From Acidobacteriota bacterium (GTDB taxonomy: Bacteria > Acidobacteriota > Terriglobia > Acidiferrales > UBA7541): 64,000 nt of DNA. Positions 1 through 64,000 of this stretch are shown here, one piece after another. A program made the translations under genes and the position numbers. Where the stretch lies: the NCBI GenBank assembly GCA_003223215.1, contig QHYH01000099.1, forward strand, positions 1 through 64,000, given 5' to 3'. Each line of letters starts with the position of its first letter. The stretch's first letter is position 1. The notes beneath the pieces were generated by a model that worked only from the letters and a program-made list of their open reading frames with translations, was not told the origin of the DNA and ran no database searches.

Positions 1-118
1 CTTCGCTGCGGACCAATCCATTCCCAAAGAAAAGATCACGGCTCTCGATCGTCGATATACTGCCGTGATTGAGGCGCTCGACGACCTCGTCGAGGCTGTC
101 GGTTTGAAAGCAGCCTAA
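1..118 (+). CDS. C-terminal end of an unknown protein, cut by the window edge
   Basis: An open frame enters from the left edge (codons from base 2) and stops at TAA 116-118. The 38 visible residues are charged and probably helical, ending in LVEAVGLKAA. No family is recognisable from so short a piece. A 7-bp hairpin follows 13 bases after the stop. Real coding is supported by the lack of stops and the ordinary amino-acid make-up, but the evidence is thin. Confidence 0.45.
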   Translation, partial: FAADQSIPKEKITALDRRYTAVIEALDDLVEAVGLKAA

Positions 119-131
119 GAAGGCAAGCATT

Positions 132-152
132 ACGAGAACGAAATTCTCGTTT
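132..152 (+). terminator. Hairpin after the left-edge gene, possible terminator
   Basis: ACGAGAA (132-138) pairs perfectly with TTCTCGT (144-150) around a 5-base loop, and TT follows. The position just after the stop at 118 suits a transcription terminator, but the T-run is very short, so it is weak. Confidence 0.35.
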
Positions 153-1032
153 GGGACCCTATAATGGGACTAATGTGGCTGATGCTGATGGGTCATCGAC
201 GAGCCTTCTTTAGTTAGCGGAGCCGCGACCTGGCAAAGACAAATTCCTGGGAAGCGAAGGGTTCGCCAGAGCTACACGAAACAGGAAGCGTAGTTAGTTA
301 ACTGAATGAAACGAGAGAAGAAATACGGCCGGAGAGGGTGGGATTCGGCTGCGTGGTCGTCCGACTAGCAGGGATGCAGACCAATCACGCGAGGCCGAAA
401 TTGCAAAACGAACTCCAGCAAGTCTTTTGAATCCAAGCATTTAGCCTTTCGCGGCTTGGACCGTTCCGCCAGTTCGAATGCCTGCAGCGGCGGTTGGGCC
501 AGCCGGTCCTGCCCAAACTCGCAGTGCACCATTCGTTGTCCTATAATAAGGGATAACCGGGAAGGGAGGAAGGGGGCGGGGGCCGCTCGGGTATCTCGCC
601 TTGGTAGGACTAGCCTCGCGGCTCCCTGCACAACACACAACATTTCCGTGTCATTCGCTAAAGCGAAGACGCATAATCTTTCCAAGTAAGATTGCTACCG
701 GGAACGATGCGGCAGTCCACAGGGTAAGAATTAACAGCTCAATTCTCATTGCTTGCCTCTCTACATTTTTGTCTCACAAGCGTTTGTCTTCTTTGTTAAT
801 TTTAGATGAGAACCTTGTTGCAGCCTTCGCAACATCAGCGAGCCACGCACGGTCCTTTGCCGTTTGCAAACTCCCGACCCGATCTGGTCTATAGTATCGC
901 AATGGGTCCCACAGGTTGCGACAGTTCTTGACGACTTTCCGCAGCCAGCTACGGAAGTATTTGTGCGTGCAAGCACCAGATCCCCTTGTTTCGACGAGGA
1001 TGATTCGCGACTCCGACCGACATAAGTCTTGG
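153..1032. other. Intergenic stretch with no supported gene
   Basis: About 880 bases. Open frames here are short, have no recognisable motif and overlap on opposite strands. A purine-rich GGGAGGAAGGGGGCGGGGG tract lies near 560-580. I see no RNA gene, repeat or mobile-element end. Confidence 0.5.
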
Positions 1033-3483
1033 TTAATTCACGGTCAGGGTTACCGTGATGGAGTGGGTCAGTGCGCTCGAGCCTGTTCCTGACGACCCCG
1101 TCAGTGTCAAAGTGTAAGTCCCTGCTGGCGTTCCAGAGACTGGAGTCGTACCTTGGACACCTCCGGTACACCCGGCACCCAGCACAACCATCAGCATCGC
1201 AAGTCCGAGCGGTAGGCGCATTTGCCGCCGTCGGCCTGCAATGAGTCCCGCCAGAAGGGTAATCATCACGGTCAGCCACAATATCTTTGTGAGTTCCAGC
1301 TGATCGCCCAGGAGAGGGAAGATCCGCCGCGGCCTCAGCCCGGGCCCAACCGTTCCGCGGGCGGTCGTACTCAGTGTTATGGTAGCCGTCGAAGCACTGG
1401 ATCCATTCGGCGTCACCGCAGCTGGCGAGATCGTGCATGTCGCTGCTTGCGGAGCCCCTCCACAAGTCAGGTTCACTGCCTGATTGAATCCGCCAGACGG
1501 GGTTACATTCAACGTAAACGTTGCCGACTGGCCCGCAGTAATGGTTCCTGAAGTTGGGGCGACGGAGAGGGAGAAATCCGCCGCGATGCTTGAGCCAGCA
1601 CCGGTGAGGCTCACGGTCTGTGGACTCCCCGAGGTGTTGTCGGTTGCACGCAGGCTTCCCGTCCGTGTGCCCGACGCCGTGGGAGAGAACGTCACATTGA
1701 TGGCGCAATTTCCCCCGACGGCTACCGAACTTCCGCAATTGTCCGTTTCGGCAAAGTCCCCGCTTGTAGAAATCGTCGTGATCGCCAAGGCGGCGGAACC
1801 CGTATTCGTCAGCGTGACCGTCTGCGCCGCGCTGGTGGTCCCCACGGTTTGGCTGGCAAAGGTCAGTGAGGCGGGGGAAAGGCTAGCCGTAGTCGTGGAC
1901 GCCGTCCCGGTGCCCGTTAGACCTGCAGTTTGTGGGCTGCCAGAAGCGTTGTCGGTGACTCTCAAACTTCCCGTCCGTGTGCCCGACGCCGTGGGAGAGA
2001 ACGTCACATTGATGGCGCAATTTCCCCCCACGGCCAAGGAGCCGCCGCAGTTGTTGGTCTGAGCAAAGTCCCCGCTGGCCACGATGCTGCTGATGGCCAG
2101 GGTCGCGGTGCCCGTGTTCGACAGTGTCACCGTTTGCGCCGCGCTGGTGGTCCCCACGGTTTGGCTGGCAAAGGTCAGTGAGGTAGGGGAAAGGCTAGCC
2201 GTAGTCGTAGGCGCCGCCCCGGTGCCCGTTAGACCTACAGTTTGTGGGCTGCCAGAAGCGTTGTCCGTGACACTCGAGCTCCCGGTCCGCGTCCCCGATG
2301 CCGTCGGCGTAAACGTTACGCTGATGCTGCAATTCCCCCCGGACGCCAGCGAGCCGCCGCAGTTGTCGGTCTCAGCAAAGTCCCCGCTGGCCACGATGCT
2401 GCTGATGGTCAGGGTCGCGGTCCCCGTGTTCGACAGTGTCACTGTTTGCGCCGCGCTGGTGGTCCCCACGCTTTGGCTGGCAAAGGTCAGTGAGGTGGGG
2501 GAAAGGCTCGCTACCGGCGCTGGGCCCGAGGGCCCAAAGAACTCGGTCATATCAGGAGCGCTCGCCGCACCGCCCAATCCACTGAAACTAACCCCCAACA
2601 GCTCCGCTATGACTCTCAAAGTGCTTTCATGAGAGTAAAATCCGGGAGATGCGCTGGGTCCGGTGGACTGATAGTTCTGCTTGACTCCCTTGCCCATCAT
2701 AAACCAGTAGACCAAGCCGCCTCCGTTGGTGTTGTCGGCATTGGACTCATCAAAGGTGACGATGAGGACGGTGTCGCCGGTCGTTGGGTCTAGGTGTCCG
2801 CCGTTAAGCAGGGGCTGAATCACATTATTCTGGAGCCATTGATCCGGGATGGGACTTCCAGGAAGGGTGCAGTCGTGCCCGTCATCGCAAAGGTTGGGGG
2901 CGATGAACGCATAATTTGGCAGCATGTTTGCTGCAAGATCGTGAGCGAACCCCAAGTTAGGATCCTCAAAAGCAACATAGCGGTTCAGACAGTTGCTCTG
3001 CACATCAGAAATGTAGGGAATCGGGCTGTGCCTGACGGCGTATTGGCCGCTGTCTCCCCCAAAATAGCAGGTGCTCGGCAGACTTTCCGAATAACCCTTC
3101 CACGTCTTGCTAACTGCCTGCACCTCCCGAACAATGTTATCGCCGGTATATGGGAATCCGCAGGAACTAGGATTGCAGCCGTCGTTGTTGGTCGTGACCA
3201 CGCCCCAGCCCAAGTCGTTGTAGTTGCCGATGGACGGGTGCGTGGGCGCGTAATAGTTAGCCGAAAAGCTGCCCTGGATCTGGAGGCCGCACAAAAGCGG
3301 CATGCTACTAGTGTTGTTCGGGCCGCATACATCAGCGTAGTCGGTGTTCTCTTCCACCACGATAATCACATGCTGAACCTGGGGAACCTGAGCGAAGGAA
3401 GCTTTCGCCCCGATGAGGAGTAGCGAAGCGAGCCCGAAGACGAGTCCCAAGATAATTTTGGACGTCCTGCTTCGCCTGTGCAT
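1033..3483 (-). CDS. Secreted phosphoesterase with three choice-of-anchor-D repeats
   Basis: About 816 residues. The ATG at 3483 is preferred to one 13 codons upstream because GGGGGAGG precedes it at proper spacing and a signal peptide (IILGLVFGLASLLLIGA) follows directly. Residues ~33-315 resemble the phosphoesterase/acid phosphatase family (PF04185 type: VQHVIIVVEEN near the N-terminus, then VTFDESN). Residues ~323-631 are three near-identical Ig-like choice-of-anchor-D modules (SLSPTSLTFASQ...VGTTSAAQTVTLSNTG). Another Ig-like stretch follows, then two hydrophobic segments and a final beta-strand piece, a tail familiar from acidobacterial secreted proteins. It probably hydrolyses phosphate esters outside the cytoplasmic membrane; the substrate is unknown. 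The gene is monocistronic as far as can be seen. Confidence 0.8.
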   Translation of the reverse strand: MHRRSRTSKIILGLVFGLASLLLIGAKASFAQVPQVQHVIIVVEENTDYADVCGPNNTSSMPLLCGLQIQGSFSANYYAPTHPSIGNYNDLGWGVVTTNNDGCNPSSCGFPYTGDNIVREVQAVSKTWKGYSESLPSTCYFGGDSGQYAVRHSPIPYISDVQSNCLNRYVAFEDPNLGFAHDLAANMLPNYAFIAPNLCDDGHDCTLPGSPIPDQWLQNNVIQPLLNGGHLDPTTGDTVLIVTFDESNADNTNGGGLVYWFMMGKGVKQNYQSTGPSASPGFYSHESTLRVIAELLGVSFSGLGGAASAPDMTEFFGPSGPAPVASLSPTSLTFASQSVGTTSAAQTVTLSNTGTATLTISSIVASGDFAETDNCGGSLASGGNCSISVTFTPTASGTRTGSSSVTDNASGSPQTVGLTGTGAAPTTTASLSPTSLTFASQTVGTTSAAQTVTLSNTGTATLAISSIVASGDFAQTNNCGGSLAVGGNCAINVTFSPTASGTRTGSLRVTDNASGSPQTAGLTGTGTASTTTASLSPASLTFASQTVGTTSAAQTVTLTNTGSAALAITTISTSGDFAETDNCGSSVAVGGNCAINVTFSPTASGTRTGSLRATDNTSGSPQTVSLTGAGSSIAADFSLSVAPTSGTITAGQSATFTLNVTPSGGFNQAVNLTCGGAPQAATCTISPAAVTPNGSSASTATITLSTTARGTVGPGLRPRRIFPLLGDQLELTKILWLTVMITLLAGLIAGRRRQMRLPLGLAMLMVVLGAGCTGGVQGTTPVSGTPAGTYTLTLTGSSGTGSSALTHSITVTLTVN
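1590..2515 (-). repeat. Three 312-bp tandem repeats inside the phosphoesterase gene
   Basis: The phrase GCTGGTGGTCCCCAC recurs near 1831, 2143 and 2455, a period of 312 bases (104 codons). The first two copies share almost the whole unit, including the flanking linker, while the third differs more. Such identity suggests recent duplication or gene conversion of the Ig-like module. Confidence 0.85.
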
Positions 3484-3914
3484 GCCTGCCTCCCCCGATG
3501 CGCCGCTAGTAAACTTGAACAAAGGTGATATTTAGGACCAACGAAGGGGAGTGAAACCACTGATCACTAGGTCCTAAATGAGCCAGGATGCAAGGCTTGT
3601 ACCCAAGGACAGTTACCTCGATCGATAGATATAAAGTTGGTATATGGCTTGTGGAGCGGCTTGGCAGAGCCGGGGTCGGGATAGTTCGTAACTCAGTGAG
3701 CAGAGCCGCAGAGCAAATTCCAAAGCCCACTTTTCTTCCCCCATCGAACGTCGTTTGCGTCCTTGCGTCATGATGTGAGAACTGTTTTCAGACCGGATAA
3801 GGAGGCTTCGAGTAGACGGACCCAGTCAGTTCTCGCTCTGACCTCCGACCGAATACACGCGAGCTGCCTTGCGCTGATCGCTTAACCCGGCCTTCCTTTT
3901 TTGAGTTTCTCCGC
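3484..3914. other. Intergenic stretch, nothing recognised
   Basis: About 430 bases between two minus-strand genes. It contains the ribosome-binding site of the phosphoesterase gene (3488-3496) and presumably its promoter. No gene, repeat or structured RNA was recognised. Confidence 0.5.
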
Positions 3915-5216
3915 TCAATGCACTGTTGCCGTTAGCAGAGTTGGCGGCGATGGCGGGCCGCTCGACGATCCGCCACAAGAAGGCAGGCTCGTGTTATTCG
4001 TATAGGGCGAAACAACGGCACAGGCAAATGGCTGCGGTGGAATCGGAGGCGGCGGCAAATTCGTGGAGACTGGCTGGAGCAGGGCCGCCGCAGCCGCATC
4101 AAAGACGTTGTTTGTAAGCGTCACGGGAGCACAACCGCCACCGTCCCAGTAACTATTCGGATTGCCACTGGTGTCCAGAGTACTAGCGATGTTATTCGAT
4201 ACCTGCACCGGTCCACACGCTGAGCTGTACTGCTTCCATACGCTTATTGCGGTGTTGCCTCCGCCAGCTACAGGCGTGGTATTGAGAATCTTGTTGCCGT
4301 CGATGACCTGATTTGTGCCGTCCGCGATACTGATGCCGCACTGCCCAGTATCCACAAGGACGTTTGACCTAAACTGGGCACTATTCGCTGAATCGTCAGC
4401 AATGATCCCGCATCCGGAGTTGCTATGTCCACCCGTGACGTAGTTTCCTCTAGCGACGATGCCGGTAGTGACGCCGAAGTTTATCGAGTCTTCTTGGTTC
4501 TCTGGGAAGAGATACTTCGTCGTGTCCAGGCTGGACAAAGCGTAGTTGTTCTGTACCGTTACATTCGAACTGCCGTAATAGACTTGAAAATTCTGACCGC
4601 GGCTCTGGTTAGGGGCAGGCTGTGAGGGATCGGAGTTGATCGGGTTCAGCAGAAGGTTCCCGATTACACTGACGTTGCTCACGTTGTTTGCTTCTATGTT
4701 GGATTCGCCATAGGCGATCACGTTGCCCTGGATCGAAACGCCAGATGTTCCCACGACCAGAATTCCATCGTGCGTGTCGCAGCAGCTCGTTGAGAGCGGC
4801 TTTTCCGGATGGATATAACTATCATAGATGTTGATCGTGCCGCCGCCCGAAATGTTGATCCCGTGTCCTCCGCAAGGCCCTATCTCCGAACGGCGCACCG
4901 TGATGTTCGTCGAGTTCGTGATTGTCAGGCAGTCGCCATTTGGATTGGTGATGTGGACACCATCTATGACCGTGCCGTTCTGTCCGCTGATATTCACTGG
5001 CCCTGACGGCGTTTGTGCCACAGACTCTATTGCCAGAGAAAACAGCACGAATACGAGACTGAGTACTATCTTGAACGCGAATTTATGGCTACAAGCAGCA
5101 GCACGCGTCCCCGTCGGACGGTCGAAAGGTATTCCAGCATGGGGCGTACCGCTGTAATCTTTCGCCGTCGCCAGCAATGCGCCAAGTTTGTCGAACCACG
5201 GCCCGCAAACGCTCAC
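3915..5216 (-). CDS. Secreted right-handed beta-helix repeat protein
   Basis: The body is a ladder of short Asn/Gly/Ser-rich rungs (ITNSTNITVRRSEI, GVSIQGNVIAYGESNIEANN, VSVIGNLLLNP), typical of the pectate-lyase-like parallel beta-helix fold. These proteins usually bind or cleave polysaccharide outside the cell; no catalytic set can be assigned here. A hydrophobic export segment (FKIVLSLVFVLFSLAIESVAQ) precedes it. No in-frame ATG lies near that segment: GTG 5216 (after GGGGGGA) and TTG 5177 are possible starts, and the frame stays open to 5330, overlapping the upstream gene. The C-terminus is a Pro/Ser-rich linker ending PPTLLTATVH, which looks like the first strand of an Fn3 domain that then stops. 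No Fn3 continuation was found in the other frames. Confidence 0.7.
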   Translation of the reverse strand: MSVCGPWFDKLGALLATAKDYSGTPHAGIPFDRPTGTRAAACSHKFAFKIVLSLVFVLFSLAIESVAQTPSGPVNISGQNGTVIDGVHITNPNGDCLTITNSTNITVRRSEIGPCGGHGINISGGGTINIYDSYIHPEKPLSTSCCDTHDGILVVGTSGVSIQGNVIAYGESNIEANNVSNVSVIGNLLLNPINSDPSQPAPNQSRGQNFQVYYGSSNVTVQNNYALSSLDTTKYLFPENQEDSINFGVTTGIVARGNYVTGGHSNSGCGIIADDSANSAQFRSNVLVDTGQCGISIADGTNQVIDGNKILNTTPVAGGGNTAISVWKQYSSACGPVQVSNNIASTLDTSGNPNSYWDGGGCAPVTLTNNVFDAAAAALLQPVSTNLPPPPIPPQPFACAVVSPYTNNTSLPSCGGSSSGPPSPPTLLTATVH

Positions 5217-5298
5217 GGATCCCCCCAAGGGTTTCCCACACGAATCCGGTCCCAACCTCGCCGCGTGATCCTGCCGTGGGAGGCCCTCCTTCAGCACT

Positions 5299-5967
5299 CT
5301 AGGGTGTCGGAATCGTCGCCGAAAGCTCATTCGAGTAGCTACTCTCCACGTTATTAGAGTTCATAGACGTAACGACATAGTAATAAACTTGCCCCGCTTG
5401 CACGGTCGTGTCCGTGTAAGTGAGCAGGGTTATAACACTGGAATTCATCTTCGTATAAGGCCCACCTGACACCGGACTCCTATAGATGTTATAGCCGACA
5501 ACGCTCGATGAACTGCCCGACCAATTCAGCGTCACAGAATGGGCGACCGGCGCCGTCGCCGTAAAGTTCAAGCCGATGACGTTGCTCCCGCTGATCGTGA
5601 CGCTCTGACTGCCCGGGCTGAATGTGTATCCGGTGTTGCTTGGGGTGACCGCGTAAGTTCCATTCACCAAGCCCGTGAAGGTGTAACTACCGCTGGTGTT
5701 CGTAGTGGTCGTCGCGCTGGCCGCTCCGCTGAGCGTCACCGTCGCGCCACTGCCGCCCGCATTCGGGCTGATCGTCCCGGAAATGCTGTAGGTGGTGCTC
5801 GGAGGCGGTACAGATTGGCCTGGTCCGCTAACTGAGCCCGTGCATCCCCAGATTCCAATCAACGGTACAATCGTAACTACCCATAAGCAAAGTTGGCCCA
5901 GACACGAAGTAACTCTCCCTGTCTGCAATCGGGCGCGCCTTAGCGAAGCCATTGTTTGAACAAACAT
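5299..5967 (-). CDS. Lipoprotein-like protein with carboxypeptidase-regulatory and Fn3 domains
   Basis: About 222 residues from ATG 5967 (ATG 5952 is the alternative; neither has a strong ribosome-binding site). An N-terminal hydrophobic stretch ends in IGIWGCTGS, resembling a lipobox. Next comes a CarboxypepD_reg/SdrD-like module (YSISGTISPNAGGSGATVTL ... GSYTFTGLVNGTYAVTPS), then an Fn3 domain (VTLNWSGSSSSVVGYNIYR ... YYYVVTSMNS). Both are binding or scaffold modules found on exported proteins. It lies just upstream of the beta-helix gene on the same strand, so the two may be co-transcribed and act together at the cell surface. The frame is open upstream to 6414, but that part has no protein-like features. 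Confidence 0.6.
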   Translation of the reverse strand: MFVQTMASLRRARLQTGRVTSCLGQLCLWVVTIVPLIGIWGCTGSVSGPGQSVPPPSTTYSISGTISPNAGGSGATVTLSGAASATTTTNTSGSYTFTGLVNGTYAVTPSNTGYTFSPGSQSVTISGSNVIGLNFTATAPVAHSVTLNWSGSSSSVVGYNIYRSPVSGGPYTKMNSSVITLLTYTDTTVQAGQVYYYVVTSMNSNNVESSYSNELSATIPTP

Positions 5968-6352
5968 TCTGGGATGCGCATAGCCCCCTAGGCCAGCGTA
6001 CGGATCGACGTGTGGCTGCGGTACTGGTGAGAGGTCCAGATTTCGTACAGGTGCAGAGTCCAAGTTGAACGGCTCGCGACCCTTACATACAGCGTCGCTT
6101 CCAAATTCGAGTGACCCAGAATCGAATCTCTCCGACTCGAGCGTCTCGACCAGGCCCCCGATCGAAATCGATCTCCAGAAAACGCACGTTTGCCGACAAT
6201 TTCGCACCAAGGCCGCGAGCTTGCCGGCAACAGTCGCGGGATGGTCGACCTCAAAAGCGGCAACGGAACTGATGTCAGAGAGTCGATGAATTCGACGGTC
6301 AAAGCGCCCAGAGATGAGCGAGGAGGAGTTGAGAAGCATGGAAGTGCTGGCG
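5968..6352. other. Intergenic stretch, nothing recognised
   Basis: About 385 bases. The minus-strand frame of the lipoprotein gene remains open through most of it, but the translation lacks a signal peptide or motif before residue 150, so I treat it as upstream non-coding DNA. Confidence 0.45.
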
Positions 6353-7201
6353 CTATTTACCCAGGCCATCTGGCAGTCCACGGTAGTAGCGAAAGCCCTC
6401 GAAAGCCTTTCCATCTTTCATTCGAACGTGCTTGCGCGTCATCTCTTTCATTTCTTTCAGCTCGGTCTCGGAGAGGTCTGGCTTGTAGTTCTTCCAGCCG
6501 GGCCCAAATTGGCTGATGTACTTGGCTCCGGCGCTCACCTTTTTCTCAACAAAGTCGCTGATATCCACGGTGATGTTTTCGTCCCCATAGTCATAGTCAT
6601 TGAAGAAAAGATATTCGGGAATCATGTACTCCTTAAGGCCTTCCTGGGTGATCTGACCCTCGAATAGTAATCGCCACATGGCCGCCCGCGCTGCGTCCGC
6701 TGCCAAATAGGCGGCGGCGCGATGGTCCGACTTGTGCCAGCGCTGGTAATTCTTGCCCGGGTCCCATGCGAAAAGGACATCAGGACGGAGCTTGCGAATC
6801 CATCGAACGAGGTTTTCCACAACCGCCTTGCGATCCTCAAACTCCAAGAGGCCGTCGTCATAGCCTAGGTTGATGTAATGGTCGCCAGGAATGCCCAACT
6901 CCGCCAGAGCCGCCAATTCTTCCTTCCTCCGAATTTGCGCCAGCTGCATCCTGGAGAGATTTGGATCTTGGGTACCCACGTTCCCGGTGGTGAGTGTGAC
7001 AACATAGACTTGATTCGAATGCGCCTGCAGCATCGCCAGAGTGCCGTGCGACAACTGATCATCATCAGCATGCGCGCCGATTAACATGACGGTCTTGCCG
7101 GTCCACTTCTCGACAGGAAGGTCCGGCTTCATTTCCCTCTGTTGCGCAACTGCTGGAAGCGTGAGTAGTATGAAAAGAAATGCACGCAATGCTTTTTTCA
7201 C
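6353..7201 (-). CDS. Exported PIG-L family deacetylase
   Basis: 282 residues from GTG 7201, chosen because GGAGGT lies four bases upstream. A signal peptide (FLFILLTLPAVAQQ) is followed by a PIG-L/LmbE domain: the metal-site motif reads AHADDDQ at ~43-49 instead of the usual AHPDDE, and HKSDHRAA near 160 supplies the second conserved His region. Family members remove N-acetyl groups from sugars such as GlcNAc conjugates with a zinc ion. The last family Glu is replaced by Asp; the HxDD core is intact, so activity is plausible. The substrate is unknown. Export puts it in the periplasm or outside the cell. Confidence 0.85.
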   Translation of the reverse strand: MKKALRAFLFILLTLPAVAQQREMKPDLPVEKWTGKTVMLIGAHADDDQLSHGTLAMLQAHSNQVYVVTLTTGNVGTQDPNLSRMQLAQIRRKEELAALAELGIPGDHYINLGYDDGLLEFEDRKAVVENLVRWIRKLRPDVLFAWDPGKNYQRWHKSDHRAAAYLAADAARAAMWRLLFEGQITQEGLKEYMIPEYLFFNDYDYGDENITVDISDFVEKKVSAGAKYISQFGPGWKNYKPDLSETELKEMKEMTRKHVRMKDGKAFEGFRYYRGLPDGLGK

Positions 7202-7994
7202 TGAACCTCCGGAACGCCGAAACAGTGCTTGGATGCCGCGGCATAAGTGGCGTGATTATAGACCTTGAATTGCTAATTGACACTTCTTCAGCGTGAATGG
7301 GCATCCGGTAAAAGCACTGACTGACGTCTGCCAGGCATCTGAGCGCAGGAAGTCTAATTGCTTGATATTTTGCGGGGGGGGGAACTACCAAGCCCTTGGA
7401 GATCTTCGTCGGATGCCTCGTTGTAGCGGCCCGCATTTTCTTTCTCTCGTCGGCATTCTTTTTTCTCAAGATTAAGTCCTGCCTGAGTGGAAGCGATTGC
7501 GAGAGATCCCCGGACACGACTGTGACGGTTCGGTGAATCGCCGCAGGGATAGAGATGTCTATCCCGCCGGTGCAACGGATGCGCTGTGTTGGTTGTAGGA
7601 TCTGCGGATTGGAGCCGGAGGGCCGTGAGGCCCTCCGGCAGAAACAATCTCGGGACATGCAGATCCTACGTCTTACGCATTCCATCGGACTGGAATAGCG
7701 GCGCGCACAATGCGTAGACGACGCCGCAGCAGGAAGAAGCGCGCTGGAAGCTGAACGAACTCGGCTCGAGCTGCAGAGAATCCGAAATTCTTGATTGGCG
7801 CACCTAGAGATGTTGCGTGGCTTAGAAAAATCGGAAAAAGCGAAGTACCTAAGCTACCCCACCTTTCTTGACCCTGTGAGCAAGGGTCGCATACACTAAG
7901 AAATTCGAAATCAGCCGCAAAAGTGGCTATGGGCTGTTCGCACCGCTGGTGAAATGGACCACCGCGCGGCTGCGTACTACAAAGGGGGATTGCT
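7202..7994. other. Long leader region upstream of rpmH
   Basis: About 790 bases between the divergently transcribed PIG-L gene and rpmH. It holds a run of ten G near 7373-7382, a nested palindrome (7595-7669) and the ribosome-binding site of rpmH (AAGGGGGAT, 7982-7990). No convincing gene and no cluster of DnaA boxes was seen, although in many bacteria the origin lies next to rpmH. Confidence 0.5.
7595..7669. repeat. Nested palindromic element, 75 bp
   Basis: Outer arms GTAGGATCTGC (7595-7605) and GCAGATCCTAC (7659-7669) are perfect 11-base inverted repeats. Inside them GCCGGAGGGCC (7614-7624) and GGCCCTCCGGC (7629-7639) form a second perfect 11-bp stem around GTGA. The symmetry suggests a REP/MITE-like element or a structured RNA. 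No second copy was seen in the window. Confidence 0.6.
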
Positions 7995-8135
7995 TTGCCA
8001 AAGCGCACCTATCAACCGCGACGCCGCCGTCGCGCGAAGACGCACGGTTTCCGCGCACGCATGAAGTCGAAAGGCGGCCGCAGAGTGCTCGCGGCGCGGC
8101 GCAAGAAGGGGCGCCATCGGCTCACCCCTGAGTAG
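7995..8135 (+). CDS. rpmH: 50S ribosomal protein L34
   Basis: 46 residues, starting [20 protein letters not shown] and ending [10 protein letters not shown], the classic L34 sequence. The start is TTG 7995, six bases after AAGGGGGAT; no ATG or GTG fits. L34 is a small basic protein of the large ribosomal subunit. It heads the operon rpmH-rnpA-yidD-yidC-khpB, a widely conserved order. Its short length and TTG start make it easy to miss in automated calls. Confidence 0.95.
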
Positions 8136-8151
8136 CGCCGGAAGCCCGCCG

Positions 8152-8523
8152 ATGTCCGGCCCTGCGGGCAAAGAGGCGATGACGTTTCCGCGCGAGGCGC
8201 GGCTTGTGAGGCGCGGCGAATTTGACGCTGTCTACCGCGCCGGAAGGCGCCGCTCGAGCTCCCACTTCACAGTTTTCTTTCGCGCCAACGAATTGCCGCA
8301 GAGCCGCTTTGGCGTCAGCATTAAGAAAGCGCTCGGCGGCGCGGTGGTGCGCAACCGCATCCGGCGGCGCGTGCGCGAAATCGTGCGCTGCCACCGGAGG
8401 GAGATACCCGTGGGATGGGACATCGTAATTCACCCGAAGGGCGGGGTGGCCAAAGCGCGGTTTGCGGAGCTTACGGCGGATTTGCTGCGGCTGCTCGAAA
8501 GCGCCGGGCAGGCGAGGAAGTGA
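8152..8523 (+). CDS. rnpA: Ribonuclease P protein component
   Basis: 123 residues from ATG 8152; ATG 8179 is an alternative that would begin [18 protein letters not shown], closer to the family's usual start. The RnpA signature is clear: [38 protein letters not shown], and the basic RRRVREIVR helix. The protein binds the catalytic RNase P RNA in the cytoplasm and helps mature tRNA 5' ends. It starts 16 bases after rpmH stops and its own stop overlaps the start of yidD. Confidence 0.95.
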
Positions 8524-8876
8524 GCGAACAAAAGATGGCGAAGCTCCAAAGAGAAGAGGACGGACTGAACTCTGTCCCACTGTCGCTGCCGGTGCACATC
8601 TCCCTTTTGGCTCTTAGGTTCTACAAGACCTATCTGTCCATTCTGTTTGCGGGGAACTGCCGCTTTCATCCCACCTGCTCGCAGTATGCCTACGAAGCGA
8701 TCGAGCGCTTTGGCGTGGCGCGTGGGATTTGGCTGGGCTTGAAGCGACTGCTGCGGTGCCATCCTCTTTCGCGCAAGGTCGGCTACGACCCGGTCCCAGA
8801 GGCTTGGGACGAGACTCGGCACGCCGCAACCATCGCGACCCACTCTCGAGAGATTCCGCATGAGGTGCATTCTTGA
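8520..8876 (+). CDS. yidD: Membrane protein insertion efficiency factor YidD
   Basis: About 118 residues from GTG 8520, which overlaps the rnpA stop (GTGA); ATG 8535 is an alternative. The conserved core is present: [41 protein letters not shown] and GYDPVP. YidD is a small membrane-associated protein that assists YidC-dependent insertion. The frame is open much further upstream, inside rnpA, but that part is only a shadow of rnpA. The C-terminus has about 25 residues beyond the usual end at DPVP. Confidence 0.92.
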
Positions 8877-10678
8877 GTGTCGTTCCCGGACAAAAGGACA
8901 AGTTCACGCCGGAATTGCGAATTCTTGTGGCGTCGCTGCTGTCGATTTTGGTGATTCTGGTTTGGGCAAAATATTATGGGCCGAAGCCGCAGGTGCAACC
9001 CCCGCGCCCGAACCGGCCGATTTCAACAGGTCCCGCCACTTCCGGTCCCTCCACAGCTGCTCCCTCCGAGGGAAAAGGCTCCGAGAGCGCACCGGCACGA
9101 GCCGCAGTTGCCGCGACGCCCGTGAACGTTCCGCGAATCAGTGATTCTGAGGAACGCACGATAACCATCGAGAACAATCTTTATCGCGTCGAGATTTCGA
9201 ACAAGGGTGCCGTGGTCAAGAGCTGGAAGCTCAAGAAGTATACGGACGATACGAAACCGCCGCAGAAGTGCAGGGACGGTTCCAATCCGCCGTGCGTGCT
9301 CGACCTGGTGCACGCGGAAGCTTCCCAGCAAACCGGTGGCTGGCCGTTTGCCGTGATTCTTGACGATGAGCAACTGCAAAACGCCGCGAACGGCGGGCTC
9401 TATCGTGTTTCAACACCCGCAAGCACGCTCGATGCACCCACCGACGTGGAGTTCACCTGGAGTGACGGCCAACTGGAAGTTACGAAACATTTTCACTTCG
9501 ATCACAGCTACCTCGTGCGCGTGGAAACCTCCGCCAAGCGGAACGGCAACCCCACCAATGCGGGACTTGCGTGGCTCGGCGGATTTGGAGATTGCACGGT
9601 AGCTAATCCTGCTCCGATCGATAGGGTGACTACGTACTACAGCGAAGGCGGAAAAATCACGAACTACTCGTACAAGAAGCTCGAAGACCTCGACAAGTGG
9701 GGCCCTGGTCTGTGGCAGCGTGGGAAAGACTTTGTTGGCATCGAGGACACCTACTTTGCGGCTGTGTTTCTTCCGCCGAGCGGCTCCGCGCCGGGAACGC
9801 TCGAGACGCGCTACTGGAAGGCTCCGCAGACGGTTAAGGTCTGTGAGCAAGCTACTCCCGAAGCGCTGCCTGAAGTTGCGGCGGCTTCTTCCTCCAGCAC
9901 GCTCGGGCTGCGCGTCTATGTCGGGCCGAAAGATTACGACGACTTGAAAAAAATGAACCCGCCCCTGCAGGGTTTGGTGAATTTCGGATGGCTCGAGTTC
10001 ATTGCCGAGCCGCTGTTCCACGGCTTGAAGTGGCTGCACAGCTACATTCCGAATTGGGGATGGGCGATTGTCGCCCTCACTCTGATTTTGAACATGCTGC
10101 TTTTCCCGCTGCGCCTCTCCGGCTACAAAACGACGCTGAAAATGCAGCGCGTGGCGCCGCAAGTCAAAGCCATTCAGGAAAAGTACAAGAAGTATTCCAT
10201 GCGCGATCCGCGCAAGGCGGAAATGAACAAGGAAGTGATGGCGATCTACAGCAAGGAGGGCATCAATCCCGTGGGCGGCTGCATCCCGCAGCTTCTGCAG
10301 TTTCCCATTTGGTTTGGGTTGTATCGCGCTCTGCAGGGGACCATCGAACTGCGCCACGCGCCCTGGTTCGGCTGGATTACGGATTTGTCGGCAAAGGATC
10401 CCTATTACATTTTGCCGTTGCTGATGGGTTTGTCGATGTACTTAGTGTCGAAGATGACCCCCATGACCGCCACCGACCCGCAGCAGCAGGCCATGATGAA
10501 AATCATGCCCATCGGCATGGCCGCCATGTTTATGGTTATCCCCTATCCCAGCGGCCTGGCGGTGTATATTCTCACGAGCAGCGTGGTGGGGATCGCGCAG
10601 CAGTGGTATTTGAACCGGAAGCATCCGCTGCCCGTTCCGGGCAAACCCGCGCGCGACAAGAATGGCAAGAAATCCTAG
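8873..10678 (+). CDS. yidC: Membrane protein insertase YidC
   Basis: 601 residues. TTG 8873 overlaps the yidD stop (TTGA) and is preceded by GAGGTG at good spacing. An N-terminal membrane segment ([15 protein letters not shown], ~17-31) is followed by a large periplasmic beta domain (~80-350), as in the Gram-negative form. The conserved insertase core follows, with [40 protein letters not shown] and [20 protein letters not shown], then a basic tail ending KNGKKS. It inserts and folds inner-membrane proteins, alone or with SecYEG. The length fits the Gram-negative family. Confidence 0.96.
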
Positions 10679-10803
10679 CGGGCAGTCTCCCGATCGCAGG
10701 GTTGTAGGGCACGGTGAGTCCGGAAGCCTGCGGTTTTCTCTGTGGCGATCTTTGCGATTTGTGCTTGCTACTGCCGGGCGCGCCATTGTAGATAAAACGA
10801 CTT

Positions 10804-11337
10804 ATGTCCTCTGAACTCATTCGAGACGGAAAGCTCGACCGCCAGGCCACCGCCGAGGCGCTGCGGCAGTTTCTCGAAAACATCGTGGGCGCCTCCGGCC
10901 TCGAATTGAAGGTCAACGTGCGCGCGGTTTCCGGGGACGGCTCGCCGGCAGAAGGCGAGGCGGAGGTGGTCGCCGACCTCGACGGGCGCGACAAGGAAAT
11001 GTTGTTGGAGCGAGGCGCCGACGTTTTGAAGGCATTCGAACACCTGGCCTTCAAGGCGCTGCGACTGGAACCTGCATACCACGAGAAAATTCACATCGAT
11101 AGCGGCGGATACCGCGCGCTGCGTTTCGAAGAATTGAAGATGACCGCGCGTGTCGCTGCCGAACGCGTGCAGCAAACCAAGCAGCCCTTCCGCCTAAATC
11201 CCATGTCTTCCCGCGAGCGCCGCATCGTGCACCTGGCGGTGAAAGACATTCCCGGGGTGCGCACGCAAAGCGTCGGCATCGGAGAAGACCGGCAAGTGGT
11301 CATTCAGCCAGCGGACAGCAAACCACCTGCTCGTTAG
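10804..11337 (+). CDS. khpB: KhpB/Jag RNA-binding protein (KH-like and R3H domains)
   Basis: 177 residues from ATG 10804. Residues ~15-75 match the Jag-type KH-like fold (ATAEALRQFLENIVGASGL), ~76-110 the middle KH segment (LLERGADVLKAFEHLAFKAL) and ~115-170 the R3H domain, with the characteristic LNPMSSRERRIVHLAV and PGVRTQSVG. The N-terminal Jag_N domain seen in Firmicutes is absent, as is common outside that group. KhpB binds RNA and affects cell envelope and division in other bacteria. It follows yidC in the conserved operon, with a 125-base gap. Confidence 0.9.
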   Translation: MSSELIRDGKLDRQATAEALRQFLENIVGASGLELKVNVRAVSGDGSPAEGEAEVVADLDGRDKEMLLERGADVLKAFEHLAFKALRLEPAYHEKIHIDSGGYRALRFEELKMTARVAAERVQQTKQPFRLNPMSSRERRIVHLAVKDIPGVRTQSVGIGEDRQVVIQPADSKPPAR

Positions 11338-11359
11338 CATGCGATGGCTGTTTCTAGCG

Positions 11360-11655
11360 GCTCAACGACGGTTTTTGATGAGACGCGGGAGCTTCGAAGG
11401 GTCTGGAGCTCAGTTCGCTGGTGCGTTGAGGCGCTGGTAGGGCTCGGTCGAAAATAGCAATTCCCAAGCCGCGTCGGCCGCGTCGGTGGGCGGCTAGCCA
11501 GCGTGGCGCTCATTCAAAATGGCCAGCGAAGCATCGCCCTCCGTGAAGTCGGTGTGAATTTGGACGCGGTTTGCTTCCTCGGCCGAAGCAGCCGCGCAAA
11601 CAAGGACCAACCCCATACGAGCGGACCACAACGCAAGGCAGGTCAGTCGAGAGGT
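11360..11655 (-). pseudogene. Remnant of a small secreted protein gene
   Basis: From ATG 11655 the minus strand encodes a signal-peptide-like start (LWSARMGLVLVCAAASAEEA) and then VQIHTDFTEGDASLAILNER before TAG 11496-11494. The same frame continues after that stop with PTDAADAAWELLFSTEPYQRL, which reads as natural protein, then breaks down into further stops. It resembles the N-terminus of an exported DUF2268/DUF5700-like protein known to me from this phylum, cut by a nonsense codon. The family assignment is tentative. Confidence 0.4.
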
Positions 11656-11734
11656 CATGCCTGTTCGACGAACTCGAAGCGCAAGGGATAGGCAATCCGA
11701 AAAGCCTGTTTCGCCGGGTAGAGGAATTTCGACC

Positions 11735-12982
11735 TTAACGTGTCGCCCAACCTTGGGAAAGCAGGCTGCCGTCCTCTCCGAAGCGAACACGATACGTGAA
11801 GGCGGGCGGGCGCCCGGTAGTGGTACGTGAGAATCGGACATCCATGATGTCCACGATGGCCTCGCCGCCCTCTTTGTGAAAACGCGTCACCGGAAAACGC
11901 GCGAACCACAATACTTTCTGGACTTCCGGCAAGCGTTTGGCTTCTTCAATGTAGGAATTCGGCGGCGTGTCGGGATAATAACGATGCTCGTGCGCAAGTA
12001 AGTCGGTGTCGCTCGCCGACGTGTCGGCGAGATCCATGCGCAGCTCGTAGACCCCGCGCTCAGACCGCACCAACCCGTCCCAATGCCAAAGCGAGGGTGG
12101 AAGCGGAAGTGCGCCAATCGATGCGACCTGCAAATGATCGAGCTCCGCGAACTTGTGGATGCGCGCGAGAGCCACGCGATGCGCAAAAATGGTGAGGGCA
12201 ACGTAAGCCAAGGCCGCGGCAAACCCCGCGCTGTTCCACCGGCCATGTCGCATTTTCAGGCCCCAACCACGAATGGAGGGTAGAAGAAAAACCGCCGTGA
12301 TGACCATCATTGCGCCCAAAACCGTTTGTCCCGAAATCGGCGCCTCCACCGCTTCGGCGAGGCGGGCCACCATCACCGGGACCGGCATGAATACGAGCCA
12401 GGTGCCCAGGGCGCGAGACCACATTTTCGCAGGCTCGGAATAAACCCAAGCGAGCAACTGCGGAACCAGGAGGATGGCTGTGAAGGTGAAGTCGACGATA
12501 AACAGCAGGTCCCAGGCGGGACGCGACCATTTAAGCGGCGACCAAATCATGGTGCCAAATGAAGTTACCAGGTCCAGCAGGATGTGGCTCAGAATGCCGA
12601 CTGCATAGATTCGACTGAGCGCAGCAAACGAAGGCGCCTCCCATTTGCGCCAGCTTGTGAAAGCGCGCGTGATTCCCGCAAGCAGCAGCGCCCAAAGCGG
12701 AAGCATCACGAGCGAATGAGTGATGCTCCTGTGCCAGGTGACAACGAGCAGCCGGTCGTGCGAGAGCAGGTCGCGAAGCACATCGGAGTCCGGGAAGATC
12801 GCTCCGAGCATGAGCGACCAAGTCACAATGCGGCCCCGGTTCACCTTGGATCGTGGCAGGTCTCGAGACCCGTTCTTTTCTCTTACGCTCGCGACGCCAG
12901 TCGACGGACCAAACAGATCCTCGCCGCCAAAAATCGCCTTCCCGATGAGCGCTCCCGCGATTCCGTGCGTTATGGTGTCCAT
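11735..12982 (-). CDS. Membrane-bound metal-dependent hydrolase, YdjM family
   Basis: 415 residues from ATG 12982. The N-terminus MDTITHGIAGALIGKA, followed by HSLVMLPLWALLL and LSHILLDLVTSFGT, is the conserved His/Asp signature of the YdjM/PF04307 family of predicted membrane metal-dependent hydrolases. About six hydrophobic segments follow in the first 280 residues (FIVDFTFTAILLVPQLL, VLGAMMVITAVFLL, AALAYVALTIFAHRV). The last ~130 residues form a soluble domain (VDIMDVRFS, FTYRVRFGEDG). The biochemical role is not established; one relative is induced by DNA damage in E. coli. It is convergent with khpB and co-directional with selD. Confidence 0.85.
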   Translation of the reverse strand: MDTITHGIAGALIGKAIFGGEDLFGPSTGVASVREKNGSRDLPRSKVNRGRIVTWSLMLGAIFPDSDVLRDLLSHDRLLVVTWHRSITHSLVMLPLWALLLAGITRAFTSWRKWEAPSFAALSRIYAVGILSHILLDLVTSFGTMIWSPLKWSRPAWDLLFIVDFTFTAILLVPQLLAWVYSEPAKMWSRALGTWLVFMPVPVMVARLAEAVEAPISGQTVLGAMMVITAVFLLPSIRGWGLKMRHGRWNSAGFAAALAYVALTIFAHRVALARIHKFAELDHLQVASIGALPLPPSLWHWDGLVRSERGVYELRMDLADTSASDTDLLAHEHRYYPDTPPNSYIEEAKRLPEVQKVLWFARFPVTRFHKEGGEAIVDIMDVRFSRTTTGRPPAFTYRVRFGEDGSLLSQGWATR

Positions 12983-13162
12983 TTGCAGTGGCGGCTCTCT
13001 TTAGACCCGCGCCTTTCTCCTCCCGGGACTTTGTTCCGATTCTTCGGTCACGCCAAAGGTGATGTCATCCGAGCCCCACCGCACCGAACGGTTATCCCGC
13101 ACCCTCAGATCGCCGTCTTCCGCGGCCTTAGGCAGAGGGATCTGCTTTTTGAGAATCCCCAC

Positions 13163-14242
13163 TCATTGTACGGAAATCAGCGGCTTGCTTTTTGGAATGG
13201 CCACGCCGATGCGACGGGCACTCACGCCGTGGTGGCCAAGGACTTCCAGTGCCTGGCTGCCGAATTCCGGTGCGAGGGCAACGAGCAGGCCGCCCGAAGT
13301 CTGCGGATCGAAGAGCAGGTCGCGGAATTCCTGCCGAACACCTTCCGCGAAGCCTGCGCAATCGCCAAGGAACTCCCGGTTATTTTTCAAGCCGCCGGGG
13401 AGAAAGCCTTCGCGCGCCGCTTGTTCCGCGCCGGGCAAATAGGGGATCGCCGTGTGATCGATTTGCAGCGAAGCCGCCGCGATGTGTCGCGCCGGATCTC
13501 CTAGCGCCATTTCTCGCGCGTGCCCCAGCAAACCGAATCCGGTGATGTCCGTGACGGCATGAATCGGGTGGGCGGATTGAGCCTTCTCCTCGAATTCCTG
13601 AAGCGCCTCCGAGGCAACTCGGTTCAGCTCCGACATCGACGCGATAGCTGCTCGGAGATCCCCGGCCGCCGCGGCATCTTTCTTGAGCGCCGTCGAGAGC
13701 ACGCCCGTCCCGAGGGCTTTGGTCAACAGCAGAACGTCGCCCGTTTGCACGCCTACATTGCGCCAAACCCGTTGCGGATGAATCAAACCCGTGACCGCAT
13801 AGCCAAATTGAATGTCGTCGTTTCGAATCGAGTGCCCGCCGATGACGCTGCACTTCGCCTCCGCCATTTTGGAATGGCCGCCGCGCAAAATTTGCTCGAG
13901 AATTTTCGGTTCGCCCTTGTCGGGAAAGCCGACGATCGACAGCGCGGAGATGGGCTTGCCGCCCATGGCGTAAATGTCGCTCAGCGAATTGGCTGCGGCG
14001 ATCTGCCCAAACGTGTGCGGATCATCCACGATCGGCGTGAAGAAATCGACCGTTTGCACCAGTGCCATTTCCGGCCCGAGTTGATACACCCCAGCGTCGT
14101 CGTTGGTTTCAAAGCCAACGAGCACGTTCGGATCATTGGCCCGCGGCAAGCCGCGCAAAACGGAGTCCAGCAAACTGGGACTCAGCTTCGCCGCTCAACC
14201 CGCTGCCTTGACCATCGCCGTCAGTTTCACGGTTGGCGTCAA
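13163..14242 (-). CDS. selD: Selenide, water dikinase, itself a selenoprotein (in-frame TGA)
   Basis: SelD makes selenophosphate from selenide and ATP for selenocysteine and selenouridine. From TTG 14242 (GAGG six bases upstream; GTG 14254 also possible) the frame reads TPTVKLTAMVKAAG, then TGA at 14197-14195, then AAKLSPSLLDSVL and the rest of a normal SelD. The TGA sits exactly where the family has its catalytic Cys or Sec (VKAxG[C/U]AAKLSP). A caller stopping at TGA would begin at TTG 14173 and lose the active site. Downstream motifs are intact: VQTVDFFTPIVDDP, ANSLSDIYAMGG, GGHSIRNDD and DPQTSGGLL. Full length is ~359 residues, as expected. The selA, selB and selC genes are not in the window. 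Confidence 0.9.
14163..14183 (-). promoter_or_regulatory. Candidate bacterial SECIS hairpin in selD
   Basis: Eleven bases after the TGA, GAGTCC (14183-14178) pairs perfectly with GGACTC (14168-14163) around CAGTTTGCT. The loop can tighten through CAG/CTG to leave TTTG at the tip, ~20-24 bases from the TGA. Position, stem and a G in the apical loop fit bacterial SECIS elements read by SelB. Confidence 0.7.
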
Positions 14243-14321
14243 GCCGCACCTCACTGTACTGCGCCTCAATTATAGCGGGGTCGCGCCCTTTGTGCTTGCG
14301 GCTACCGCAGTTGAACAATAG

Positions 14322-16521
14322 TCGCTTTCGTCATTCGATGCCACGGAGTGTACTGCAGGCAGCGAGCCAACCCTCGCTACTCGGGAGCTAGACGCGGATC
14401 ACCTGACTAGCCCAGGGAGTGCCTTGGGGACCGTCGCGTACATGTCGCCGGAACACGTTAGCGGGAAGGAACTCGATGCTCGCACCGACCTGTTTTCTTT
14501 CGGGGTAGTTTTATATGAAATGGCGACAGGGCAATTGCCATTCCGCGGGGAAAGTCCTGGTCTGATCTTCAGGGAAATTCTCGATGGAGCTCCAGTTCCT
14601 CCTGTCCGCCTGAATCCCGACGTGCCTGCAAAGCTAACCGAAATCATCAACAAGGCACTGGAGAAGGATCGAGACTTCCGGTATCAGCACGCTTCCGATA
14701 TTCGCACCGACCTCCAACGCCTCAAACGCGACACGGATTCAAGCGCCGCGCGAGTGGCGGCTTCCGCGGTGGTCGTCGCGGAGCGTCACGCGTGGTTGCC
14801 ATGGACTCTTATGGCGTTGCTAGTGGCGGGATTGCTTGCGTGGGTCGTCGCCAATCGCCCCCCGGGCCACAGACCGTAATCCGCTTTCCGGTGCGCAATT
14901 CACACGACTCACCAACTTCGAAGGAGCCAAAAGCAACCCTGCTATCTCCCCGGACGGGAAATTTGCGGCGTTCCTTTCCGACAGGAGCGGCGCCTTCGAC
15001 ATCTGGCTGATTCAAGCCAACGGTAACAGTCTCGCGAACCTTACCCAGGGTCGCATCGGAGATGCGCGTGCGCCTCTCCGTGCGGTCGGCTTCTCAGGGG
15101 ACGGATCAGAAGTGTGGAGCGCGGGAATAGAGGGCAGGAGGCTCAAGCTATGGCCGCTGATGGGCGGGGCGCCGCGCAATTTTCTGGATGAAAGCGCCGC
15201 AGAGGTTGCCTGGTCGCCCGATGGGACGCGGCTGGTCTATCACACCTGGCAAGCAGGCGACCCGACATTTGTGGCCGATCACAACGGCGCCAATCAGCGC
15301 CTAATCCTGCAGAACGAGCCCGGATTGCACAACCACTATCAGGTCTGGTCGAAGGATGGAGGCTCGATCTACTTTGTGCGCGGCAGGCCAGCCACGCGAG
15401 AGATGGATCTGTGGCGCATTACGCCGGACGGGGGAGAACCAGAACAACTCACGCATCTCAACGCTGATATTGCGTACGCGACCCCGATCAACGAGCGGAC
15501 GATTCTTTTCGTCGCCCACGACAAAGACGGGGCTGGCCCATGGTTGTGGGCGTTCGATAGAGAAACCCAAACTTCAGGCCGCGTGAGTTCGGGCTTGGAA
15601 CAATACACCGCTCTGGCAGCCACAGCGGATGGTCGGCGTCTCGCTGCGAGTGTCGTGAACCCTCGGATCAATTTGTGGAGCGTTCCGATCACGAGTCACG
15701 TTGTCGAGGAACAGGACGTCGAAGCTTTTCAACTGCCCACCGCGCGCTCGCAGGCGCCGCGCTTCGGAGGCGGATCGTTGTTCTACTTATCTTCGCGAGA
15801 CGGAGCAGACGGACTGTGGAGCTATCGCGATGGGAAAGCGCTGGAGGTCTGGAAGGGCTCCGACGGCGCGCTCGAGTCGCCTGCGGCAGTCTCGGCGGAC
15901 GGGAGGGACGTTGCGTTTCCACTGAGGCGAAACGGGAAGCAACAGATGCACGTAATGACGGCGGATGGAACGGGACTCCGCCCCCTCCCGAGCGATGTTG
16001 ATCTTCGGGGCACAGCTTCCTGGTCTCCTGACGGCAAATGGATTGTGGTAGCCGGCAGCGACCGCAGTGGATTGGGTTTGTTCAAGCTACCTGTTGACGG
16101 CGGCTCGCCGGTTCGGATTGCAACAGGACCGTTCCTCGATCCTGTGTGGTCTCCGCGCGGAGACCTGATCGTGTATTGCGGACCTCAGGTGTTCACGCTC
16201 ACACCGCTCCTGGCAGTACGCCCGGACGGTACGCCGGCGACGCTACCGGACATCAAAGTGCAGCGCCAAGGTGAGCGGGCGCGGTTCCTGCCCGATGGCA
16301 CGGGCCTCGTCTATATGGTTGGAAATACCATGGCCGAGCAGGACTTTTGGCTGCTCGACCTCAGCACGATGCGCTCAAGGCGTTTGACTCGGCTGAGCAG
16401 TTCCGCAGTGATGCGGACCTTTGATGTTACTCGCGACGGCGGGCGGATTGTATTCGACCGCCTGATCGAGAATTCGGACATACTGCTCATTGATCTCGCG
16501 ACGAGTCAAGCCCCTCCGTAG
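14322..16521 (+). pseudogene. Ser/Thr protein kinase with TolB-like propeller, truncated and frameshifted
   Basis: The open frame begins inside a kinase activation segment (DADHLTSPGSALGT, then VAYMSPEHVSGKELDARTD at 14436 on) and runs through the C-lobe (DLFSFGVVLYEMATGQLPFR) to a membrane helix (LPWTLMALLVAGLLAWVV). It stops at 14877-14879. The next frame, one base shifted, continues without a gap as a TolB/WD40-like propeller (FTRLTNFEGAKSNPAISPDG, WSPDGTRLVYH, ASWSPDGKWIVVAG) to 16521. The shift falls at a run of six C near 14862. The ATP-binding N-lobe and catalytic loop (HRD, DFG) are missing upstream, so no active kinase can be made, even if the shift were an error. Relatives are membrane kinases common in Acidobacteriota. 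Confidence 0.85.
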
Positions 16522-16644
16522 TCGGTTGGATACGACACGCTGGGTCACAACATCTTCGGCGACCAGAGATAAGGTCGCGCGGTCCGAAATCACCCTCCCA
16601 CTCCTGTCTTGCGTCAAGCCGCCGGAAAGTGTTCTTATCTGCGG

Positions 16645-17340
16645 ATGCCTTGGGACTTCTGGTTGATCTTCTTTGCTCTCGGCGTACTCCTGCCCTGGCG
16701 CGGCCGCGCGCGCATGAAGAAGCTCCTGGCCATGACGCAAGTCAGCTCGATGGAGCGGCTGGTGCTTTATGCCTCGACCATCGCCTTCCAGTGGCTCGCC
16801 GTTGCGGTCGTGGGGTGGCGCGTCTGGGTGCATGGGTATAGCGCGCGGCAGCTAGGCCTGGTGTTTCACGGCCGAACCAGGCTACTCCTCGGCGGGCTTG
16901 TGGGCGCGGCAATAATGGGTGGCCTTCAGTGGCTGAACCTGCGCCGTGTCGGGCGCATTCCTCCCGGCTCCCGCGGAGGGATGCAGGCGGTTGCCGAGCG
17001 CATTCTGCCGCAGTCCTCGCTGGAGCTGCTTCCTTACCTCGCGCTCGCCGCGACCGCGGGGCTTTGCGAAGAGTTTCTCTATCGCGGATTTGTCATGGCT
17101 GCCCTGTCGAGCGCTGGGCTCGGGGCTTGGGTCGTCGTGCTGGTCTCTTCGCTGCTCTTTAGCCTGGCCCACAGCTACCAGGGGACAGGCGGCATGGTGA
17201 TGACCCTTGTCGTGGGTTGGCTGTTAGGAGCGAGCCGATTGGCGTACAATAGTCTAGTACCCGCAGTTTTCTGGCATGCCTCCGTCGACGTGGTGGCCGG
17301 GGTGGCCGGGCGGCGATATCTCGGTCGAAACACAACATAG
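16645..17340 (+). CDS. CPBP (CAAX/Abi-type) intramembrane metalloprotease
   Basis: About 231 residues from ATG 16645; TTG 16609 would add 12 unconvincing residues. Several membrane helices (FWLIFFALGVLLPW, LYASTIAFQWLAVAVVGW) lead to the family's motifs: EEFLYRGF (motif 1, catalytic Glu pair), LLFSLAHSYQG (motif 2 His) and PAVFWHASVDV (motif 3 His). These are glutamate proteases of the membrane, related to Rce1 and to bacteriocin-immunity proteins; the substrate cannot be predicted. It is followed 48 bases later by rsmG on the same strand. Confidence 0.88.
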   Translation: MPWDFWLIFFALGVLLPWRGRARMKKLLAMTQVSSMERLVLYASTIAFQWLAVAVVGWRVWVHGYSARQLGLVFHGRTRLLLGGLVGAAIMGGLQWLNLRRVGRIPPGSRGGMQAVAERILPQSSLELLPYLALAATAGLCEEFLYRGFVMAALSSAGLGAWVVVLVSSLLFSLAHSYQGTGGMVMTLVVGWLLGASRLAYNSLVPAVFWHASVDVVAGVAGRRYLGRNTT

Positions 17341-17388
17341 GCTCGGGAAGAAGCGCTTTGCAATAGAAGGCGATTAAGAGTAACTACT

Positions 17389-18033
17389 ATGGCCATGGTC
17401 AGCCCACCGCTGCCCTCTATGGCGGTCATTCGACGCGCCCTCGAAGAATTCAAATTGCCGTCGTACGACGACCAAATCCTGCAAATTCAAGACTATATAA
17501 AGATTCTACTGACTTGGAACGATAAGCTCAACTTGACGGCGATTCGCGATCCGCTCGATATCCTCCACCGGCACTTCTGCGAAAGCATGTTAGCGGGGAT
17601 TTCCGTGCCGATCGAGCGTGGTCGGCTCGCCGACGTGGGTACTGGTGCCGGGTTCCCGGGCTTGCCGCTAAAAATCCTGCGCCCTAGCTTGCAAGTTTTC
17701 CTCATCGAGTCGAACATCAAAAAGGCCGCGTTCCTGGCGGAAGTCATTCGAGTGCTGGGGCTCCGAGACGCCCAAGTACTGGTGCGACGCTACGAGGAGC
17801 TAGGGGAAGAAATTGCCCCGCTCGATTTCGCTTGTGCACGAGCCCTCGGCGAGTACCCGGTTTTCTTGAACTGGGCGCACTCGGGGCATGTTGCGGCAAA
17901 AGATGTGGTCTTGTGGATTGGGTCCCAAGATCTACCGGAGATATTGAAGGTTCCGACTTGGGAATGGCGTGAGCCAATCCCCGTGCCGAATTCTTTGCGA
18001 CGCCTCCTCCTTGTGGGACGACGAAATCCCTGA
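17389..18033 (+). CDS. rsmG: 16S rRNA (guanine-527-N7) methyltransferase
   Basis: 214 residues from ATG 17389. It has the RsmG pattern: YIKILLTWNDKLNLTAIRDP, the SAM-binding motif LADVGTGAGFPGLPLKI, LIESNIKKAAFLAEVIR and FACARALG. RsmG methylates N7 of G527 in 16S rRNA in the cytoplasm. The C-terminal region (HVAAKDVVLWIGSQDL) is slightly divergent from the usual GG-rich strand. Its place directly before the parS array and parAB matches the classic rsmG-parA-parB order, but the mnmE and mnmG genes that often precede it are not here. Confidence 0.93.
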   Translation: MAMVSPPLPSMAVIRRALEEFKLPSYDDQILQIQDYIKILLTWNDKLNLTAIRDPLDILHRHFCESMLAGISVPIERGRLADVGTGAGFPGLPLKILRPSLQVFLIESNIKKAAFLAEVIRVLGLRDAQVLVRRYEELGEEIAPLDFACARALGEYPVFLNWAHSGHVAAKDVVLWIGSQDLPEILKVPTWEWREPIPVPNSLRRLLLVGRRNP

Positions 18034-18316
18034 TCCACGTCCGGTCTGGGAGATGTTGCAAAGGGACTTCGGGATTCGGGTGCCAACGGCGCTCGCCGAT
18101 GCGGATCTCTCGAGAGAGTGTTCCACGTGGAACACTTCGTTTCCCACTCGCGCGCCTCTTCTGCTAAATACACGCCTCAGACTTCCCACGCTTTCTCAAA
18201 ACCCGCTGGACGCGCTTCGTGCCTGGCAAGACTGTTTCACGTGGAACATTCAAGCGAGGCCGGCGGACCAGGCACCGAACTGTTCCACGTGGAACAATCG
18301 TCCTGTGGCTCGAGCC

Positions 18317-18332
18317 TGTTTCATGTAAGTAC
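18317..18332. promoter_or_regulatory. Degenerate parS-like half site, copy 1
   Basis: TGTTTCATGTAAGTAC keeps the left half of a parS site and loses the right half. It lies 36 bases after the intact site at 18281. Confidence 0.5.
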
Positions 18333-18511
18333 GGGAGCCTCTCAAGCGAACCTTCGTTGGGGATTTCCTCACTCGGATTTTGTTCCACGTGAAACATATT
18401 GCAACCGAATGCCGGTCCCGGGGACGGGGATTACCTTTTTCGTCCAGCGGGACGAGGTCGGCGGGCCAGGCACCGAACTGTTCCACGTGGAACAATCGTG
18501 TGGCTCGAGCC

Positions 18512-18527
18512 TGTTTCATGTGAGAGT
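18512..18527. promoter_or_regulatory. Degenerate parS-like half site, copy 2
   Basis: TGTTTCATGTGAGAGT lies 33 bases after the intact site at 18479, in the same relation as copies 1 and 3. Confidence 0.5.
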
Positions 18528-18868
18528 ACGTGCCCTGGACGCCTTGCCCTCAGGATCCTCGAGCCTTGCCCGGGGAAGTGAAAACCACAGCCCGGAAGGC
18601 CTCGTTCTTCGAAGAATCCCAGCTTCTCAAAGCGAACCGTTCTTGGGGAAGCGCATGACCGTGCGCAATACCGCGTTGTAGAACGCGAGTAGCGCCGCTG
18701 GACCGCTACCCGACTTTTGCGATTTCCTCATTCTGCTTTTGTTCCACGTGAAACACCTTGCAACCGAATGCCAGTCCTGGGGACGGATCCCCTTTCCGTC
18801 GAGCGGGGATGAGGCTGGCGGGCCGACCACCGAACTGTTCCACGTGGAACAATCGTGTGGCTCGAGCC

Positions 18869-18884
18869 TGTTTCATGTGAGTAG
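18869..18884. promoter_or_regulatory. Degenerate parS-like half site, copy 3
   Basis: TGTTTCATGTGAGTAG lies 33 bases after the intact site at 18836. Confidence 0.5.
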
Positions 18885-19085
18885 CGTGCCCTGGACGCCT
18901 TGCCCTCAGGATCCTCGAGCCTTGCCCGGGGAAGTGAAACCACAGCCCGAAAGGCCCCGCTCGTTCGAAGAATTCCAGCTTCTCAAGCGAACCGTCCCTG
19001 GGGATTTCCTCACTCGGCTTTTGTTCCACGTGAAACATCTTGCAAGCGAAGCGGTCCTTTGCTAGATTTCCGCTCGAGAGGCTCC

Positions 19086-19892
19086 GTGGCACGAATCATC
19101 GCGATTGCCAACCAAAAAGGTGGAGTCGGAAAGACAACCACGGCCGTCAACCTCTCCGCATGTCTCGCCACCGCCAAGCAGCCCACCCTTCTCGTCGATT
19201 GCGATTCCCAGGCCAATACGACCGCGGCGATCGGCTTTGCGAAAGATCCTTCCCGTCATACGCTCTACCACTCTCTGATTTTGAACGAGCCCTTCGACAG
19301 AATCATCCAGAAGTCACAAGTGGAGGGACTGGACGTCATCCCTGCCGACAAAAACCTCGCTGGAGCCGCGGTTGAACTGGTGTCGGCGGAAGAAAGGGAA
19401 TACCGGCTGCGTGGGGCGCTCAAGGCTGTCGATGACAAGTACACCTTCATTATTATGGATTGTCCGCCTGCCCTCGACTTGCTCACGTTGAATGCCTTGT
19501 GCGCCGCAGGTTCGGTTCTTGTTCCCATTCAGTGCGAATACCTGGCCTTGGAGGGCGTATCGGAACTACTGGATACGCTGATGCGCATCCGGCGGACCTT
19601 GAATCCGAACCTCGAGATCGAAGGCATTCTTCTGACCATGTACGACGAACGAACGACGCTCTCGCGCCAGGTGGCCAACGATCTGCACACTTTCTTCGGG
19701 CAGCAGATTTTCAAGAGCATCATTCCGCGCAATGTTCGCTTGGCAGAAGCCCCGAGTTTCGGCAAACCCATCATTCTCTACGACCCGAATAGCAAAGGGG
19801 CCGAAGGCTACACGCATCTTGCAAAAGAGGTGATATCTAATGGCGAGAAACGCACTGGGACGGGGACTCGGAGCGCTCATTCGGGAGCTTGA
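19086..19892 (+). CDS. parA: Chromosome partitioning ATPase ParA
   Basis: 268 residues. GTG 19086 follows GAGAGG and gives the canonical start MARIIAIANQKGGVGKTTTA, with the deviant Walker A motif at 11-18. The frame is open further upstream through the parS array, but that is not coding. Further motifs: LLVDCDSQANTT, FIIMDCPPALDLLTLNAL (Walker B) and SIIPRNVRLAEAPSFGKP. ParA dimerises with ATP on the nucleoid and moves ParB-parS complexes to segregate origins. Its last 53 bases overlap parB, indicating translational coupling, and the parS array directly upstream may allow feedback by ParB. Confidence 0.95.
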   Translation: MARIIAIANQKGGVGKTTTAVNLSACLATAKQPTLLVDCDSQANTTAAIGFAKDPSRHTLYHSLILNEPFDRIIQKSQVEGLDVIPADKNLAGAAVELVSAEEREYRLRGALKAVDDKYTFIIMDCPPALDLLTLNALCAAGSVLVPIQCEYLALEGVSELLDTLMRIRRTLNPNLEIEGILLTMYDERTTLSRQVANDLHTFFGQQIFKSIIPRNVRLAEAPSFGKPIILYDPNSKGAEGYTHLAKEVISNGEKRTGTGTRSAHSGA

Positions 19893-20775
19893 AGGCAAAA
19901 GGTCCGAGCCGGCGCCGCCACCGCCGCAACCTCAGGCCACGGCAACCAACGCCTCCGCCGTCGCGGCCATGCCCGCCCGCCAAGCCACGCAAGGTGGTCC
20001 CCAGGAAATCGATATCGACCTGATTGAGCCTAGCCCGTATCAGCCGCGTACCAAATTCCACGAGCAGGCCCTTGACGAACTGGCGCGCTCCATTAAGACC
20101 AGCGGAATCATTCAGCCTTTGGTCCTGCGGCCGATCGGTTCGCGCTTTCAACTGATCGCCGGCGAGCGCCGCTGGCGCGCAGCGCAGCGCGCTGGGCTCA
20201 ACAAAGTCTCGGCCATTGTGAGGCAAGTGCCCGACGAACTCGCGCTCGAAATGACCCTCGTCGAGAACATTCAGCGCGAGGATCTGAATCCCATAGAAGC
20301 GGCGCGTGCGTTTGAGCGATTGATGGACGAATTTCACTTGACGCAGGATGCCGTCGCGGAGAGGACCGGGAAAGACCGCGCTACGGTGGCGAACGCGATT
20401 CGTCTGCTCAAGCTCGACAAGCAAATCCAGGAGTGGATCGAAGAAGGGAAGCTCTCGGCCGGACACGGCCGTGCGCTGCTCGCGGTTCCCGAGCAGCAGT
20501 TGCGCATGCGCTACGCGCACCGCGCCTCGCGAGGAGCTTTGACGGTCCGTCAAATTGAAAAGCTGGCGGCGCGACGTGCACAGGGAAAGCAGCCCCATCC
20601 GTCAGCTCCGGCGCACCTGGACGCGAACATCAAAAACGCGCTTGAGGAGCTGCAGCGGCACCTGGGTACGAGAATTAGTTTGCGGCAAAGGACCAAGATA
20701 CGACCCGGGCAGTTGGTGCTCGAGTTCTACGACGACAAGCAGTTGATGGGGCTCTACGATCGCTTGATGAAGTAG
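19840..20775 (+). CDS. parB: Chromosome partitioning protein ParB (CTPase)
   Basis: 311 residues from ATG 19840, inside the end of parA. The start MARNALGRGLGALI is the usual ParA-interacting N-terminus. Residues ~57-150 hold the CTP-binding ParB/Srx domain (PSPYQPRTKF, GERRWRAAQRAG, LVENIQREDLNPIEAA). Residues ~155-220 form the helix-turn-helix DNA-binding part (TQDAVAERTGKDRATVAN), and the end (LGTRISLRQRTKIRPGQLVL) is the dimerisation domain. ParB loads at parS and slides as a CTP-bound clamp. The neighbouring array supplies its sites. Confidence 0.95.
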   Translation: MARNALGRGLGALIRELEGKRSEPAPPPPQPQATATNASAVAAMPARQATQGGPQEIDIDLIEPSPYQPRTKFHEQALDELARSIKTSGIIQPLVLRPIGSRFQLIAGERRWRAAQRAGLNKVSAIVRQVPDELALEMTLVENIQREDLNPIEAARAFERLMDEFHLTQDAVAERTGKDRATVANAIRLLKLDKQIQEWIEEGKLSAGHGRALLAVPEQQLRMRYAHRASRGALTVRQIEKLAARRAQGKQPHPSAPAHLDANIKNALEELQRHLGTRISLRQRTKIRPGQLVLEFYDDKQLMGLYDRLMK

Positions 20776-20978
20776 CCGGAGCGAGAACGCGGATTGCCGC
20801 AGGTTGGCTTCGCCTGTGGCCCGGAAGTCGCCGGAAGAGCTGGCTCGAAAGATTGCTTGCAGAACAACTGTCCGTTCGCGCAGTCTTTAGTTCGACAAAC
20901 CCGTACTTCGGTCACGTTGACTTGTTTTCGCCGCCGGTTAAAAGTAGAAGTATGATGAAGCTTGCGGGAGAACTCGAA

Positions 20979-21413
20979 ATGCCTTGGAAGTGGCCTACCG
21001 CCAATAAAAACGGCGACGCGACAGACAGTACAAGCAGTGAAGAGTGGACGGGGTTCATCGATCAGGGTGTAACCCTCGAAGGAACGCTGACGGTCACCGG
21101 CACGTTCCGCATCGATGGCAATGTGAAGGGTAACATCATCTCGGAGCAGACCGTGGTCCTTGGCGACGGCGCCAAAGTGGAAGGACAGATCGAAGGCAAT
21201 CGCGTGGTCATTTCCGGCCGCTTCGATGGGGTGATTTTCGCCAGGGGCCGCGTCGAGGTTCAAGCCAAGGGCGTAGTGACCGGGGAAGTGCATTCGCCCT
21301 GCATGGTCATTGATCCAGGCGGGATCTTCGACGGGCGCTGCCACATGCTGGCTTCTTCGGATACCGCTTCCGCTTCCGTAACCATTCCCATTCGCGCCGC
21401 CGGCGCTAGGTAA
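20979..21413 (+). CDS. Bactofilin
   Basis: About 144 residues from ATG 20979 (GGGAG upstream); ATG 20952 would add nine residues. The central region is the bactofilin beta-helix: TGFIDQGVTLEGTLTVTGTF, RIDGNVKGNI, GDGAKVEGQIEGNRVVISGR and VEVQAKGVVTGEVHSP. Bactofilins polymerise without nucleotide into cytoskeletal filaments that scaffold envelope enzymes. In Myxococcus xanthus bactofilins position the ParABS system. Here the gene follows parB by about 200 bases on the same strand, which suggests the same partnership; that link is inferred from position. Confidence 0.9.
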   Translation: MPWKWPTANKNGDATDSTSSEEWTGFIDQGVTLEGTLTVTGTFRIDGNVKGNIISEQTVVLGDGAKVEGQIEGNRVVISGRFDGVIFARGRVEVQAKGVVTGEVHSPCMVIDPGGIFDGRCHMLASSDTASASVTIPIRAAGAR

Positions 21414-21516
21414 TTCGTCTCTAATATATATAGCTAGCTAACAGGAGCAAACTCCGGCCGAAGGTGGCACTTGTCAGCCGGGCTTGCTCCCATCCCCGCT
21501 TTTCGCCGGCCCGGCC

Positions 21517-23038
21517 TTATTGCTTGCTTGTGTAGGACGCCCCGAGGGCCTTTTCGGCCTCCCGAATTCCAGCCGCAATGTTCGTTTGCCAGTCGAGGTG
21601 CGACACTGCAGAAGCTTCGGCGGCCTTGTAATAGCGCAACGCGTCGGACGGCCGATTCAGCCTTTGCAATGCGAGCCTGCCGGCCGCCATTAAGGCAAGC
21701 AGCGATTGCCGCTCCGCCGGGTAAGCCGAGGCTAGTCGTTCATAGTCAGCCACCGCTCGATCAAATTGTTCCTTGGCCTCGGCGGCGCGGCACAGCTCGA
21801 GCCATGTGGATGCCGGAATGGTCTCGCCGCCTGAGTTCTTTGTATTCGTCGTAGTCCTCGAGTGCGGCATCGAAATCCTGGGCTCTCAAGTGGAGCTGAC
21901 AGAGTCTCACGACCGCGTCCCGGTACGCGGGGATGTCATTCTTGCGCCAATAAATTCGCTGCACAAGGGAATGCGCGTCAGTCGAATTTGGTTTCATGAC
22001 AATATATTTCTACAGCGTGCCGATAGCTTCGTCCAAGTTTCCCTTTTCCATCAGCCCGGTAGCTTCGACGATTTCGCGATCGGCGGTCCATGTCACTTTG
22101 GCTTCGATGGCTTCGTTGACTTTGTGCTCGAGCCCGGAATAGCGCAAGCCCAGAGCGGCGAGTCCAAAAACGAAGCCGCCAACGTGCGCCCAGTGCGCCA
22201 CTCCAGAATGGGCACCAAACAGCGCGCCTGAAAAGATCTCCATCAGCAGCCACAGCGGCAGAAGCCAGTAGGCCGCAGCCTTAAATCGGATGCCCTTGCC
22301 CAAGGCCAGATTGGTGAGGCTGCGAAGTCCAAGGACCAGGGCCACTTCGATTTTCGTTTTCGGAAACCGCACCAGGAACGCGCCCATGAGTGCAGCTACG
22401 GCGCCGGAGGCGCCGAGAGTGGGAGCAAGGCTGCCGGGGTTCAGCCAGGCGTGAAATTGCAGTGCCGCGGCCCAGGCAAGAAAGTAGGCCATGGGATAAA
22501 TGAGCCCGGCCCCAGGTGTCTTCCAGTATCGCGCCTGCGAGCCACAGAAACCACATATTCTCGATGAGGTGCAGCCAGCCCCCGTGAAGAAAATTTGCCG
22601 TCAGATAGGCGATGGGCTTCGGATGAGCTGGGGTGAAGGCGTATTGCTCGAGCACGGAGGCCTGCTCGGCGCTCGAGAACTGCTCCGCAAGCGAATCCAT
22701 TTCCTGTTGTAGAGCCGTCTGGTCGTCGATCAGGCGGATCCTGGCATCCCAGCCATCAGCCACATCCCGGTTCGGAGATTGCGCCTCTCTCCACGTGCCG
22801 GGATGCTGTTGCTGAAAGGTTGTCACAAATTCCTGTACCTCCGGGGCCATCTTAAGTTCGGGATGCATGGCGGCGAGAAGCAGAATGTGGCCGCGAACTC
22901 CGCCGTTCTTGGGGCTTTGATCCTCGATCTGCCCATGCGTGGCTAGGAAAACTACAAGATTGATGACCACCCGAGCAATGGAGATTAGCGGCCAGCGACG
23001 GCCCTCCACGTTTTCGTGTCGCAGCGGAATGAGCATGG
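21517..23038 (-). pseudogene. Rhomboid protease with TPR tail, broken by two frameshifts and a stop
   Basis: Four pieces read in order as one protein. From ATG 23038: MLIPLRHENVEGRRWPLISI to LHGGWLHLIENMWFLWLAG and EDTWGR. A one-base shift near 22510 then leads into GLIYPMAYFLAWAAAL, the catalytic GASGA and AHVGGFVFG (His), ending EAIGTL at TAG 22012-22010. The same frame continues past the TAG as KYIVMKPNSTDAHSL and a TPR-like region to DYDEYK. A second shift near 21840 leads into GGETIPASTWLELCRAAEAK and ALRYYKAAEASAV, ending at 21517. Rhomboids cleave membrane helices with a Ser-His dyad; both residues survive but in split frames. Confidence 0.85.
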
Positions 23039-23186
23039 CGCAACTCCTTATATCGGAAGTCAGCTGAGGATATTGCGTCCAGTCTAGGTAGATAAGCTCG
23101 ATGGGATACCGTGTGTTTACCGTGTGCCAGTCCGGTTGACACCTAACGTTCGAAGCGTCTAAGGTGAGTGGTCCCGAGGGCGACTC

Positions 23187-24476
23187 ATGAACATTCTGGT
23201 GATTGGCGGGGGCGGACGCGAGCACGCGCTCGTCTGGAAGCTGAAGCAGAGCCCCCGCGTAGAGAAAATCTGGTGCGCTCCCGGGAACGGCGGCATCGCC
23301 CGAGATGCCGAGTGCGTGACTATCGACGCAGGTGACGTGGCGGGGCTCGTTGCGTTTGCCGAAAAGAAGCTCCCCGACCTGACGGTCGTCGGGCCCGAGT
23401 TGCCGCTGGTCGACGGCATCGGTGATGCGTTCCGCGAGCGCGGTTGGGCCATCGTCGGCCCGTCGAAGCTAGCCGCGCAGCTCGAAGGAAGCAAGATTTT
23501 CTCGAAGGAATTTTTGCTGCGGCATCGCATCCCGACCGCGAAAATGTATGGCTCGTTTGATTCCGCAAAGGACGCTTACAGCGCGCTCCCGAACCTCACC
23601 TTTCCCGTGGTGATCAAGGCCGACGGCTTGTGCGCCGGCAAGGGCGTGTTGGTCGCACAGGATTTCGAGCAGGCGCGCTATTTCATTGAGCGCGTGATGG
23701 AGAAAAACGAGCTCGGTGCCGGGGGAAGGCGCATTCTCCTGGAAGCTGGACTCGAGGGCGACGAGCTGTCGTTCATCATCGTGACCGATGGGAAGAGATA
23801 CGCGCCCCTTGTTCCCGCGCGCGACCATAAGCGCCTTTTGGACGGGAACCAGGGCCCCAATACCGGAGGAATGGGAGCCTACTCGACCGATGCGCTTCTG
23901 CCGGAGGAACTTCGAACGAGCATCGTCGCGAGCGTCCTGGAACCGACTTTGGCGGGTCTCGCGGACCAGGGAACTCCTTACCAGGGATTCCTTTACATCG
24001 GCTTGATGCTCGGTCCCTGCGGCCCCCAGGTCCTCGAGTTCAATTGCCGATTGGGTGATCCGGAAACGCAAGCGATTGTGGCTCGCATGGATTTCGATTT
24101 GGCTGAGGTTTTGCAAAACGTAGCTTCGGGCCGCTTGGTCGCATCCAAGTTGCGCTGGAAGCCCGGCGCGAGCGCTTGCGTGGTGCTGGCATCGGGAGGC
24201 TATCCCGGAAAATTCCAAACGGGAAAGCCCGTCGACGGACTAGCCAGTGCGGAGCAGATTGCCGGTGTGAAAGTCCTCCACGCCGGGACGAAGCGTGTCG
24301 GCAATGAAATCGTCACGAGCGGCGGACGCGTGCTGGGAGTGACAGCGGTCGGCCCAACCCTCGGCGCGGCTTTAGGTTCAGCTTATGCCGCCGCTGAAAA
24401 GATTCGCTTCGACCGGATGCACTACCGCAAAGACATTGGGCGGCAAGGGAACACCTTGCGGGCAACCGGGAGCTGA
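23187..24476 (+). CDS. purD: Phosphoribosylamine-glycine ligase
   Basis: 429 residues from ATG 23187. It has the full GARS pattern: MNILVIGGGGREHALVWKL, VVGPELPLVDGI, FPVVIKADGLCAGKGVLVA (ATP-grasp), DHKRLLDGNQGPNTGGMGAY and VLEFNCRLGDPETQAI. PurD joins glycine to phosphoribosylamine with ATP in step two of purine synthesis, in the cytoplasm. Length matches the family. A MOSC-domain gene begins five bases after its stop, so the two are probably one transcript. Confidence 0.96.
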   Translation: MNILVIGGGGREHALVWKLKQSPRVEKIWCAPGNGGIARDAECVTIDAGDVAGLVAFAEKKLPDLTVVGPELPLVDGIGDAFRERGWAIVGPSKLAAQLEGSKIFSKEFLLRHRIPTAKMYGSFDSAKDAYSALPNLTFPVVIKADGLCAGKGVLVAQDFEQARYFIERVMEKNELGAGGRRILLEAGLEGDELSFIIVTDGKRYAPLVPARDHKRLLDGNQGPNTGGMGAYSTDALLPEELRTSIVASVLEPTLAGLADQGTPYQGFLYIGLMLGPCGPQVLEFNCRLGDPETQAIVARMDFDLAEVLQNVASGRLVASKLRWKPGASACVVLASGGYPGKFQTGKPVDGLASAEQIAGVKVLHAGTKRVGNEIVTSGGRVLGVTAVGPTLGAALGSAYAAAEKIRFDRMHYRKDIGRQGNTLRATGS

Positions 24477-24481
24477 AGAGT

Positions 24482-24901
24482 ATGGCCAGCGTGCACAACC
24501 TGTTTCGCGCGCCGAAAAAGCACTTGCCCATGGAAGAGCTTCGGGAAGCACAAATCCTGGCCGACTTCGGTCTGAAAGGGTGTTCGCATGCGCAATCGGG
24601 CGGAACCCGCCAAGTGCTGCTCGTCGATCGAGAAACCCTCGAAGCCGTGGAGTTGCAACCCGGCATGCTGAGAGAAAGCATCACGAGCGATGGTCTGAAT
24701 GTGAACAGCCTAGGGACAGGGCAGCGGCTCGGCATTGGCGAAGCGCGCCTGGAAGTCACCATGGTGTGCACCCCTTGCAGTCAGATGGAGCGAATACGGC
24801 CGGGCCTGCGCAAGGAACTCTGGGGTCGCCGCGGAATGTTATGTCGCGTACTCGCCGGGGGCATCATCCGCCCTGGCGATTCGATTGAAAAGCTCCGCTG
24901 A
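24482..24901 (+). CDS. MOSC-domain protein
   Basis: 139 residues from ATG 24482, five bases after purD. The sequence fits a small stand-alone MOSC (molybdenum cofactor sulfurase C-terminal) domain: ADFGLKGCSHAQSGGTRQVL, LRESITSDGLNVNSLGTGQR, LEVTMVCTPCSQM and LCRVLAGGIIRPGD. MOSC proteins carry sulfur or molybdenum cofactor through a conserved Cys; a CTPCSQM cysteine pair is present near 97-100. The partner is unknown and nothing nearby concerns molybdenum. Confidence 0.85.
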   Translation: MASVHNLFRAPKKHLPMEELREAQILADFGLKGCSHAQSGGTRQVLLVDRETLEAVELQPGMLRESITSDGLNVNSLGTGQRLGIGEARLEVTMVCTPCSQMERIRPGLRKELWGRRGMLCRVLAGGIIRPGDSIEKLR

Positions 24902-24928
24902 GCGTTAGTCGGTCAAAAGAGTCCCGCG

Positions 24929-25081
24929 ATGAAACAAGAGCTTTTTGGCCAGCTCGCCGCAGTGTACTGCGGGGAGGACGGCATCCCGCAATCCTGGCGT
25001 GACAAATTAGCGAAGAGGAAGGTGATCGAGTCTTTTGCGGACCAGCTCTTCGCTCTCTCGGTACAGCCAGCCGGGAGTTAA
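24929..25081 (+). pseudogene. C-terminal stub of an ADP-ribosylglycohydrolase
   Basis: A 50-residue frame from ATG 24929 to TAA 25081 reads FGQLAAVYCGEDGIPQSWRD, then ESFADQLFALS. This matches the last segment of DraG-type ADP-ribosylglycohydrolases (FGQLAGAYYGEEGIP..W), which normally follows the metal-binding DTD motif. The first ~250 residues, including the metal site, are missing; the frame meets the MOSC stop directly upstream. It is most likely a deletion remnant. Confidence 0.7.
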
Positions 25082-25119
25082 GCTTCCGTCCTGAGGGACT
25101 AAAGCAGCACCAGAGAATC

Positions 25120-26124
25120 TCACGGTTTGATCGGGCCGCGCAGGGTGGGCGCGCCCGGCGGACGGTTCTTGTCCTCTTCAGCCTTCTCGACAGGCTCGGA
25201 GGGTGGCACGACCCAATTCAGGCCATGCTGCTGTTCCATCGTTCCGAGTACAAAAGAAGAACTCCCGGCAATGAGCGGCAACACGGCGCGCATGAAATCC
25301 ACGGATTCAACAGGCGGCGCCTTCTGAGCGGAGCCGCCGCGCAGATTTTCCAGCACCTTTTCAAAGCGCCCGTTTTGGAGCACCGAAGCGATGCGCGGGT
25401 CATTGCTTTTGATCATTTCTTCAAGCGTCGGTCCCTTCAAGCCCCCGGGATAACGGCTCTCGACCAGGATGCGCGGCGCGTGCTTTTCCGGCGGGTAAAG
25501 CTGAGTGAAGTGCGGCCGCAGGAGTCGTGTCTGCCAGTATTCCTCGCCGCGGGTCCCCACCTCTTCCTGTTCCATGCGATATTCGACGACCCAGACTTCG
25601 GGGCCATAGTCGCCCGGGGCAAAACCAATGACGACAATCTGGACGATGGGCTGGTTAGGAGGAAAGTCGATCCGGTGGTGCAACTGGCCAACCAGCGGAC
25701 GAAGCTTCTCAAGGAAGGCGGTGCCAATGAGCTCGAGGTCCGGCTCGGCCTCCGCCGGCCCCAGGTCGCCGCGAGCTCCCGTTGCGCCGACGCGCTGGTA
25801 ACTTCGGTCTAAGCGGATGGGCTTGGGGTCGGCAGGACTGCGCCACTCGGACGCGCCAAACAACACGCCAATATGCCCGGAGTCGATTCCCACGACGCGC
25901 GGCGGGATCGCGTGCGGCTCAACCGGCTGATCGATGGCAGCAAAAATGATGGTGTCGCGCGCGACGTGCATAATGACACGTCCGCCTGCGAGGTTCGCGA
26001 CGATTTCCTCTTCGCGGTCTTGCGCCCAAACGGGAAGGGCCGCGAAGAAGAAACAAACCACCAGGCACACAAGCCGCAACCGAGCGTTCCCTTGGCCTGC
26101 CCGAGTTCGAAATCCGCTCGACAT
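25120..26124 (-). CDS. Exported protein of unknown function
   Basis: About 334 residues from ATG 26124 (13 codons into the longest frame), where a signal peptide begins (LVCLVVCFFFAALPVWAQ). The mature part has mixed alpha/beta character with repeated phrases about ligand-like regions (NLAGGRVIMHVARDTIIFAA, VVIGFAPGDYGPEVWVVEYR, EEYWQTRLLRPHFTQLYPP) and a Pro-rich charged end. It looks like a conserved acidobacterial secreted protein, but I recognise no domain. It is convergent with the purD-MOSC pair and divergent from the membrane-protein gene at 26345. Confidence 0.7.
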   Translation of the reverse strand: MSSGFRTRAGQGNARLRLVCLVVCFFFAALPVWAQDREEEIVANLAGGRVIMHVARDTIIFAAIDQPVEPHAIPPRVVGIDSGHIGVLFGASEWRSPADPKPIRLDRSYQRVGATGARGDLGPAEAEPDLELIGTAFLEKLRPLVGQLHHRIDFPPNQPIVQIVVIGFAPGDYGPEVWVVEYRMEQEEVGTRGEEYWQTRLLRPHFTQLYPPEKHAPRILVESRYPGGLKGPTLEEMIKSNDPRIASVLQNGRFEKVLENLRGGSAQKAPPVESVDFMRAVLPLIAGSSSFVLGTMEQQHGLNWVVPPSEPVEKAEEDKNRPPGAPTLRGPIKP

Positions 26125-26344
26125 GAATACTTTAATCTTACGAGCCTTTCGCGAGATTTTCACGGGGAATCAGACTCCCGGAGACTCCCGTGGTGGGCCG
26201 GTAAGCAGACCGGCGTCCATCGACCCGCCTCTTCGCTAGGAGCTTGCTCCCTTGGGCACAGCATCCCTTGTTGAGTGAAACAGGGATTCCACTTGCGTGG
26301 CAAGATCGCCTGTAAGGAACGCTCTCCCCTGGAAGGAGAAGAAC

Positions 26345-26854
26345 ATGTCACTCGGTCCCGGTGGTTCTGCATCAGGTGCATTTCTGCAGCCAGCGGCGTC
26401 CGATCCCCGCGTCCCCGTCATTCTGCGAATGCGGCGCGGGGCCGGCTGGTTCCTGACGATTGCGATTCTCTCCGGCATCAATTCCCTCCTCGAAATCTTT
26501 GGTGCCAAGATTCGCTTCATCTTTGGCTTGGGCATCACGCAGTTGGTCGACGCGATCGGACACGGCGGCGGGCAAAACGGCATGTTCGTGCCCGTGGCCG
26601 TGGACGGCATCTTCATCGTGATGCTCATTCTGTGTTCGAAGTGGGCCAAGGCGGGATCGCCAGGAGCATTCCTTGGAGGGATGATCGCGTATGCGCTCGA
26701 CGGGGTGCTGCTTCTGCTTTTCAGCATGTGGCTCGATGCTGCGGTGCACGCTTACGCGCTGTACATGATCTGGCAGGGTTACGCCGCCGCGCGTGAACTC
26801 GTGCAAATGCAGCAAGCCGCCCAGCCCGGGCTCTCGCAACCCACGCTCCCGTGA
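26345..26854 (+). CDS. Small membrane protein of unknown function
   Basis: 169 residues from ATG 26345, chosen because GGAGA lies seven bases upstream; an earlier frame start lacks this. Four hydrophobic segments are visible (WFLTIAILSGINSLLEIF, MFVPVAVDGIFIVMLIL, FLGGMIAYALDGVLLLLF, AAVHAYALYMIWQGYAAA). The C-terminus is Gln/Pro rich and soluble. No family motif is recognised. Its stop overlaps the GTG of the next small gene (GTGA), suggesting coupling. Confidence 0.75.
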   Translation: MSLGPGGSASGAFLQPAASDPRVPVILRMRRGAGWFLTIAILSGINSLLEIFGAKIRFIFGLGITQLVDAIGHGGGQNGMFVPVAVDGIFIVMLILCSKWAKAGSPGAFLGGMIAYALDGVLLLLFSMWLDAAVHAYALYMIWQGYAAARELVQMQQAAQPGLSQPTLP

Positions 26855-27057
26855 AAGGACCCTGGCGACCAAGCATCGAAGAAAAGAGAGAGCTGGACTT
26901 CGAGATTCAGCGCGGGGCGAGGTTTGTCCTGTTCCCTTATTGCAGCTCGATCGTCCTCCACACGTTTCGCCGGGCTTTGGAGATTTACTTCCTGCGGCAG
27001 GGCGAAAGCGCCCACAAGCCCCTCGGGGAGTATCGCAAGCCGAGCTGGTTTGAGTAG
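26851..27057 (+). CDS. Small hypothetical protein coupled to the upstream membrane gene
   Basis: 68 residues from GTG 26851, overlapping the previous stop by four bases. The sequence is charged at the N-terminus (PSIEEKRELDFEIQRGARFV), then has a Cys-Ser pair and FRRALEIYFLRQGES. The FRR..EIYFLRQGES phrase recalls small bacterial proteins that continue into membrane helices, which are absent here, so it could be a short or truncated form. It is supported mainly by the overlap and reading-frame quality. Confidence 0.5.
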   Translation: MKGPWRPSIEEKRELDFEIQRGARFVLFPYCSSIVLHTFRRALEIYFLRQGESAHKPLGEYRKPSWFE

Positions 27058-27105
27058 AATTGGAGAGGACAATCCAGCACAGTTCATGCGAAACGGGAAC
27101 TGGTT

Positions 27106-27669
27106 ATGGGACTGAGAAAACCGAAAAGCATCAAGCACAACGGCAAAAAGCTCACGGAGATTTTGCAAGCGCACGAACGGTTTTTCCGGGGAAGGGAGGG
27201 CGGGGCACGCGCGGATCTCGCCGGCGCGGACCTGTCGCACGCCGATTTGTCCGGCTTGAATCTCAGCGGAGCGATTTTGCGCAACGCGAATTTGGAAGGA
27301 AGCGATCTGCGAACAGCACGACTCCCGGGAGTGGACCTTTCCGGGGCCAGTTTGCGGGAGGCCGATTTGCGCAACACGGACATGACCGAAGCGATTCTTC
27401 CTGGCGCGGACTTGACCGGGGCGCAGGCCAGCGGCGTGGAATTTTTCCGGTGCGACCTTTCGAATGCGCGATTCGAAGGGGCGCGGTTGCGCAACGTAAA
27501 TCTGCGAGGAGCCAACGTGAAGGGCGCGCGATTTTCGGGCGCGGACATGGGTGTGGCGATTTTGCGGGAAACGGATTTGACCGGCGCGGACCTTTCGGGC
27601 GTGGACCTTGCGACAGCGCTGCTGCCTAAAGGCTTCTCGGTCGAGCAAGCCGCGAAGAAAAGCGCCTAG
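27106..27669 (+). CDS. Pentapeptide-repeat protein
   Basis: 187 residues from ATG 27106. After a basic helix of ~35 residues (KPKSIKHNGKKLTEIL) come about 25 A(D/N)LxX repeats (ADLAGADLSHADLSGLNLSG, ADLTGAQASGVEFFRCDLSN), ending in LLPKGFSVEQAAKKSA. This folds as a right-handed quadrilateral beta-helix. Such proteins have varied roles, including mimicry of DNA that protects gyrase, but most are uncharacterised; no role is claimed. It lies 48 bases after the small gene at 26851. Confidence 0.9.
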   Translation: MGLRKPKSIKHNGKKLTEILQAHERFFRGREGGARADLAGADLSHADLSGLNLSGAILRNANLEGSDLRTARLPGVDLSGASLREADLRNTDMTEAILPGADLTGAQASGVEFFRCDLSNARFEGARLRNVNLRGANVKGARFSGADMGVAILRETDLTGADLSGVDLATALLPKGFSVEQAAKKSA

Positions 27670-27849
27670 CCCACGCCTAGCCCATGTTCCGTTATGGCTA
27701 GCCGGAAGCGGGGACGCGCTAAAGAGCGCCCCAAAACACCGCAAGAAGAGCACCCGAGGGTGCAGGCCGTAACCTAGGGTACCTTCAAGGTGGAATCCGC
27801 GCTTTTGCTGCTAGCCTTCGCGAAGTAAATCAAGGTATCTTGTGCACAC

Positions 27850-30795
27850 GTGGCCACCCCAGCGACACAACTCGATACTTCCGCCGTGCGCGAGCGCGTG
27901 TTCGAGGTGATCCGCACACTGCTCAACGAGCTCGGCAGCCGAGGCGCGCTGCCGATGCTGCATCTTTCCTCGCAACTGGACCGCGAGCTGGGCCTTGGCA
28001 GCTTGGAGCGCGTGGAATTGCTGACGCGATTGGAGTACGCGTTTGGTCTGCGCTTGCCGGACCGCCTCGCCTCGGAAGCGAACACGCCGGGAGATTTGGT
28101 GCGGGCGATTCTTGCGGTGCCGGAAGCAACCGAATGGGTCGAGGAGCCGGCCTCCGCGTTGCGGGTTGCGGCGACAACCCAGAAGCTTCACCGTGACTCG
28201 ATCGGCGCGGACGTGTTTGCCGCCGAGACGCTTCTCGACGTGCTTCGCTACCGCGCCACGCACAACGGCGAGCAAACGCATCTGCTGGTTAGCGAGGATG
28301 GTCCGGACGGAGAGAAAGAACTCACGCTGACCTTCTCCGAGTTGTATGCCGCGGCCGAACGGTTTGCCGAAGAACTGGCGCGGCGAGGAGTGCCGGCAGG
28401 AGGCCGCGTGGCGCTGATGCTGCCGACTTCGCGCGCATTCTTCGTTTCCTACGCGGGAATTCTTCTGGCCGGTGCGGTGCCGGTACCGATCTATCCGCCG
28501 TTTCGCGCGGACCGCATCGAGGAATACGCCGAACGGCAATCGGCGATTCTCAGCAACGCGGAAGTCTGTATGTTGCTGACGTTCCGACGGGGCGAAGCCG
28601 TGGCGAAGTTGCTGCGGCCGCGCGTGAGGTCGTTAGAGGAGGTTGCCGATGCGGAGAAGGTGATCGAAGCAGCCGACAAAGCTCCTCCGCCGGCCCCCGG
28701 AGCCCTCTCTCCTCAGCTTATGGGCAGACGCCTACGCAAGGGCGGCGACCTGGCGATGCTGCAGTACACTTCGGGTTCAACCGGAAACCCGAAAGGCGTG
28801 ATGCTGACGCACGCGAATCTGCTGGCCAATATCCGCGCGGTTGGCCGGGCCGTCGAGGCGGGTCCCGGCGACGTGGCGGTGACCTGGCTTCCGCTGTATC
28901 ACGACATGGGCCTGATCGGCGCATGGCTCACCCCGCTGCACTTTGGACTTCCCGTCGCGGTAATGTCGCCGCTCGCGTTCCTGACACGGCCGGAAAAATG
29001 GCTGCACGCGTTTCACAGACACCGCGGAACGGTTGCCGCCGCGCCCAACTTTGCTTATGAGCTTTGTGTACGGAAGATTGCCGACAAGGACATCCAAGGA
29101 CTGGACCTCAGCTCGTGGCGCGCAGCGCTCAATGGCGCGGAGCCGGTGAATCCGGAAACGCTCGAGCGTTTCGCCGAGCGATTCGCGAAATACGGATTCC
29201 GCCGCGAAGCGCAACTGCCTGTTTATGGATTGGCAGAGGCCACCCTGGGAGTCACCGTGCCGCCGCTCGGTCGCAGGCCGCGGATTGATCGGGTCAAACG
29301 CGAAGCGTTTACGCTCGAAGGACGCGCCGTGCCGGCCGCCACGGAAGAGGAAACGGCAATTTCGTTTGTTTCTTCGGGGAAGCCGCTGCCTGGGCACGAA
29401 GTGCGGATTGTCGACGGGAATGGCAACCCCGTGTCGGAGCGCATGGAAGGATTTTTGTGGTTTCGCGGTCCTTCCGCAACCAGCGGCTATTATCACAATC
29501 CAAAAGCAACCGAGGCGCTTCTGCCGCAGGGAGCCACGGCGAGCGACGGAGGATTCCCCTGGCTGAACTCGGGCGACCGCGCTTATCGCGCCGAAGAAGA
29601 GGTTTATGTTACCGGGCGCGTGAAGGACATCATTATCAAGGGCGGACGCAATTTGTATCCGCACGAAGTCGAGGATCTGGCGGCGCGCGCCGAGGGCATT
29701 CGCAAAGGCGGTGTGGTGGCGTTTGGATTGAGCGATGAAGGCAGCGGCACGGAAAAACTGGTGGTGGCGGCGGAAACGCGGGAACGCGACGCGGGTCGCC
29801 GCGCGGCGATAGCGGCGAGAGTCACCGAACTCGTGTCGCAAGGCCTGGGGCTGCCGCCGGATCGTGTGGAGCTGATTCCGGCGGGGAGCATTCCCAAAAC
29901 ATCAAGCGGCAAGTTGCGACGGGAAGAGACCAAGCAGCTTTATCTTGCGGGCACGCTTTCTCTAGCACGCCCTCCGGCGTGGGTGCAGATCTTGCGGCTA
30001 GGCGCGAAGAGCGGGCTCCGCAACTTCAGTCAAGAACTCCTCGCGGGATTAAAGCGCGGTCTCGAGATGCTGTATGGAGCGTATCTCCTCCTCGTATTTG
30101 CGCTTTGGATCGTGCCAACGTGGGCGCTTCTCCACCTCATCAAAGAGCCTCGCGCCGCAGGACGTTACACCTCTCGGGCGGTGAAGATCCTGCTCGCGCT
30201 GGCCGGCTGCAAGGTGCGCGTCATTGGCAAGGAAAACATGGAAGTGTCCGGCGCGAAAATCTTTGCCGCCAATCACGCGAGCTATTGCGACGTGCTGCCG
30301 CTCGTGGCCGGGCTCGGCGTGCAATACCGCTTCGTCGCCAAAAGCGAAGTCCGCGATATGCCCTTCATCGGCGCCTTTCTTGACCGCATGGGTCACTTGA
30401 GATTTGACCGCAGCGATCCCGAGTCGCGTTTGCGGGAGGTTCAGGAAGTGGAAGAGCTGCTTCGGAACGGCGAGTCGGTTTTCTTTTTTCCCGAGGGCAC
30501 ATTTACTTCGGAAGTCGGCGTGCGGCCGTTCCAGCTTGGCGCTTTCAAAGCAGCCGTGGCCACCGGCGCGCCCGTCGTTCCCATCTCGCTTGAGGGCACA
30601 CGGAAGATTCTGAGAGACGGCAGGCACTTACCGCGGCCCGGGAGCGTGAAGATTACCGTGCACCCACCGATCTATCCAAGGACGGCGAGAAACGAAGGAA
30701 GCGCGGGCGACTCCTCGGGTTGGCGAGAATTGATTCTCTTGCGCGACACGACGCGCGAGGTCATAGCGCGCGACTCGGGGGAGCAGCTTCTTTAG
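27850..30795 (+). CDS. ACP / acyl-AMP ligase / 1-acylglycerol-phosphate acyltransferase fusion
   Basis: 981 residues from GTG 27850, in three parts. Residues ~12-90: acyl carrier protein with the phosphopantetheine Ser (LGLGSLERVEL, Ser51). Residues ~115-715: fatty acyl-AMP ligase, with YTSGSTGNPKGVMLTHAN near 304 and the FAAL-type WLPLYHDMGLIG near 344, then SGDRAY and KTSSGKLRREE. Residues ~740-960: hydrophobic stretch YLLLVFALWIVPTWALLHL, then a PlsC domain with NHASYCD (HX4D) near 807 and FPEGTF near 880. A likely role is activating a free fatty acid, loading it on the attached ACP, and acylating a lysophospholipid at the membrane. E. coli Aas does similar work with the opposite domain order and no ACP. 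Confidence 0.88.
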   Translation: MATPATQLDTSAVRERVFEVIRTLLNELGSRGALPMLHLSSQLDRELGLGSLERVELLTRLEYAFGLRLPDRLASEANTPGDLVRAILAVPEATEWVEEPASALRVAATTQKLHRDSIGADVFAAETLLDVLRYRATHNGEQTHLLVSEDGPDGEKELTLTFSELYAAAERFAEELARRGVPAGGRVALMLPTSRAFFVSYAGILLAGAVPVPIYPPFRADRIEEYAERQSAILSNAEVCMLLTFRRGEAVAKLLRPRVRSLEEVADAEKVIEAADKAPPPAPGALSPQLMGRRLRKGGDLAMLQYTSGSTGNPKGVMLTHANLLANIRAVGRAVEAGPGDVAVTWLPLYHDMGLIGAWLTPLHFGLPVAVMSPLAFLTRPEKWLHAFHRHRGTVAAAPNFAYELCVRKIADKDIQGLDLSSWRAALNGAEPVNPETLERFAERFAKYGFRREAQLPVYGLAEATLGVTVPPLGRRPRIDRVKREAFTLEGRAVPAATEEETAISFVSSGKPLPGHEVRIVDGNGNPVSERMEGFLWFRGPSATSGYYHNPKATEALLPQGATASDGGFPWLNSGDRAYRAEEEVYVTGRVKDIIIKGGRNLYPHEVEDLAARAEGIRKGGVVAFGLSDEGSGTEKLVVAAETRERDAGRRAAIAARVTELVSQGLGLPPDRVELIPAGSIPKTSSGKLRREETKQLYLAGTLSLARPPAWVQILRLGAKSGLRNFSQELLAGLKRGLEMLYGAYLLLVFALWIVPTWALLHLIKEPRAAGRYTSRAVKILLALAGCKVRVIGKENMEVSGAKIFAANHASYCDVLPLVAGLGVQYRFVAKSEVRDMPFIGAFLDRMGHLRFDRSDPESRLREVQEVEELLRNGESVFFFPEGTFTSEVGVRPFQLGAFKAAVATGAPVVPISLEGTRKILRDGRHLPRPGSVKITVHPPIYPRTARNEGSAGDSSGWRELILLRDTTREVIARDSGEQLL

Positions 30796-31152
30796 AAGGA
30801 TCTTCATCGACAGGCGCCGTTGCTCTTACTTGTTGTTGGCTCTCCCTGTGTTTCGATTTCTTTTTCGCGTAACGAATTGTAGAAAGACCGTTCGTTTGAA
30901 CGGCATAGCTAAGCCATCCCTTCCCGTTGCGCCTTCCATTTGTTGTAGATGTCTGACGATTCTTGTCACAGCACTTCAAGAGAAAAATTTGGAGAGACTT
31001 ACAACGAAGAGGCGATTGCCCGCATCTCTATGGACAAAACAAATCGAGGAATGCGGAGCGCTGCCCTCCCTGCCTGAGGCAGCCCGCGAAGAGCGCGGCC
31101 GCGCCTACCGCGTGCGAGCCTGCGCAAAAAGTTAAATCCAAATGGAGGCATT
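30796..31152. other. Intergenic stretch with the leader of the barrel gene
   Basis: About 357 bases. The end holds the ribosome-binding site of the next gene (TGGAGG, 31143-31148). No gene, terminator with a clear T-run or other structure was recognised. Confidence 0.5.
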
Positions 31153-31716
31153 ATGAAGTTGAAGCTATGGGTGTCTTGTCTCGCTGTCGTTTCGCTCGTC
31201 GCCGTTTCGGCTTCCGCGCAAGAAAGCGCGCCGAAGGTGGATGTTTTTGCGGGGTATTCTTACTTGCAGGCAAACCCCGTAGTGACCGGTGTCGACAGCT
31301 TTCACCTGCACGGTGGCAACGCTTCGGCGGCCTACAACATTACCAGCTGGCTGAGCGGCGTTGCCGATTTCGGCGGCTACACGAACGGAAACATTCTAAA
31401 CACGCACACGAGCGGCACGTTTTCAACCTACCTCTTTGGGCCGCGGGTATCCTACCGCCATTATTCGAGGATCACGCTGTTCGGGCAGGTGCTCTTCGGC
31501 GTGGCGCACGCCAATGCTGCGGCGTTCGGGACCGCCAACACGCAGAACGCTTTTGCCATGACCGCAGGCGGCGGCGTGGATTACAAGCTGCTCGACCACT
31601 TCTCGGTCCGTCCGTTTCAAGCGGAGTATTTGATGACGCGATTCGGGGAAGGCACGCTCGGCACGCGAACACAGAACAACCTGCGCGTATCGACCGGGTT
31701 CCTTTTCCGATTTTAA
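31153..31716 (+). CDS. Outer-membrane beta-barrel protein
   Basis: 187 residues from ATG 31153, with GGAGG at good spacing. A signal peptide (LWVSCLAVVSLVAVSASAQE) is followed by alternating amphipathic strands (VDVFAGYSYLQANP, ASAAYNITSWLSGVADFGGY, YLFGPRVSYRHYSRITLFGQ) and a C-terminal strand ending in aromatic Phe (STGFLFRF), the signal for outer-membrane assembly. It belongs to the OmpA-like/OMP_b-brl type with about eight strands, lacking a peptidoglycan-binding domain. The specific function is unknown. Confidence 0.85.
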   Translation: MKLKLWVSCLAVVSLVAVSASAQESAPKVDVFAGYSYLQANPVVTGVDSFHLHGGNASAAYNITSWLSGVADFGGYTNGNILNTHTSGTFSTYLFGPRVSYRHYSRITLFGQVLFGVAHANAAAFGTANTQNAFAMTAGGGVDYKLLDHFSVRPFQAEYLMTRFGEGTLGTRTQNNLRVSTGFLFRF

Positions 31717-32049
31717 CGGGAAGGGAGAAGCTTATCTCCTCGAGTCGCAGGATGGCATGGCAAAGTTCCGCGCCTGGAGGGGCCGAGGCCCGGTTAAATG
31801 CAGAGCTTGTCGGAGCTAAGCTCCGACCCTTCACGCAACGAATTTCTGGCTCGAGGAAGCCAGCAAGAATCGGTTGCCGGGTGTTAGGCAGAGGGGCCGT
31901 GAAGTCAGCTGGAAGCGGCCCCTGCACCTTTCTCGCGCGCCTCGGAGCAAGTTTGCGATGCTCCGGTTGGATTCGAGAGATCCTCGCTAGCCCCTGCTTG
32001 CCGAGAGGCAGGCTCGGATGACGGTGAAATACGATCCTTTCAGCAAATG
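31717..32049. other. Intergenic stretch between convergent genes, with one hairpin
   Basis: About 333 bases between convergent genes. GTCGGAGC (31809-31816) pairs perfectly with GCTCCGAC (31820-31827) around TAA; no T-run follows. It could help end transcription from either side. No gene was seen. Confidence 0.45.
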
Positions 32050-32838
32050 CTAATGTGCCATGGTGTAAATGACCGTGATGTGCGTGTCGATTTCTACCGG
32101 CTGGCCATTGAGAATCGTGGGCCGGTAGCGCCATTGCCGCACGGCTTCGAGCGCCGATTGGAAGAACATGGGATCGCCTCCGACCACTTCGAGGGACTGC
32201 ATCGAGCCGTCGGTTGCAATCCGGGCATGCAGTTCTACACGCCCTTCCTTGTGCATCTGTTTCGGCAAAACCGGATAGAGGGGGTCAACGCGGTAAATCA
32301 GCATGGCCGGGTCGAGGTGCGTCATACGCACGACCGTTGGACGGGCGACGTGCTGCTCGGCCGGCGGCGGTGGCACAGCGGCCCGTGCATCCTGAATCGG
32401 GATCAATCCTACCGGAGCCCCTGGAATGCCTGGACCCCCACCTTGCGGTAGGTCATCAGGCCCTTCGTCTGATGGGCCTGGGTCGTGCGTCACGATGGTG
32501 CGGGGAATGACAGGTCGTAGATAAAACCGAGAAGCGGTCGGCAACCGGCGGTGAGGATGCTGAACGCCGGGATCGCGCGATGAGCCCGTATAGGGAGAGT
32601 ACGGAGGAACAGGGGTCGATACAGCGAGGGCAAGATGCTCTGTCTTGCCGAACAAGGGAAGGAGAACCAGCGCGGCAAGGACGGAGGCTTGGATCAAAAT
32701 CGAAAGAACGAGAGCGCGGCGGCGCATCCGGCGTTCGCGACGGCGTTGCTCAGGATTGCCTTCGACCAGACATACGCCTAGAGACCCGAGACTTCCTTCA
32801 AGGATTTCTTCAGATACGTTTCGAGAATCGAGCGGCAT
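32050..32838 (-). CDS. TonB-like energy transducer
   Basis: 262 residues from ATG 32838, with GGAGG six bases upstream; GTG 32841 is one codon earlier. A cytoplasmic basic N-terminus leads to one membrane helix (ALVLSILIQASVLAALVLLP), then a Pro-rich linker (PVPPYSPYTG, AVPPPPAEQ) and a TonB C-terminal domain (IYRVDPLYPVLPKQMHKEGR, VELHARIATDGSM, ALEAVRQWRYRPTILNGQPV). It spans the periplasm to pass proton-motive energy to outer-membrane receptors or acts as a related structural protein. The receptor partner is not nearby. Confidence 0.9.
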   Translation of the reverse strand: MPLDSRNVSEEILEGSLGSLGVCLVEGNPEQRRRERRMRRRALVLSILIQASVLAALVLLPLFGKTEHLALAVSTPVPPYSPYTGSSRDPGVQHPHRRLPTASRFYLRPVIPRTIVTHDPGPSDEGPDDLPQGGGPGIPGAPVGLIPIQDARAAVPPPPAEQHVARPTVVRMTHLDPAMLIYRVDPLYPVLPKQMHKEGRVELHARIATDGSMQSLEVVGGDPMFFQSALEAVRQWRYRPTILNGQPVEIDTHITVIYTMAH

Positions 32839-33420
32839 CACGCACCTCCACAGTTTCTCCTGCGAGGTTCCGCCGGTCCCTTAGCGGGGGCTCAAAAAAG
32901 ATTCTTGGTTCGTTCCAGGGGCGCCCTCGCGTCCTGAAATTCGCAAGTCTTTTGAGCACCATTTTGCAGACACAAGCAAAGGGGAACCCGAGAGATGTTG
33001 CGACGCCAGTCCCCCGGGGGGTTGCTCTGGTCCTCCAGGAGACCGGCGCCGCGCTCGCAGGGATGTGAGGTTCCGCGGTCCCTCGGTAGCGTTGGACACC
33101 GCGCGGCCTGACAAGTTCCCGCGAGAAAGGGTTTCAAATTTGTAATCCGTAATAAGTCGAACGAAGGGCGGCGCGTGTTCCAGAAGCCGCCCCGCCGCCG
33201 GACTGCCGAACAACGCAAAAGAGGCACGACCGACAAGACCCTGATCTACGAGCAGGTTTTAGCGAGATGGGGGGACGAAGGGCAGGCGAAGGCCATTGCC
33301 TCGGCGCCGGCGACTGCGCCTTATTTTTTTGGATTGAACGAGATACAGAAAACTGTACCCGCATTACTGCTTTGTGCATCTTATGGTTTGAGGACGTGGA
33401 TCGGGAGGAGGCTGACTCCC
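32839..33420. other. Intergenic stretch between divergent genes
   Basis: About 580 bases between the TonB gene (minus) and the zinc-ribbon gene (plus). It should contain both promoters. The frame of the downstream gene is open back to 33175, but the translation there (PPRRRTAEQRKRG) lacks a clear start signal. Nothing else recognised. Confidence 0.4.
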
Positions 33421-33735
33421 ATGGACAGGCGTAATGCAGAAACGATTGGCGTACGCCGCACCGGGTGGGCTGCTCTGGACCGCGATCCGCAGCAAGACAA
33501 GGTGGAATTCATCTGTCCGCACTGCGGCGCGCGTGACCAGAAGAATGCCCGGCGCGAGCGGACGTTGTACCATTTCACGGACGGTTTTTTGCAGGACCTG
33601 CAAGGTGAAGTGACCGTTTGCCATTCCTGCAAGAAGTCGCTGCGCGTGGTTCCCATCGTGATGGTGCACGATCAAGAAGAGGCGCGAAGGTTCGCGGCCG
33701 TTTTTTCCGACGAGCACCTGGTCACGGCGAACTGA
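33421..33735 (+). CDS. Small putative zinc-ribbon protein
   Basis: 104 residues from ATG 33421, with GGAGGAGG about 11 bases upstream. Two Cys pairs, FICPHCGARDQ and VCHSCKKS, separated by ~35 residues, suggest a zinc ribbon. The rest (TLYHFTDGFLQDLQGEV, VVPIVMVHDQEEARRFA) is mixed alpha/beta. It may bind nucleic acid or protein; no family is recognised. A strong terminator follows at 33760. Confidence 0.65.
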   Translation: MDRRNAETIGVRRTGWAALDRDPQQDKVEFICPHCGARDQKNARRERTLYHFTDGFLQDLQGEVTVCHSCKKSLRVVPIVMVHDQEEARRFAAVFSDEHLVTAN

Positions 33736-33759
33736 GCATTTTACAAGTTGAACAGGGAT

Positions 33760-33795
33760 GCGGGGCGCGAGGATTCGCGCCCCGCTGCTCTTTTT
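33760..33795 (+). terminator. Rho-independent terminator of the zinc-ribbon gene
   Basis: GCGGGGCGCGA (33760-33770) and TCGCGCCCCGC (33775-33785) form a perfect 11-bp GC-rich stem with loop GGAT, followed by TGCTCTTTTT. Confidence 0.9.
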
Positions 33796-33800
33796 AGCTT

Positions 33801-33834
33801 GAAAGAAAGAGGCGCCCCCAAGTGAGGGAGCGCC
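33801..33834 (-). terminator. Rho-independent terminator of the minus-strand gene at 33854
   Basis: On the minus strand GGCGCTCCC (33834-33826) pairs with GGGGGCGCC (33819-33811), with one G-U pair, and TCTTTCTTTC follows. It stands back to back with the plus-strand terminator, insulating the two convergent genes. Confidence 0.75.
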
Positions 33835-33853
33835 CCTTAGAGACACTTAACGC

Positions 33854-34180
33854 TTAGTGGCGGTCGTGATCGTGATCGTCCCAGTCGCGGTCATTGTGCC
33901 AGCGGTGGCCGTCTTCATCCCACCAACGGTGGTTCAAGTTCCAGCAGCTTTCGCGCGCTTCACGTAGTTCATGCCGGGCATGGTCCGCTTGCCGGCTGTT
34001 CCCGCCATGATGCTCGATGGCTTCGTGGAGCTTATGATCTGCCTTGCTGATTCGCTTTTGACAATGATTGTCATCGGCGTAAGCTCGCGGCGTCGCCGCG
34101 AATCCTAGCAGGCCAACCAGCGCTGCGGCGGCAAGCACCGAGCGTCCCAGAAACTTCTTCTCTCCCGTGTACTTGAACAT
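33854..34180 (-). CDS. Small exported Asp/His/Trp-rich protein
   Basis: 108 residues from ATG 34180 (GAGGATGGAG upstream). A signal peptide (SVLAAAALVGLLGFAATPRAYA) precedes a charged helix (KADHKLHEAIEHHGGNSRQA) and a tail dense in Asp, His and Trp (HRWWDEDGHRWHNDRDW, ending HDHDRH). The tail could bind metal ions in the periplasm; this is an inference from composition. No family is recognised. It has its own terminator. Confidence 0.75.
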   Translation of the reverse strand: MFKYTGEKKFLGRSVLAAAALVGLLGFAATPRAYADDNHCQKRISKADHKLHEAIEHHGGNSRQADHARHELREARESCWNLNHRWWDEDGHRWHNDRDWDDHDHDRH

Positions 34181-34319
34181 GGATTCTCCATCCTCTTAGT
34201 ACCCCGACTGGGATGGGGGCGTTTGGTCCCTGCCTATTAAACACGGTCGAAGGGAGAATGTAGCGGAGCCAGAAACCGACGTGCAAAACCATGACAGACT
34301 TGGGGGTCTTCGCCGCGCA

Positions 34320-35195
34320 TCAATAGGCTTGCAAGAACGAATCAACGTTCATGTGGTATTTTTCGAGGCCGGCGCGCACGCGGTCGAAAGCTTCGTCCAC
34401 GGTGTCTGCAAATTGCAGCAGGTTGTATTCGCTTTCATCGATGGTGCCCCAACGCACCATGGCCTTCCAATTCAGTACCTCATCCCAATACCGGCGGCCA
34501 TAAATGAGGATCAAATTGCGCTTTGGCAATTTGCCGGTCTGCAACAACGTGAGCATTTCCCAGAGCTCGTCCATGGTGCCGAAGCCGCCGGGAAAAACAA
34601 TCAGCGCCTTGGCGATTTGCGCGAACCAGAGTTTGCGCATGAAGAAGTATTTGAAGTTGAAGCTCAGCTCCGGGCTGATGTAAGGATTGGCGAACTGCTC
34701 GTCCGGCAACTCGATGGAGAGTCCGATGGACTTGCCGCCGGCCTCATAGGCGCCGCGATTGGCCGCTTCCATGATGCCCGGGCCGCCGCCGGAGCAAACC
34801 ACGAAACGGCGCGGCTTGGGACCGAGCGTCAAAGCCCAGCTGGTCAGCTTGTGCGAGAGCTGGCGCGCCTCTTCGTAATAGCGGGACATTTCAAGCGAGC
34901 TTTTGGCGCTCCTGAGAGCCGAGCGGTGATGTTGCAACTCTTCTGCCGACATCTTGCTGGTTTTCAGGTGCTTCAGCCGCGTGTAGCGCGCCTGCGCGGT
35001 TTCGTGCGACTCGATGCGCGCCGAACCGAACATCACGATGGTGTCGCCAATGCCCTCGTTCTTGAGCTGCATGAGAGGATGGATGTACTCGGCGAGGATA
35101 CGTATCGGGCGCGCCGGCACGCTCTCGAGGAACTTCGGGTCCTCATGGCTGACCTTGGGCGCATGCTGGGGCTTCATTTTTTTGCCGTCGGGCAT
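34320..35195 (-). CDS. LOG-family Rossmann-fold protein
   Basis: 291 residues from ATG 35195 (TGGAGA eight bases upstream); the frame is open for 83 more codons without protein character. The core matches the TIGR00730/LOG family: TIVMFGSARIES, VVCSGGGPGIMEAANRGAYE, and the signature ALIVFPGGFGTMDELWEMLT. Plant and bacterial members release free cytokinins from nucleotide-5'-monophosphates or act as general nucleotide phosphoribohydrolases. The long N-terminal part (IHPLMQLKNEGI ... RSALRSAKSSLEMSRYYEEA) fits the larger subgroup, whose substrates are less clear. Confidence 0.85.
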   Translation of the reverse strand: MPDGKKMKPQHAPKVSHEDPKFLESVPARPIRILAEYIHPLMQLKNEGIGDTIVMFGSARIESHETAQARYTRLKHLKTSKMSAEELQHHRSALRSAKSSLEMSRYYEEARQLSHKLTSWALTLGPKPRRFVVCSGGGPGIMEAANRGAYEAGGKSIGLSIELPDEQFANPYISPELSFNFKYFFMRKLWFAQIAKALIVFPGGFGTMDELWEMLTLLQTGKLPKRNLILIYGRRYWDEVLNWKAMVRWGTIDESEYNLLQFADTVDEAFDRVRAGLEKYHMNVDSFLQAY

Positions 35196-35335
35196 GTCTC
35201 TATTCTCCAGAAAAGACGACCTTTGATTGTAGGAATTCCGGGCGGTGCGCGGCAACGTCTTCGCGCAATGTTGCGTCGAAAGGAGTACAGTCGTCAGGTA
35301 ATGACCTGACAGAGCCTCGGCGCGGGACGGATGGT

Positions 35336-36481
35336 ATGAACGCGATAAGACAACCGGGATGCCGGGCCGTATGGCTCCTCCTTGCGGCGCTGGGCACGGC
35401 AAGCACGCTACTCGGGCAAGCGCCCACGGGGCCGCTCCCGCCAAGGCCGGGTGTTCCGGTGCAGCAGGCGCCCAAGGGCCAGATCAAGGTTCAGGTGGCA
35501 ATGGTGACGACACCGGTGACCGTGCGGGACTCTCGCGGCGTCATGGTGCACGACCTGGACGCAAAGAATTTTCAGGTGACCGACAACGGCATGGCGCAGA
35601 AGATTTCGCATTTCGATCTGGGCGGAGATCCGCTGTCGCTCGTGATTCTTGTCGAAACCAGTTCGCGCGTCGAGCCGCTTATGCCCGAGATACGCAAGAC
35701 CGGGATTCTTTTCACCCAGACGGTTATGGGTCCGACGGGCGAAGCCGCGGTCGTGGGCTTCAACGATTCGGTGGACAAACTGCAGGATTTCACAACCAAT
35801 GCCGAAACCATCGAAAGCACGATTGCGAATTTAGGACCTGGAACCTCCAGCTTGAAGCTGTACGACGCCATGGCCGCAGGCGTCGAAATGCTATCGGACC
35901 GGCCGCAAGCGACTCGAGAGAAGCCCGGACGGCGGCGCGTGCTCTTGATTCTTTCTGAAGCCGTGGATGAGGGAAGCCAGAAAACGCTGGGAGAAGTCCT
36001 GCGGCAGGCGCAACTCGGGAATGTGACGGTTTACGGTGTGGGGCTTTCCACCACGCTCGCGGAGATGCGGTCGAAACCCAAACCTCCGCAAGGAACCGGT
36101 CTGCCGGTCGGCACGCTGCCGCCGCCGCCGGGAGTTCCCGATACGCCGACGCTCGAAGAGAACCGCGCGGGCGTCGACTTGACGGCCGCGGCCGTATGGA
36201 TTGTGCAGCACGTTCGCGGCGAGGTAGGGGGCAATCCCCTCGAAGTGGCGGCTGCGGCGACAGGAGGCGCGAGCCTGTCCACGTTCAAAGACCGCTCCAT
36301 TGAAAAGGCCATTGATGAAATTGGCGGGGAATTGCACTCGCAGTACACGCTCAGCTACACCCCGACCGATGCGGATCTGACCGGCTACCATGAGATCAAA
36401 GTGTCGGTGATTCGCAACGATGCGAAGAATCTGAAAATCCGCGCACGACCGGGATACTACCTGGCACCACCGGAAGGCTAA
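35336..36481 (+). CDS. Exported VWFA-domain protein of the acidobacterial type
   Basis: 381 residues from ATG 35336. A signal peptide (AVWLLLAALGTASTLLGQ) is followed by VQVAMVTTPVTVRDSRG and LDAKNFQVTDNGMAQKI, the opening of the 'VWFA-related Acidobacterial domain' family (TIGR03436). A von Willebrand A fold (LSLVILVETSS ... RRRVLLILSEAVDEGS) then follows, though its metal site is altered (VETSS where DxSxS is usual). The end (LHSQYTLSYTPTDADLTGYH, KIRARPGYYL) is also typical. The family is greatly expanded in this phylum; its role is unknown, presumably binding at the cell surface. Confidence 0.88.
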   Translation: MNAIRQPGCRAVWLLLAALGTASTLLGQAPTGPLPPRPGVPVQQAPKGQIKVQVAMVTTPVTVRDSRGVMVHDLDAKNFQVTDNGMAQKISHFDLGGDPLSLVILVETSSRVEPLMPEIRKTGILFTQTVMGPTGEAAVVGFNDSVDKLQDFTTNAETIESTIANLGPGTSSLKLYDAMAAGVEMLSDRPQATREKPGRRRVLLILSEAVDEGSQKTLGEVLRQAQLGNVTVYGVGLSTTLAEMRSKPKPPQGTGLPVGTLPPPPGVPDTPTLEENRAGVDLTAAAVWIVQHVRGEVGGNPLEVAAAATGGASLSTFKDRSIEKAIDEIGGELHSQYTLSYTPTDADLTGYHEIKVSVIRNDAKNLKIRARPGYYLAPPEG

Positions 36482-36830
36482 GACCGGCAGCGGCCTCCTT
36501 GTAGGATTCCGTCCCATGGCTAGCGATCCCCGGGCGGTAGCGAAGCACCCGATGGTCGTGGAACGATCTGGAGACCATCGAGAAGAGCGTCGCTCGAGGC
36601 CGCGGCGTTCCTGTTGGTTGATTTTTGGTGGGCCGCGCAACATAGTTTTCTTCGGCTAGTGTTCGACTGGCGGTTCATGCTCTGGCGGTTTCTCGCTTTC
36701 CTGCCCGGTGTGTCCTGGCCTTGATGGTGCTGTACCCGGAAGAACCTTGCTCCCGTGATTGTCGGACATTGGGCAGTGGACGTCATGGCTGCCGCCACGA
36801 CTCTGTCGTTCTGAAATGGCCACGGGAGAC
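36482..36830. other. Intergenic stretch, nothing recognised
   Basis: About 349 bases between two convergent genes. No hairpin with a T-run and no gene-like frame was found. Confidence 0.45.
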
Positions 36831-37202
36831 CTAGGCGATTTGCCTCCAGAAGGTGCCGTCGCGAGAGGTGAGGAGAGCGTCTTTGCGGGCATCCCAACGC
36901 AAAAAATGGGACGTGTGCATGTGCTCGGTGTGCGCAGCGCGGCTGGCCCAGACTTCGTGGAGCAGATAGCTGCCTGGCGGATCGACCGAACCGTGCAGGT
37001 CGAAACCGAGGCAGCCCTCCTCCTTTCGTGAAGGCCCGATCAGAGCGCGCAGTTCCGCCTCCAGCAGAAGTTCCTGGCCCTCGCGGGCGCGCAAAATGAC
37101 CATTCGAGTGACCGCGTCTTTTGGCAGTTTTCCGCCCGACGCCGATGTTTTGTGGGCTTTCGGTCGGGCCGGCCGCCGGGCCTTGGTTTTGCGCTTCACC
37201 AT
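36831..37202 (-). CDS. Antibiotic biosynthesis monooxygenase (ABM) domain protein
   Basis: 123 residues from ATG 37202. A basic, disordered-looking N-terminus (KRKTKARRPARPKAHK) precedes an ABM dimeric alpha-beta barrel: VTRMVILRAREGQELLLEAE, LRALIGPSRKEEGCLGFDLH and YLLHEVWASRAAHTEHMHTS. Such proteins include quinol and heme-degrading monooxygenases that need no cofactor, but most small members are uncharacterised. The ~28-residue basic extension is unusual and may bind nucleic acid or membrane. Confidence 0.85.
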   Translation of the reverse strand: MVKRKTKARRPARPKAHKTSASGGKLPKDAVTRMVILRAREGQELLLEAELRALIGPSRKEEGCLGFDLHGSVDPPGSYLLHEVWASRAAHTEHMHTSHFLRWDARKDALLTSRDGTFWRQIA

Positions 37203-37384
37203 AGTGCCGGGGATTGTAGCGCAAAACGCTCGCCGCGCAAGGGAGAGGTGAAGCGCTGGAGCGCTCGCGAGAGGATGACGGGATGCTGCGCCTCGAGGCG
37301 CAGGGAAGGGGCAACAGAAGGGTGGTCTGCGGGACGCGGCACGGCCAAAGGCCGAGCCCTGACCGACAATGCAGGTATCCTGCC

Positions 37385-40300
37385 CTACTCAGAGGGGTCT
37401 CTGCGCCCGGCGTTGAGGCTGTCGAAGTTCAGGATGGTGTTCAGCACCATCGCATAGCTTCCCCAGGTTTCGCCGCGATAGACCGGGTTAATGGAGAACA
37501 ACACGACGTGGCCTTTGCCCGAGGGCGCGTCCACCACGGCGGGGCGCTGGGCGATCTCGTCGCCGCCCTCGACCAAGCCGGAGACGAGCAAGTCCTTGCT
37601 GTCGGCGTAGCGGAAAATCACGCGCGGCCGGAGGGATGGAGGAATCACGCGGAAACCGTTGCGTTTCTGTTCGTCCAACACCGGCGGCGACTCCCAGGTT
37701 TCGGACTTGCGCTCTTCCGGGACCTCGACTCCAGGGCGGCCGACGGCGAAGTCGGGGTCGTCCAAACTGCCGCGGCCGGTGGGGCGGGCGCGCACTTCCG
37801 GGCCCAGGCGGCGACGGCCGCGTTGTCCCGCGATGCTGCTGAGCGAAAAGATCGGCCCGTTGTCGCAATAGGCCGCACCCTTTTCTTCATAGCCATAGGC
37901 GATGGGGCTAGCCTCATCCACGAGACGCGTTCCGACGACCGAGCCGACAATCTTCATTTTGCTCGCATTTTGCGTGCCGATGCCGTCGGCGAAGCCGAGG
38001 GAAAGCGCGAGCGACGAGGTGTCCATGGCGGTCAGGAGCACCCCGCCGCGCTCGACGAATTCCTGCAAGTGCGCGACGCCGTCCCAGCCGAGGCCGGGGC
38101 GCAGATCGTCGGTTGAGTCGTTCTTGCCGACAAGATTTGGCGTTTCGGGCGTATTTTTCCAGGGCAGGGGATTGCCCCAGGCGGTCGGAATGCCGTTGAC
38201 GACGGCATTCACGCCGGCGTTGTAGCCGACGGGCGGAAACAGAATCACGTCGTATTTGGCGTTCAGGTCGGGGATTTTCGCGATCGCTTGTGTGCTCCGG
38301 TAATCGTAGGGAATCCCGAGCTTGTCAAGCGCCAGACGCCACCAGCCTTCGGTCTGCGTGCTGAGCCAGGTATGCACCAAAACGATGCGCGCGGCGCGCA
38401 CCGGATGCGTTTTCACCCCGGGCGGGGCGCCGAGCGCGGTAACTTCGACGCCGAGTTCGGCCGCCGCGCGGTCGAGGTCGGCGCGGCTCGTGTTGCGCAC
38501 GATGTAGGAACCACGGTTGAATTTCTTCCCGGCGCTTTCGAAGGGCTCCTCGGCCGCTTCGATCGAAGCGTCATGAAGCTTGTAGCGCAGCGTCGCAAGG
38601 GCCGGCTCGGCGCTGTTGTTTATGGCGAACACCGTGCCTTGGCCTTTCACGCCGCCCGGAGCGCGAATTCCCGTCACGCGGTCCATCGGCACATCGAGGA
38701 CTTTGATGTCGGTCACGCGCGTCACCTGCACGCCGAAGAGTTCGCCGAAGGTCCAGCCGGTATCGTCGTAAGGAGTCTTCTGCGGATCGTCCGGGCTCCA
38801 GTATTGACGATCGAGCAGCGCGTCCGCGATCCGGGAATACGGCTGGTCCATGCGAATGATGTAGCTTCCTGCGGGGAACTCACGCGTGGTTCGGGCGGGC
38901 GCTTCGGACTTTTCTTCTTTCCTGTCTTTCCCTTTGCCGGGCTCTTTGGGCTTTTTCGCGGGCAGCGTTACGGTGAAGGCGGACTTGGCGCGCGAGATTT
39001 CTACGGCCTGCTTTTCCAAGACCTGTAACAGCTCTGCCTGCAAGCCTGGCCGCGGATCATCACCTGGGAGAACGTAGGCGGCGGGCCCTTCCTCGGAAGG
39101 CTTGGTCGTGGAGCGCTTGGCTTTCAAATAGAAGTTTTTCAGGAAGCGCTGCTTGTTCTCCGTGAAGAAGTGCAGCGATGTGAGCAATCCGGTCTCTTCG
39201 TAGTTGTTATTGTCGCGCTGCGACCAGAGCACCTTGGGGAGAGGGGGATTCTGGCGATACCACGTGCGCGCGTACTCCTCGGGCTGGAGGGTGCGCTCCT
39301 CGGTGTCGGCGCCGCCGTTTCCAAACGTTTCATAGAGGCGGCTGATGCCGTTATGTAGGGCGGCGATGAACATCAGGTAGCCCGGCGACCAGGTGTCGAA
39401 ATCGCCGTGCGCGAAGACGCCGGGCATGCCGAACTTGGTCATCGCTGAGACGTTGTTCCAACCAATGACTTGCCACTCGTCGGCCAGAATCGGGTCAATC
39501 CAGGCGTTGTACGGCTCGTCGCCGATGGTGTTGTCGTAGAGATACGGCACGGACTCGTGCAGATCATGCAGCACCTGGGCTTTCCAGCCGACGTAGGTGT
39601 TCAAAACGTTTTCGGTGAGCTTTAGCGTCACGCCCATGGCGTCGCGGTTGTTGTCGTGCGCCACGTATTTGCCCCAATAGACGAGCCACGGATAAAACTG
39701 CTTCGCATGCGCAAGGTGCCATTTGTAAAGATCGACCATGCGGTCGCGTCCGTCGACTTCGACGACCGGAGTGATCAGCGTAACGGTGCCGTCGCGAATT
39801 TCCTTGATGTACGGGCTCTCATCGACGGCGAGGCGATAGGCCAGCTCCATGAGCGCGGTGGGCGCGCCGGTCTCGGGCGAGTGAATCGTGCCGGTGATGT
39901 AGTAGACGGGCACCGCTTCGGCGACGAGCTTGTCGGCTTCCGCGTCATCGAGCTTGATCGAGCGGGGATCACCGAGCTTGCCCAGCCGGGCGCGGTTTTC
40001 CTCCAGATTTTTCAGATTTTCTTCCGAAGAAACCGCGACGGCGATCATCTCGCGGCCTTCTTCGGTCTTGCCAATGGAAAAGACTTTCACACGCGGACTG
40101 GCTTTCTCAAGCAGACGCATGTAGCGGTAGACATCTTCGGCGTAGGGAAGGATTCCCGGCGCGCCGGCCACATCGCCAAGCACCGCCTGCGGCGTCGGGA
40201 CGTTTTTGGACGCCGGCAAATAGTCCACGAGCGGCGAGCTGAAGTAAGGCTTGGTGGTGTACTTGCGGATTTTCTCGGTGTAGGCCTCGTCCACGGGCTG

Positions 40301-40408
40301 CTTCGGGTCGCGCCCCGGCGGCGTTTCTCCGTCTGCCCAGGCGCGCGGCGCGACCGCGCCGCCCAGCGCGACGAACAAAACAAGCTTGGACCAGCACCGA
40401 CTCCTCAT
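37385..40408 (-). CDS. Exported M14-type zinc carboxypeptidase, large form
   Basis: 1007 residues from ATG 40408 (AGGAG seven bases upstream). A signal peptide (LVLFVALGGAVAPRAWA) leads to an M14 domain at ~75-400: YRYMRLLEKASPRVKVFSIG, zinc motif TGTIHSPETGAP (HxxE), HDNNRDAMG and DLHES, with a candidate catalytic Glu in RLYETFGNG. The long C-terminal half (~430-1007) contains a class-I amidotransferase-like Rossmann region (YDVILFPPVGYN, FVERGGVLLTAMDTSSLAL) and HVVLFSINPVYRGETWG. Relatives degrade peptides outside the cell. A Lys/Glu-rich linker (KKPKEPGKGKDRKEEKSE) joins the halves. Confidence 0.88.
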   Translation of the reverse strand: MRSRCWSKLVLFVALGGAVAPRAWADGETPPGRDPKQPVDEAYTEKIRKYTTKPYFSSPLVDYLPASKNVPTPQAVLGDVAGAPGILPYAEDVYRYMRLLEKASPRVKVFSIGKTEEGREMIAVAVSSEENLKNLEENRARLGKLGDPRSIKLDDAEADKLVAEAVPVYYITGTIHSPETGAPTALMELAYRLAVDESPYIKEIRDGTVTLITPVVEVDGRDRMVDLYKWHLAHAKQFYPWLVYWGKYVAHDNNRDAMGVTLKLTENVLNTYVGWKAQVLHDLHESVPYLYDNTIGDEPYNAWIDPILADEWQVIGWNNVSAMTKFGMPGVFAHGDFDTWSPGYLMFIAALHNGISRLYETFGNGGADTEERTLQPEEYARTWYRQNPPLPKVLWSQRDNNNYEETGLLTSLHFFTENKQRFLKNFYLKAKRSTTKPSEEGPAAYVLPGDDPRPGLQAELLQVLEKQAVEISRAKSAFTVTLPAKKPKEPGKGKDRKEEKSEAPARTTREFPAGSYIIRMDQPYSRIADALLDRQYWSPDDPQKTPYDDTGWTFGELFGVQVTRVTDIKVLDVPMDRVTGIRAPGGVKGQGTVFAINNSAEPALATLRYKLHDASIEAAEEPFESAGKKFNRGSYIVRNTSRADLDRAAAELGVEVTALGAPPGVKTHPVRAARIVLVHTWLSTQTEGWWRLALDKLGIPYDYRSTQAIAKIPDLNAKYDVILFPPVGYNAGVNAVVNGIPTAWGNPLPWKNTPETPNLVGKNDSTDDLRPGLGWDGVAHLQEFVERGGVLLTAMDTSSLALSLGFADGIGTQNASKMKIVGSVVGTRLVDEASPIAYGYEEKGAAYCDNGPIFSLSSIAGQRGRRRLGPEVRARPTGRGSLDDPDFAVGRPGVEVPEERKSETWESPPVLDEQKRNGFRVIPPSLRPRVIFRYADSKDLLVSGLVEGGDEIAQRPAVVDAPSGKGHVVLFSINPVYRGETWGSYAMVLNTILNFDSLNAGRRDPSE

Positions 40409-40493
40409 GACGCGTCTCCTGTATGTCATTTTGAAAGAATCGAGATTCTAACTCACTTGGAGGCGCGCAAAAACACTTTGCGAGGGGCGCAAG

Positions 40494-41660
40494 CTAATCA
40501 AGCGGAAGGAAGGCGATGCAGACCGGCGAAGGCACTTCCAGGCTCGCCCCTGTCGGCGTGAGCGCGCCGGTCTTTTGGTCGATGCGAAACGTGACGATTT
40601 TGTCGGAGAGTTGGTTCTCAGCGAGCAGATAGTTGCCGGAGGGATCGATCGAGAAGTGCCGAGGTTCTTTGCCGCCGGTTCGCACATTCGCCGCCAGGCG
40701 CAGCAGGCCGCCACTGTCGACTTGGAACACGGCGATGCTGTCAAGACCGCGGTTTGAGGTGTAGATGAATTTGCCACTCGGATGCAAAGCGATTTCCGCA
40801 GCGTCGTTGCGGCCAGAGAACGCCGCCGGCAGTGCCGAGACGGTTTGCAGGGCATGGTATCTTTCGCGAGCTTCGTTCGCGAAGGTCGTCACCGTGGACT
40901 GCAATTCCCCGAGGACATACATAAAGTTGCCGTCGCGAGAAAACGCGAGATGACGCGGCCCGGAACCGGGCGGGAGCGCGGCGCGAAACGCGTCCGGTTG
41001 AGTTGCATCGGGGTTCGAGAGCTGGCCGAGGTCTGCGTCGAACTTGTAAATCAGGACTCGGTCCAGGCCGAGATCGGCTACGTAGGCGAAGCGGTTGCCG
41101 GCCGACGTTTCAACCCAATGCGCGTGCGCAGTGTCCTGGCGCTCCTTGTTGGGGCCGAGCGTGCCCTCGTCGCGAACATTCGCGGTGGCCGGGCCGAGCT
41201 TGCCGTCGGCACCGATTCTAAAGACGACGACGTTGCCGGAGGTGTAGTTTGCCACCAGGAGGTATTTGCCTGTTTTGTCGAGCGAGATGTAGCAGGGATC
41301 TTCGCCGAGCGCCGGTAACGCGTTTAGCAGCGTGAGCTTGCCCGTCTTCGAATCCAGCGAAAATCCGCTGACCATGCTGTTTTTTCCGGCTTCATTCGCC
41401 GCATAAAGAAATTTGCCGTTGGGATGAATCGCGACCCAGGAAGGGTCCTGCGTTTCCGCGGCAACGCCGAGCGGCTCGAGCTTCCCCGAACTCGCGTCAT
41501 AGCGAAAGGCGTAAATGCCCTTGCTCGCCGTCTTGGTCGTATAGGTGCCCACGTAGGCCAGATAGTGATTCCCTGCCGCATGCTTCTCCTGCGCTTCTCT
41601 CGAGGCAAACAGAAGAAGGGGGCCGAGCGGAAATGCCAAAAGCCATCGCGTCATTTTCAT
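40494..41660 (-). CDS. Exported lactonase-family seven-bladed propeller
   Basis: 388 residues from ATG 41660. An N-terminal hydrophobic segment (WLLAFPLGPLLLFASREA) suggests export. The rest matches the 6-phosphogluconolactonase (Pgl/YbhE) lactonase family: YLAYVGTYTTKTASKGIYAF, SWVAIHPNGKFLYAANE, DTAHAHWVETSAGNRFAYVA, GSGPRHLAFSRDGNFMYV and AAEIALHPSGKFIYTSNRG. Cytoplasmic members hydrolyse 6-phosphogluconolactone; the exported form here may act on another lactone or be non-enzymatic. It lies upstream of the M14 gene on the same strand and may share its transcript. Confidence 0.87.
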   Translation of the reverse strand: MKMTRWLLAFPLGPLLLFASREAQEKHAAGNHYLAYVGTYTTKTASKGIYAFRYDASSGKLEPLGVAAETQDPSWVAIHPNGKFLYAANEAGKNSMVSGFSLDSKTGKLTLLNALPALGEDPCYISLDKTGKYLLVANYTSGNVVVFRIGADGKLGPATANVRDEGTLGPNKERQDTAHAHWVETSAGNRFAYVADLGLDRVLIYKFDADLGQLSNPDATQPDAFRAALPPGSGPRHLAFSRDGNFMYVLGELQSTVTTFANEARERYHALQTVSALPAAFSGRNDAAEIALHPSGKFIYTSNRGLDSIAVFQVDSGGLLRLAANVRTGGKEPRHFSIDPSGNYLLAENQLSDKIVTFRIDQKTGALTPTGASLEVPSPVCIAFLPLD

Positions 41661-41763
41661 GATTCGGTGGAACCTGAGAAGAATTCTCCCGCGAGCCCTA
41701 GGCTAATGTTTGCCTCGAACCAGCGCAAGTCAAATCAAGGTGTCCCATCCCGCCGGTCTTTGC

Positions 41764-44421
41764 TTACTTCTTTTCCTCTTCGTTTTCTTCCTGGAGCACG
41801 ACGGCCGCGGCCACGGAATCGTCCGCGTCGAGGCGCAGCAGGTGCACGCCCTGCGTGGATCGCCCGGCTTCGCGGATCTCGTTCGCGTGCACGCGGATCA
41901 CTTTTCCGTTGTGGGTAATAATCATCACGTCGGACTCTTCGGTGACCTGCAGGGCCGCCACCACCGAGCCGTTGCGGTCAGTCGTCTTCATGTTGACCAC
42001 GCCCTTGCCGCCGCGCGAGGTGATGCGGTACTCGGCCAGCAGCGTGCGCTTTCCGTAGCCCTTTTCGGACACGGTGAGCATCAGCGACGTGAGCGAATCC
42101 TTGATCTGCTCGTTCTCGAGTTCCTCGAGGTCTTGCGTCGTGGTTTTGTGCTCTTTGGCAAGGATTTCGAAGTCGGGTTGCACCGCATCCATGCTGACGA
42201 CGTAATCGCCCTTGGCGAGATCCATGCCGATCACCCCGCCGGCGTTGCGCCCCATCGGGCGCACTTCGGTTTCGCGGAAGAGAATCGCTTGGCCCTCGTG
42301 GCTCGCGAGAAAAATCATCTTTTTGCCGTCGCTGAGCTTGGCGCCAATCATTTCGTCCTTGGCTTCCAGGTTGATGGCAATGATGCCGCTCGGCCGCGGG
42401 TTCGAGAATTCCTTGAGCGCGGACTTCTTCACCGTGCCGTTGCGCGTGGCAAAAAAGACGTACTTGCCTTCGTCCTCGAGGCTGTGCGCGGCGACAATGG
42501 CGCTGAGTTTTTCGTCTTCCTGGAAGCGCACCAGGCTGGAAATCGCTTTGCCGCGGGTGGCCGCCGCCGCTTCGGGAATTTCGTACACCTTTAGCCAGTA
42601 AACGCGGCCCTTGGTGGTGAACAGAAGGATGTAGCTGTGCGCCGAGGCGATGAAAAGGTGCTCGACAAAGTCCTCTTCCTTGGTGCGCGCGCCAATGCGG
42701 CCTTTTCCTCCGCGCGACTGGTGGCGGTAAATCTCGACCGGGGTGCGCTTGACGTAGCCGGCGTGACTGACGGTGATGAGCATGTCCGTGTCGGCGATCA
42801 GGTCTTCGAGTTTGATCTCGTCGACTTTGTCCACGATCTGCGTGCGGCGGTCGTCGCCGTACTGCTTCTGCACCTCCTTCAGCTCGCTCGAGATCACCGA
42901 CTTCAGCCTTTTCTCACTGGATAGGACTTCTTCGAGCTCAACGATGCGCTCGCGGATGGTCTTCAATTCCTTGATGATTTCATCGACGGAGAGCTGCGTC
43001 AGGCGGTGCAACTGCAGTTCGAGTATGGCGTCCACCTGAACAGGGGTGAGTCCGCCGGTGACGGTGCGCGCCGTTTCGCCTTCCACGCCGCCGAGCTTGT
43101 ACTTCCGGCCATCCAGCTTGACCCCGCTGATTTTCCGGGATTTCCCGTTTTCCGTGATGGTGACGTCTTGCTCGGAGAAGAAGTTCAGCAGGTTTTGCTT
43201 GGCCTCCGCGCGGCCCTCCGATCCGCGGATGATGCGGATCACATCGTCGAGGTGGTCGAGGGCCACCTGGTAGCCCACCAAAATATGCTCGCGTTCGCGC
43301 GCTTTCCGCAGGTCGTAGCGGGTACGGCGCAGCACCACGTCGCGGCGGTGCTCGATGAACAGGCGGATGAATTCCACCAGCCCCATCTCTTTCGGCTGCC
43401 CGCCGGCGATGGCCAGCAGGATCATGCCGAACGATTCCTGCATCTGCGTGTGCTTGTAGAGGTTGTTGAGGATGAGCTGCGATTCTTCGCCGCGCTTGAG
43501 CTCGACGACGATGCGCATGCCTTCGCGGTCGCTCTCGTCGCGCACATCGGAGATGCCCTCGATTTTCTTGTTCTGCGCCAGCTCGGCGATGCGTTTGATG
43601 AGCGTGGCCTTGTTCACCTGGTAGGGAATCTCGGTGATGACGATGTTTTCGCGATCCTTGGCGACCTCTTCAATGGCCGCTTTGGCGCGCATGGTGAAGC
43701 TGCCGCGCCCGCTCTTGTACGCCGCTTCGATGCCTTCGCGGCCGGCAATATAGCCGCCGGTTGGGAAGTCCGGCCCGGGCACGAGCTTCATCACTTCCTT
43801 GAGGGTCGTTTCCGGCTTCTCGACCATCAGCAAGGTGGCGTCGATGATTTCGCGTAAATTGTGCGGCGGAATGTTGGTGGCCATGCCCACGGCGATGCCG
43901 CTTGCGCCGTTGACCAGGAGATTCGGAATCCGCGTCGGGAGAACGACCGGCTCTTTTTCCGTCTCGTCGAAGTTGGGAACGAAATCGACCGTTTCTCTTT
44001 CAATGTCCGCCAGCAGCTCTTCGGCGATTCGCGCCAGGCGGGCTTCGGTATACCGCATCGCCGCGGGCATGTCGCCGTCCACCGAGCCGAAGTTGCCCTG
44101 GCCGTCGACGAGCGGATAGCGCATGTTGAAATCCTGCGCCATGCGCACCAGTGCGTCGTAGACGGGGGTGTCGCCGTGCGGGTGATATTTGCCGAGGACT
44201 TCGCCCACGATCTTCGCGCATTTGCGGTAGGGCCGGGTAGAGGTGAGGCCCAGTTCATACATGCCGTAGAGAATCCGGCGGTGCACCGGCTTTAAGCCGT
44301 CGCGCACTTCCGGCAGCGCCCGGCCGATGATCACACTCATCGAGTAGTCGAGATAGGACTTCTTCATCTCGGCTTCGATGTCGACCGGAATCGTCACCGA
44401 GAGATTCTGTTCGTCTGGCAT
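41764..44421 (-). CDS. gyrA: DNA gyrase subunit A
   Basis: 885 residues from ATG 44421 (GAGGAC just upstream). The breakage-reunion domain holds the quinolone region [19 protein letters not shown] and the active-site segment [16 protein letters not shown]; Thr stands at the E. coli Ser83 position, and the Asp87 equivalent is kept. The C-terminal half carries the six-bladed pinwheel ([31 protein letters not shown]) and ends in an acidic tail (EENEEEKK). Gyrase A cuts and rejoins DNA to add negative supercoils. It is read in the same direction as gyrB, two small genes downstream. Confidence 0.97.
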
Positions 44422-44486
44422 GTGTCCTCGCTGTTAGGCCCGGCTTTCCATGCTCGGCTCGTTTTATTGCCGGAGCTCCTCGATGG

Positions 44487-44753
44487 TCAGGAAACCAGCC
44501 CGTCGCGCTTCTTGCCGAGGCGCTCGAGCGCCCAAGCCTTCACGGTATCGAAGGCGTCCGCGGCATTGGTAAACCAGCGCCGAGCAAAGGCGCTTTCGAT
44601 TTCGCGCAAAAACGCCTCGCACTCGCGCTGGTCGGCAAACTCCATGGCCACCCCCCGCTCGTTGTCAGGCGCATCGGTCGGCGTTAGGCGAAACTCGCTG
44701 ACGCTTATGCCCTTGAGCCCGGGCAGCGTGCTCCAGCCCAGTTGATACCTCAT
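44487..44753 (-). CDS. Small hypothetical protein between gyrB and gyrA
   Basis: 88 residues from ATG 44753, overlapping the upstream small gene by four bases (ATGA). The sequence has an amphipathic helix (FADQRECEAFLREIESAFAR) and ends LGKKRDGLVS. No family is recognised. It is co-directional with gyrB and gyrA, so it probably belongs to the same transcription unit. Confidence 0.6.
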   Translation of the reverse strand: MRYQLGWSTLPGLKGISVSEFRLTPTDAPDNERGVAMEFADQRECEAFLREIESAFARRWFTNAADAFDTVKAWALERLGKKRDGLVS

Positions 44754-45010
44754 GGCTGCTTCGATCGTCGGGGCCGCAGGAGATAAAACACTCCCATGGC
44801 CACCACCAGAATGATGGCAATGGCCACGGCGTTGGCCGCGAAAGTGAGCCGGTCGAGCTCCGCGGCCGAAGGGTCGGAAAGGCGAACCTCGTGCCAGTCT
44901 CGAAAAGCGCCGCAGGTGCGCGGCAAGCGGAATCCCGCAACGGCAACCGCGGACAGGAGCAAACCCCAGCGGATGGCGTCGCGAGCGGATCTCGGAGCGA
45001 TTTCTGCCAT
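44750..45010 (-). CDS. Small hypothetical membrane protein between gyrB and gyrA
   Basis: 86 residues from ATG 45010, starting 21 bases after gyrB stops. Two hydrophobic stretches are visible (WGLLLSAVAVAGFRL and ANAVAIAIILVVAMGVFYLL), so it is likely membrane bound with a short basic tail (RPRRSKQP). No family is recognised. It is coupled by an ATGA overlap to the next small gene. Confidence 0.6.
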   Translation of the reverse strand: MAEIAPRSARDAIRWGLLLSAVAVAGFRLPRTCGAFRDWHEVRLSDPSAAELDRLTFAANAVAIAIILVVAMGVFYLLRPRRSKQP

Positions 45011-45031
45011 CGGCGCTCCTCGAGAGCGAAA

Positions 45032-48017
<2,986 letters not shown>

Positions 48018-49130
48018 TCAAATTCGCATCGGCATGATGATGTAGCGGTAGCGGTAAGACTCGTCGGCAAGCGGGCGCATTTGCCCGGCCGACTGCTCGT
48101 CTTTTAGCTCAATGCTGACTGGCCCGTCGGCGGCCGCGCCTAGAAAATCCAGCATGTAGCTCGAATTGAAGCCGATCGAGATGGGGTCGCCCTGGTATTC
48201 CTTCTCAATGCTTTCCTTGGCTTCGCCGTATTCCGGGCTGGATGCGGAAATCTCGACGCCTTCGCCCGAAATCGAGAGTTTGACCGCATGCGAGCGCTGA
48301 TCGGCAAGCTGCGAAACGCGGCGCACCGCATCGGTCAACTCGCCCCTCTCGATCACCACGTGCTTGTTGTTGTCCCGCGGCAGGACCGCTTCGTAATTCG
48401 GGAATTGCCCGGTCAGAATCCGTGAAATCAGCAGGCGATGGTGGACTTGGAAAAAGAGATGGCTTTCGTCTTTCGCAAAATCAAATTGCGCGTCCGACTC
48501 GGCGGCGCCCGAGAGTTTTTCGACCTCATCCATCGCTTTCTTGGGGACCAGCACTTTCAGCTCGCCATTCATGCCCGAGAGTTTGTGGTCCGTTTCGGCT
48601 AAGGCGAGTCGATGGCCGTCGGTCGCCACCATGGCCAGTGTGTCCGGCCGCAAAATCAGCAATCCGCCGTTCAGCGTATAGCGCGACTCTTCCATGGAAA
48701 TGGCAAACTTCGTCTTGGAGATCAGGCTTTGCAGAATGGCTGCCGGAATCTTTACCAGCGTGTGCGGCATCGCCGGCAACGCTGGAAAATTTTCTTTTGC
48801 CATGCCCACCAGCTTGTACTTCTTGCGGTCACTGGTGATTTCAACCCAGTGATTCTCGAGCAGCTTGACCTTGATCTCGCCTTCCGGCAGCAGACGCACG
48901 AGCTCCAGCAGCTTCTTCGCGGGTATGGTTCCGGCGCCTTCCTGCTTGACTTTCGCATCGCACAAGGTGCGGATGCTCAGCTCCAAGTCCGTCGCCGTAA
49001 TCGTAAGCTGGCTGTGGCTGGCTTCGACAAGCAGGTTCGAGAGAATGGGGATCGTGGTTTTGCGTTCCACCACTCCTTGGGTCATGCTCAGTTCGGTCAA
49101 CAGCGCGGACTTTGTTACGCTGAATTCCAT
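48018..49130 (-). CDS. dnaN: DNA polymerase III beta subunit (sliding clamp)
   Basis: 370 residues from ATG 49130, with GAGGAA about nine bases upstream; the frame is open further upstream without clamp sequence. It matches DnaN: MEFSVTKSALLTELSMTQGV, TTIPILSNLLVEA, ATDLELSIRT, MVATDGHRLALAE and QFPNYEAVLPRD, ending in YRYIIMPMRI. The clamp encircles DNA and tethers the replicative polymerase. It follows dnaA in the same direction with a ~400-base gap. Confidence 0.97.
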   Translation of the reverse strand: MEFSVTKSALLTELSMTQGVVERKTTIPILSNLLVEASHSQLTITATDLELSIRTLCDAKVKQEGAGTIPAKKLLELVRLLPEGEIKVKLLENHWVEITSDRKKYKLVGMAKENFPALPAMPHTLVKIPAAILQSLISKTKFAISMEESRYTLNGGLLILRPDTLAMVATDGHRLALAETDHKLSGMNGELKVLVPKKAMDEVEKLSGAAESDAQFDFAKDESHLFFQVHHRLLISRILTGQFPNYEAVLPRDNNKHVVIERGELTDAVRRVSQLADQRSHAVKLSISGEGVEISASSPEYGEAKESIEKEYQGDPISIGFNSSYMLDFLGAAADGPVSIELKDEQSAGQMRPLADESYRYRYIIMPMRI

Positions 49131-49526
49131 CGGCTGATATTCCTCGCGTGCCGTTCCAGGTGCGGTCATGTCGAAGTCTACCCTCGGCTCGGGCGGGACG
49201 GCGCCCGCGTATTCTACCGCTGCCGTACTGTACTCGTTTTTTCGAAAAGTATAAAGCCTATCCCGACCGCGGCACTGTGGAAATTGCCGCTCGCTGCTCC
49301 CGGATCGCCGCTTCATCGATCCCGAATTCGCGCGCATCGACAGCAGTCACAGCTTTTATCGAAGAAGGTCTCCTTGCAAACCAATTCTTCTCCGAGGTGG
49401 GGTCGAAGCGATGGCAGAGGAGGCTCGGGGCAAGCCAGAAGATGGTCCGCTAAGGTCGGGGATCACATGTGGAAACGCGGCCCGTTTCGCTTGGGCCGCG
49501 TTCCACATGAAGCGGGATTGAGGGTC
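49131..49526. other. Intergenic region between dnaA and dnaN
   Basis: About 396 bases. It holds the dnaN ribosome-binding site, presumably a promoter for dnaN, and the large hairpin at 49466-49509. No gene-like frame was seen. Confidence 0.5.
49466..49509. repeat. Large hairpin just after dnaA
   Basis: CATGTGGAAACGCGGCCC (49466-49483) and GGGCCGCGTTCCACATG (49493-49509) pair over 17 bases with one bulged A and a 9-base loop. It lies 18 bases past the dnaA stop. No T-run follows on the minus strand, so a classical terminator is unlikely, although the strong stem could still halt or protect the dnaA message. Its ends resemble halves of the parS motif. Confidence 0.7.
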
Positions 49527-50888
49527 TTACTGCAGGGCGTCCATCAACCGAGTGATGGTTCGGTTGAGATCTTTGTCCGACCGGCGCAGCTCCTCGATCT
49601 TGTTGATCGAATGCAGCACCGTGGTGTGATGCTTGCCGCCGAACTGACGGCCAATCTCCGGCAGCGAGGCCGTGGTGAGCTGCTTCACGATGTACATGGC
49701 CACCTGCCGCGGAAAAGCGATCGCGCGCGTATTGCTGCGTATCTTGAGGTCCTGCTCGCGCAAATCGAAGTGTTCGCTCACGCGTTTCTGGATCAGGTCG
49801 ATGGTCACGCGCTTTTCCTGCGAGGCGATGATGTTCCGCAACACCTGCTGCGCCGTGGACAGCGAAACCGCGGCACCGGTCAGTGAAGCATAAGCCATCA
49901 GGCGGGTCAGCGCGCCTTCGAGCTCGCGCACGTTGGACTTGATGGCGCGCGCGATGTATTCCGCCACGTCGTCGGGCAGGCTGAAGCGCTCGTTCTCCGC
50001 CTTCTTCTGCAGAATGGCGATCTTTGTTTCGAGGTCGGGCGGCTGGATGTCCGCAATCAATCCCCATTCGAACCGCGAGCGCAGGCGTTCCTCGATGGAG
50101 TTGATGTCCTTCGGCAAGCAGTCCGAGGAAATGACGATCTGCTTTTGCTGCTCGTACAGGGCATTGAAAGTGTGAAAAAACTCTTCCTGCGTTCTTTCTT
50201 TCCCGGCGATGAATTGAATATCGTCCACCAGCAGCACATCCACGGTGTGAAAACGCTCGCGGAAGCTGATCATGCGGTCAAAGCGCAGCGAGTTGATCAC
50301 CTCGATGGTGAATTTCTCCGCGCTCACGTAGCTCAGCCGCATGGCCGGGTTGCGCTTCTTGATGGTGTGCCCGATAGCGTGCATCAAATGCGTCTTGCCC
50401 ATGCCCACCCCGCCGTAAAGGAACAGCGGGTTGTAGGCTTTCGAAGGGTGTTCGGCCACCGCGCGGGACGCCGCATGCGCAAATTCGTTGGACTTGCCCA
50501 CCACGAACGTGTCGAAGCTGTAGCGGGGATTGAGCTGGTGGTCGCTCGACTCAAAATCCAGCTTGGCTTGTCCCGCCTTGGGCAAAGCCGCGGGCGAGGC
50601 CGGCACCGGTTCCTCCTCGCTGCACACGTATTGGACCTTTATGTTGGGGGTTCCGAGCTCATGGAACACCGCCGTGATGATGTCCCCGTACGTGCGGGTG
50701 AGCACCTGGCGGAAAACGGCGCTGGGAATCTGAATGTACAGGATTTCGCCTTCGGCCCGGCTCAGCCGTGTTGGCTGGAACCACGTCGTAAAGGTGTTGA
50801 TGCTCACGCGGGCCTTGACGTGGTCGAGAAACTGGTCCCAGGGATTTCCCGCTTCACGCTCACGCCCAACTTGGGTTGCCGTCGTCAT
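49527..50888 (-). CDS. dnaA: Chromosomal replication initiator DnaA
   Basis: 453 residues from ATG 50888; a TTG at 50900 would add four residues. Domain I: WDQFLDHVKARVSINTFTTW. Linker ~90-120. The AAA+ domain holds LYGGVGMGKTHLMHAIGH (Walker A), VDVLLVDDIQFIAGKERTQE (Walker B) and SRFEWGLIADIQPPDLETK. Domain IV carries the box-binding helix-turn-helix with the signature GGKHHTTVLHSINKIEEL. DnaA binds 9-base boxes at oriC and opens the duplex. Candidate boxes lie directly upstream of its start. Confidence 0.97.
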   Translation of the reverse strand: MTTATQVGREREAGNPWDQFLDHVKARVSINTFTTWFQPTRLSRAEGEILYIQIPSAVFRQVLTRTYGDIITAVFHELGTPNIKVQYVCSEEEPVPASPAALPKAGQAKLDFESSDHQLNPRYSFDTFVVGKSNEFAHAASRAVAEHPSKAYNPLFLYGGVGMGKTHLMHAIGHTIKKRNPAMRLSYVSAEKFTIEVINSLRFDRMISFRERFHTVDVLLVDDIQFIAGKERTQEEFFHTFNALYEQQKQIVISSDCLPKDINSIEERLRSRFEWGLIADIQPPDLETKIAILQKKAENERFSLPDDVAEYIARAIKSNVRELEGALTRLMAYASLTGAAVSLSTAQQVLRNIIASQEKRVTIDLIQKRVSEHFDLREQDLKIRSNTRAIAFPRQVAMYIVKQLTTASLPEIGRQFGGKHHTTVLHSINKIEELRRSDKDLNRTITRLMDALQ

Positions 50889-51283
50889 CGCTAAAGACAA
50901 AACAAAGCCCCTTGGCTATTTCCACAGAATGTGTAAAACCTGTGGAAAGCAGTTCCTCGCTTACTCTTCTTCAGGCTTCGGGATTCCTGGCCGCGGCGGA
51001 TACCTCATGCCCCTGGGATCCGTATGCGACTTGTTAGGATTTGCCGGCCCACCTACCGCCGCTTGAGACCGCGCGGATTGTCGCCGATTGACTTGCCCAG
51101 GGCAAGCGAAAAGTGTGCGAAGGTCTTGGCGGTGTTGCACATGCTCTGCACAACTTTTCCACAGCCAGCAATTCCTCCCCGGCTGCCCACAAATACCTTT
51201 TTTTCACAACATTGCTCGGGAAAGTCTTTGCCGGGGAGAAATCTTTCACAAGGTCGGCGGGCGGAGGCTGAGGAAAACTCCAT
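50889..51283. other. oriC: Candidate replication origin (oriC) upstream of dnaA
   Basis: A ~395-base gene-free region with several matches to the DnaA box TTWTNCACA. Perfect: TGTGTAAAA at 50930 (reverse), TTTTCCACA at 51155, TTTTTCACA at 51200. One mismatch: ATTTCCACA at 50918, TGTGGAAAG at 50941 (reverse), TCTTTCACA at 51242. The first three lie within 32 bases, 30 bases upstream of dnaA, which could also serve dnaA autoregulation. A long AT-rich unwinding element is not obvious. Confidence 0.6.
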
Positions 51284-52303
51284 TCACTTCGTGTTTTTTT
51301 TGTCGGGCCGGCTGAACAGGTAAAGACCCAACGGATCGCTTCCGATGATCAACTGATCTTTCTGGACGAGAATGGTTTTGGCCTCCAGGCGCGCGCCTCC
51401 GGGGGCATAAATCTTGTAGGTCGCGAGGCGGTTACCGGCCTTATCAAAGTGCAGCAGGTTGTTGTTCAACGCCATCCACACCTCCCCGCTCGAACGGTCC
51501 ACGCCCAAGGCCGTCAGGACGCGCTTGAAGGAGGGCGCGTCGCCGCGCTTTTCCTGCCGGGCGATTTCCTTGCGCACGGCCACCGCCACCGGGAGGGAGT
51601 CGATCGCCGTGTATTGAATATCCTGGCTCGCGTAGCCCAGCCGGTCATATTGCCGCACCGTGGGCTCGGGCAAATACGCGAACGCATAATAAAGATGGCC
51701 CAGCTCGTCGGTCGCGAGTTGCCCGATGTTCAGGAAGCGGTTCAGTTCCGGGCGCTCGGCAATGGGCTCCGGATCGCCAAACTCCCTTACGTCTTTGCCC
51801 TGCTTGTCGAAAACCATCACCAGGTGCGTTTCGCCAAGCGTCGCGACCGCGACTTCGTCTTCCTCGAGGACGGCCACCGAAACGGGGTTCTTCACGGCAA
51901 AGGAACGAAGAGGCGCGCCGTCGGGAGAAAAAACCCGAATGAGATTCGCGCCGCGGTCCGCCACGTAGATCCCGCCCTCGGCATCCACGTCGCAGTCCTC
52001 GCCGAAAGTAATCAAGCTGTGAGTTGCGGCGGCGCTCCCCGTAGCCGCGGGTTCCTCGCCGATGGCCAGGAGTTGCTTTCCCGCGGCGTCGACGACCACC
52101 AGTCCTGGCGCGGCCGAAGCCAGGACGTACAGCCGTCCGTTTGCCCCTTGCCGGACCGCGCGCAGCCCGGGACCAATGGCGGTCAGAATCCGTTGCTTGG
52201 CGAAAAGGTCCACCTCTTCGGGTTCTTGCCGAAGCGCCGCGGAGGAGGCAAGCAAACCGATCGCCGTGAGAAGCTTCACTTTCGAAGCCCTGGTGGTTCC
52301 CAT
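51284..52303 (-). CDS. Exported NHL-type beta-propeller protein
   Basis: 339 residues from ATG 52303. A signal-like N-terminus (LLTAIGLLASSAALRQ) precedes a propeller of NHL-like blades: NGRLYVLASAAPGLVVVDAA, CDVDAEGGIYVADRGANLIR, VFSPDGAPLRSFAV and ELGHLYYAFAYLPEPTVRQY. No catalytic residues can be named; propellers of this kind bind proteins or ligands. It lies at the far side of the oriC candidate and points toward dnaA on the same strand. Confidence 0.75.
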   Translation of the reverse strand: MGTTRASKVKLLTAIGLLASSAALRQEPEEVDLFAKQRILTAIGPGLRAVRQGANGRLYVLASAAPGLVVVDAAGKQLLAIGEEPAATGSAAATHSLITFGEDCDVDAEGGIYVADRGANLIRVFSPDGAPLRSFAVKNPVSVAVLEEDEVAVATLGETHLVMVFDKQGKDVREFGDPEPIAERPELNRFLNIGQLATDELGHLYYAFAYLPEPTVRQYDRLGYASQDIQYTAIDSLPVAVAVRKEIARQEKRGDAPSFKRVLTALGVDRSSGEVWMALNNNLLHFDKAGNRLATYKIYAPGGARLEAKTILVQKDQLIIGSDPLGLYLFSRPDKKNTK

Positions 52304-52452
52304 AGATCCTGTAGATTACTACGGACGCCCGGGCGGTTGCCCGCGTTCGAACCAGCCTCGGCGCGGCCGCGTCGACAAGGCGGAAATCGGGAGGAGGAGA
52401 AGAAGGATGGACGACCGACGCACGAGCGAAGTATTGACGGAGGCAAGGAGTA

Positions 52453-53256
52453 TCAGTCGATCGAGAAGCGCAGGCGTTCGATCGAGCGCGCGCGCAAGCG
52501 GCCGGCGGCATTGCGCGGAAGATCGCCATCGGTTTCCACCAACACGCAATTCATCTGCACATCGCCGGAAGCCACGTCAAACCTTGCCGGCAGGCCATTT
52601 AGAAATTTCTTGATGATGCCGTCGCGGTCCATCCCGATGACGCCGCCGTGCGGGCCGGTCATGCCCACGTCGGTAATGTAAGCCGTGCCCTGCGGCAAAA
52701 CGCGTTCGTCGGCCGTGGCCACGTGCGTGTGCGTGCCCACGACCGCCGTCACCCGGCCATCCAGGTACCAGCCCATCGCCACTTTCTCGCTGGTCGTTTC
52801 CGCGTGCATATCCACCAGCACGAAATCGACGTCCGCGGGAAGTTTCTCGAGCTCGCTGTCGGCCTTGCGGAACGGGTCATCGATCTGCGTCATGAACACG
52901 CGCCCCTGCAGATTCAGCACCGCGTACTTCGTTCCGTTCTTCGCCGTACCGACGTAGGTCCCGCTGCCGGGATTGCCTTCTGGAAAATTCGCCGGGCGCA
53001 GCAGCCGCGGTTCGTGCGGCAGGTACTCCAGGATTTCCTTGCGGTCCCAACTATGATTTCCGCCGGTGATCACGGCGACCCCTAGGTTCAAAAGCTCTTG
53101 CGCCAGCCGCGGGGTGATCCCGAATCCCGACGCCGCGTTCTCGCCATTGACAATCACCAGGTCGATCTCCCGCTGCGACACCACATCCGCTAGGCGGTCG
53201 TGGACGATCAACCGTCCCGGGGCTCCCACAATGTCTCCCACAAAAAGTATGCGCAT
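52453..53256 (-). CDS. YmdB-like metallophosphoesterase (TIGR00282 family)
   Basis: 267 residues from ATG 53256. The metal site motifs are all present: MRILFVGDIVGAPGR, VIVNGENAASGFGIT, GGNHSWDRKEIL, DMHAETTSEKVAMGWYLDGR and VVGTHTHVATADERVLP, and it ends in DVQMNCVLVETDGD. B. subtilis YmdB is a 2',3'-cyclic nucleotide phosphodiesterase that affects biofilm formation and sits beside RNase Y; no rny gene is adjacent here. Activity on cyclic nucleotides is therefore expected by family only. Confidence 0.92.
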   Translation of the reverse strand: MRILFVGDIVGAPGRLIVHDRLADVVSQREIDLVIVNGENAASGFGITPRLAQELLNLGVAVITGGNHSWDRKEILEYLPHEPRLLRPANFPEGNPGSGTYVGTAKNGTKYAVLNLQGRVFMTQIDDPFRKADSELEKLPADVDFVLVDMHAETTSEKVAMGWYLDGRVTAVVGTHTHVATADERVLPQGTAYITDVGMTGPHGGVIGMDRDGIIKKFLNGLPARFDVASGDVQMNCVLVETDGDLPRNAAGRLRARSIERLRFSID

Positions 53257-53907
53257 GAAGAAGTCGAGGCTGGCAGGCGGCTAGTGACGAGCAACCGGCT
53301 CGACGAAGCGATGGCTTGCGCTCCTGACTCGCGGCTGGTCGCTAGGCTCCTGAAGTACAGACGTCAGAGAAGCCACGGTTCCCCTTTCGACGAAAATCTG
53401 TTGGATAGCAAAATGGAGCGGACCGCTTGGCCGTGGGGAGCTAGGCCGTGAACCTCTGTAGTAGGTGGGCGCCACGAGCCAGCCGTTAGGCTTTCCTGCC
53501 CCGCTCGCGTGCCGCCGTGCGATCGGTTCCGTTGTTCGTTTTCCGCCTGCGGTACAGAGTAGGAAAGAAACTTCCTGACGGCAAACGGAAAACTCGGAAC
53601 TGACCATGCTTTCTGGAGAAAATCGGCGGCGCGCCAGTGGGACAGGCCGTGCTCACAGGCTGTCTATCCGCAGCACCCCAGAGATTCGTTACGGTTCAAA
53701 CGGCTTTCGCACCCTCACCTGCGTCGAAGTACCGCTCCGCTCTCATTCTATCCTTAGCGCCGACACGCGTCCAAAGTTTTGCGCGGCGCTTGTTCCTTCC
53801 TCTCCGAATCAGGAACGCCCTAGGCTCGAGGGTACCTTCCACGCGCCGCCGAACACGGCCCGCGGATTCGCGGTAGAATCGTCTGGATCGGCAAGGAGGA
53901 CGCCCCC
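53257..53907. other. Intergenic stretch, nothing convincing
   Basis: About 650 bases. GACAGGC and GGCTGTC (53641-53664) form an imperfect inverted repeat. The ribosome-binding site of the next gene (AAGGAGG, 53893-53899) closes it. Frames here are short and lack motifs; a decayed gene cannot be excluded. Confidence 0.45.
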
Positions 53908-55494
53908 ATGCGTGACCGTTGTCACTCGAAGGCCGCCATCCCGCTAACCGTTGTTCTCTTCCTGCTCGGCCAAGCGAGCTTGTCCGCCACGCCGGCCGAC
54001 CAGCTTGGCAAAGTGCATTTCCCCACGACTTGCTCGAGCGCCATCGCGCCCACCATCGAAAAGGGCGTCGCGCTGTTGCACTCGTTTCAGTACAAGGAAT
54101 CCGAGCAAACCTTCACGGAAGCGGCCACACGCGAACCTAAGTGCGCGATCGCCCATTGGGGCAAAGCCATGGCTCTGTATCACCAGCTTTGGGACTTTCC
54201 TGTCAAGGGCACCCTCAAGGAAGGCCGCAAGGAGATCGACGAAGCCCGCAAGGTTCATTCGGTTAGCCCGCGGGAGAAAGGCTTTATCGCTGCCGCCGCC
54301 GCGTTCTTCCGGAAAAAATCCAAACTGTCCCATGCCGATCGCACCAAGGCCTATTCCGCCGCTCTCGAGGAGTTTTATGCCGAAAATCCAGGCGACAGCG
54401 AAATTGCCTCCTTCTATGCACTTTCTTTGGTGTCGCTTGCCGACGAAGACGTGGACGCAACAGGCAACCTTCAAAAAGCCATCGCCATCCTCAATCCGCT
54501 GCTCGAAAAGTTTCCCGATCACCCCGGCGTTGCGCATTACCTGATTCACGCCGCCGACCGGCCCGAGCTGGCCTCGCAAGGCCTTGAGGCCGCGCGCCGC
54601 TACGCCGAGATCGCTCCCGAATCCTCGCATGCGCTGCACATGCCTTCGCACATCTTCGTGCGCCTCGGCTTATGGCAGGACTCCATCACCTCGAACCTTG
54701 CGGCCAGGGGTTCCGCCGCCCACGCCGCGGAAATGCGTATGGCCGAGTCCCACTACCAGACCCACGCCATGGACTTCCTGAACTACTCCTACTTGCAGTC
54801 CGGTCAGGAAACCAAGGCGCGCGAAGTCATTGCCGACGAGGAGAACGTCGTAGGCGCCGGCGAGGAGAGCAAGGCCAGGCAAGCCGCAGAACTGTCCTCC
54901 CGCACGGCTCTCGAGCTGCATCGCTGGACGGAAGCCGCGGCCCTGCCGGTTCCAGAAGTAAGGCTCGTCGCCCGAGAGCCTGCCTACCACGCCCGCGCGC
55001 TCGGCAAAGCGCACTTGGGCGATGTGGCGGGCGCCCGCGCCGATCTCGAGAAGCTCAAAGAGATTTGGGCCGCCGAGGAGGGCGAGGACCGAAAACTAGA
55101 TTATCCCGTCTCGCACGAAAAGCACACGAGCTCGGTCGAGGTTTGGATTCTCTTCGCCGAAGGCAAGCACGACGAAGCGCTCCAGGAAATGCGCGCGATT
55201 GCCGATCGCCAGGACTCGAAGGGCATCGATTCGCTCGCCATCCCCGCGCGCGAAATGCTTGCTGACATGCTGCTCGAGCTCAAGCGCCCGGCCGACGCGC
55301 TCGCGGAATACAAAGTCGCCTTGAAGAATTCCCCGAACCGTTTTGACAGCCTTCTCGGAGCCGCGCGTGCGGCCGAAGCCTCGGGCGACTCGAGCGCCGC
55401 GCAAAGCTTCTACGAGCAACTCGCCGCGGTCTGCCCCGCCGCGGCCGATCGCCCCGAATTGGCCGAAGTTAAAACCTACCTCGCTCGAAAATAG
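53908..55494 (+). CDS. Exported tetratricopeptide-repeat protein
   Basis: 528 residues from ATG 53908, with AAGGAGG nine bases upstream. A signal peptide (IPLTVVLFLLGQASLSATPA) is followed by helical repeats: GVALLHSFQYKESEQTFTEA, AIAHWGKAMALYHQLW, LQKAIAILNPLLEKFPDHPG, and near the end DALAEYKVALKNSPNRFDSL and GDSSAAQSFYEQLAAV. TPR folds mediate protein contacts. The motif HYLIHAADRP and HALHMPSHIFVRLG in the middle are conserved in a family of bacterial TPR proteins of unknown role. Confidence 0.85.
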   Translation: MRDRCHSKAAIPLTVVLFLLGQASLSATPADQLGKVHFPTTCSSAIAPTIEKGVALLHSFQYKESEQTFTEAATREPKCAIAHWGKAMALYHQLWDFPVKGTLKEGRKEIDEARKVHSVSPREKGFIAAAAAFFRKKSKLSHADRTKAYSAALEEFYAENPGDSEIASFYALSLVSLADEDVDATGNLQKAIAILNPLLEKFPDHPGVAHYLIHAADRPELASQGLEAARRYAEIAPESSHALHMPSHIFVRLGLWQDSITSNLAARGSAAHAAEMRMAESHYQTHAMDFLNYSYLQSGQETKAREVIADEENVVGAGEESKARQAAELSSRTALELHRWTEAAALPVPEVRLVAREPAYHARALGKAHLGDVAGARADLEKLKEIWAAEEGEDRKLDYPVSHEKHTSSVEVWILFAEGKHDEALQEMRAIADRQDSKGIDSLAIPAREMLADMLLELKRPADALAEYKVALKNSPNRFDSLLGAARAAEASGDSSAAQSFYEQLAAVCPAAADRPELAEVKTYLARK

Positions 55495-55518
55495 CGCCCA
55501 GGCCCCTGCTGCCCGCGC

Positions 55519-56082
55519 TTAGTGTTTTTTCGGAGACGGCTCCGGTGCTCTCCCTTCGTAAATCCGCGCCGCGTTTTCATGCAGTGCAGAGAGCAGTGAT
55601 CCCAAGCGGTTGAGATCGTCGCTCGGGATCCCGGTGAGGAATTCCTCGCGCACTTGCTCAAAGGTCTTCTTCAGTCGGGGCACCGCGCGTTCCGCCCGGG
55701 CAGTGGATTTGATGATGAGCAGCCGCTGATCCCGCGGGTCGCTGACGCGCCGCAGGAATCCTCCGGCCTCCAGGCGGTCAACAAAACGGGTAATCTTGCC
55801 CTTGTCCCGCCCCATGGCCTGGGCGAGCCTCCCCGCGGAAAGTTCGTTGGCCTCCGCGCAATGCACCAGCACGGCGGCTTCCTGCGCCGTCAGTCCCGCG
55901 TAGGCGAAGCGCCGGTCAAAGGCCTTTTGCAGTCCGATACTCGCTCGCAGGAGCTGCGAAATAACGGCTTCGCCCTCCCGGCCCCTCAGGCTCATGTACT
56001 CGCTCAAGAGCACGCCAAGATCGCAGGGAGGCTTTTCTTCCCTGCGCCTTTTCACGGTTTTCTTTCTCGCCTGGAAACTCAT
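55519..56082 (-). CDS. MarR-family transcriptional regulator
   Basis: 187 residues from ATG 56082. The winged-helix core reads LTAQEAAVLVHCAEANELSA, GRLAQAMGRDKGKITRFVDR (recognition helix) and LEAGGFLRRVSDPRDQRLLI (wing with the conserved DxRxxR-like pattern), followed by the dimer helices. A basic N-terminal extension (KKTVKRRREEKP) and a short C-terminal tail are extra. MarR proteins usually repress a neighbouring efflux or detoxification operon; the adjacent RND-pump piece would fit, but that gene is truncated. Confidence 0.9.
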   Translation of the reverse strand: MSFQARKKTVKRRREEKPPCDLGVLLSEYMSLRGREGEAVISQLLRASIGLQKAFDRRFAYAGLTAQEAAVLVHCAEANELSAGRLAQAMGRDKGKITRFVDRLEAGGFLRRVSDPRDQRLLIIKSTARAERAVPRLKKTFEQVREEFLTGIPSDDLNRLGSLLSALHENAARIYEGRAPEPSPKKH

Positions 56083-56186
56083 GGGCTGGAGCTACCCGCC
56101 TTCCGAGCAGGAGCTTCGAGCTTCCACCCGACTGGCTCGAAAGATGGCCTCCTCTCCCGGCTCCAAGTCATCCGAGCGCCTCCAAA

Positions 56187-56436
56187 CTAAAAATGGAAAC
56201 CCAACTCGGCGGTAAAGGCTCGCGGTGTGACGAAATGCGTTCCGCTGAACGTCGACAGGAAGTTGTAAATTGCCGTTTTGTTTGTCAGGTTGACAGCTGT
56301 CAAGCGCAAACTCCACTTGTAACGGTCGTTGTGAAACAAGCCATCGTCGCCGACGCTCAGGCTGCCACGCAGGTCATCCAGGGAGAAAAACTCTTCGACC
56401 TCATCGTTCGCATGTAGCCGCAATTCCGTTCCGGCG
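56187..56436 (-). pseudogene. C-terminal remnant of a TonB-dependent receptor
   Basis: The minus frame ending at 56187 reads DEVEEFFSLDDLRGSL, then RYKWSLRLTAVNLTNKTAIY and FSGTHFVTPRAFTAELGFHF. This is the final strands and aromatic C-terminus of an acidobacterial carboxypeptidase-type TonB-dependent receptor, normally about 1000 residues long. Upstream of roughly 56436 the sequence is no longer receptor-like: it is the start of the RND fragment on the other strand. Only the last ~80 residues survive. Confidence 0.8.
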
Positions 56437-57212
56437 CGCGCCAGATTGGGGACCTTCTTGTTCCCGCTCCCGGCGGACAGCAGATTCCGCTTGCCGAGCT
56501 CGCCAGCATCAAAGAGTCCAGCGGCGCGTCGTTCATCTACCGGGAAAACAATTCGCGTTACATCGGCATTCAATTTTCGATTGTTGGGCGAAACTTGAAA
56601 GGCATTGTGAATGCCGGACAGGCGGCGGTCGAGAAATCGGTACAAATCCCCGAGGGATACACGCTCGATTGGGGCGGAGAGTACAGCGAGTTGCTCGAAG
56701 CAAAAGCACAGTTCGTCATCATCGGCCCCCTCGCCGTTTTGCTCATTTTCCTGATTCTTTTCGCGCTCTATGGCAATTTCAAGTTTCCGGTCACGATTGC
56801 TCTCGGCGTGGTGCTGACCGAACCGGTCGGAGCGCTTATCGCGCTATGGCTGACCCATACGCCTTTCAGCGTCTCGAGCCTCCTGGGCTTGCTCGCGCTC
56901 CTGGGAGTTTCCGTCGAGACCGCGGTGATTCTCGTCAGCTACATCAACAAGCTTCGTCTTGAAGGCAGAACCATTCGCGAAGCTACCCTCGATGCCTCCT
57001 TGCTGCGCTTGCGTCCCATCATGATGACGGCGTTGGTGGCCTGTCTCGGCTTGCTCCCCGCGGCACTTTCTACCGGCGTGGGCAGCGACACTCAGAAGCC
57101 CTTTGCGATCGTGGTGGTCGCAGGACTGATTTCGCGCCTGTTCCTGGGCTTCTTTGTCAATCCCGTGCTGTATGAAGTCGTCGCCCGCGAAGGCGACGTC
57201 TTGCAAGTGTGA
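56418..57212 (+). pseudogene. C-terminal fragment of an RND efflux pump (CusA/CzcA type)
   Basis: After a stop at 56415-56417 the frame runs to 57212 (~264 residues). It reads IGDLLVPAPGGQQIPLAELA, then SFIYRENNSRYIGIQFSIVG, then the C-terminal membrane helices (QFVIIGPLAVLLIFLILFAL, FPVTIALGVVLTEPVGALIA, LLGLLALLGVSVETAVILVS) and LRPIMMTALVACLGLLPAAL. Whole HME-type pumps have about 1030 residues, so three quarters of the gene are missing, including the central proton-relay helices. No upstream start or ribosome-binding site fits. Confidence 0.85.
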
Positions 57213-57272
57213 GCTCGACCGCGCGACTGCAGCTCTGGCGCTGACCTCGATCACCGAGCAATAGAAACGCAG

Positions 57273-57848
57273 TTAATCTTTTCTCGGCTGTGCCGTGGGC
57301 GGCAGAATGCCATTCAAGCGCAGGTAGGTTGCTTGCGCCCCATAATGGTCGTACCAATCGTCGCTCAGAATAATCAGCACCGCGGCGCGGGAAAACGGGC
57401 GGTTGCCGAACAGCATCATCTGGTCTCCGAGCTTCGAATCATCCACTTTTTCGAGCGCCGCCGAGCAATACTCGAACGAGGCTTTGAGCGCCGCCACGAG
57501 CTTGTCTTTGGGATCCGTGTCCGCGAGCTTTACGTCCGGCGCGGCAGTGTCGGAAATCTTCGAGCACAAGCCGTTGTTCGACTGCGCGATGTGCATCACC
57601 AGGTGAGCGAAGGAGTTCATTTCCGGAATGGGCTTGAAGTTATATTTCTCCGCGGGCATGGCTTCCGCGGCGGCAACCATGTTCTTGCTGAAGCGAGGCA
57701 GCTGGGCCTTCACCGCGGCGCTCACGGGATTGGCCACCGGAGAAAGGTTCGGGGATGCCGAGGTGCCGCCAGCGGACTGCTGGGCCGGAGCACCCGCAGC
57801 CACCGCCATGGCTGCAACCGCGAACCATGCGAGTCTTTTCCAGATCAT
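57273..57848 (-). CDS. Exported DinB-like protein
   Basis: 191 residues from ATG 57848, with GGAGGAGG well placed; the frame is open further upstream as low-complexity Arg runs, which are not coding. A signal peptide (LAWFAVAAMAVAAGAPAQ) precedes a DinB/DUF664-like four-helix bundle: AAAEAMPAEKYNFKPIPEMN, FAHLVMHIAQSNNGLCSKI and YDHYGAQATYLRLNGI. The three-His metal triad of the family appears partly kept (HLVMH, DHYG). Function is unknown; many members are predicted thiol-dependent transferases. Confidence 0.82.
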   Translation of the reverse strand: MIWKRLAWFAVAAMAVAAGAPAQQSAGGTSASPNLSPVANPVSAAVKAQLPRFSKNMVAAAEAMPAEKYNFKPIPEMNSFAHLVMHIAQSNNGLCSKISDTAAPDVKLADTDPKDKLVAALKASFEYCSAALEKVDDSKLGDQMMLFGNRPFSRAAVLIILSDDWYDHYGAQATYLRLNGILPPTAQPRKD

Positions 57849-58026
57849 TTCTGTCCTCCTCCCTGCTTTTTTCCTGCCGCTTCCCGAAAGCATACTCTCT
57901 CGCTCCGCCGCCAACAATCTCGCCGCTGCCCGGGTCAGGCAAACCAATCGTGCGGACAAACAATTTGGGCAGCCGGCACGCTCTCGCGCAGCGGCTGCCC
58001 GGAACGACAGCACAAAAAAAAGCCCG

Positions 58027-58218
58027 TCAGCTGGGCTTGTTGTCGTCCTTTTTCTCTTCTTTCTTCTCAGTCTTCTTCTTCGAGCTCTTCTTCTTGGTTT
58101 CCTTCTTCTTGGTGGTGTCTGCCTTGGCGTCGTCCTTCTTCTCGGTGTCCTGCGCATACGTCGCGCCGGAAACACAAAGGAAGGTTGCGAGCGTCAGAGC
58201 ACCTAGCAGTTTCCTCAT
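58027..58218 (-). CDS. Small exported Lys-rich protein
   Basis: 63 residues from ATG 58218, with GAGGAGGAAG immediately upstream. A signal peptide (LLGALTLATFLCVSGATYAQ) is followed by a tail composed almost only of Lys, Glu, Asp, Ser and Thr (KKKETKKKSSKKKTEKKEEK). A strong ribosome-binding site and a clear signal peptide argue it is real. Its role is unknown; similar small charged exported proteins may bind the envelope or nucleic acid. Confidence 0.75.
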   Translation of the reverse strand: MRKLLGALTLATFLCVSGATYAQDTEKKDDAKADTTKKKETKKKSSKKKTEKKEEKKDDNKPS

Positions 58219-58575
58219 ACTTCCTCCTCTGCAATCAGTGGTTCAGATGTGAAATGCAATCCCGGCTGGAAGGAACTGCCCGACGGAGAAAGCACTTCCT
58301 CCCCCGGTTTCCGGCGCCGAAAAGGCTACCCCCACTCAGCGCCAGACACGAAGCCTACCATCAGACACCCCACACGGCAAGTGATCCTTGGCCTTGGGTG
58401 GCCTTTTGGCACCTCGTGGCCCCCTGTGGCACCTGGTGGCCCGGTGGCCCGGTTTCCTTCGAGCCAGCGCCATGCGAGGAACCAAGACGCTATCCGCCTG
58501 CTCCACAGTTTCTCTCCACCCGGGCCCCCTTTTGTTTTATCCTGTGCCGCTTGCATCTTTGCCGGAGGTCCTTTT

Positions 58576-61500
58576 GTGAATCGTCAGTCCTGCATTTTCT
58601 CGTTTGCGCTCGTCGTTTTTTCGACCATCGGTTCGTATCCTGCCGGGGCGCAAATCCCCGAATCCACGTACCAAGAAATGCGCTGGCGCATGATCGGTCC
58701 CACGCGCGGAGGCCGGACGCGCGCTGCTTGCGGCGTGCCGAGCGAGCCCAACGTTTTTTACATGGGTGCGGTCAACGGAGGCGTGTGGAGGTCGGACGAT
58801 TACGGCCGCACCTGGAATCCCATGTTTGACGGCCAGCCCACCGAATCCATTGGCGCGATTGCCGTGGCGCCTTCCGATCCCAACATCATTTACGTTGGCA
58901 GCGGCGAAGGCCTGGCGCGGCCGGACCTGTCTTTGGGTGACGGCGTCTACAAATCCACCGACGCGGGCAAGACCTGGACGCACCTTGGCCTGCGCAACTC
59001 CCAGGGCATCCCCGCCCTGGCGGTTGACCCCCGGAACCCCAACCGCGTTTTTGCCGCGGCCCTTGGGCACCCTTACGGAGCAAGTGAAGAGCGGGGCATC
59101 TATCTGTCGACCGACGGCGGAGAGAATTGGCAGAAAGTTCTTTCGAAAGACGCGAACGTCGGCGGCTCGGACGTCGAAATGGATCCCGCGAGTCCCGATG
59201 TGGTCTACGCATCGTTGTGGGAGGTTCGTCTCGGCCCGTGGGAAGACGGCAATCAATACAGCGGCACGGGCGGGGGCCTTTTCAAATCGACCGATGGGGG
59301 AAAGACCTGGCGCGCGCTCACGAACGGGCTGCCGAAGGGGATCATTCAAGTGGACGTGGCCATCGCGGCGAGCCGGCCGAGCCGCCTGTACGCGTCGGTG
59401 GCCACGAACGAGCCGAGCGTCGGGATTTACCGCTCCGACGACGCGGGAGAAAACTGGACGCGCATCACCAGCGACCCGCGGCCGGCATTGCGCATTGGCG
59501 GCGGCGATCTGCCCGTGCCCCGTGTGGATCCGAAAAATCCGGACATCGTTTACAGCTCGAGCATTGTCACCATGCGCTCGACCGACGGAGGCAAAACGTG
59601 GACGAGCCTTCGCGGCGCGCCGGGCGGCGATGACTATCAGAATCTCTGGATCAATCCCAACTTTCCCAACATCCTTCTGCTCACGAGCGACCAGGGCGCG
59701 CTCGTCAGCGTGAATTCCGGCCAAACCTGGAGTTCCTGGTACAACCAGCCCACCGGCCAGCTCTACCACGCGGCTACGACGAATTCTTTTCCTTATTTGG
59801 TGTGCAGCGGCCAGCAGGATAGCGGATCAGTCTGCGTCTCCAGCCGCGGCAAGGACGGTGAAATCACTTTTCGCGAATGGCACCCCGTGGGCATCATCGA
59901 ATACGGCTACGCCGCGCCCGATCCGCTCAATCCGGACATCGTTTACGGCGCGGGCCGCCGCGAGGTGTCGAAATTTTCGGTTTCCACGGGTCAATTCCAG
60001 AACGTCACCCCGGTTCCGGCGGCCGATCCGAAAGTGCGCGCCGACCGCACGCAGCCCATTGTTTTCTCGCCGGTCGATCCTCATGTTCTCTATACCACGA
60101 CGAATTTCCTGTATAAGACAAGCGACGGGGGACAAACCTGGCAAACCATCAGCCCGGATCTCGCGCGCGAGCACGGCGCGATTCCTGCGAGCCTGGGGGA
60201 CAAAGCGGCAAAGGATCCCGGCGCCGCTGAGATTCGCGGCGTCATTTATGCGCTGGCGCCTTCGTTCAAAAACGTGACCACCGTTTGGGCGGGCACCGAC
60301 GATGGCCTGCTCTGGGTTACGCGAGACGGCGGCGCCAACTGGAAAAACATCACGCCTCCCGAGATCACGCCCTGGAGCAAGGTCACGCAGCTTAGCGCTT
60401 CGCATTTCGATGACGAAACCGCCTATGCTTCGGTCAGCCGCTTCCGCATCGACGATCTCCGTCCGTACATTTACCGCACCCATGACGGCGGGAAGACCTG
60501 GCGGCTGGTCACGAACGGGCTGCCGGAGGGCGCGCCGGTCGATGCCGTCCGCGAAGATCCCGTGCGGAAGGGTTTGCTGTTCGCCGGAACCGAAACCAGC
60601 GTGTGGGTCTCCTTCGACGACGGCGACCACTGGCAGTCGCTCGAGCTCAACCTGCCGCACACCTCCATGCGCGATCTGTGGATTCACGAGGACGATTTGA
60701 TTGTGGCCACGCACGGCCGCTCGTTCTGGATTCTCGACGATATTTCGCCGCTGCGCCAGCTCACGGAATCGCTTCGAGGATCGGAAGCGCATCTGTTCAG
60801 GCCGGCAACGGCTTATCGCGTCCGGCGCAACACCAATACCGACACGCCCCTTCCGCCCGACGAGCCCACCGCCGAGAATCCTCCCGATGGCGCGATCATC
60901 GATTATTTTCTCGCCGAGGCTTCCTCCACTCCCGTGACGCTCGAAATCCTCGACGCCCAAGGAAAGATCGTGCGCAAATTTTCGAGCACTGACAAACCCG
61001 AGCCTTCCGCGGAAGAGCTCCGGAAGGAGTTGATCCCGCGCTATTGGATTCGCATCTCCAAAGCTCTTCCGAGCACTGCGGGCATGCACCGCTGGGTATG
61101 GGATTTGCGCTACCCGGCGCCGCGCGCGACGCGCTCGGAATATCCCATCTCCGCCGTTCCCGGCGACACGCCGCGTGCGCCCGGGGGCCCCATGGCCGTT
61201 CCAGGGGAGTACACCCTCCGCCTTACGGCGAACGGACACACGTCGAGCGAACCGCTCGACGTGAAGATGGACCCGCGCGTAAAAGGCTCCGAGAGAGATC
61301 TCGCCGAGGAGCTCGAGAAACAGCAGCTGCTGGCGGGAATGATGACGCAAACGACCGAGGCGGTTAGCGAGGCCCGGGCTCTCCATGAGCAGGTCCAAAG
61401 ACTGACGGGCAAAGCACCCGCCTTGGCTACCGTCGGGAGCACCGCCGGTTCACCGGCCGAAAAAATCTCCGGTCCGCTTGCCGAAGCGGTCTCTGCTTTT

Positions 61501-61833
61501 GACAAAAAACTGACCGCGATTCTCGGCGGCGCCGGCGGTCAGGGAGGTTCTGGAGCTCGCGCGTCGCCTGCGCCGACCTTGACTCGCACCTCAGGCATGA
61601 TCGGCGCGCTCTATTCCGAGATCGACCGCGCTGACGCGGCTCCAACGGCCGCGCAGCTTGCCGCCATCACCGCTCTGGAGAGCGACTTCACGGCTACCCG
61701 CAAACTCTGGCAGGCCTTCCAGGCGAGCGATCTTCCGGCGCTCAATCGCCAGCTCAAATCGGCAGGCCTCGCGGAACTAAAACCGGCTTCCGCGTCAGGC
61801 GCGGCAAAGGATGAAGACGGCGACATCGCGTGA
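58576..61833 (+). CDS. Large exported BNR/VPS10-type propeller protein
   Basis: 1085 residues from GTG 58576, chosen because GGAGGT lies five bases upstream and a signal peptide follows (FSFALVVFSTIGSYPAGAQ); the frame is open to 58249 without support. Residues ~35-720 hold many BNR/Asp-box blades (GGVWRSDDYGRTWNPMFDG, KSTDAGKTWTHLG, STDGGENWQKVL, RSTDGGKTWTSLRG, THDGGKTWRLV), forming two propellers like sortilin/VPS10 and clan GH-J glycosidases. The C-terminal part (VTLEILDAQGKIVRKFSS, GEYTLRLTANG) is Ig-like, then helical. Databases often label such proteins glycosyl hydrolase, but no catalytic residues can be assigned. Confidence 0.88.
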   Translation: MNRQSCIFSFALVVFSTIGSYPAGAQIPESTYQEMRWRMIGPTRGGRTRAACGVPSEPNVFYMGAVNGGVWRSDDYGRTWNPMFDGQPTESIGAIAVAPSDPNIIYVGSGEGLARPDLSLGDGVYKSTDAGKTWTHLGLRNSQGIPALAVDPRNPNRVFAAALGHPYGASEERGIYLSTDGGENWQKVLSKDANVGGSDVEMDPASPDVVYASLWEVRLGPWEDGNQYSGTGGGLFKSTDGGKTWRALTNGLPKGIIQVDVAIAASRPSRLYASVATNEPSVGIYRSDDAGENWTRITSDPRPALRIGGGDLPVPRVDPKNPDIVYSSSIVTMRSTDGGKTWTSLRGAPGGDDYQNLWINPNFPNILLLTSDQGALVSVNSGQTWSSWYNQPTGQLYHAATTNSFPYLVCSGQQDSGSVCVSSRGKDGEITFREWHPVGIIEYGYAAPDPLNPDIVYGAGRREVSKFSVSTGQFQNVTPVPAADPKVRADRTQPIVFSPVDPHVLYTTTNFLYKTSDGGQTWQTISPDLAREHGAIPASLGDKAAKDPGAAEIRGVIYALAPSFKNVTTVWAGTDDGLLWVTRDGGANWKNITPPEITPWSKVTQLSASHFDDETAYASVSRFRIDDLRPYIYRTHDGGKTWRLVTNGLPEGAPVDAVREDPVRKGLLFAGTETSVWVSFDDGDHWQSLELNLPHTSMRDLWIHEDDLIVATHGRSFWILDDISPLRQLTESLRGSEAHLFRPATAYRVRRNTNTDTPLPPDEPTAENPPDGAIIDYFLAEASSTPVTLEILDAQGKIVRKFSSTDKPEPSAEELRKELIPRYWIRISKALPSTAGMHRWVWDLRYPAPRATRSEYPISAVPGDTPRAPGGPMAVPGEYTLRLTANGHTSSEPLDVKMDPRVKGSERDLAEELEKQQLLAGMMTQTTEAVSEARALHEQVQRLTGKAPALATVGSTAGSPAEKISGPLAEAVSAFDKKLTAILGGAGGQGGSGARASPAPTLTRTSGMIGALYSEIDRADAAPTAAQLAAITALESDFTATRKLWQAFQASDLPALNRQLKSAGLAELKPASASGAAKDEDGDIA

Positions 61834-62078
61834 GATTTTGCTGAAGCCCTTTCCGGAAAAGGCGGCCTTGAGATTCGGGGATAGCGGCGGGGTTCGGCAG
61901 GTGCCGCCGAGGCCACCAACCGCAAAAAAAACTATTGGCTATCCCGCCGGAAACCTGCTATAGGAGATACACCGTAGACCCGCGTCCAAGTTAGGGTTTT
62001 TCCCTGCTTGTCCAGCGCGATGTTGGGATGATACGGAAAACTGGAAGCGGCGAAGCGCGCCGCAAGTTCATTAGAATG

Positions 62079-62672
62079 TCATCGTTGGAGCCCCAGCCCC
62101 GGACGGAGTATAGGGTGTCCCGGAAAGAGTTACTGTGGATCGTAGGGTCCGCAGGAATAACGCTTCTGGCGTTAGCCCTGCTTGCCAACAGTACCTCCCT
62201 GTTCAAACGCTCGAATCGCGAGGAAGCCGCGGCATGGAGTCAGAAGCCCATCAGCGCGGGTTATATTGGAAGCCAGCTCAAGCAAATCGACAAAACGCGC
62301 TCCTCCCTGATTATTTCCTATGAGCTCGAGAACAACACGGATTCGGACTATCACCTTGCCGAGGGACCCGGCCTGGTGATTCTGAGCAAACTGAAAACCG
62401 ATGGCAGCTTTAGCCAGGAGGAACCGATTCGGCTTGCTTATCCGGTGTTTTTGCCGGCGAAGCAGCACGCGCGGCTGGCCATTGAAATCACCCAGCCGTT
62501 TAACTGGCCGGCGGAAAAAGACGCGGGATACCTCGACAAGATGAGAAATTTTGTCAAGGAGCGGCTCGAGAACGTCGGAGAGTTTGTTCTGTTCGATCAG
62601 ACCAATCACTGGCAGCTCGAGCTACCGAGCGGTTGGGAACAGCTCCAGGAAACGTCGCAGGCGAGTGATTGA
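62079..62672 (+). CDS. Membrane-anchored protein of unknown function
   Basis: 197 residues from ATG 62079; ATG 62028 is an alternative, and neither has a strong ribosome-binding site. One membrane helix (LLWIVGSAGITLLALALLAN) near the N-terminus is followed by a soluble beta-rich domain (SLIISYELENNTDSDYHLAE, PVFLPAKQHARLAIEITQPF) and ends in LPSGWEQLQETSQASD. No family motif is recognised. It stands 110 bases before the PilZ gene on the same strand. Confidence 0.7.
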   Translation, partial: SSLEPQPRTEYRVSRKELLWIVGSAGITLLALALLANSTSLFKRSNREEAAAWSQKPISAGYIGSQLKQIDKTRSSLIISYELENNTDSDYHLAEGPGLVILSKLKTDGSFSQEEPIRLAYPVFLPAKQHARLAIEITQPFNWPAEKDAGYLDKMRNFVKERLENVGEFVLFDQTNHWQLELPSGWEQLQETSQASD

Positions 62673-62781
62673 TGCGCCGGCGTGGAACAAGAGACCCGGC
62701 AGGAGCCGCAAAGTTTGCTCGAGAGGAGCCCGGTCTATGCCGCTTAACGACGCATAAGACCGAAACCGGCAGGATGAGCTT

Positions 62782-64000
62782 ATGTCTTCTTCACCGGTAA
62801 TTTCGACTGACAAGGCAAAACCCGGAGAGCGGCGCAGCTCTTCGCGGGGAGTGCTCAATCACTATGTGGTGCTGGTGTATTTCGGCGAGGACAATTGGGG
62901 CAAGCTCACCAACATGAGCGAGGGCGGAATGGCTTTTGAGTTCTCGAGGCCGCCCGTCTTGCATGCGCGAATCAACTTCACGTTTCAGGTCATGGGCTGC
63001 ATGCCCATGCCGCACGACGCCAGCGTTCTCGGCGAATCGTTCGAAGCAACCGGCGAAATCGTCTGGCTGCAGGAGTTTGAGAGAACTGCCGGAGTGCAAT
63101 TTGTCGAGTTGGCCGACGGAAACCGGAAACATATCCGGCAGTGGCTGTCGTTTGAAGCCTCGACGAACACGGTTGCCGCAACCGAGAGCGCCAAAGAAGA
63201 AGTGCTCGCGCTGGCCGCGGAAGAAACGGAGTTGCCCCTGCCCCTCGCTGCCTTGACTCCAGAGCCGGAAACGGCCGGCAAGGCAGAGACGAAAGAGAGT
63301 GTGGTTGAACTGGATGCGCCGGAATCTCCTGAAGAGCCGGTCGAAGAGCCGGAACCGCCCCCAGCCGTGGCCGGGCTCGAGGTGCCGGAGTTCCCGGTGC
63401 TTGCGTTGGCCCGCCAGGGAGAGGCCGTCGAATGGCAGCCGAGCGTCGCGTCGTCCCCGGCCGCGCAGCCCTCGGTGGCGCGGTTGACTTTTCTGGTTGT
63501 CGCGGGCTGCCTTGCGGCGTTTGCGGTGACGGTCGGCGTAAGAGTGTTCATGGCCCGGGAGGCTCGCCGCGCTGACCTGGCCGCAGGCGCGACCAGCCTA
63601 GCCAATGTTCCTTCTGCCGACGCTCCCCTGGTTGTCCCTTCCGAAGCCGCGCCGCCTTTTCAGGTAGAGGTGCTCGACGAGAGTGGGAAACGCTGGATGC
63701 TGTGGTTTGTTCGCAAGGATTCCCAAAAAGCCAACGATCAGATTCCCAGGCGCGCCGAGACCGAGTCTCCGGCCTTTTCCTCTTCCCCAGCCAGAGTTGC
63801 GAAGGAGAAAGACACGCCTCCGGCCGAGGATCTCGGGACTCCCCACACCTATACTCTGGCGGCTCCCATCATCAATCGCCCGGCAGACAATGGTTCTGCG
63901 CCGGACAATCCAGTGGAAGAAGCACCTGCCATTCAAAAGGAGCCGGCTGTTCCACAAGAGGAAACTTCTGGCGGGGTGCTCAACGGCCGCCTGACGCCGC
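62782..64000 (+). CDS. PilZ-domain membrane protein, cut by the window edge
   Basis: At least 406 residues from ATG 62782 (AGGA nine bases upstream), with no stop before the edge. Residues ~15-125 resemble a PilZ domain: GERRSSSRG, VVLVYFGEDNWGKLTNMSEG and GMAFEFSRP, then GEIVWLQEFERTAGVQFVEL. The RxxxR and (D/N)xSxxG c-di-GMP motifs are present in altered form (ERRSS, NMSEGG). An acidic Pro/Glu-rich linker (EEPVEEPEPPPAVAG) leads to one membrane helix (LTFLVVAGCLAAFAVTVGVR, ~235-255) and a periplasmic Pro-rich stretch ending GGVLNGRLTP. Such an end often precedes a TonB C-terminal domain, which would lie outside the window. Confidence 0.75.
   Translation, partial: MSSSPVISTDKAKPGERRSSSRGVLNHYVVLVYFGEDNWGKLTNMSEGGMAFEFSRPPVLHARINFTFQVMGCMPMPHDASVLGESFEATGEIVWLQEFERTAGVQFVELADGNRKHIRQWLSFEASTNTVAATESAKEEVLALAAEETELPLPLAALTPEPETAGKAETKESVVELDAPESPEEPVEEPEPPPAVAGLEVPEFPVLALARQGEAVEWQPSVASSPAAQPSVARLTFLVVAGCLAAFAVTVGVRVFMAREARRADLAAGATSLANVPSADAPLVVPSEAAPPFQVEVLDESGKRWMLWFVRKDSQKANDQIPRRAETESPAFSSSPARVAKEKDTPPAEDLGTPHTYTLAAPIINRPADNGSAPDNPVEEAPAIQKEPAVPQEETSGGVLNGRLTP

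Follow-up and report, generated by a model that had tools for sequence, protein, structure and literature searches.

In the 64-kb stretch of DNA analysed here (the window), the 1052-bp gap between rsmG and parA contains eight exact parS 16-mers, TGTTYCACGTGRAACA, at positions 18119-19037, a span of 919 bp. In 26 of 28 gaps from the genus, window included, exactly 2 bp separate the end of the last parS from a conserved promoter motif. We consider it reasonably likely that the locus is a Spo0J-type ParABS centromere whose amplified ParB-loading array is tied directly to the parAB promoter and is predicted to serve there as an autoregulatory operator. In this soil Acidobacteriota lineage, one DNA element would then probably both segregate chromosomes and set the amount of the Par proteins. 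Judged by sequence, the system is of an ordinary kind; as a variant it is unusual and informative, with a lineage-specific array fused at a fixed distance to a putative par promoter.

The par locus and its array of parS sites

The window ParA belongs to the short class, with a deviant Walker A motif and no N-terminal DNA-binding domain. ParB matches Pfam ParB_N (E=9.2e-35) and HTH_ParB (E=3.6e-35); for ParB_C it scores 19.2 bits, under the cut-off of 23.8. Thirteen distinct solved ParB/Spo0J/Noc/KorB sequences match this protein. Residues 53-252 align with a solved ParB structure, and the motifs GERRWRA and ENIQR, aligned to 7bnk, are presumably the CTP motifs. Related loci give a bactofilin match in 30 of 32 cases. 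Short ParA, ParB_N plus HTH_ParB and consensus parS ~31 kb from dnaA together place the locus among Spo0J/Soj-type ParABS systems.

The array lies 30.5-31.9 kb from dnaA, which is followed by dnaN and gyrB, as read from the translations. A distance of ~31 kb from dnaA is an ordinary position for a centromere if the origin adjoins dnaA. Cumulative GC skew is usually minimal at the origin; that of the window peaks near 43-45 kb, which speaks against an origin beside dnaA. A candidate oriC (50901-51283), upstream of dnaA, contains DnaA-box-like sites at 50930, 51155 and 51200; the window as a whole has 5 such sites against an expectation of 1.75.

Table 1. Features of the par locus and of the dnaA region in the window.
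Feature	Position	Strand	Remarks
rsmG (gidB), 16S rRNA methyltransferase	17389..18033	+	PF02527 E=1.3e-37; TIGR00138 over NCBIfam cut-off; upstream border of the array
parS 1	18119..18134		symmetric CC/GG type; outside the repeat units
parS 2	18233..18248		asymmetric, with TTTCAC as its left arm (operator type reversed); outside the repeat units
Repeat unit A	18249..18447	+	short form, without ~91 nt that B and C have; from alignment
parS 3	18281..18296		symmetric type; unit A
Degenerate TGTTTCATGT	18317..18326	+	unit A; contains no intact half-parS
parS 4	18381..18396		operator type TGTTCCACGTGAAACA; unit A; 2 nt, then TTGCAA 18399-18404
Repeat unit B	18447..18804	+	long form, with ~73 nt absent from A and C; from alignment
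parS 5	18479..18494		symmetric type; unit B
Degenerate TGTTTCATGT	18512..18521	+	unit B
parS 6	18740..18755		operator type; unit B; 2 nt, then TTGCAA 18758-18763
Repeat unit C	18804..19090	+	contains the putative working promoter; from alignment
parS 7	18836..18851		symmetric type; unit C
Degenerate TGTTTCATGT	18869..18878	+	unit C
parS 8	19022..19037		promoter-proximal operator parS, AAACA arm towards parA; unit C
-35 TTGCAA, putative parAB promoter	19040..19045	+	2 nt after parS 8
-10 TAGATT	19063..19068	+	extended, TTGC before; 17-bp spacer; 17 nt from -10 end to parA start codon
parA	19086..19892	+	GTG start; 268 aa; Pfam AAA_31 residues 3-178; KGGVGKTT
parB	19840..20775	+	311 aa; Spo0J/ParB type; Pfam ParB_N and HTH_ParB
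Bactofilin gene	20979..21413	+	directly downstream of parB; Pfam PF04519; putative start
dnaA	49527..50900	-	457-aa ORF; PF00308 (Bac_DnaA) E=1.6e-71 at 50052-50534

The gap runs from the rsmG stop at 18033 to the parA GTG at 19086, with 48 bp between the last parS and parA. All eight array sites match TGTTTCACGTGAAACA with at most two mismatches, and no other match with up to three mismatches is present in the window. Dinucleotide shuffles contain 0.20 sites on average and none of 100 reaches eight. The original prediction of eight intact 16-mers within 0.92 kb before parA is thus borne out by exact matches, far above the shuffles. Read on the minus strand, parS 2 (18233-18248) is of the operator type, and TCTTGC follows it with one additional base in between, as at the putative promoter. 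Its surroundings are possibly an inverted operator relic, although the flank match is weak.

Tandem Repeats Finder returned no rows for the array. Neighbouring parS sites of the genus are irregularly spaced, 26-261 bp apart, and no helical phasing was detected in the genus gaps (Rayleigh p 0.43-0.79). Only 1 of 102 adjacent genus spacings is below 38 bp, against a simulation mean of 26.5. Because 11 of 26 adjacent spacings in the sister genera fall below the same value, a steric rule with a 38-bp floor was dropped and no such rule is claimed. A structured RNA in the array region was also rejected, since an Rfam search over 17000-21500 with E up to 1 gave no matches.

Three degenerate TGTTTCATGT elements begin at 18317, 18512 and 18869; counted from the first base of the site before each, the distances are 36, 33 and 33 bp. 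They had been described as degenerate half sites lying 33-36 bp on in three units. This placement holds, but they are not intact half-parS and a role as such is unsupported. Half-parS heptamers of P. aeruginosa are given as GTTCCAC and GTTTCAC in the available excerpt of PMC10419367. The repeats read GTTTCAT, one base off these heptamers, and the one intact heptamer of the gap outside the eight sites, at 18934, lies away from them. Across the 28 genus gaps, intact half-sites show no enrichment (3 observed vs 2.2 expected). With a sequence one base off the heptamer and no half-site enrichment in the genus, a half-parS role for TGTTTCATGT was set aside. The three copies are one ancestral sequence duplicated along with the unit.

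The promoter-proximal site and the putative parAB promoter

A generic sigma-70 scan of 17950-19150 returned no promoter. The promoter motif, which deviates from TTGACA/TATAAT, was identified by comparison across gaps; it is a consensus drawn from sequence, and the genus counts below come from related loci that are not independent. The motif is present in 27 of the 28 genus gaps, against 0.3% of shuffled tails. Its -35 is TTGCAT or TTGCAA in 24 of 27 cases and a near variant in the others. A spacer of 17 bp (18 in one gap) with a TNTGN-like end leads to a -10 of the form TAnnnT.

A proximal parS centred 57-64 bp before parA is found in 26 of the 28 genus gaps, and wherever it is present its distance to the -35 is 2 bp (26/26). 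These proximal sites read TGTTCCACGTGAAACA or close to it, 25 being of the CA type and one of the TA type. The promoter-facing arm is A-type in all 26, vs 18 of the 104 other genus sites, where a G-type right arm prevails (86/104). Two genus loci, L028 and L188, lack the proximal parS and keep their distal sites, which means that the operator is not indispensable. L028 retains the promoter motif. No match was obtained by the motif search for L188, where TTGCAT and a stretch resembling an extended -10 can nevertheless be seen.

If transcription starts ~7 nt after the -10, the centre of parS 8 would lie at about -46, where ParB would meet RNA polymerase. This position is the basis of a feedback model. 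ParB dimers would load as CTP clamps at the packed parS sites of the rsmG-parA gap and slide outward. Many close loading sites may raise the local amount of ParB for ParA-driven origin segregation and SMC loading. ParB at parS 8, or clamps sliding in from the array, would hinder RNA polymerase, and parAB expression would be held down in proportion to ParB loading, as a negative feedback on a promoter presumed active. The array had been proposed as a ParB loading platform, placed where ParB spreading would cover the parA promoter. The evidence is consistent with both proposals, and the comparison makes them more precise: the last site lies exactly 2 bp upstream of the -35 in all but two of the 28 genus gaps.

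One could argue instead that the proximal parS is merely the nearest loading site, that its 2-bp distance results from inheritance and from promoter needs (an A-rich stretch by the -35), and that ParB does not regulate parAB. In favour of this, the AAACA arm extends an A-rich upstream element and L028 has the promoter motif without a proximal site. Moreover, loss of ParB is described as causing minor transcriptome changes in several species (review, in the excerpt of PMC7022226), P. aeruginosa being an exception (excerpt of PMC5521831). We nevertheless find this explanation somewhat unlikely. Both arms of the proximal 16-mer are kept at no more than two mismatches in 26 of the 28 genus gaps, unlike the inter-site spacers, which are not kept. 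Furthermore, outside the genus but within its family and order, 16 of 30 gaps have the 2-bp junction; it is absent from the other 14, four of which are without the motif. In these 30 gaps, the motif is present in 26, mostly with an 18-bp spacer (18/26), and the last site carries an A-type promoter-facing arm in 25 and none in 5. Among 100 stretches from outside the order, the motif was found in three and the junction in none.

Site number in relatives and probable growth of the array

Relatives were first collected by ParB similarity. Among the 32 obtained, L008, L017 and L033 have an incomplete gap and L035 and L036 no rsmG-parA gap; the 27 complete gaps all carry 2-8 sites at no more than two mismatches. 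The set of 28 genus gaps, part of 36 genus genomes, leaves out L031 and L032, which belong to another genus, and includes two additional genus genomes as well as the window; L190-L196 have the same site spacings as loci already in the set and were left out as duplicates. All 31 matching genomes outside the genus were taken. L179 has no upstream sequence. L186, with 671 upstream bases, and L187 belong to other families of the order and are in the set of 30 but not among the 28 sister-genus loci. For the set from outside the order, 116 of 119 genomes match, including our own, and 100 of the 115 others were taken, 15 being omitted by hand with no stated rule. Sites were counted over the gap in the genus and over up to 1.5 kb upstream of parA in the sister genera and the phylum.

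The 28 genus gaps contain 130 sites in total, 2-8 each with a median of 5, and at least four in 23 of them. Sister-genus loci have two sites in 24 of 28 cases, one in three and three in one. Outside the order, the 100 stretches contain zero (21), one (40), two (31), three (5) or four, five and six sites (one each), with a median of one. The phylum baseline is thus one or two parS upstream of parA. Amplification to a median of five characterises the genus, though L094, L139 and L140, all from outside the order, also have 4-6 sites. Comparing array copy number in relatives, as had been suggested, shows arrays in 28 of 28 genus gaps; they are not peculiar to this genome.

ParA phylogeny groups the 28 genus rows in a single clade (100/99), where the window, with eight sites, stands among relatives with five. 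The other two 8-site loci, L015 and L019, belong to a different ParA subclade from the window, so high site counts probably arose more than once. The record of L015 is titled Betaproteobacteria; by its ParA and array it groups firmly with the Acidobacteriota genus and is probably a mislabelled draft. L021 and L022 have identical ParA and 2 vs 5 parS. The difference is a single 146-bp block with parS copies on either side, and it suggests that sites are gained or lost through parS-parS recombination. Flank likeness is 8.39/30 on average within one locus and 8.26/30 between loci. The palindromes persist and the spacers drift, which we read as purifying selection on the sites.

In the window, alignment reveals three repeat units, which share a symmetric site, the TGTTTCATGT element, an operator-type site and a trailing TTGCAA. 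The repeats extend beyond the sites, in agreement with an earlier claim that whole units were duplicated. Five pairs of window sites have at least 18/30 identical flank bases (20-27/30), only among 18281/18381, 18479/18740 and 18836/19022. For 18119 and 18233, comparison of the flanks with those of every other site, in both orientations, gives only 8-19/50 identical bases, where ~12.5 is expected by chance. The eight sites had been counted as four pairs; this has to be revised to three repeated pairs, or six sites, with 18119 and 18233 outside them. The operator/-35 junction recurs at 18381 and 18740. We read these copies as relics, and with such relic operators in the repeat units, the window array probably grew by copying of the promoter-proximal segment. 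A smaller ancestral array, for example of five sites as in the nearest relatives, may have been the starting point. The segment with one symmetric site, operator parS and -35 would have been copied twice, in a presumed order of duplications; the extra operator copies would have retained their parS while their promoter parts decayed.

Whether the eight-site array is more than a neutral by-product of local duplication, with extra sites that add nothing, has to be considered. Recent unit copies (flank pairs of at least 18/30) are found in the window only among the 28 genus gaps, site numbers swing quickly, as L021 and L022 illustrate, and a single site of the cluster is described as sufficient in P. 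aeruginosa (excerpt of PMC4368675). Against this, all eight copies are intact despite diverged unit flanks, and at least four sites are kept in 23 of 28 genus gaps. We regard neutrality as improbable.

Sites outside the array are scarce in the same genome. Across the 8.8-Mb draft, 14 places match the 12-mer TTYCACGTGRAA, eight of them in the array, against one occurrence of a reversed control pattern. Only one of the six remaining places has the 14-mer GTTYCACGTGRAAC, on contig 14 in a sodium:dicarboxylate symporter gene. Going by these matches, the array is nearly the whole parS set of the genome (97.65% complete). The original prediction set the array against genomes with a few scattered sites. 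The near absence of sites outside the array agrees with it, but the array is a genus trait and a similarly dense, larger cluster is known in M. xanthus.

Many genus genomes have a further 14-mer on another contig, among the matches listed. In 8 of 20 fetched stretches the extra 14-mer lies in one gene, encoding an AMP-binding/PP-binding/acyltransferase fusion (L048:1221-3800). Homologues of this gene were gathered by protein similarity, ignoring the site; 35 of 36 genomes match, and the best 30 of these (L197-L226) were compared. FHVE stands at the site in 17 of the 30, and all 17 read the parS-like 15-mer GTTYCACGTGGAACT. In these 17, 5 of 68 conserved degenerate codons are invariant, and three of the five are the CAC GTG GAA of the site. 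This points to DNA-level selection for parS, and suggests that an intragenic parS is kept in the fusion gene by selection on DNA. The best homologue in our own genome (L212) has FQAQ there and lacks the site. In five genus genomes, a gene for an outer-membrane beta-barrel (FHVKH) carries GTTTCACGTGAAAC (L044, L045, L047 and L053) or GTTTCACGTGGAAC (L056). Its site is present in 5 of 30 homologues and gives no verdict on DNA-level selection, because these five share 21 invariant codons among 118 conserved ones in any case. L043 (G006:C73:60609) and L050 (G011:C87:37842) have a single GTTTCACGTGAAAC on the dnaA contig, ~33 kb and ~18 kb from dnaA, respectively, so that relatives have additional dnaA-proximal parS beyond the array.

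Proposed feedback, significance and known systems

A more far-reaching proposal, which we put forward tentatively, is that centromere and parAB operator are one element. The proximal TGTTCCACGTGAAACA would be a dedicated operator class locked 2 bp from the -35, and the array an adjustable ParB reservoir from which clamps slide in, with centromere loading and chromosome copy setting the supply of ParA and ParB. The set point would be tuned by parS-parS recombination, here by operator copying, and further parS inside protein-coding genes would be kept by DNA selection.

ParB bound at parS 8 could also activate parAB, from a class II-like position near -46, with no repression. The fixed distance at which parS 8 adjoins the -35 would suit such a role. 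We find activation quite implausible, as the chromosomal parS-adjacent case described for P. aeruginosa is one of repression (excerpt of PMC5521831), and a sliding clamp seems likelier to obstruct polymerase than to recruit it. Although the assembly is a draft of 279 contigs, an assembly artefact is hardly credible, and collapse as the main explanation was rejected, because the unit copies are distinguishable by substitutions and by ~73-bp and ~91-bp blocks present in one and missing in another, the longest exact repeat within the gap is 55 bp, and relatives have arrays of 2-8 sites without unit copies.

Returning to the autoregulated centromere that we favour, the locus bears in our judgement on two matters open in most bacteria: parS number and layout in ParB loading, and the self-control of chromosomal ParB. 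Within the genus, site number varies naturally from 2 to 8 while the locus and the promoter geometry stay the same, which makes both matters directly testable. Useful contrasts are offered by L028 and L188, without operator parS, and by L021 and L022, with identical ParA and 2 vs 5 sites. The locus also adds promoter-linked centromere arrays from an environmental phylum. If the one-element proposal is true, chromosome copy and centromere loading would directly set the supply of ParA and ParB. In the open-access literature, a narrow search judged by title found no report of parS in Acidobacteria, and among the papers listed on autoregulated parAB none reports this promoter geometry, judged by title and start of abstract.

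In the F-plasmid centromere sopC, a 43-bp unit is repeated regularly in tandem downstream of sopB. The window shares with it multiple ParB sites beside the partition operon and differs by irregular spacing, Tandem Repeats Finder having found no iteron-like array. Chromosome II of V. cholerae is a secondary chromosome with its own parS type. Its ParB2 is described as spreading beyond its sites and coupling segregation to replication control (excerpts of PMC3688505 and PMC3141006); the spreading resembles what we propose, and the system differs as that of a secondary chromosome. P. aeruginosa parS1-4 form an origin-proximal cluster that includes intergenic parS at promoters, and ParB at intergenic parS3 and parS4 represses adjacent promoters. 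In contrast with our proposal, the repressed genes are PA0010-PA0015 and not parAB, and of the four sites near oriC, parS1 and parS2 are intragenic (both points from the excerpt of PMC5521831).

A bactofilin gene stands beside parB in Bdellovibrio (excerpt of PMC10547168), and bacM directly downstream of parAB in M. xanthus. The latter has 22 parS (24 in PMC3778016), in a 3-kb cluster ~4 kb upstream of parA (excerpts of PMC3899335 and PMC5703909). The consensus is TGTTCCACGTGGAACG and the cluster lies ~30-35 kb from oriC (excerpts of PMC3899335, PMC3778016 and PMC5703909). The window resembles this system in its dense parS cluster upstream of parAB, in the similar distance to origin or dnaA and in the bactofilin gene downstream. 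A Myxococcus-type cluster would have at least ~20 sites several kb from parAB; the window has eight, at similar density, in 0.92 kb, 48 bp from parA and ending at the putative promoter, whereas these excerpts place no site at the M. xanthus parAB promoter. Dense parS clusters are thus already known, and the fixed geometry of parS and -35 appears to be the more informative feature here.
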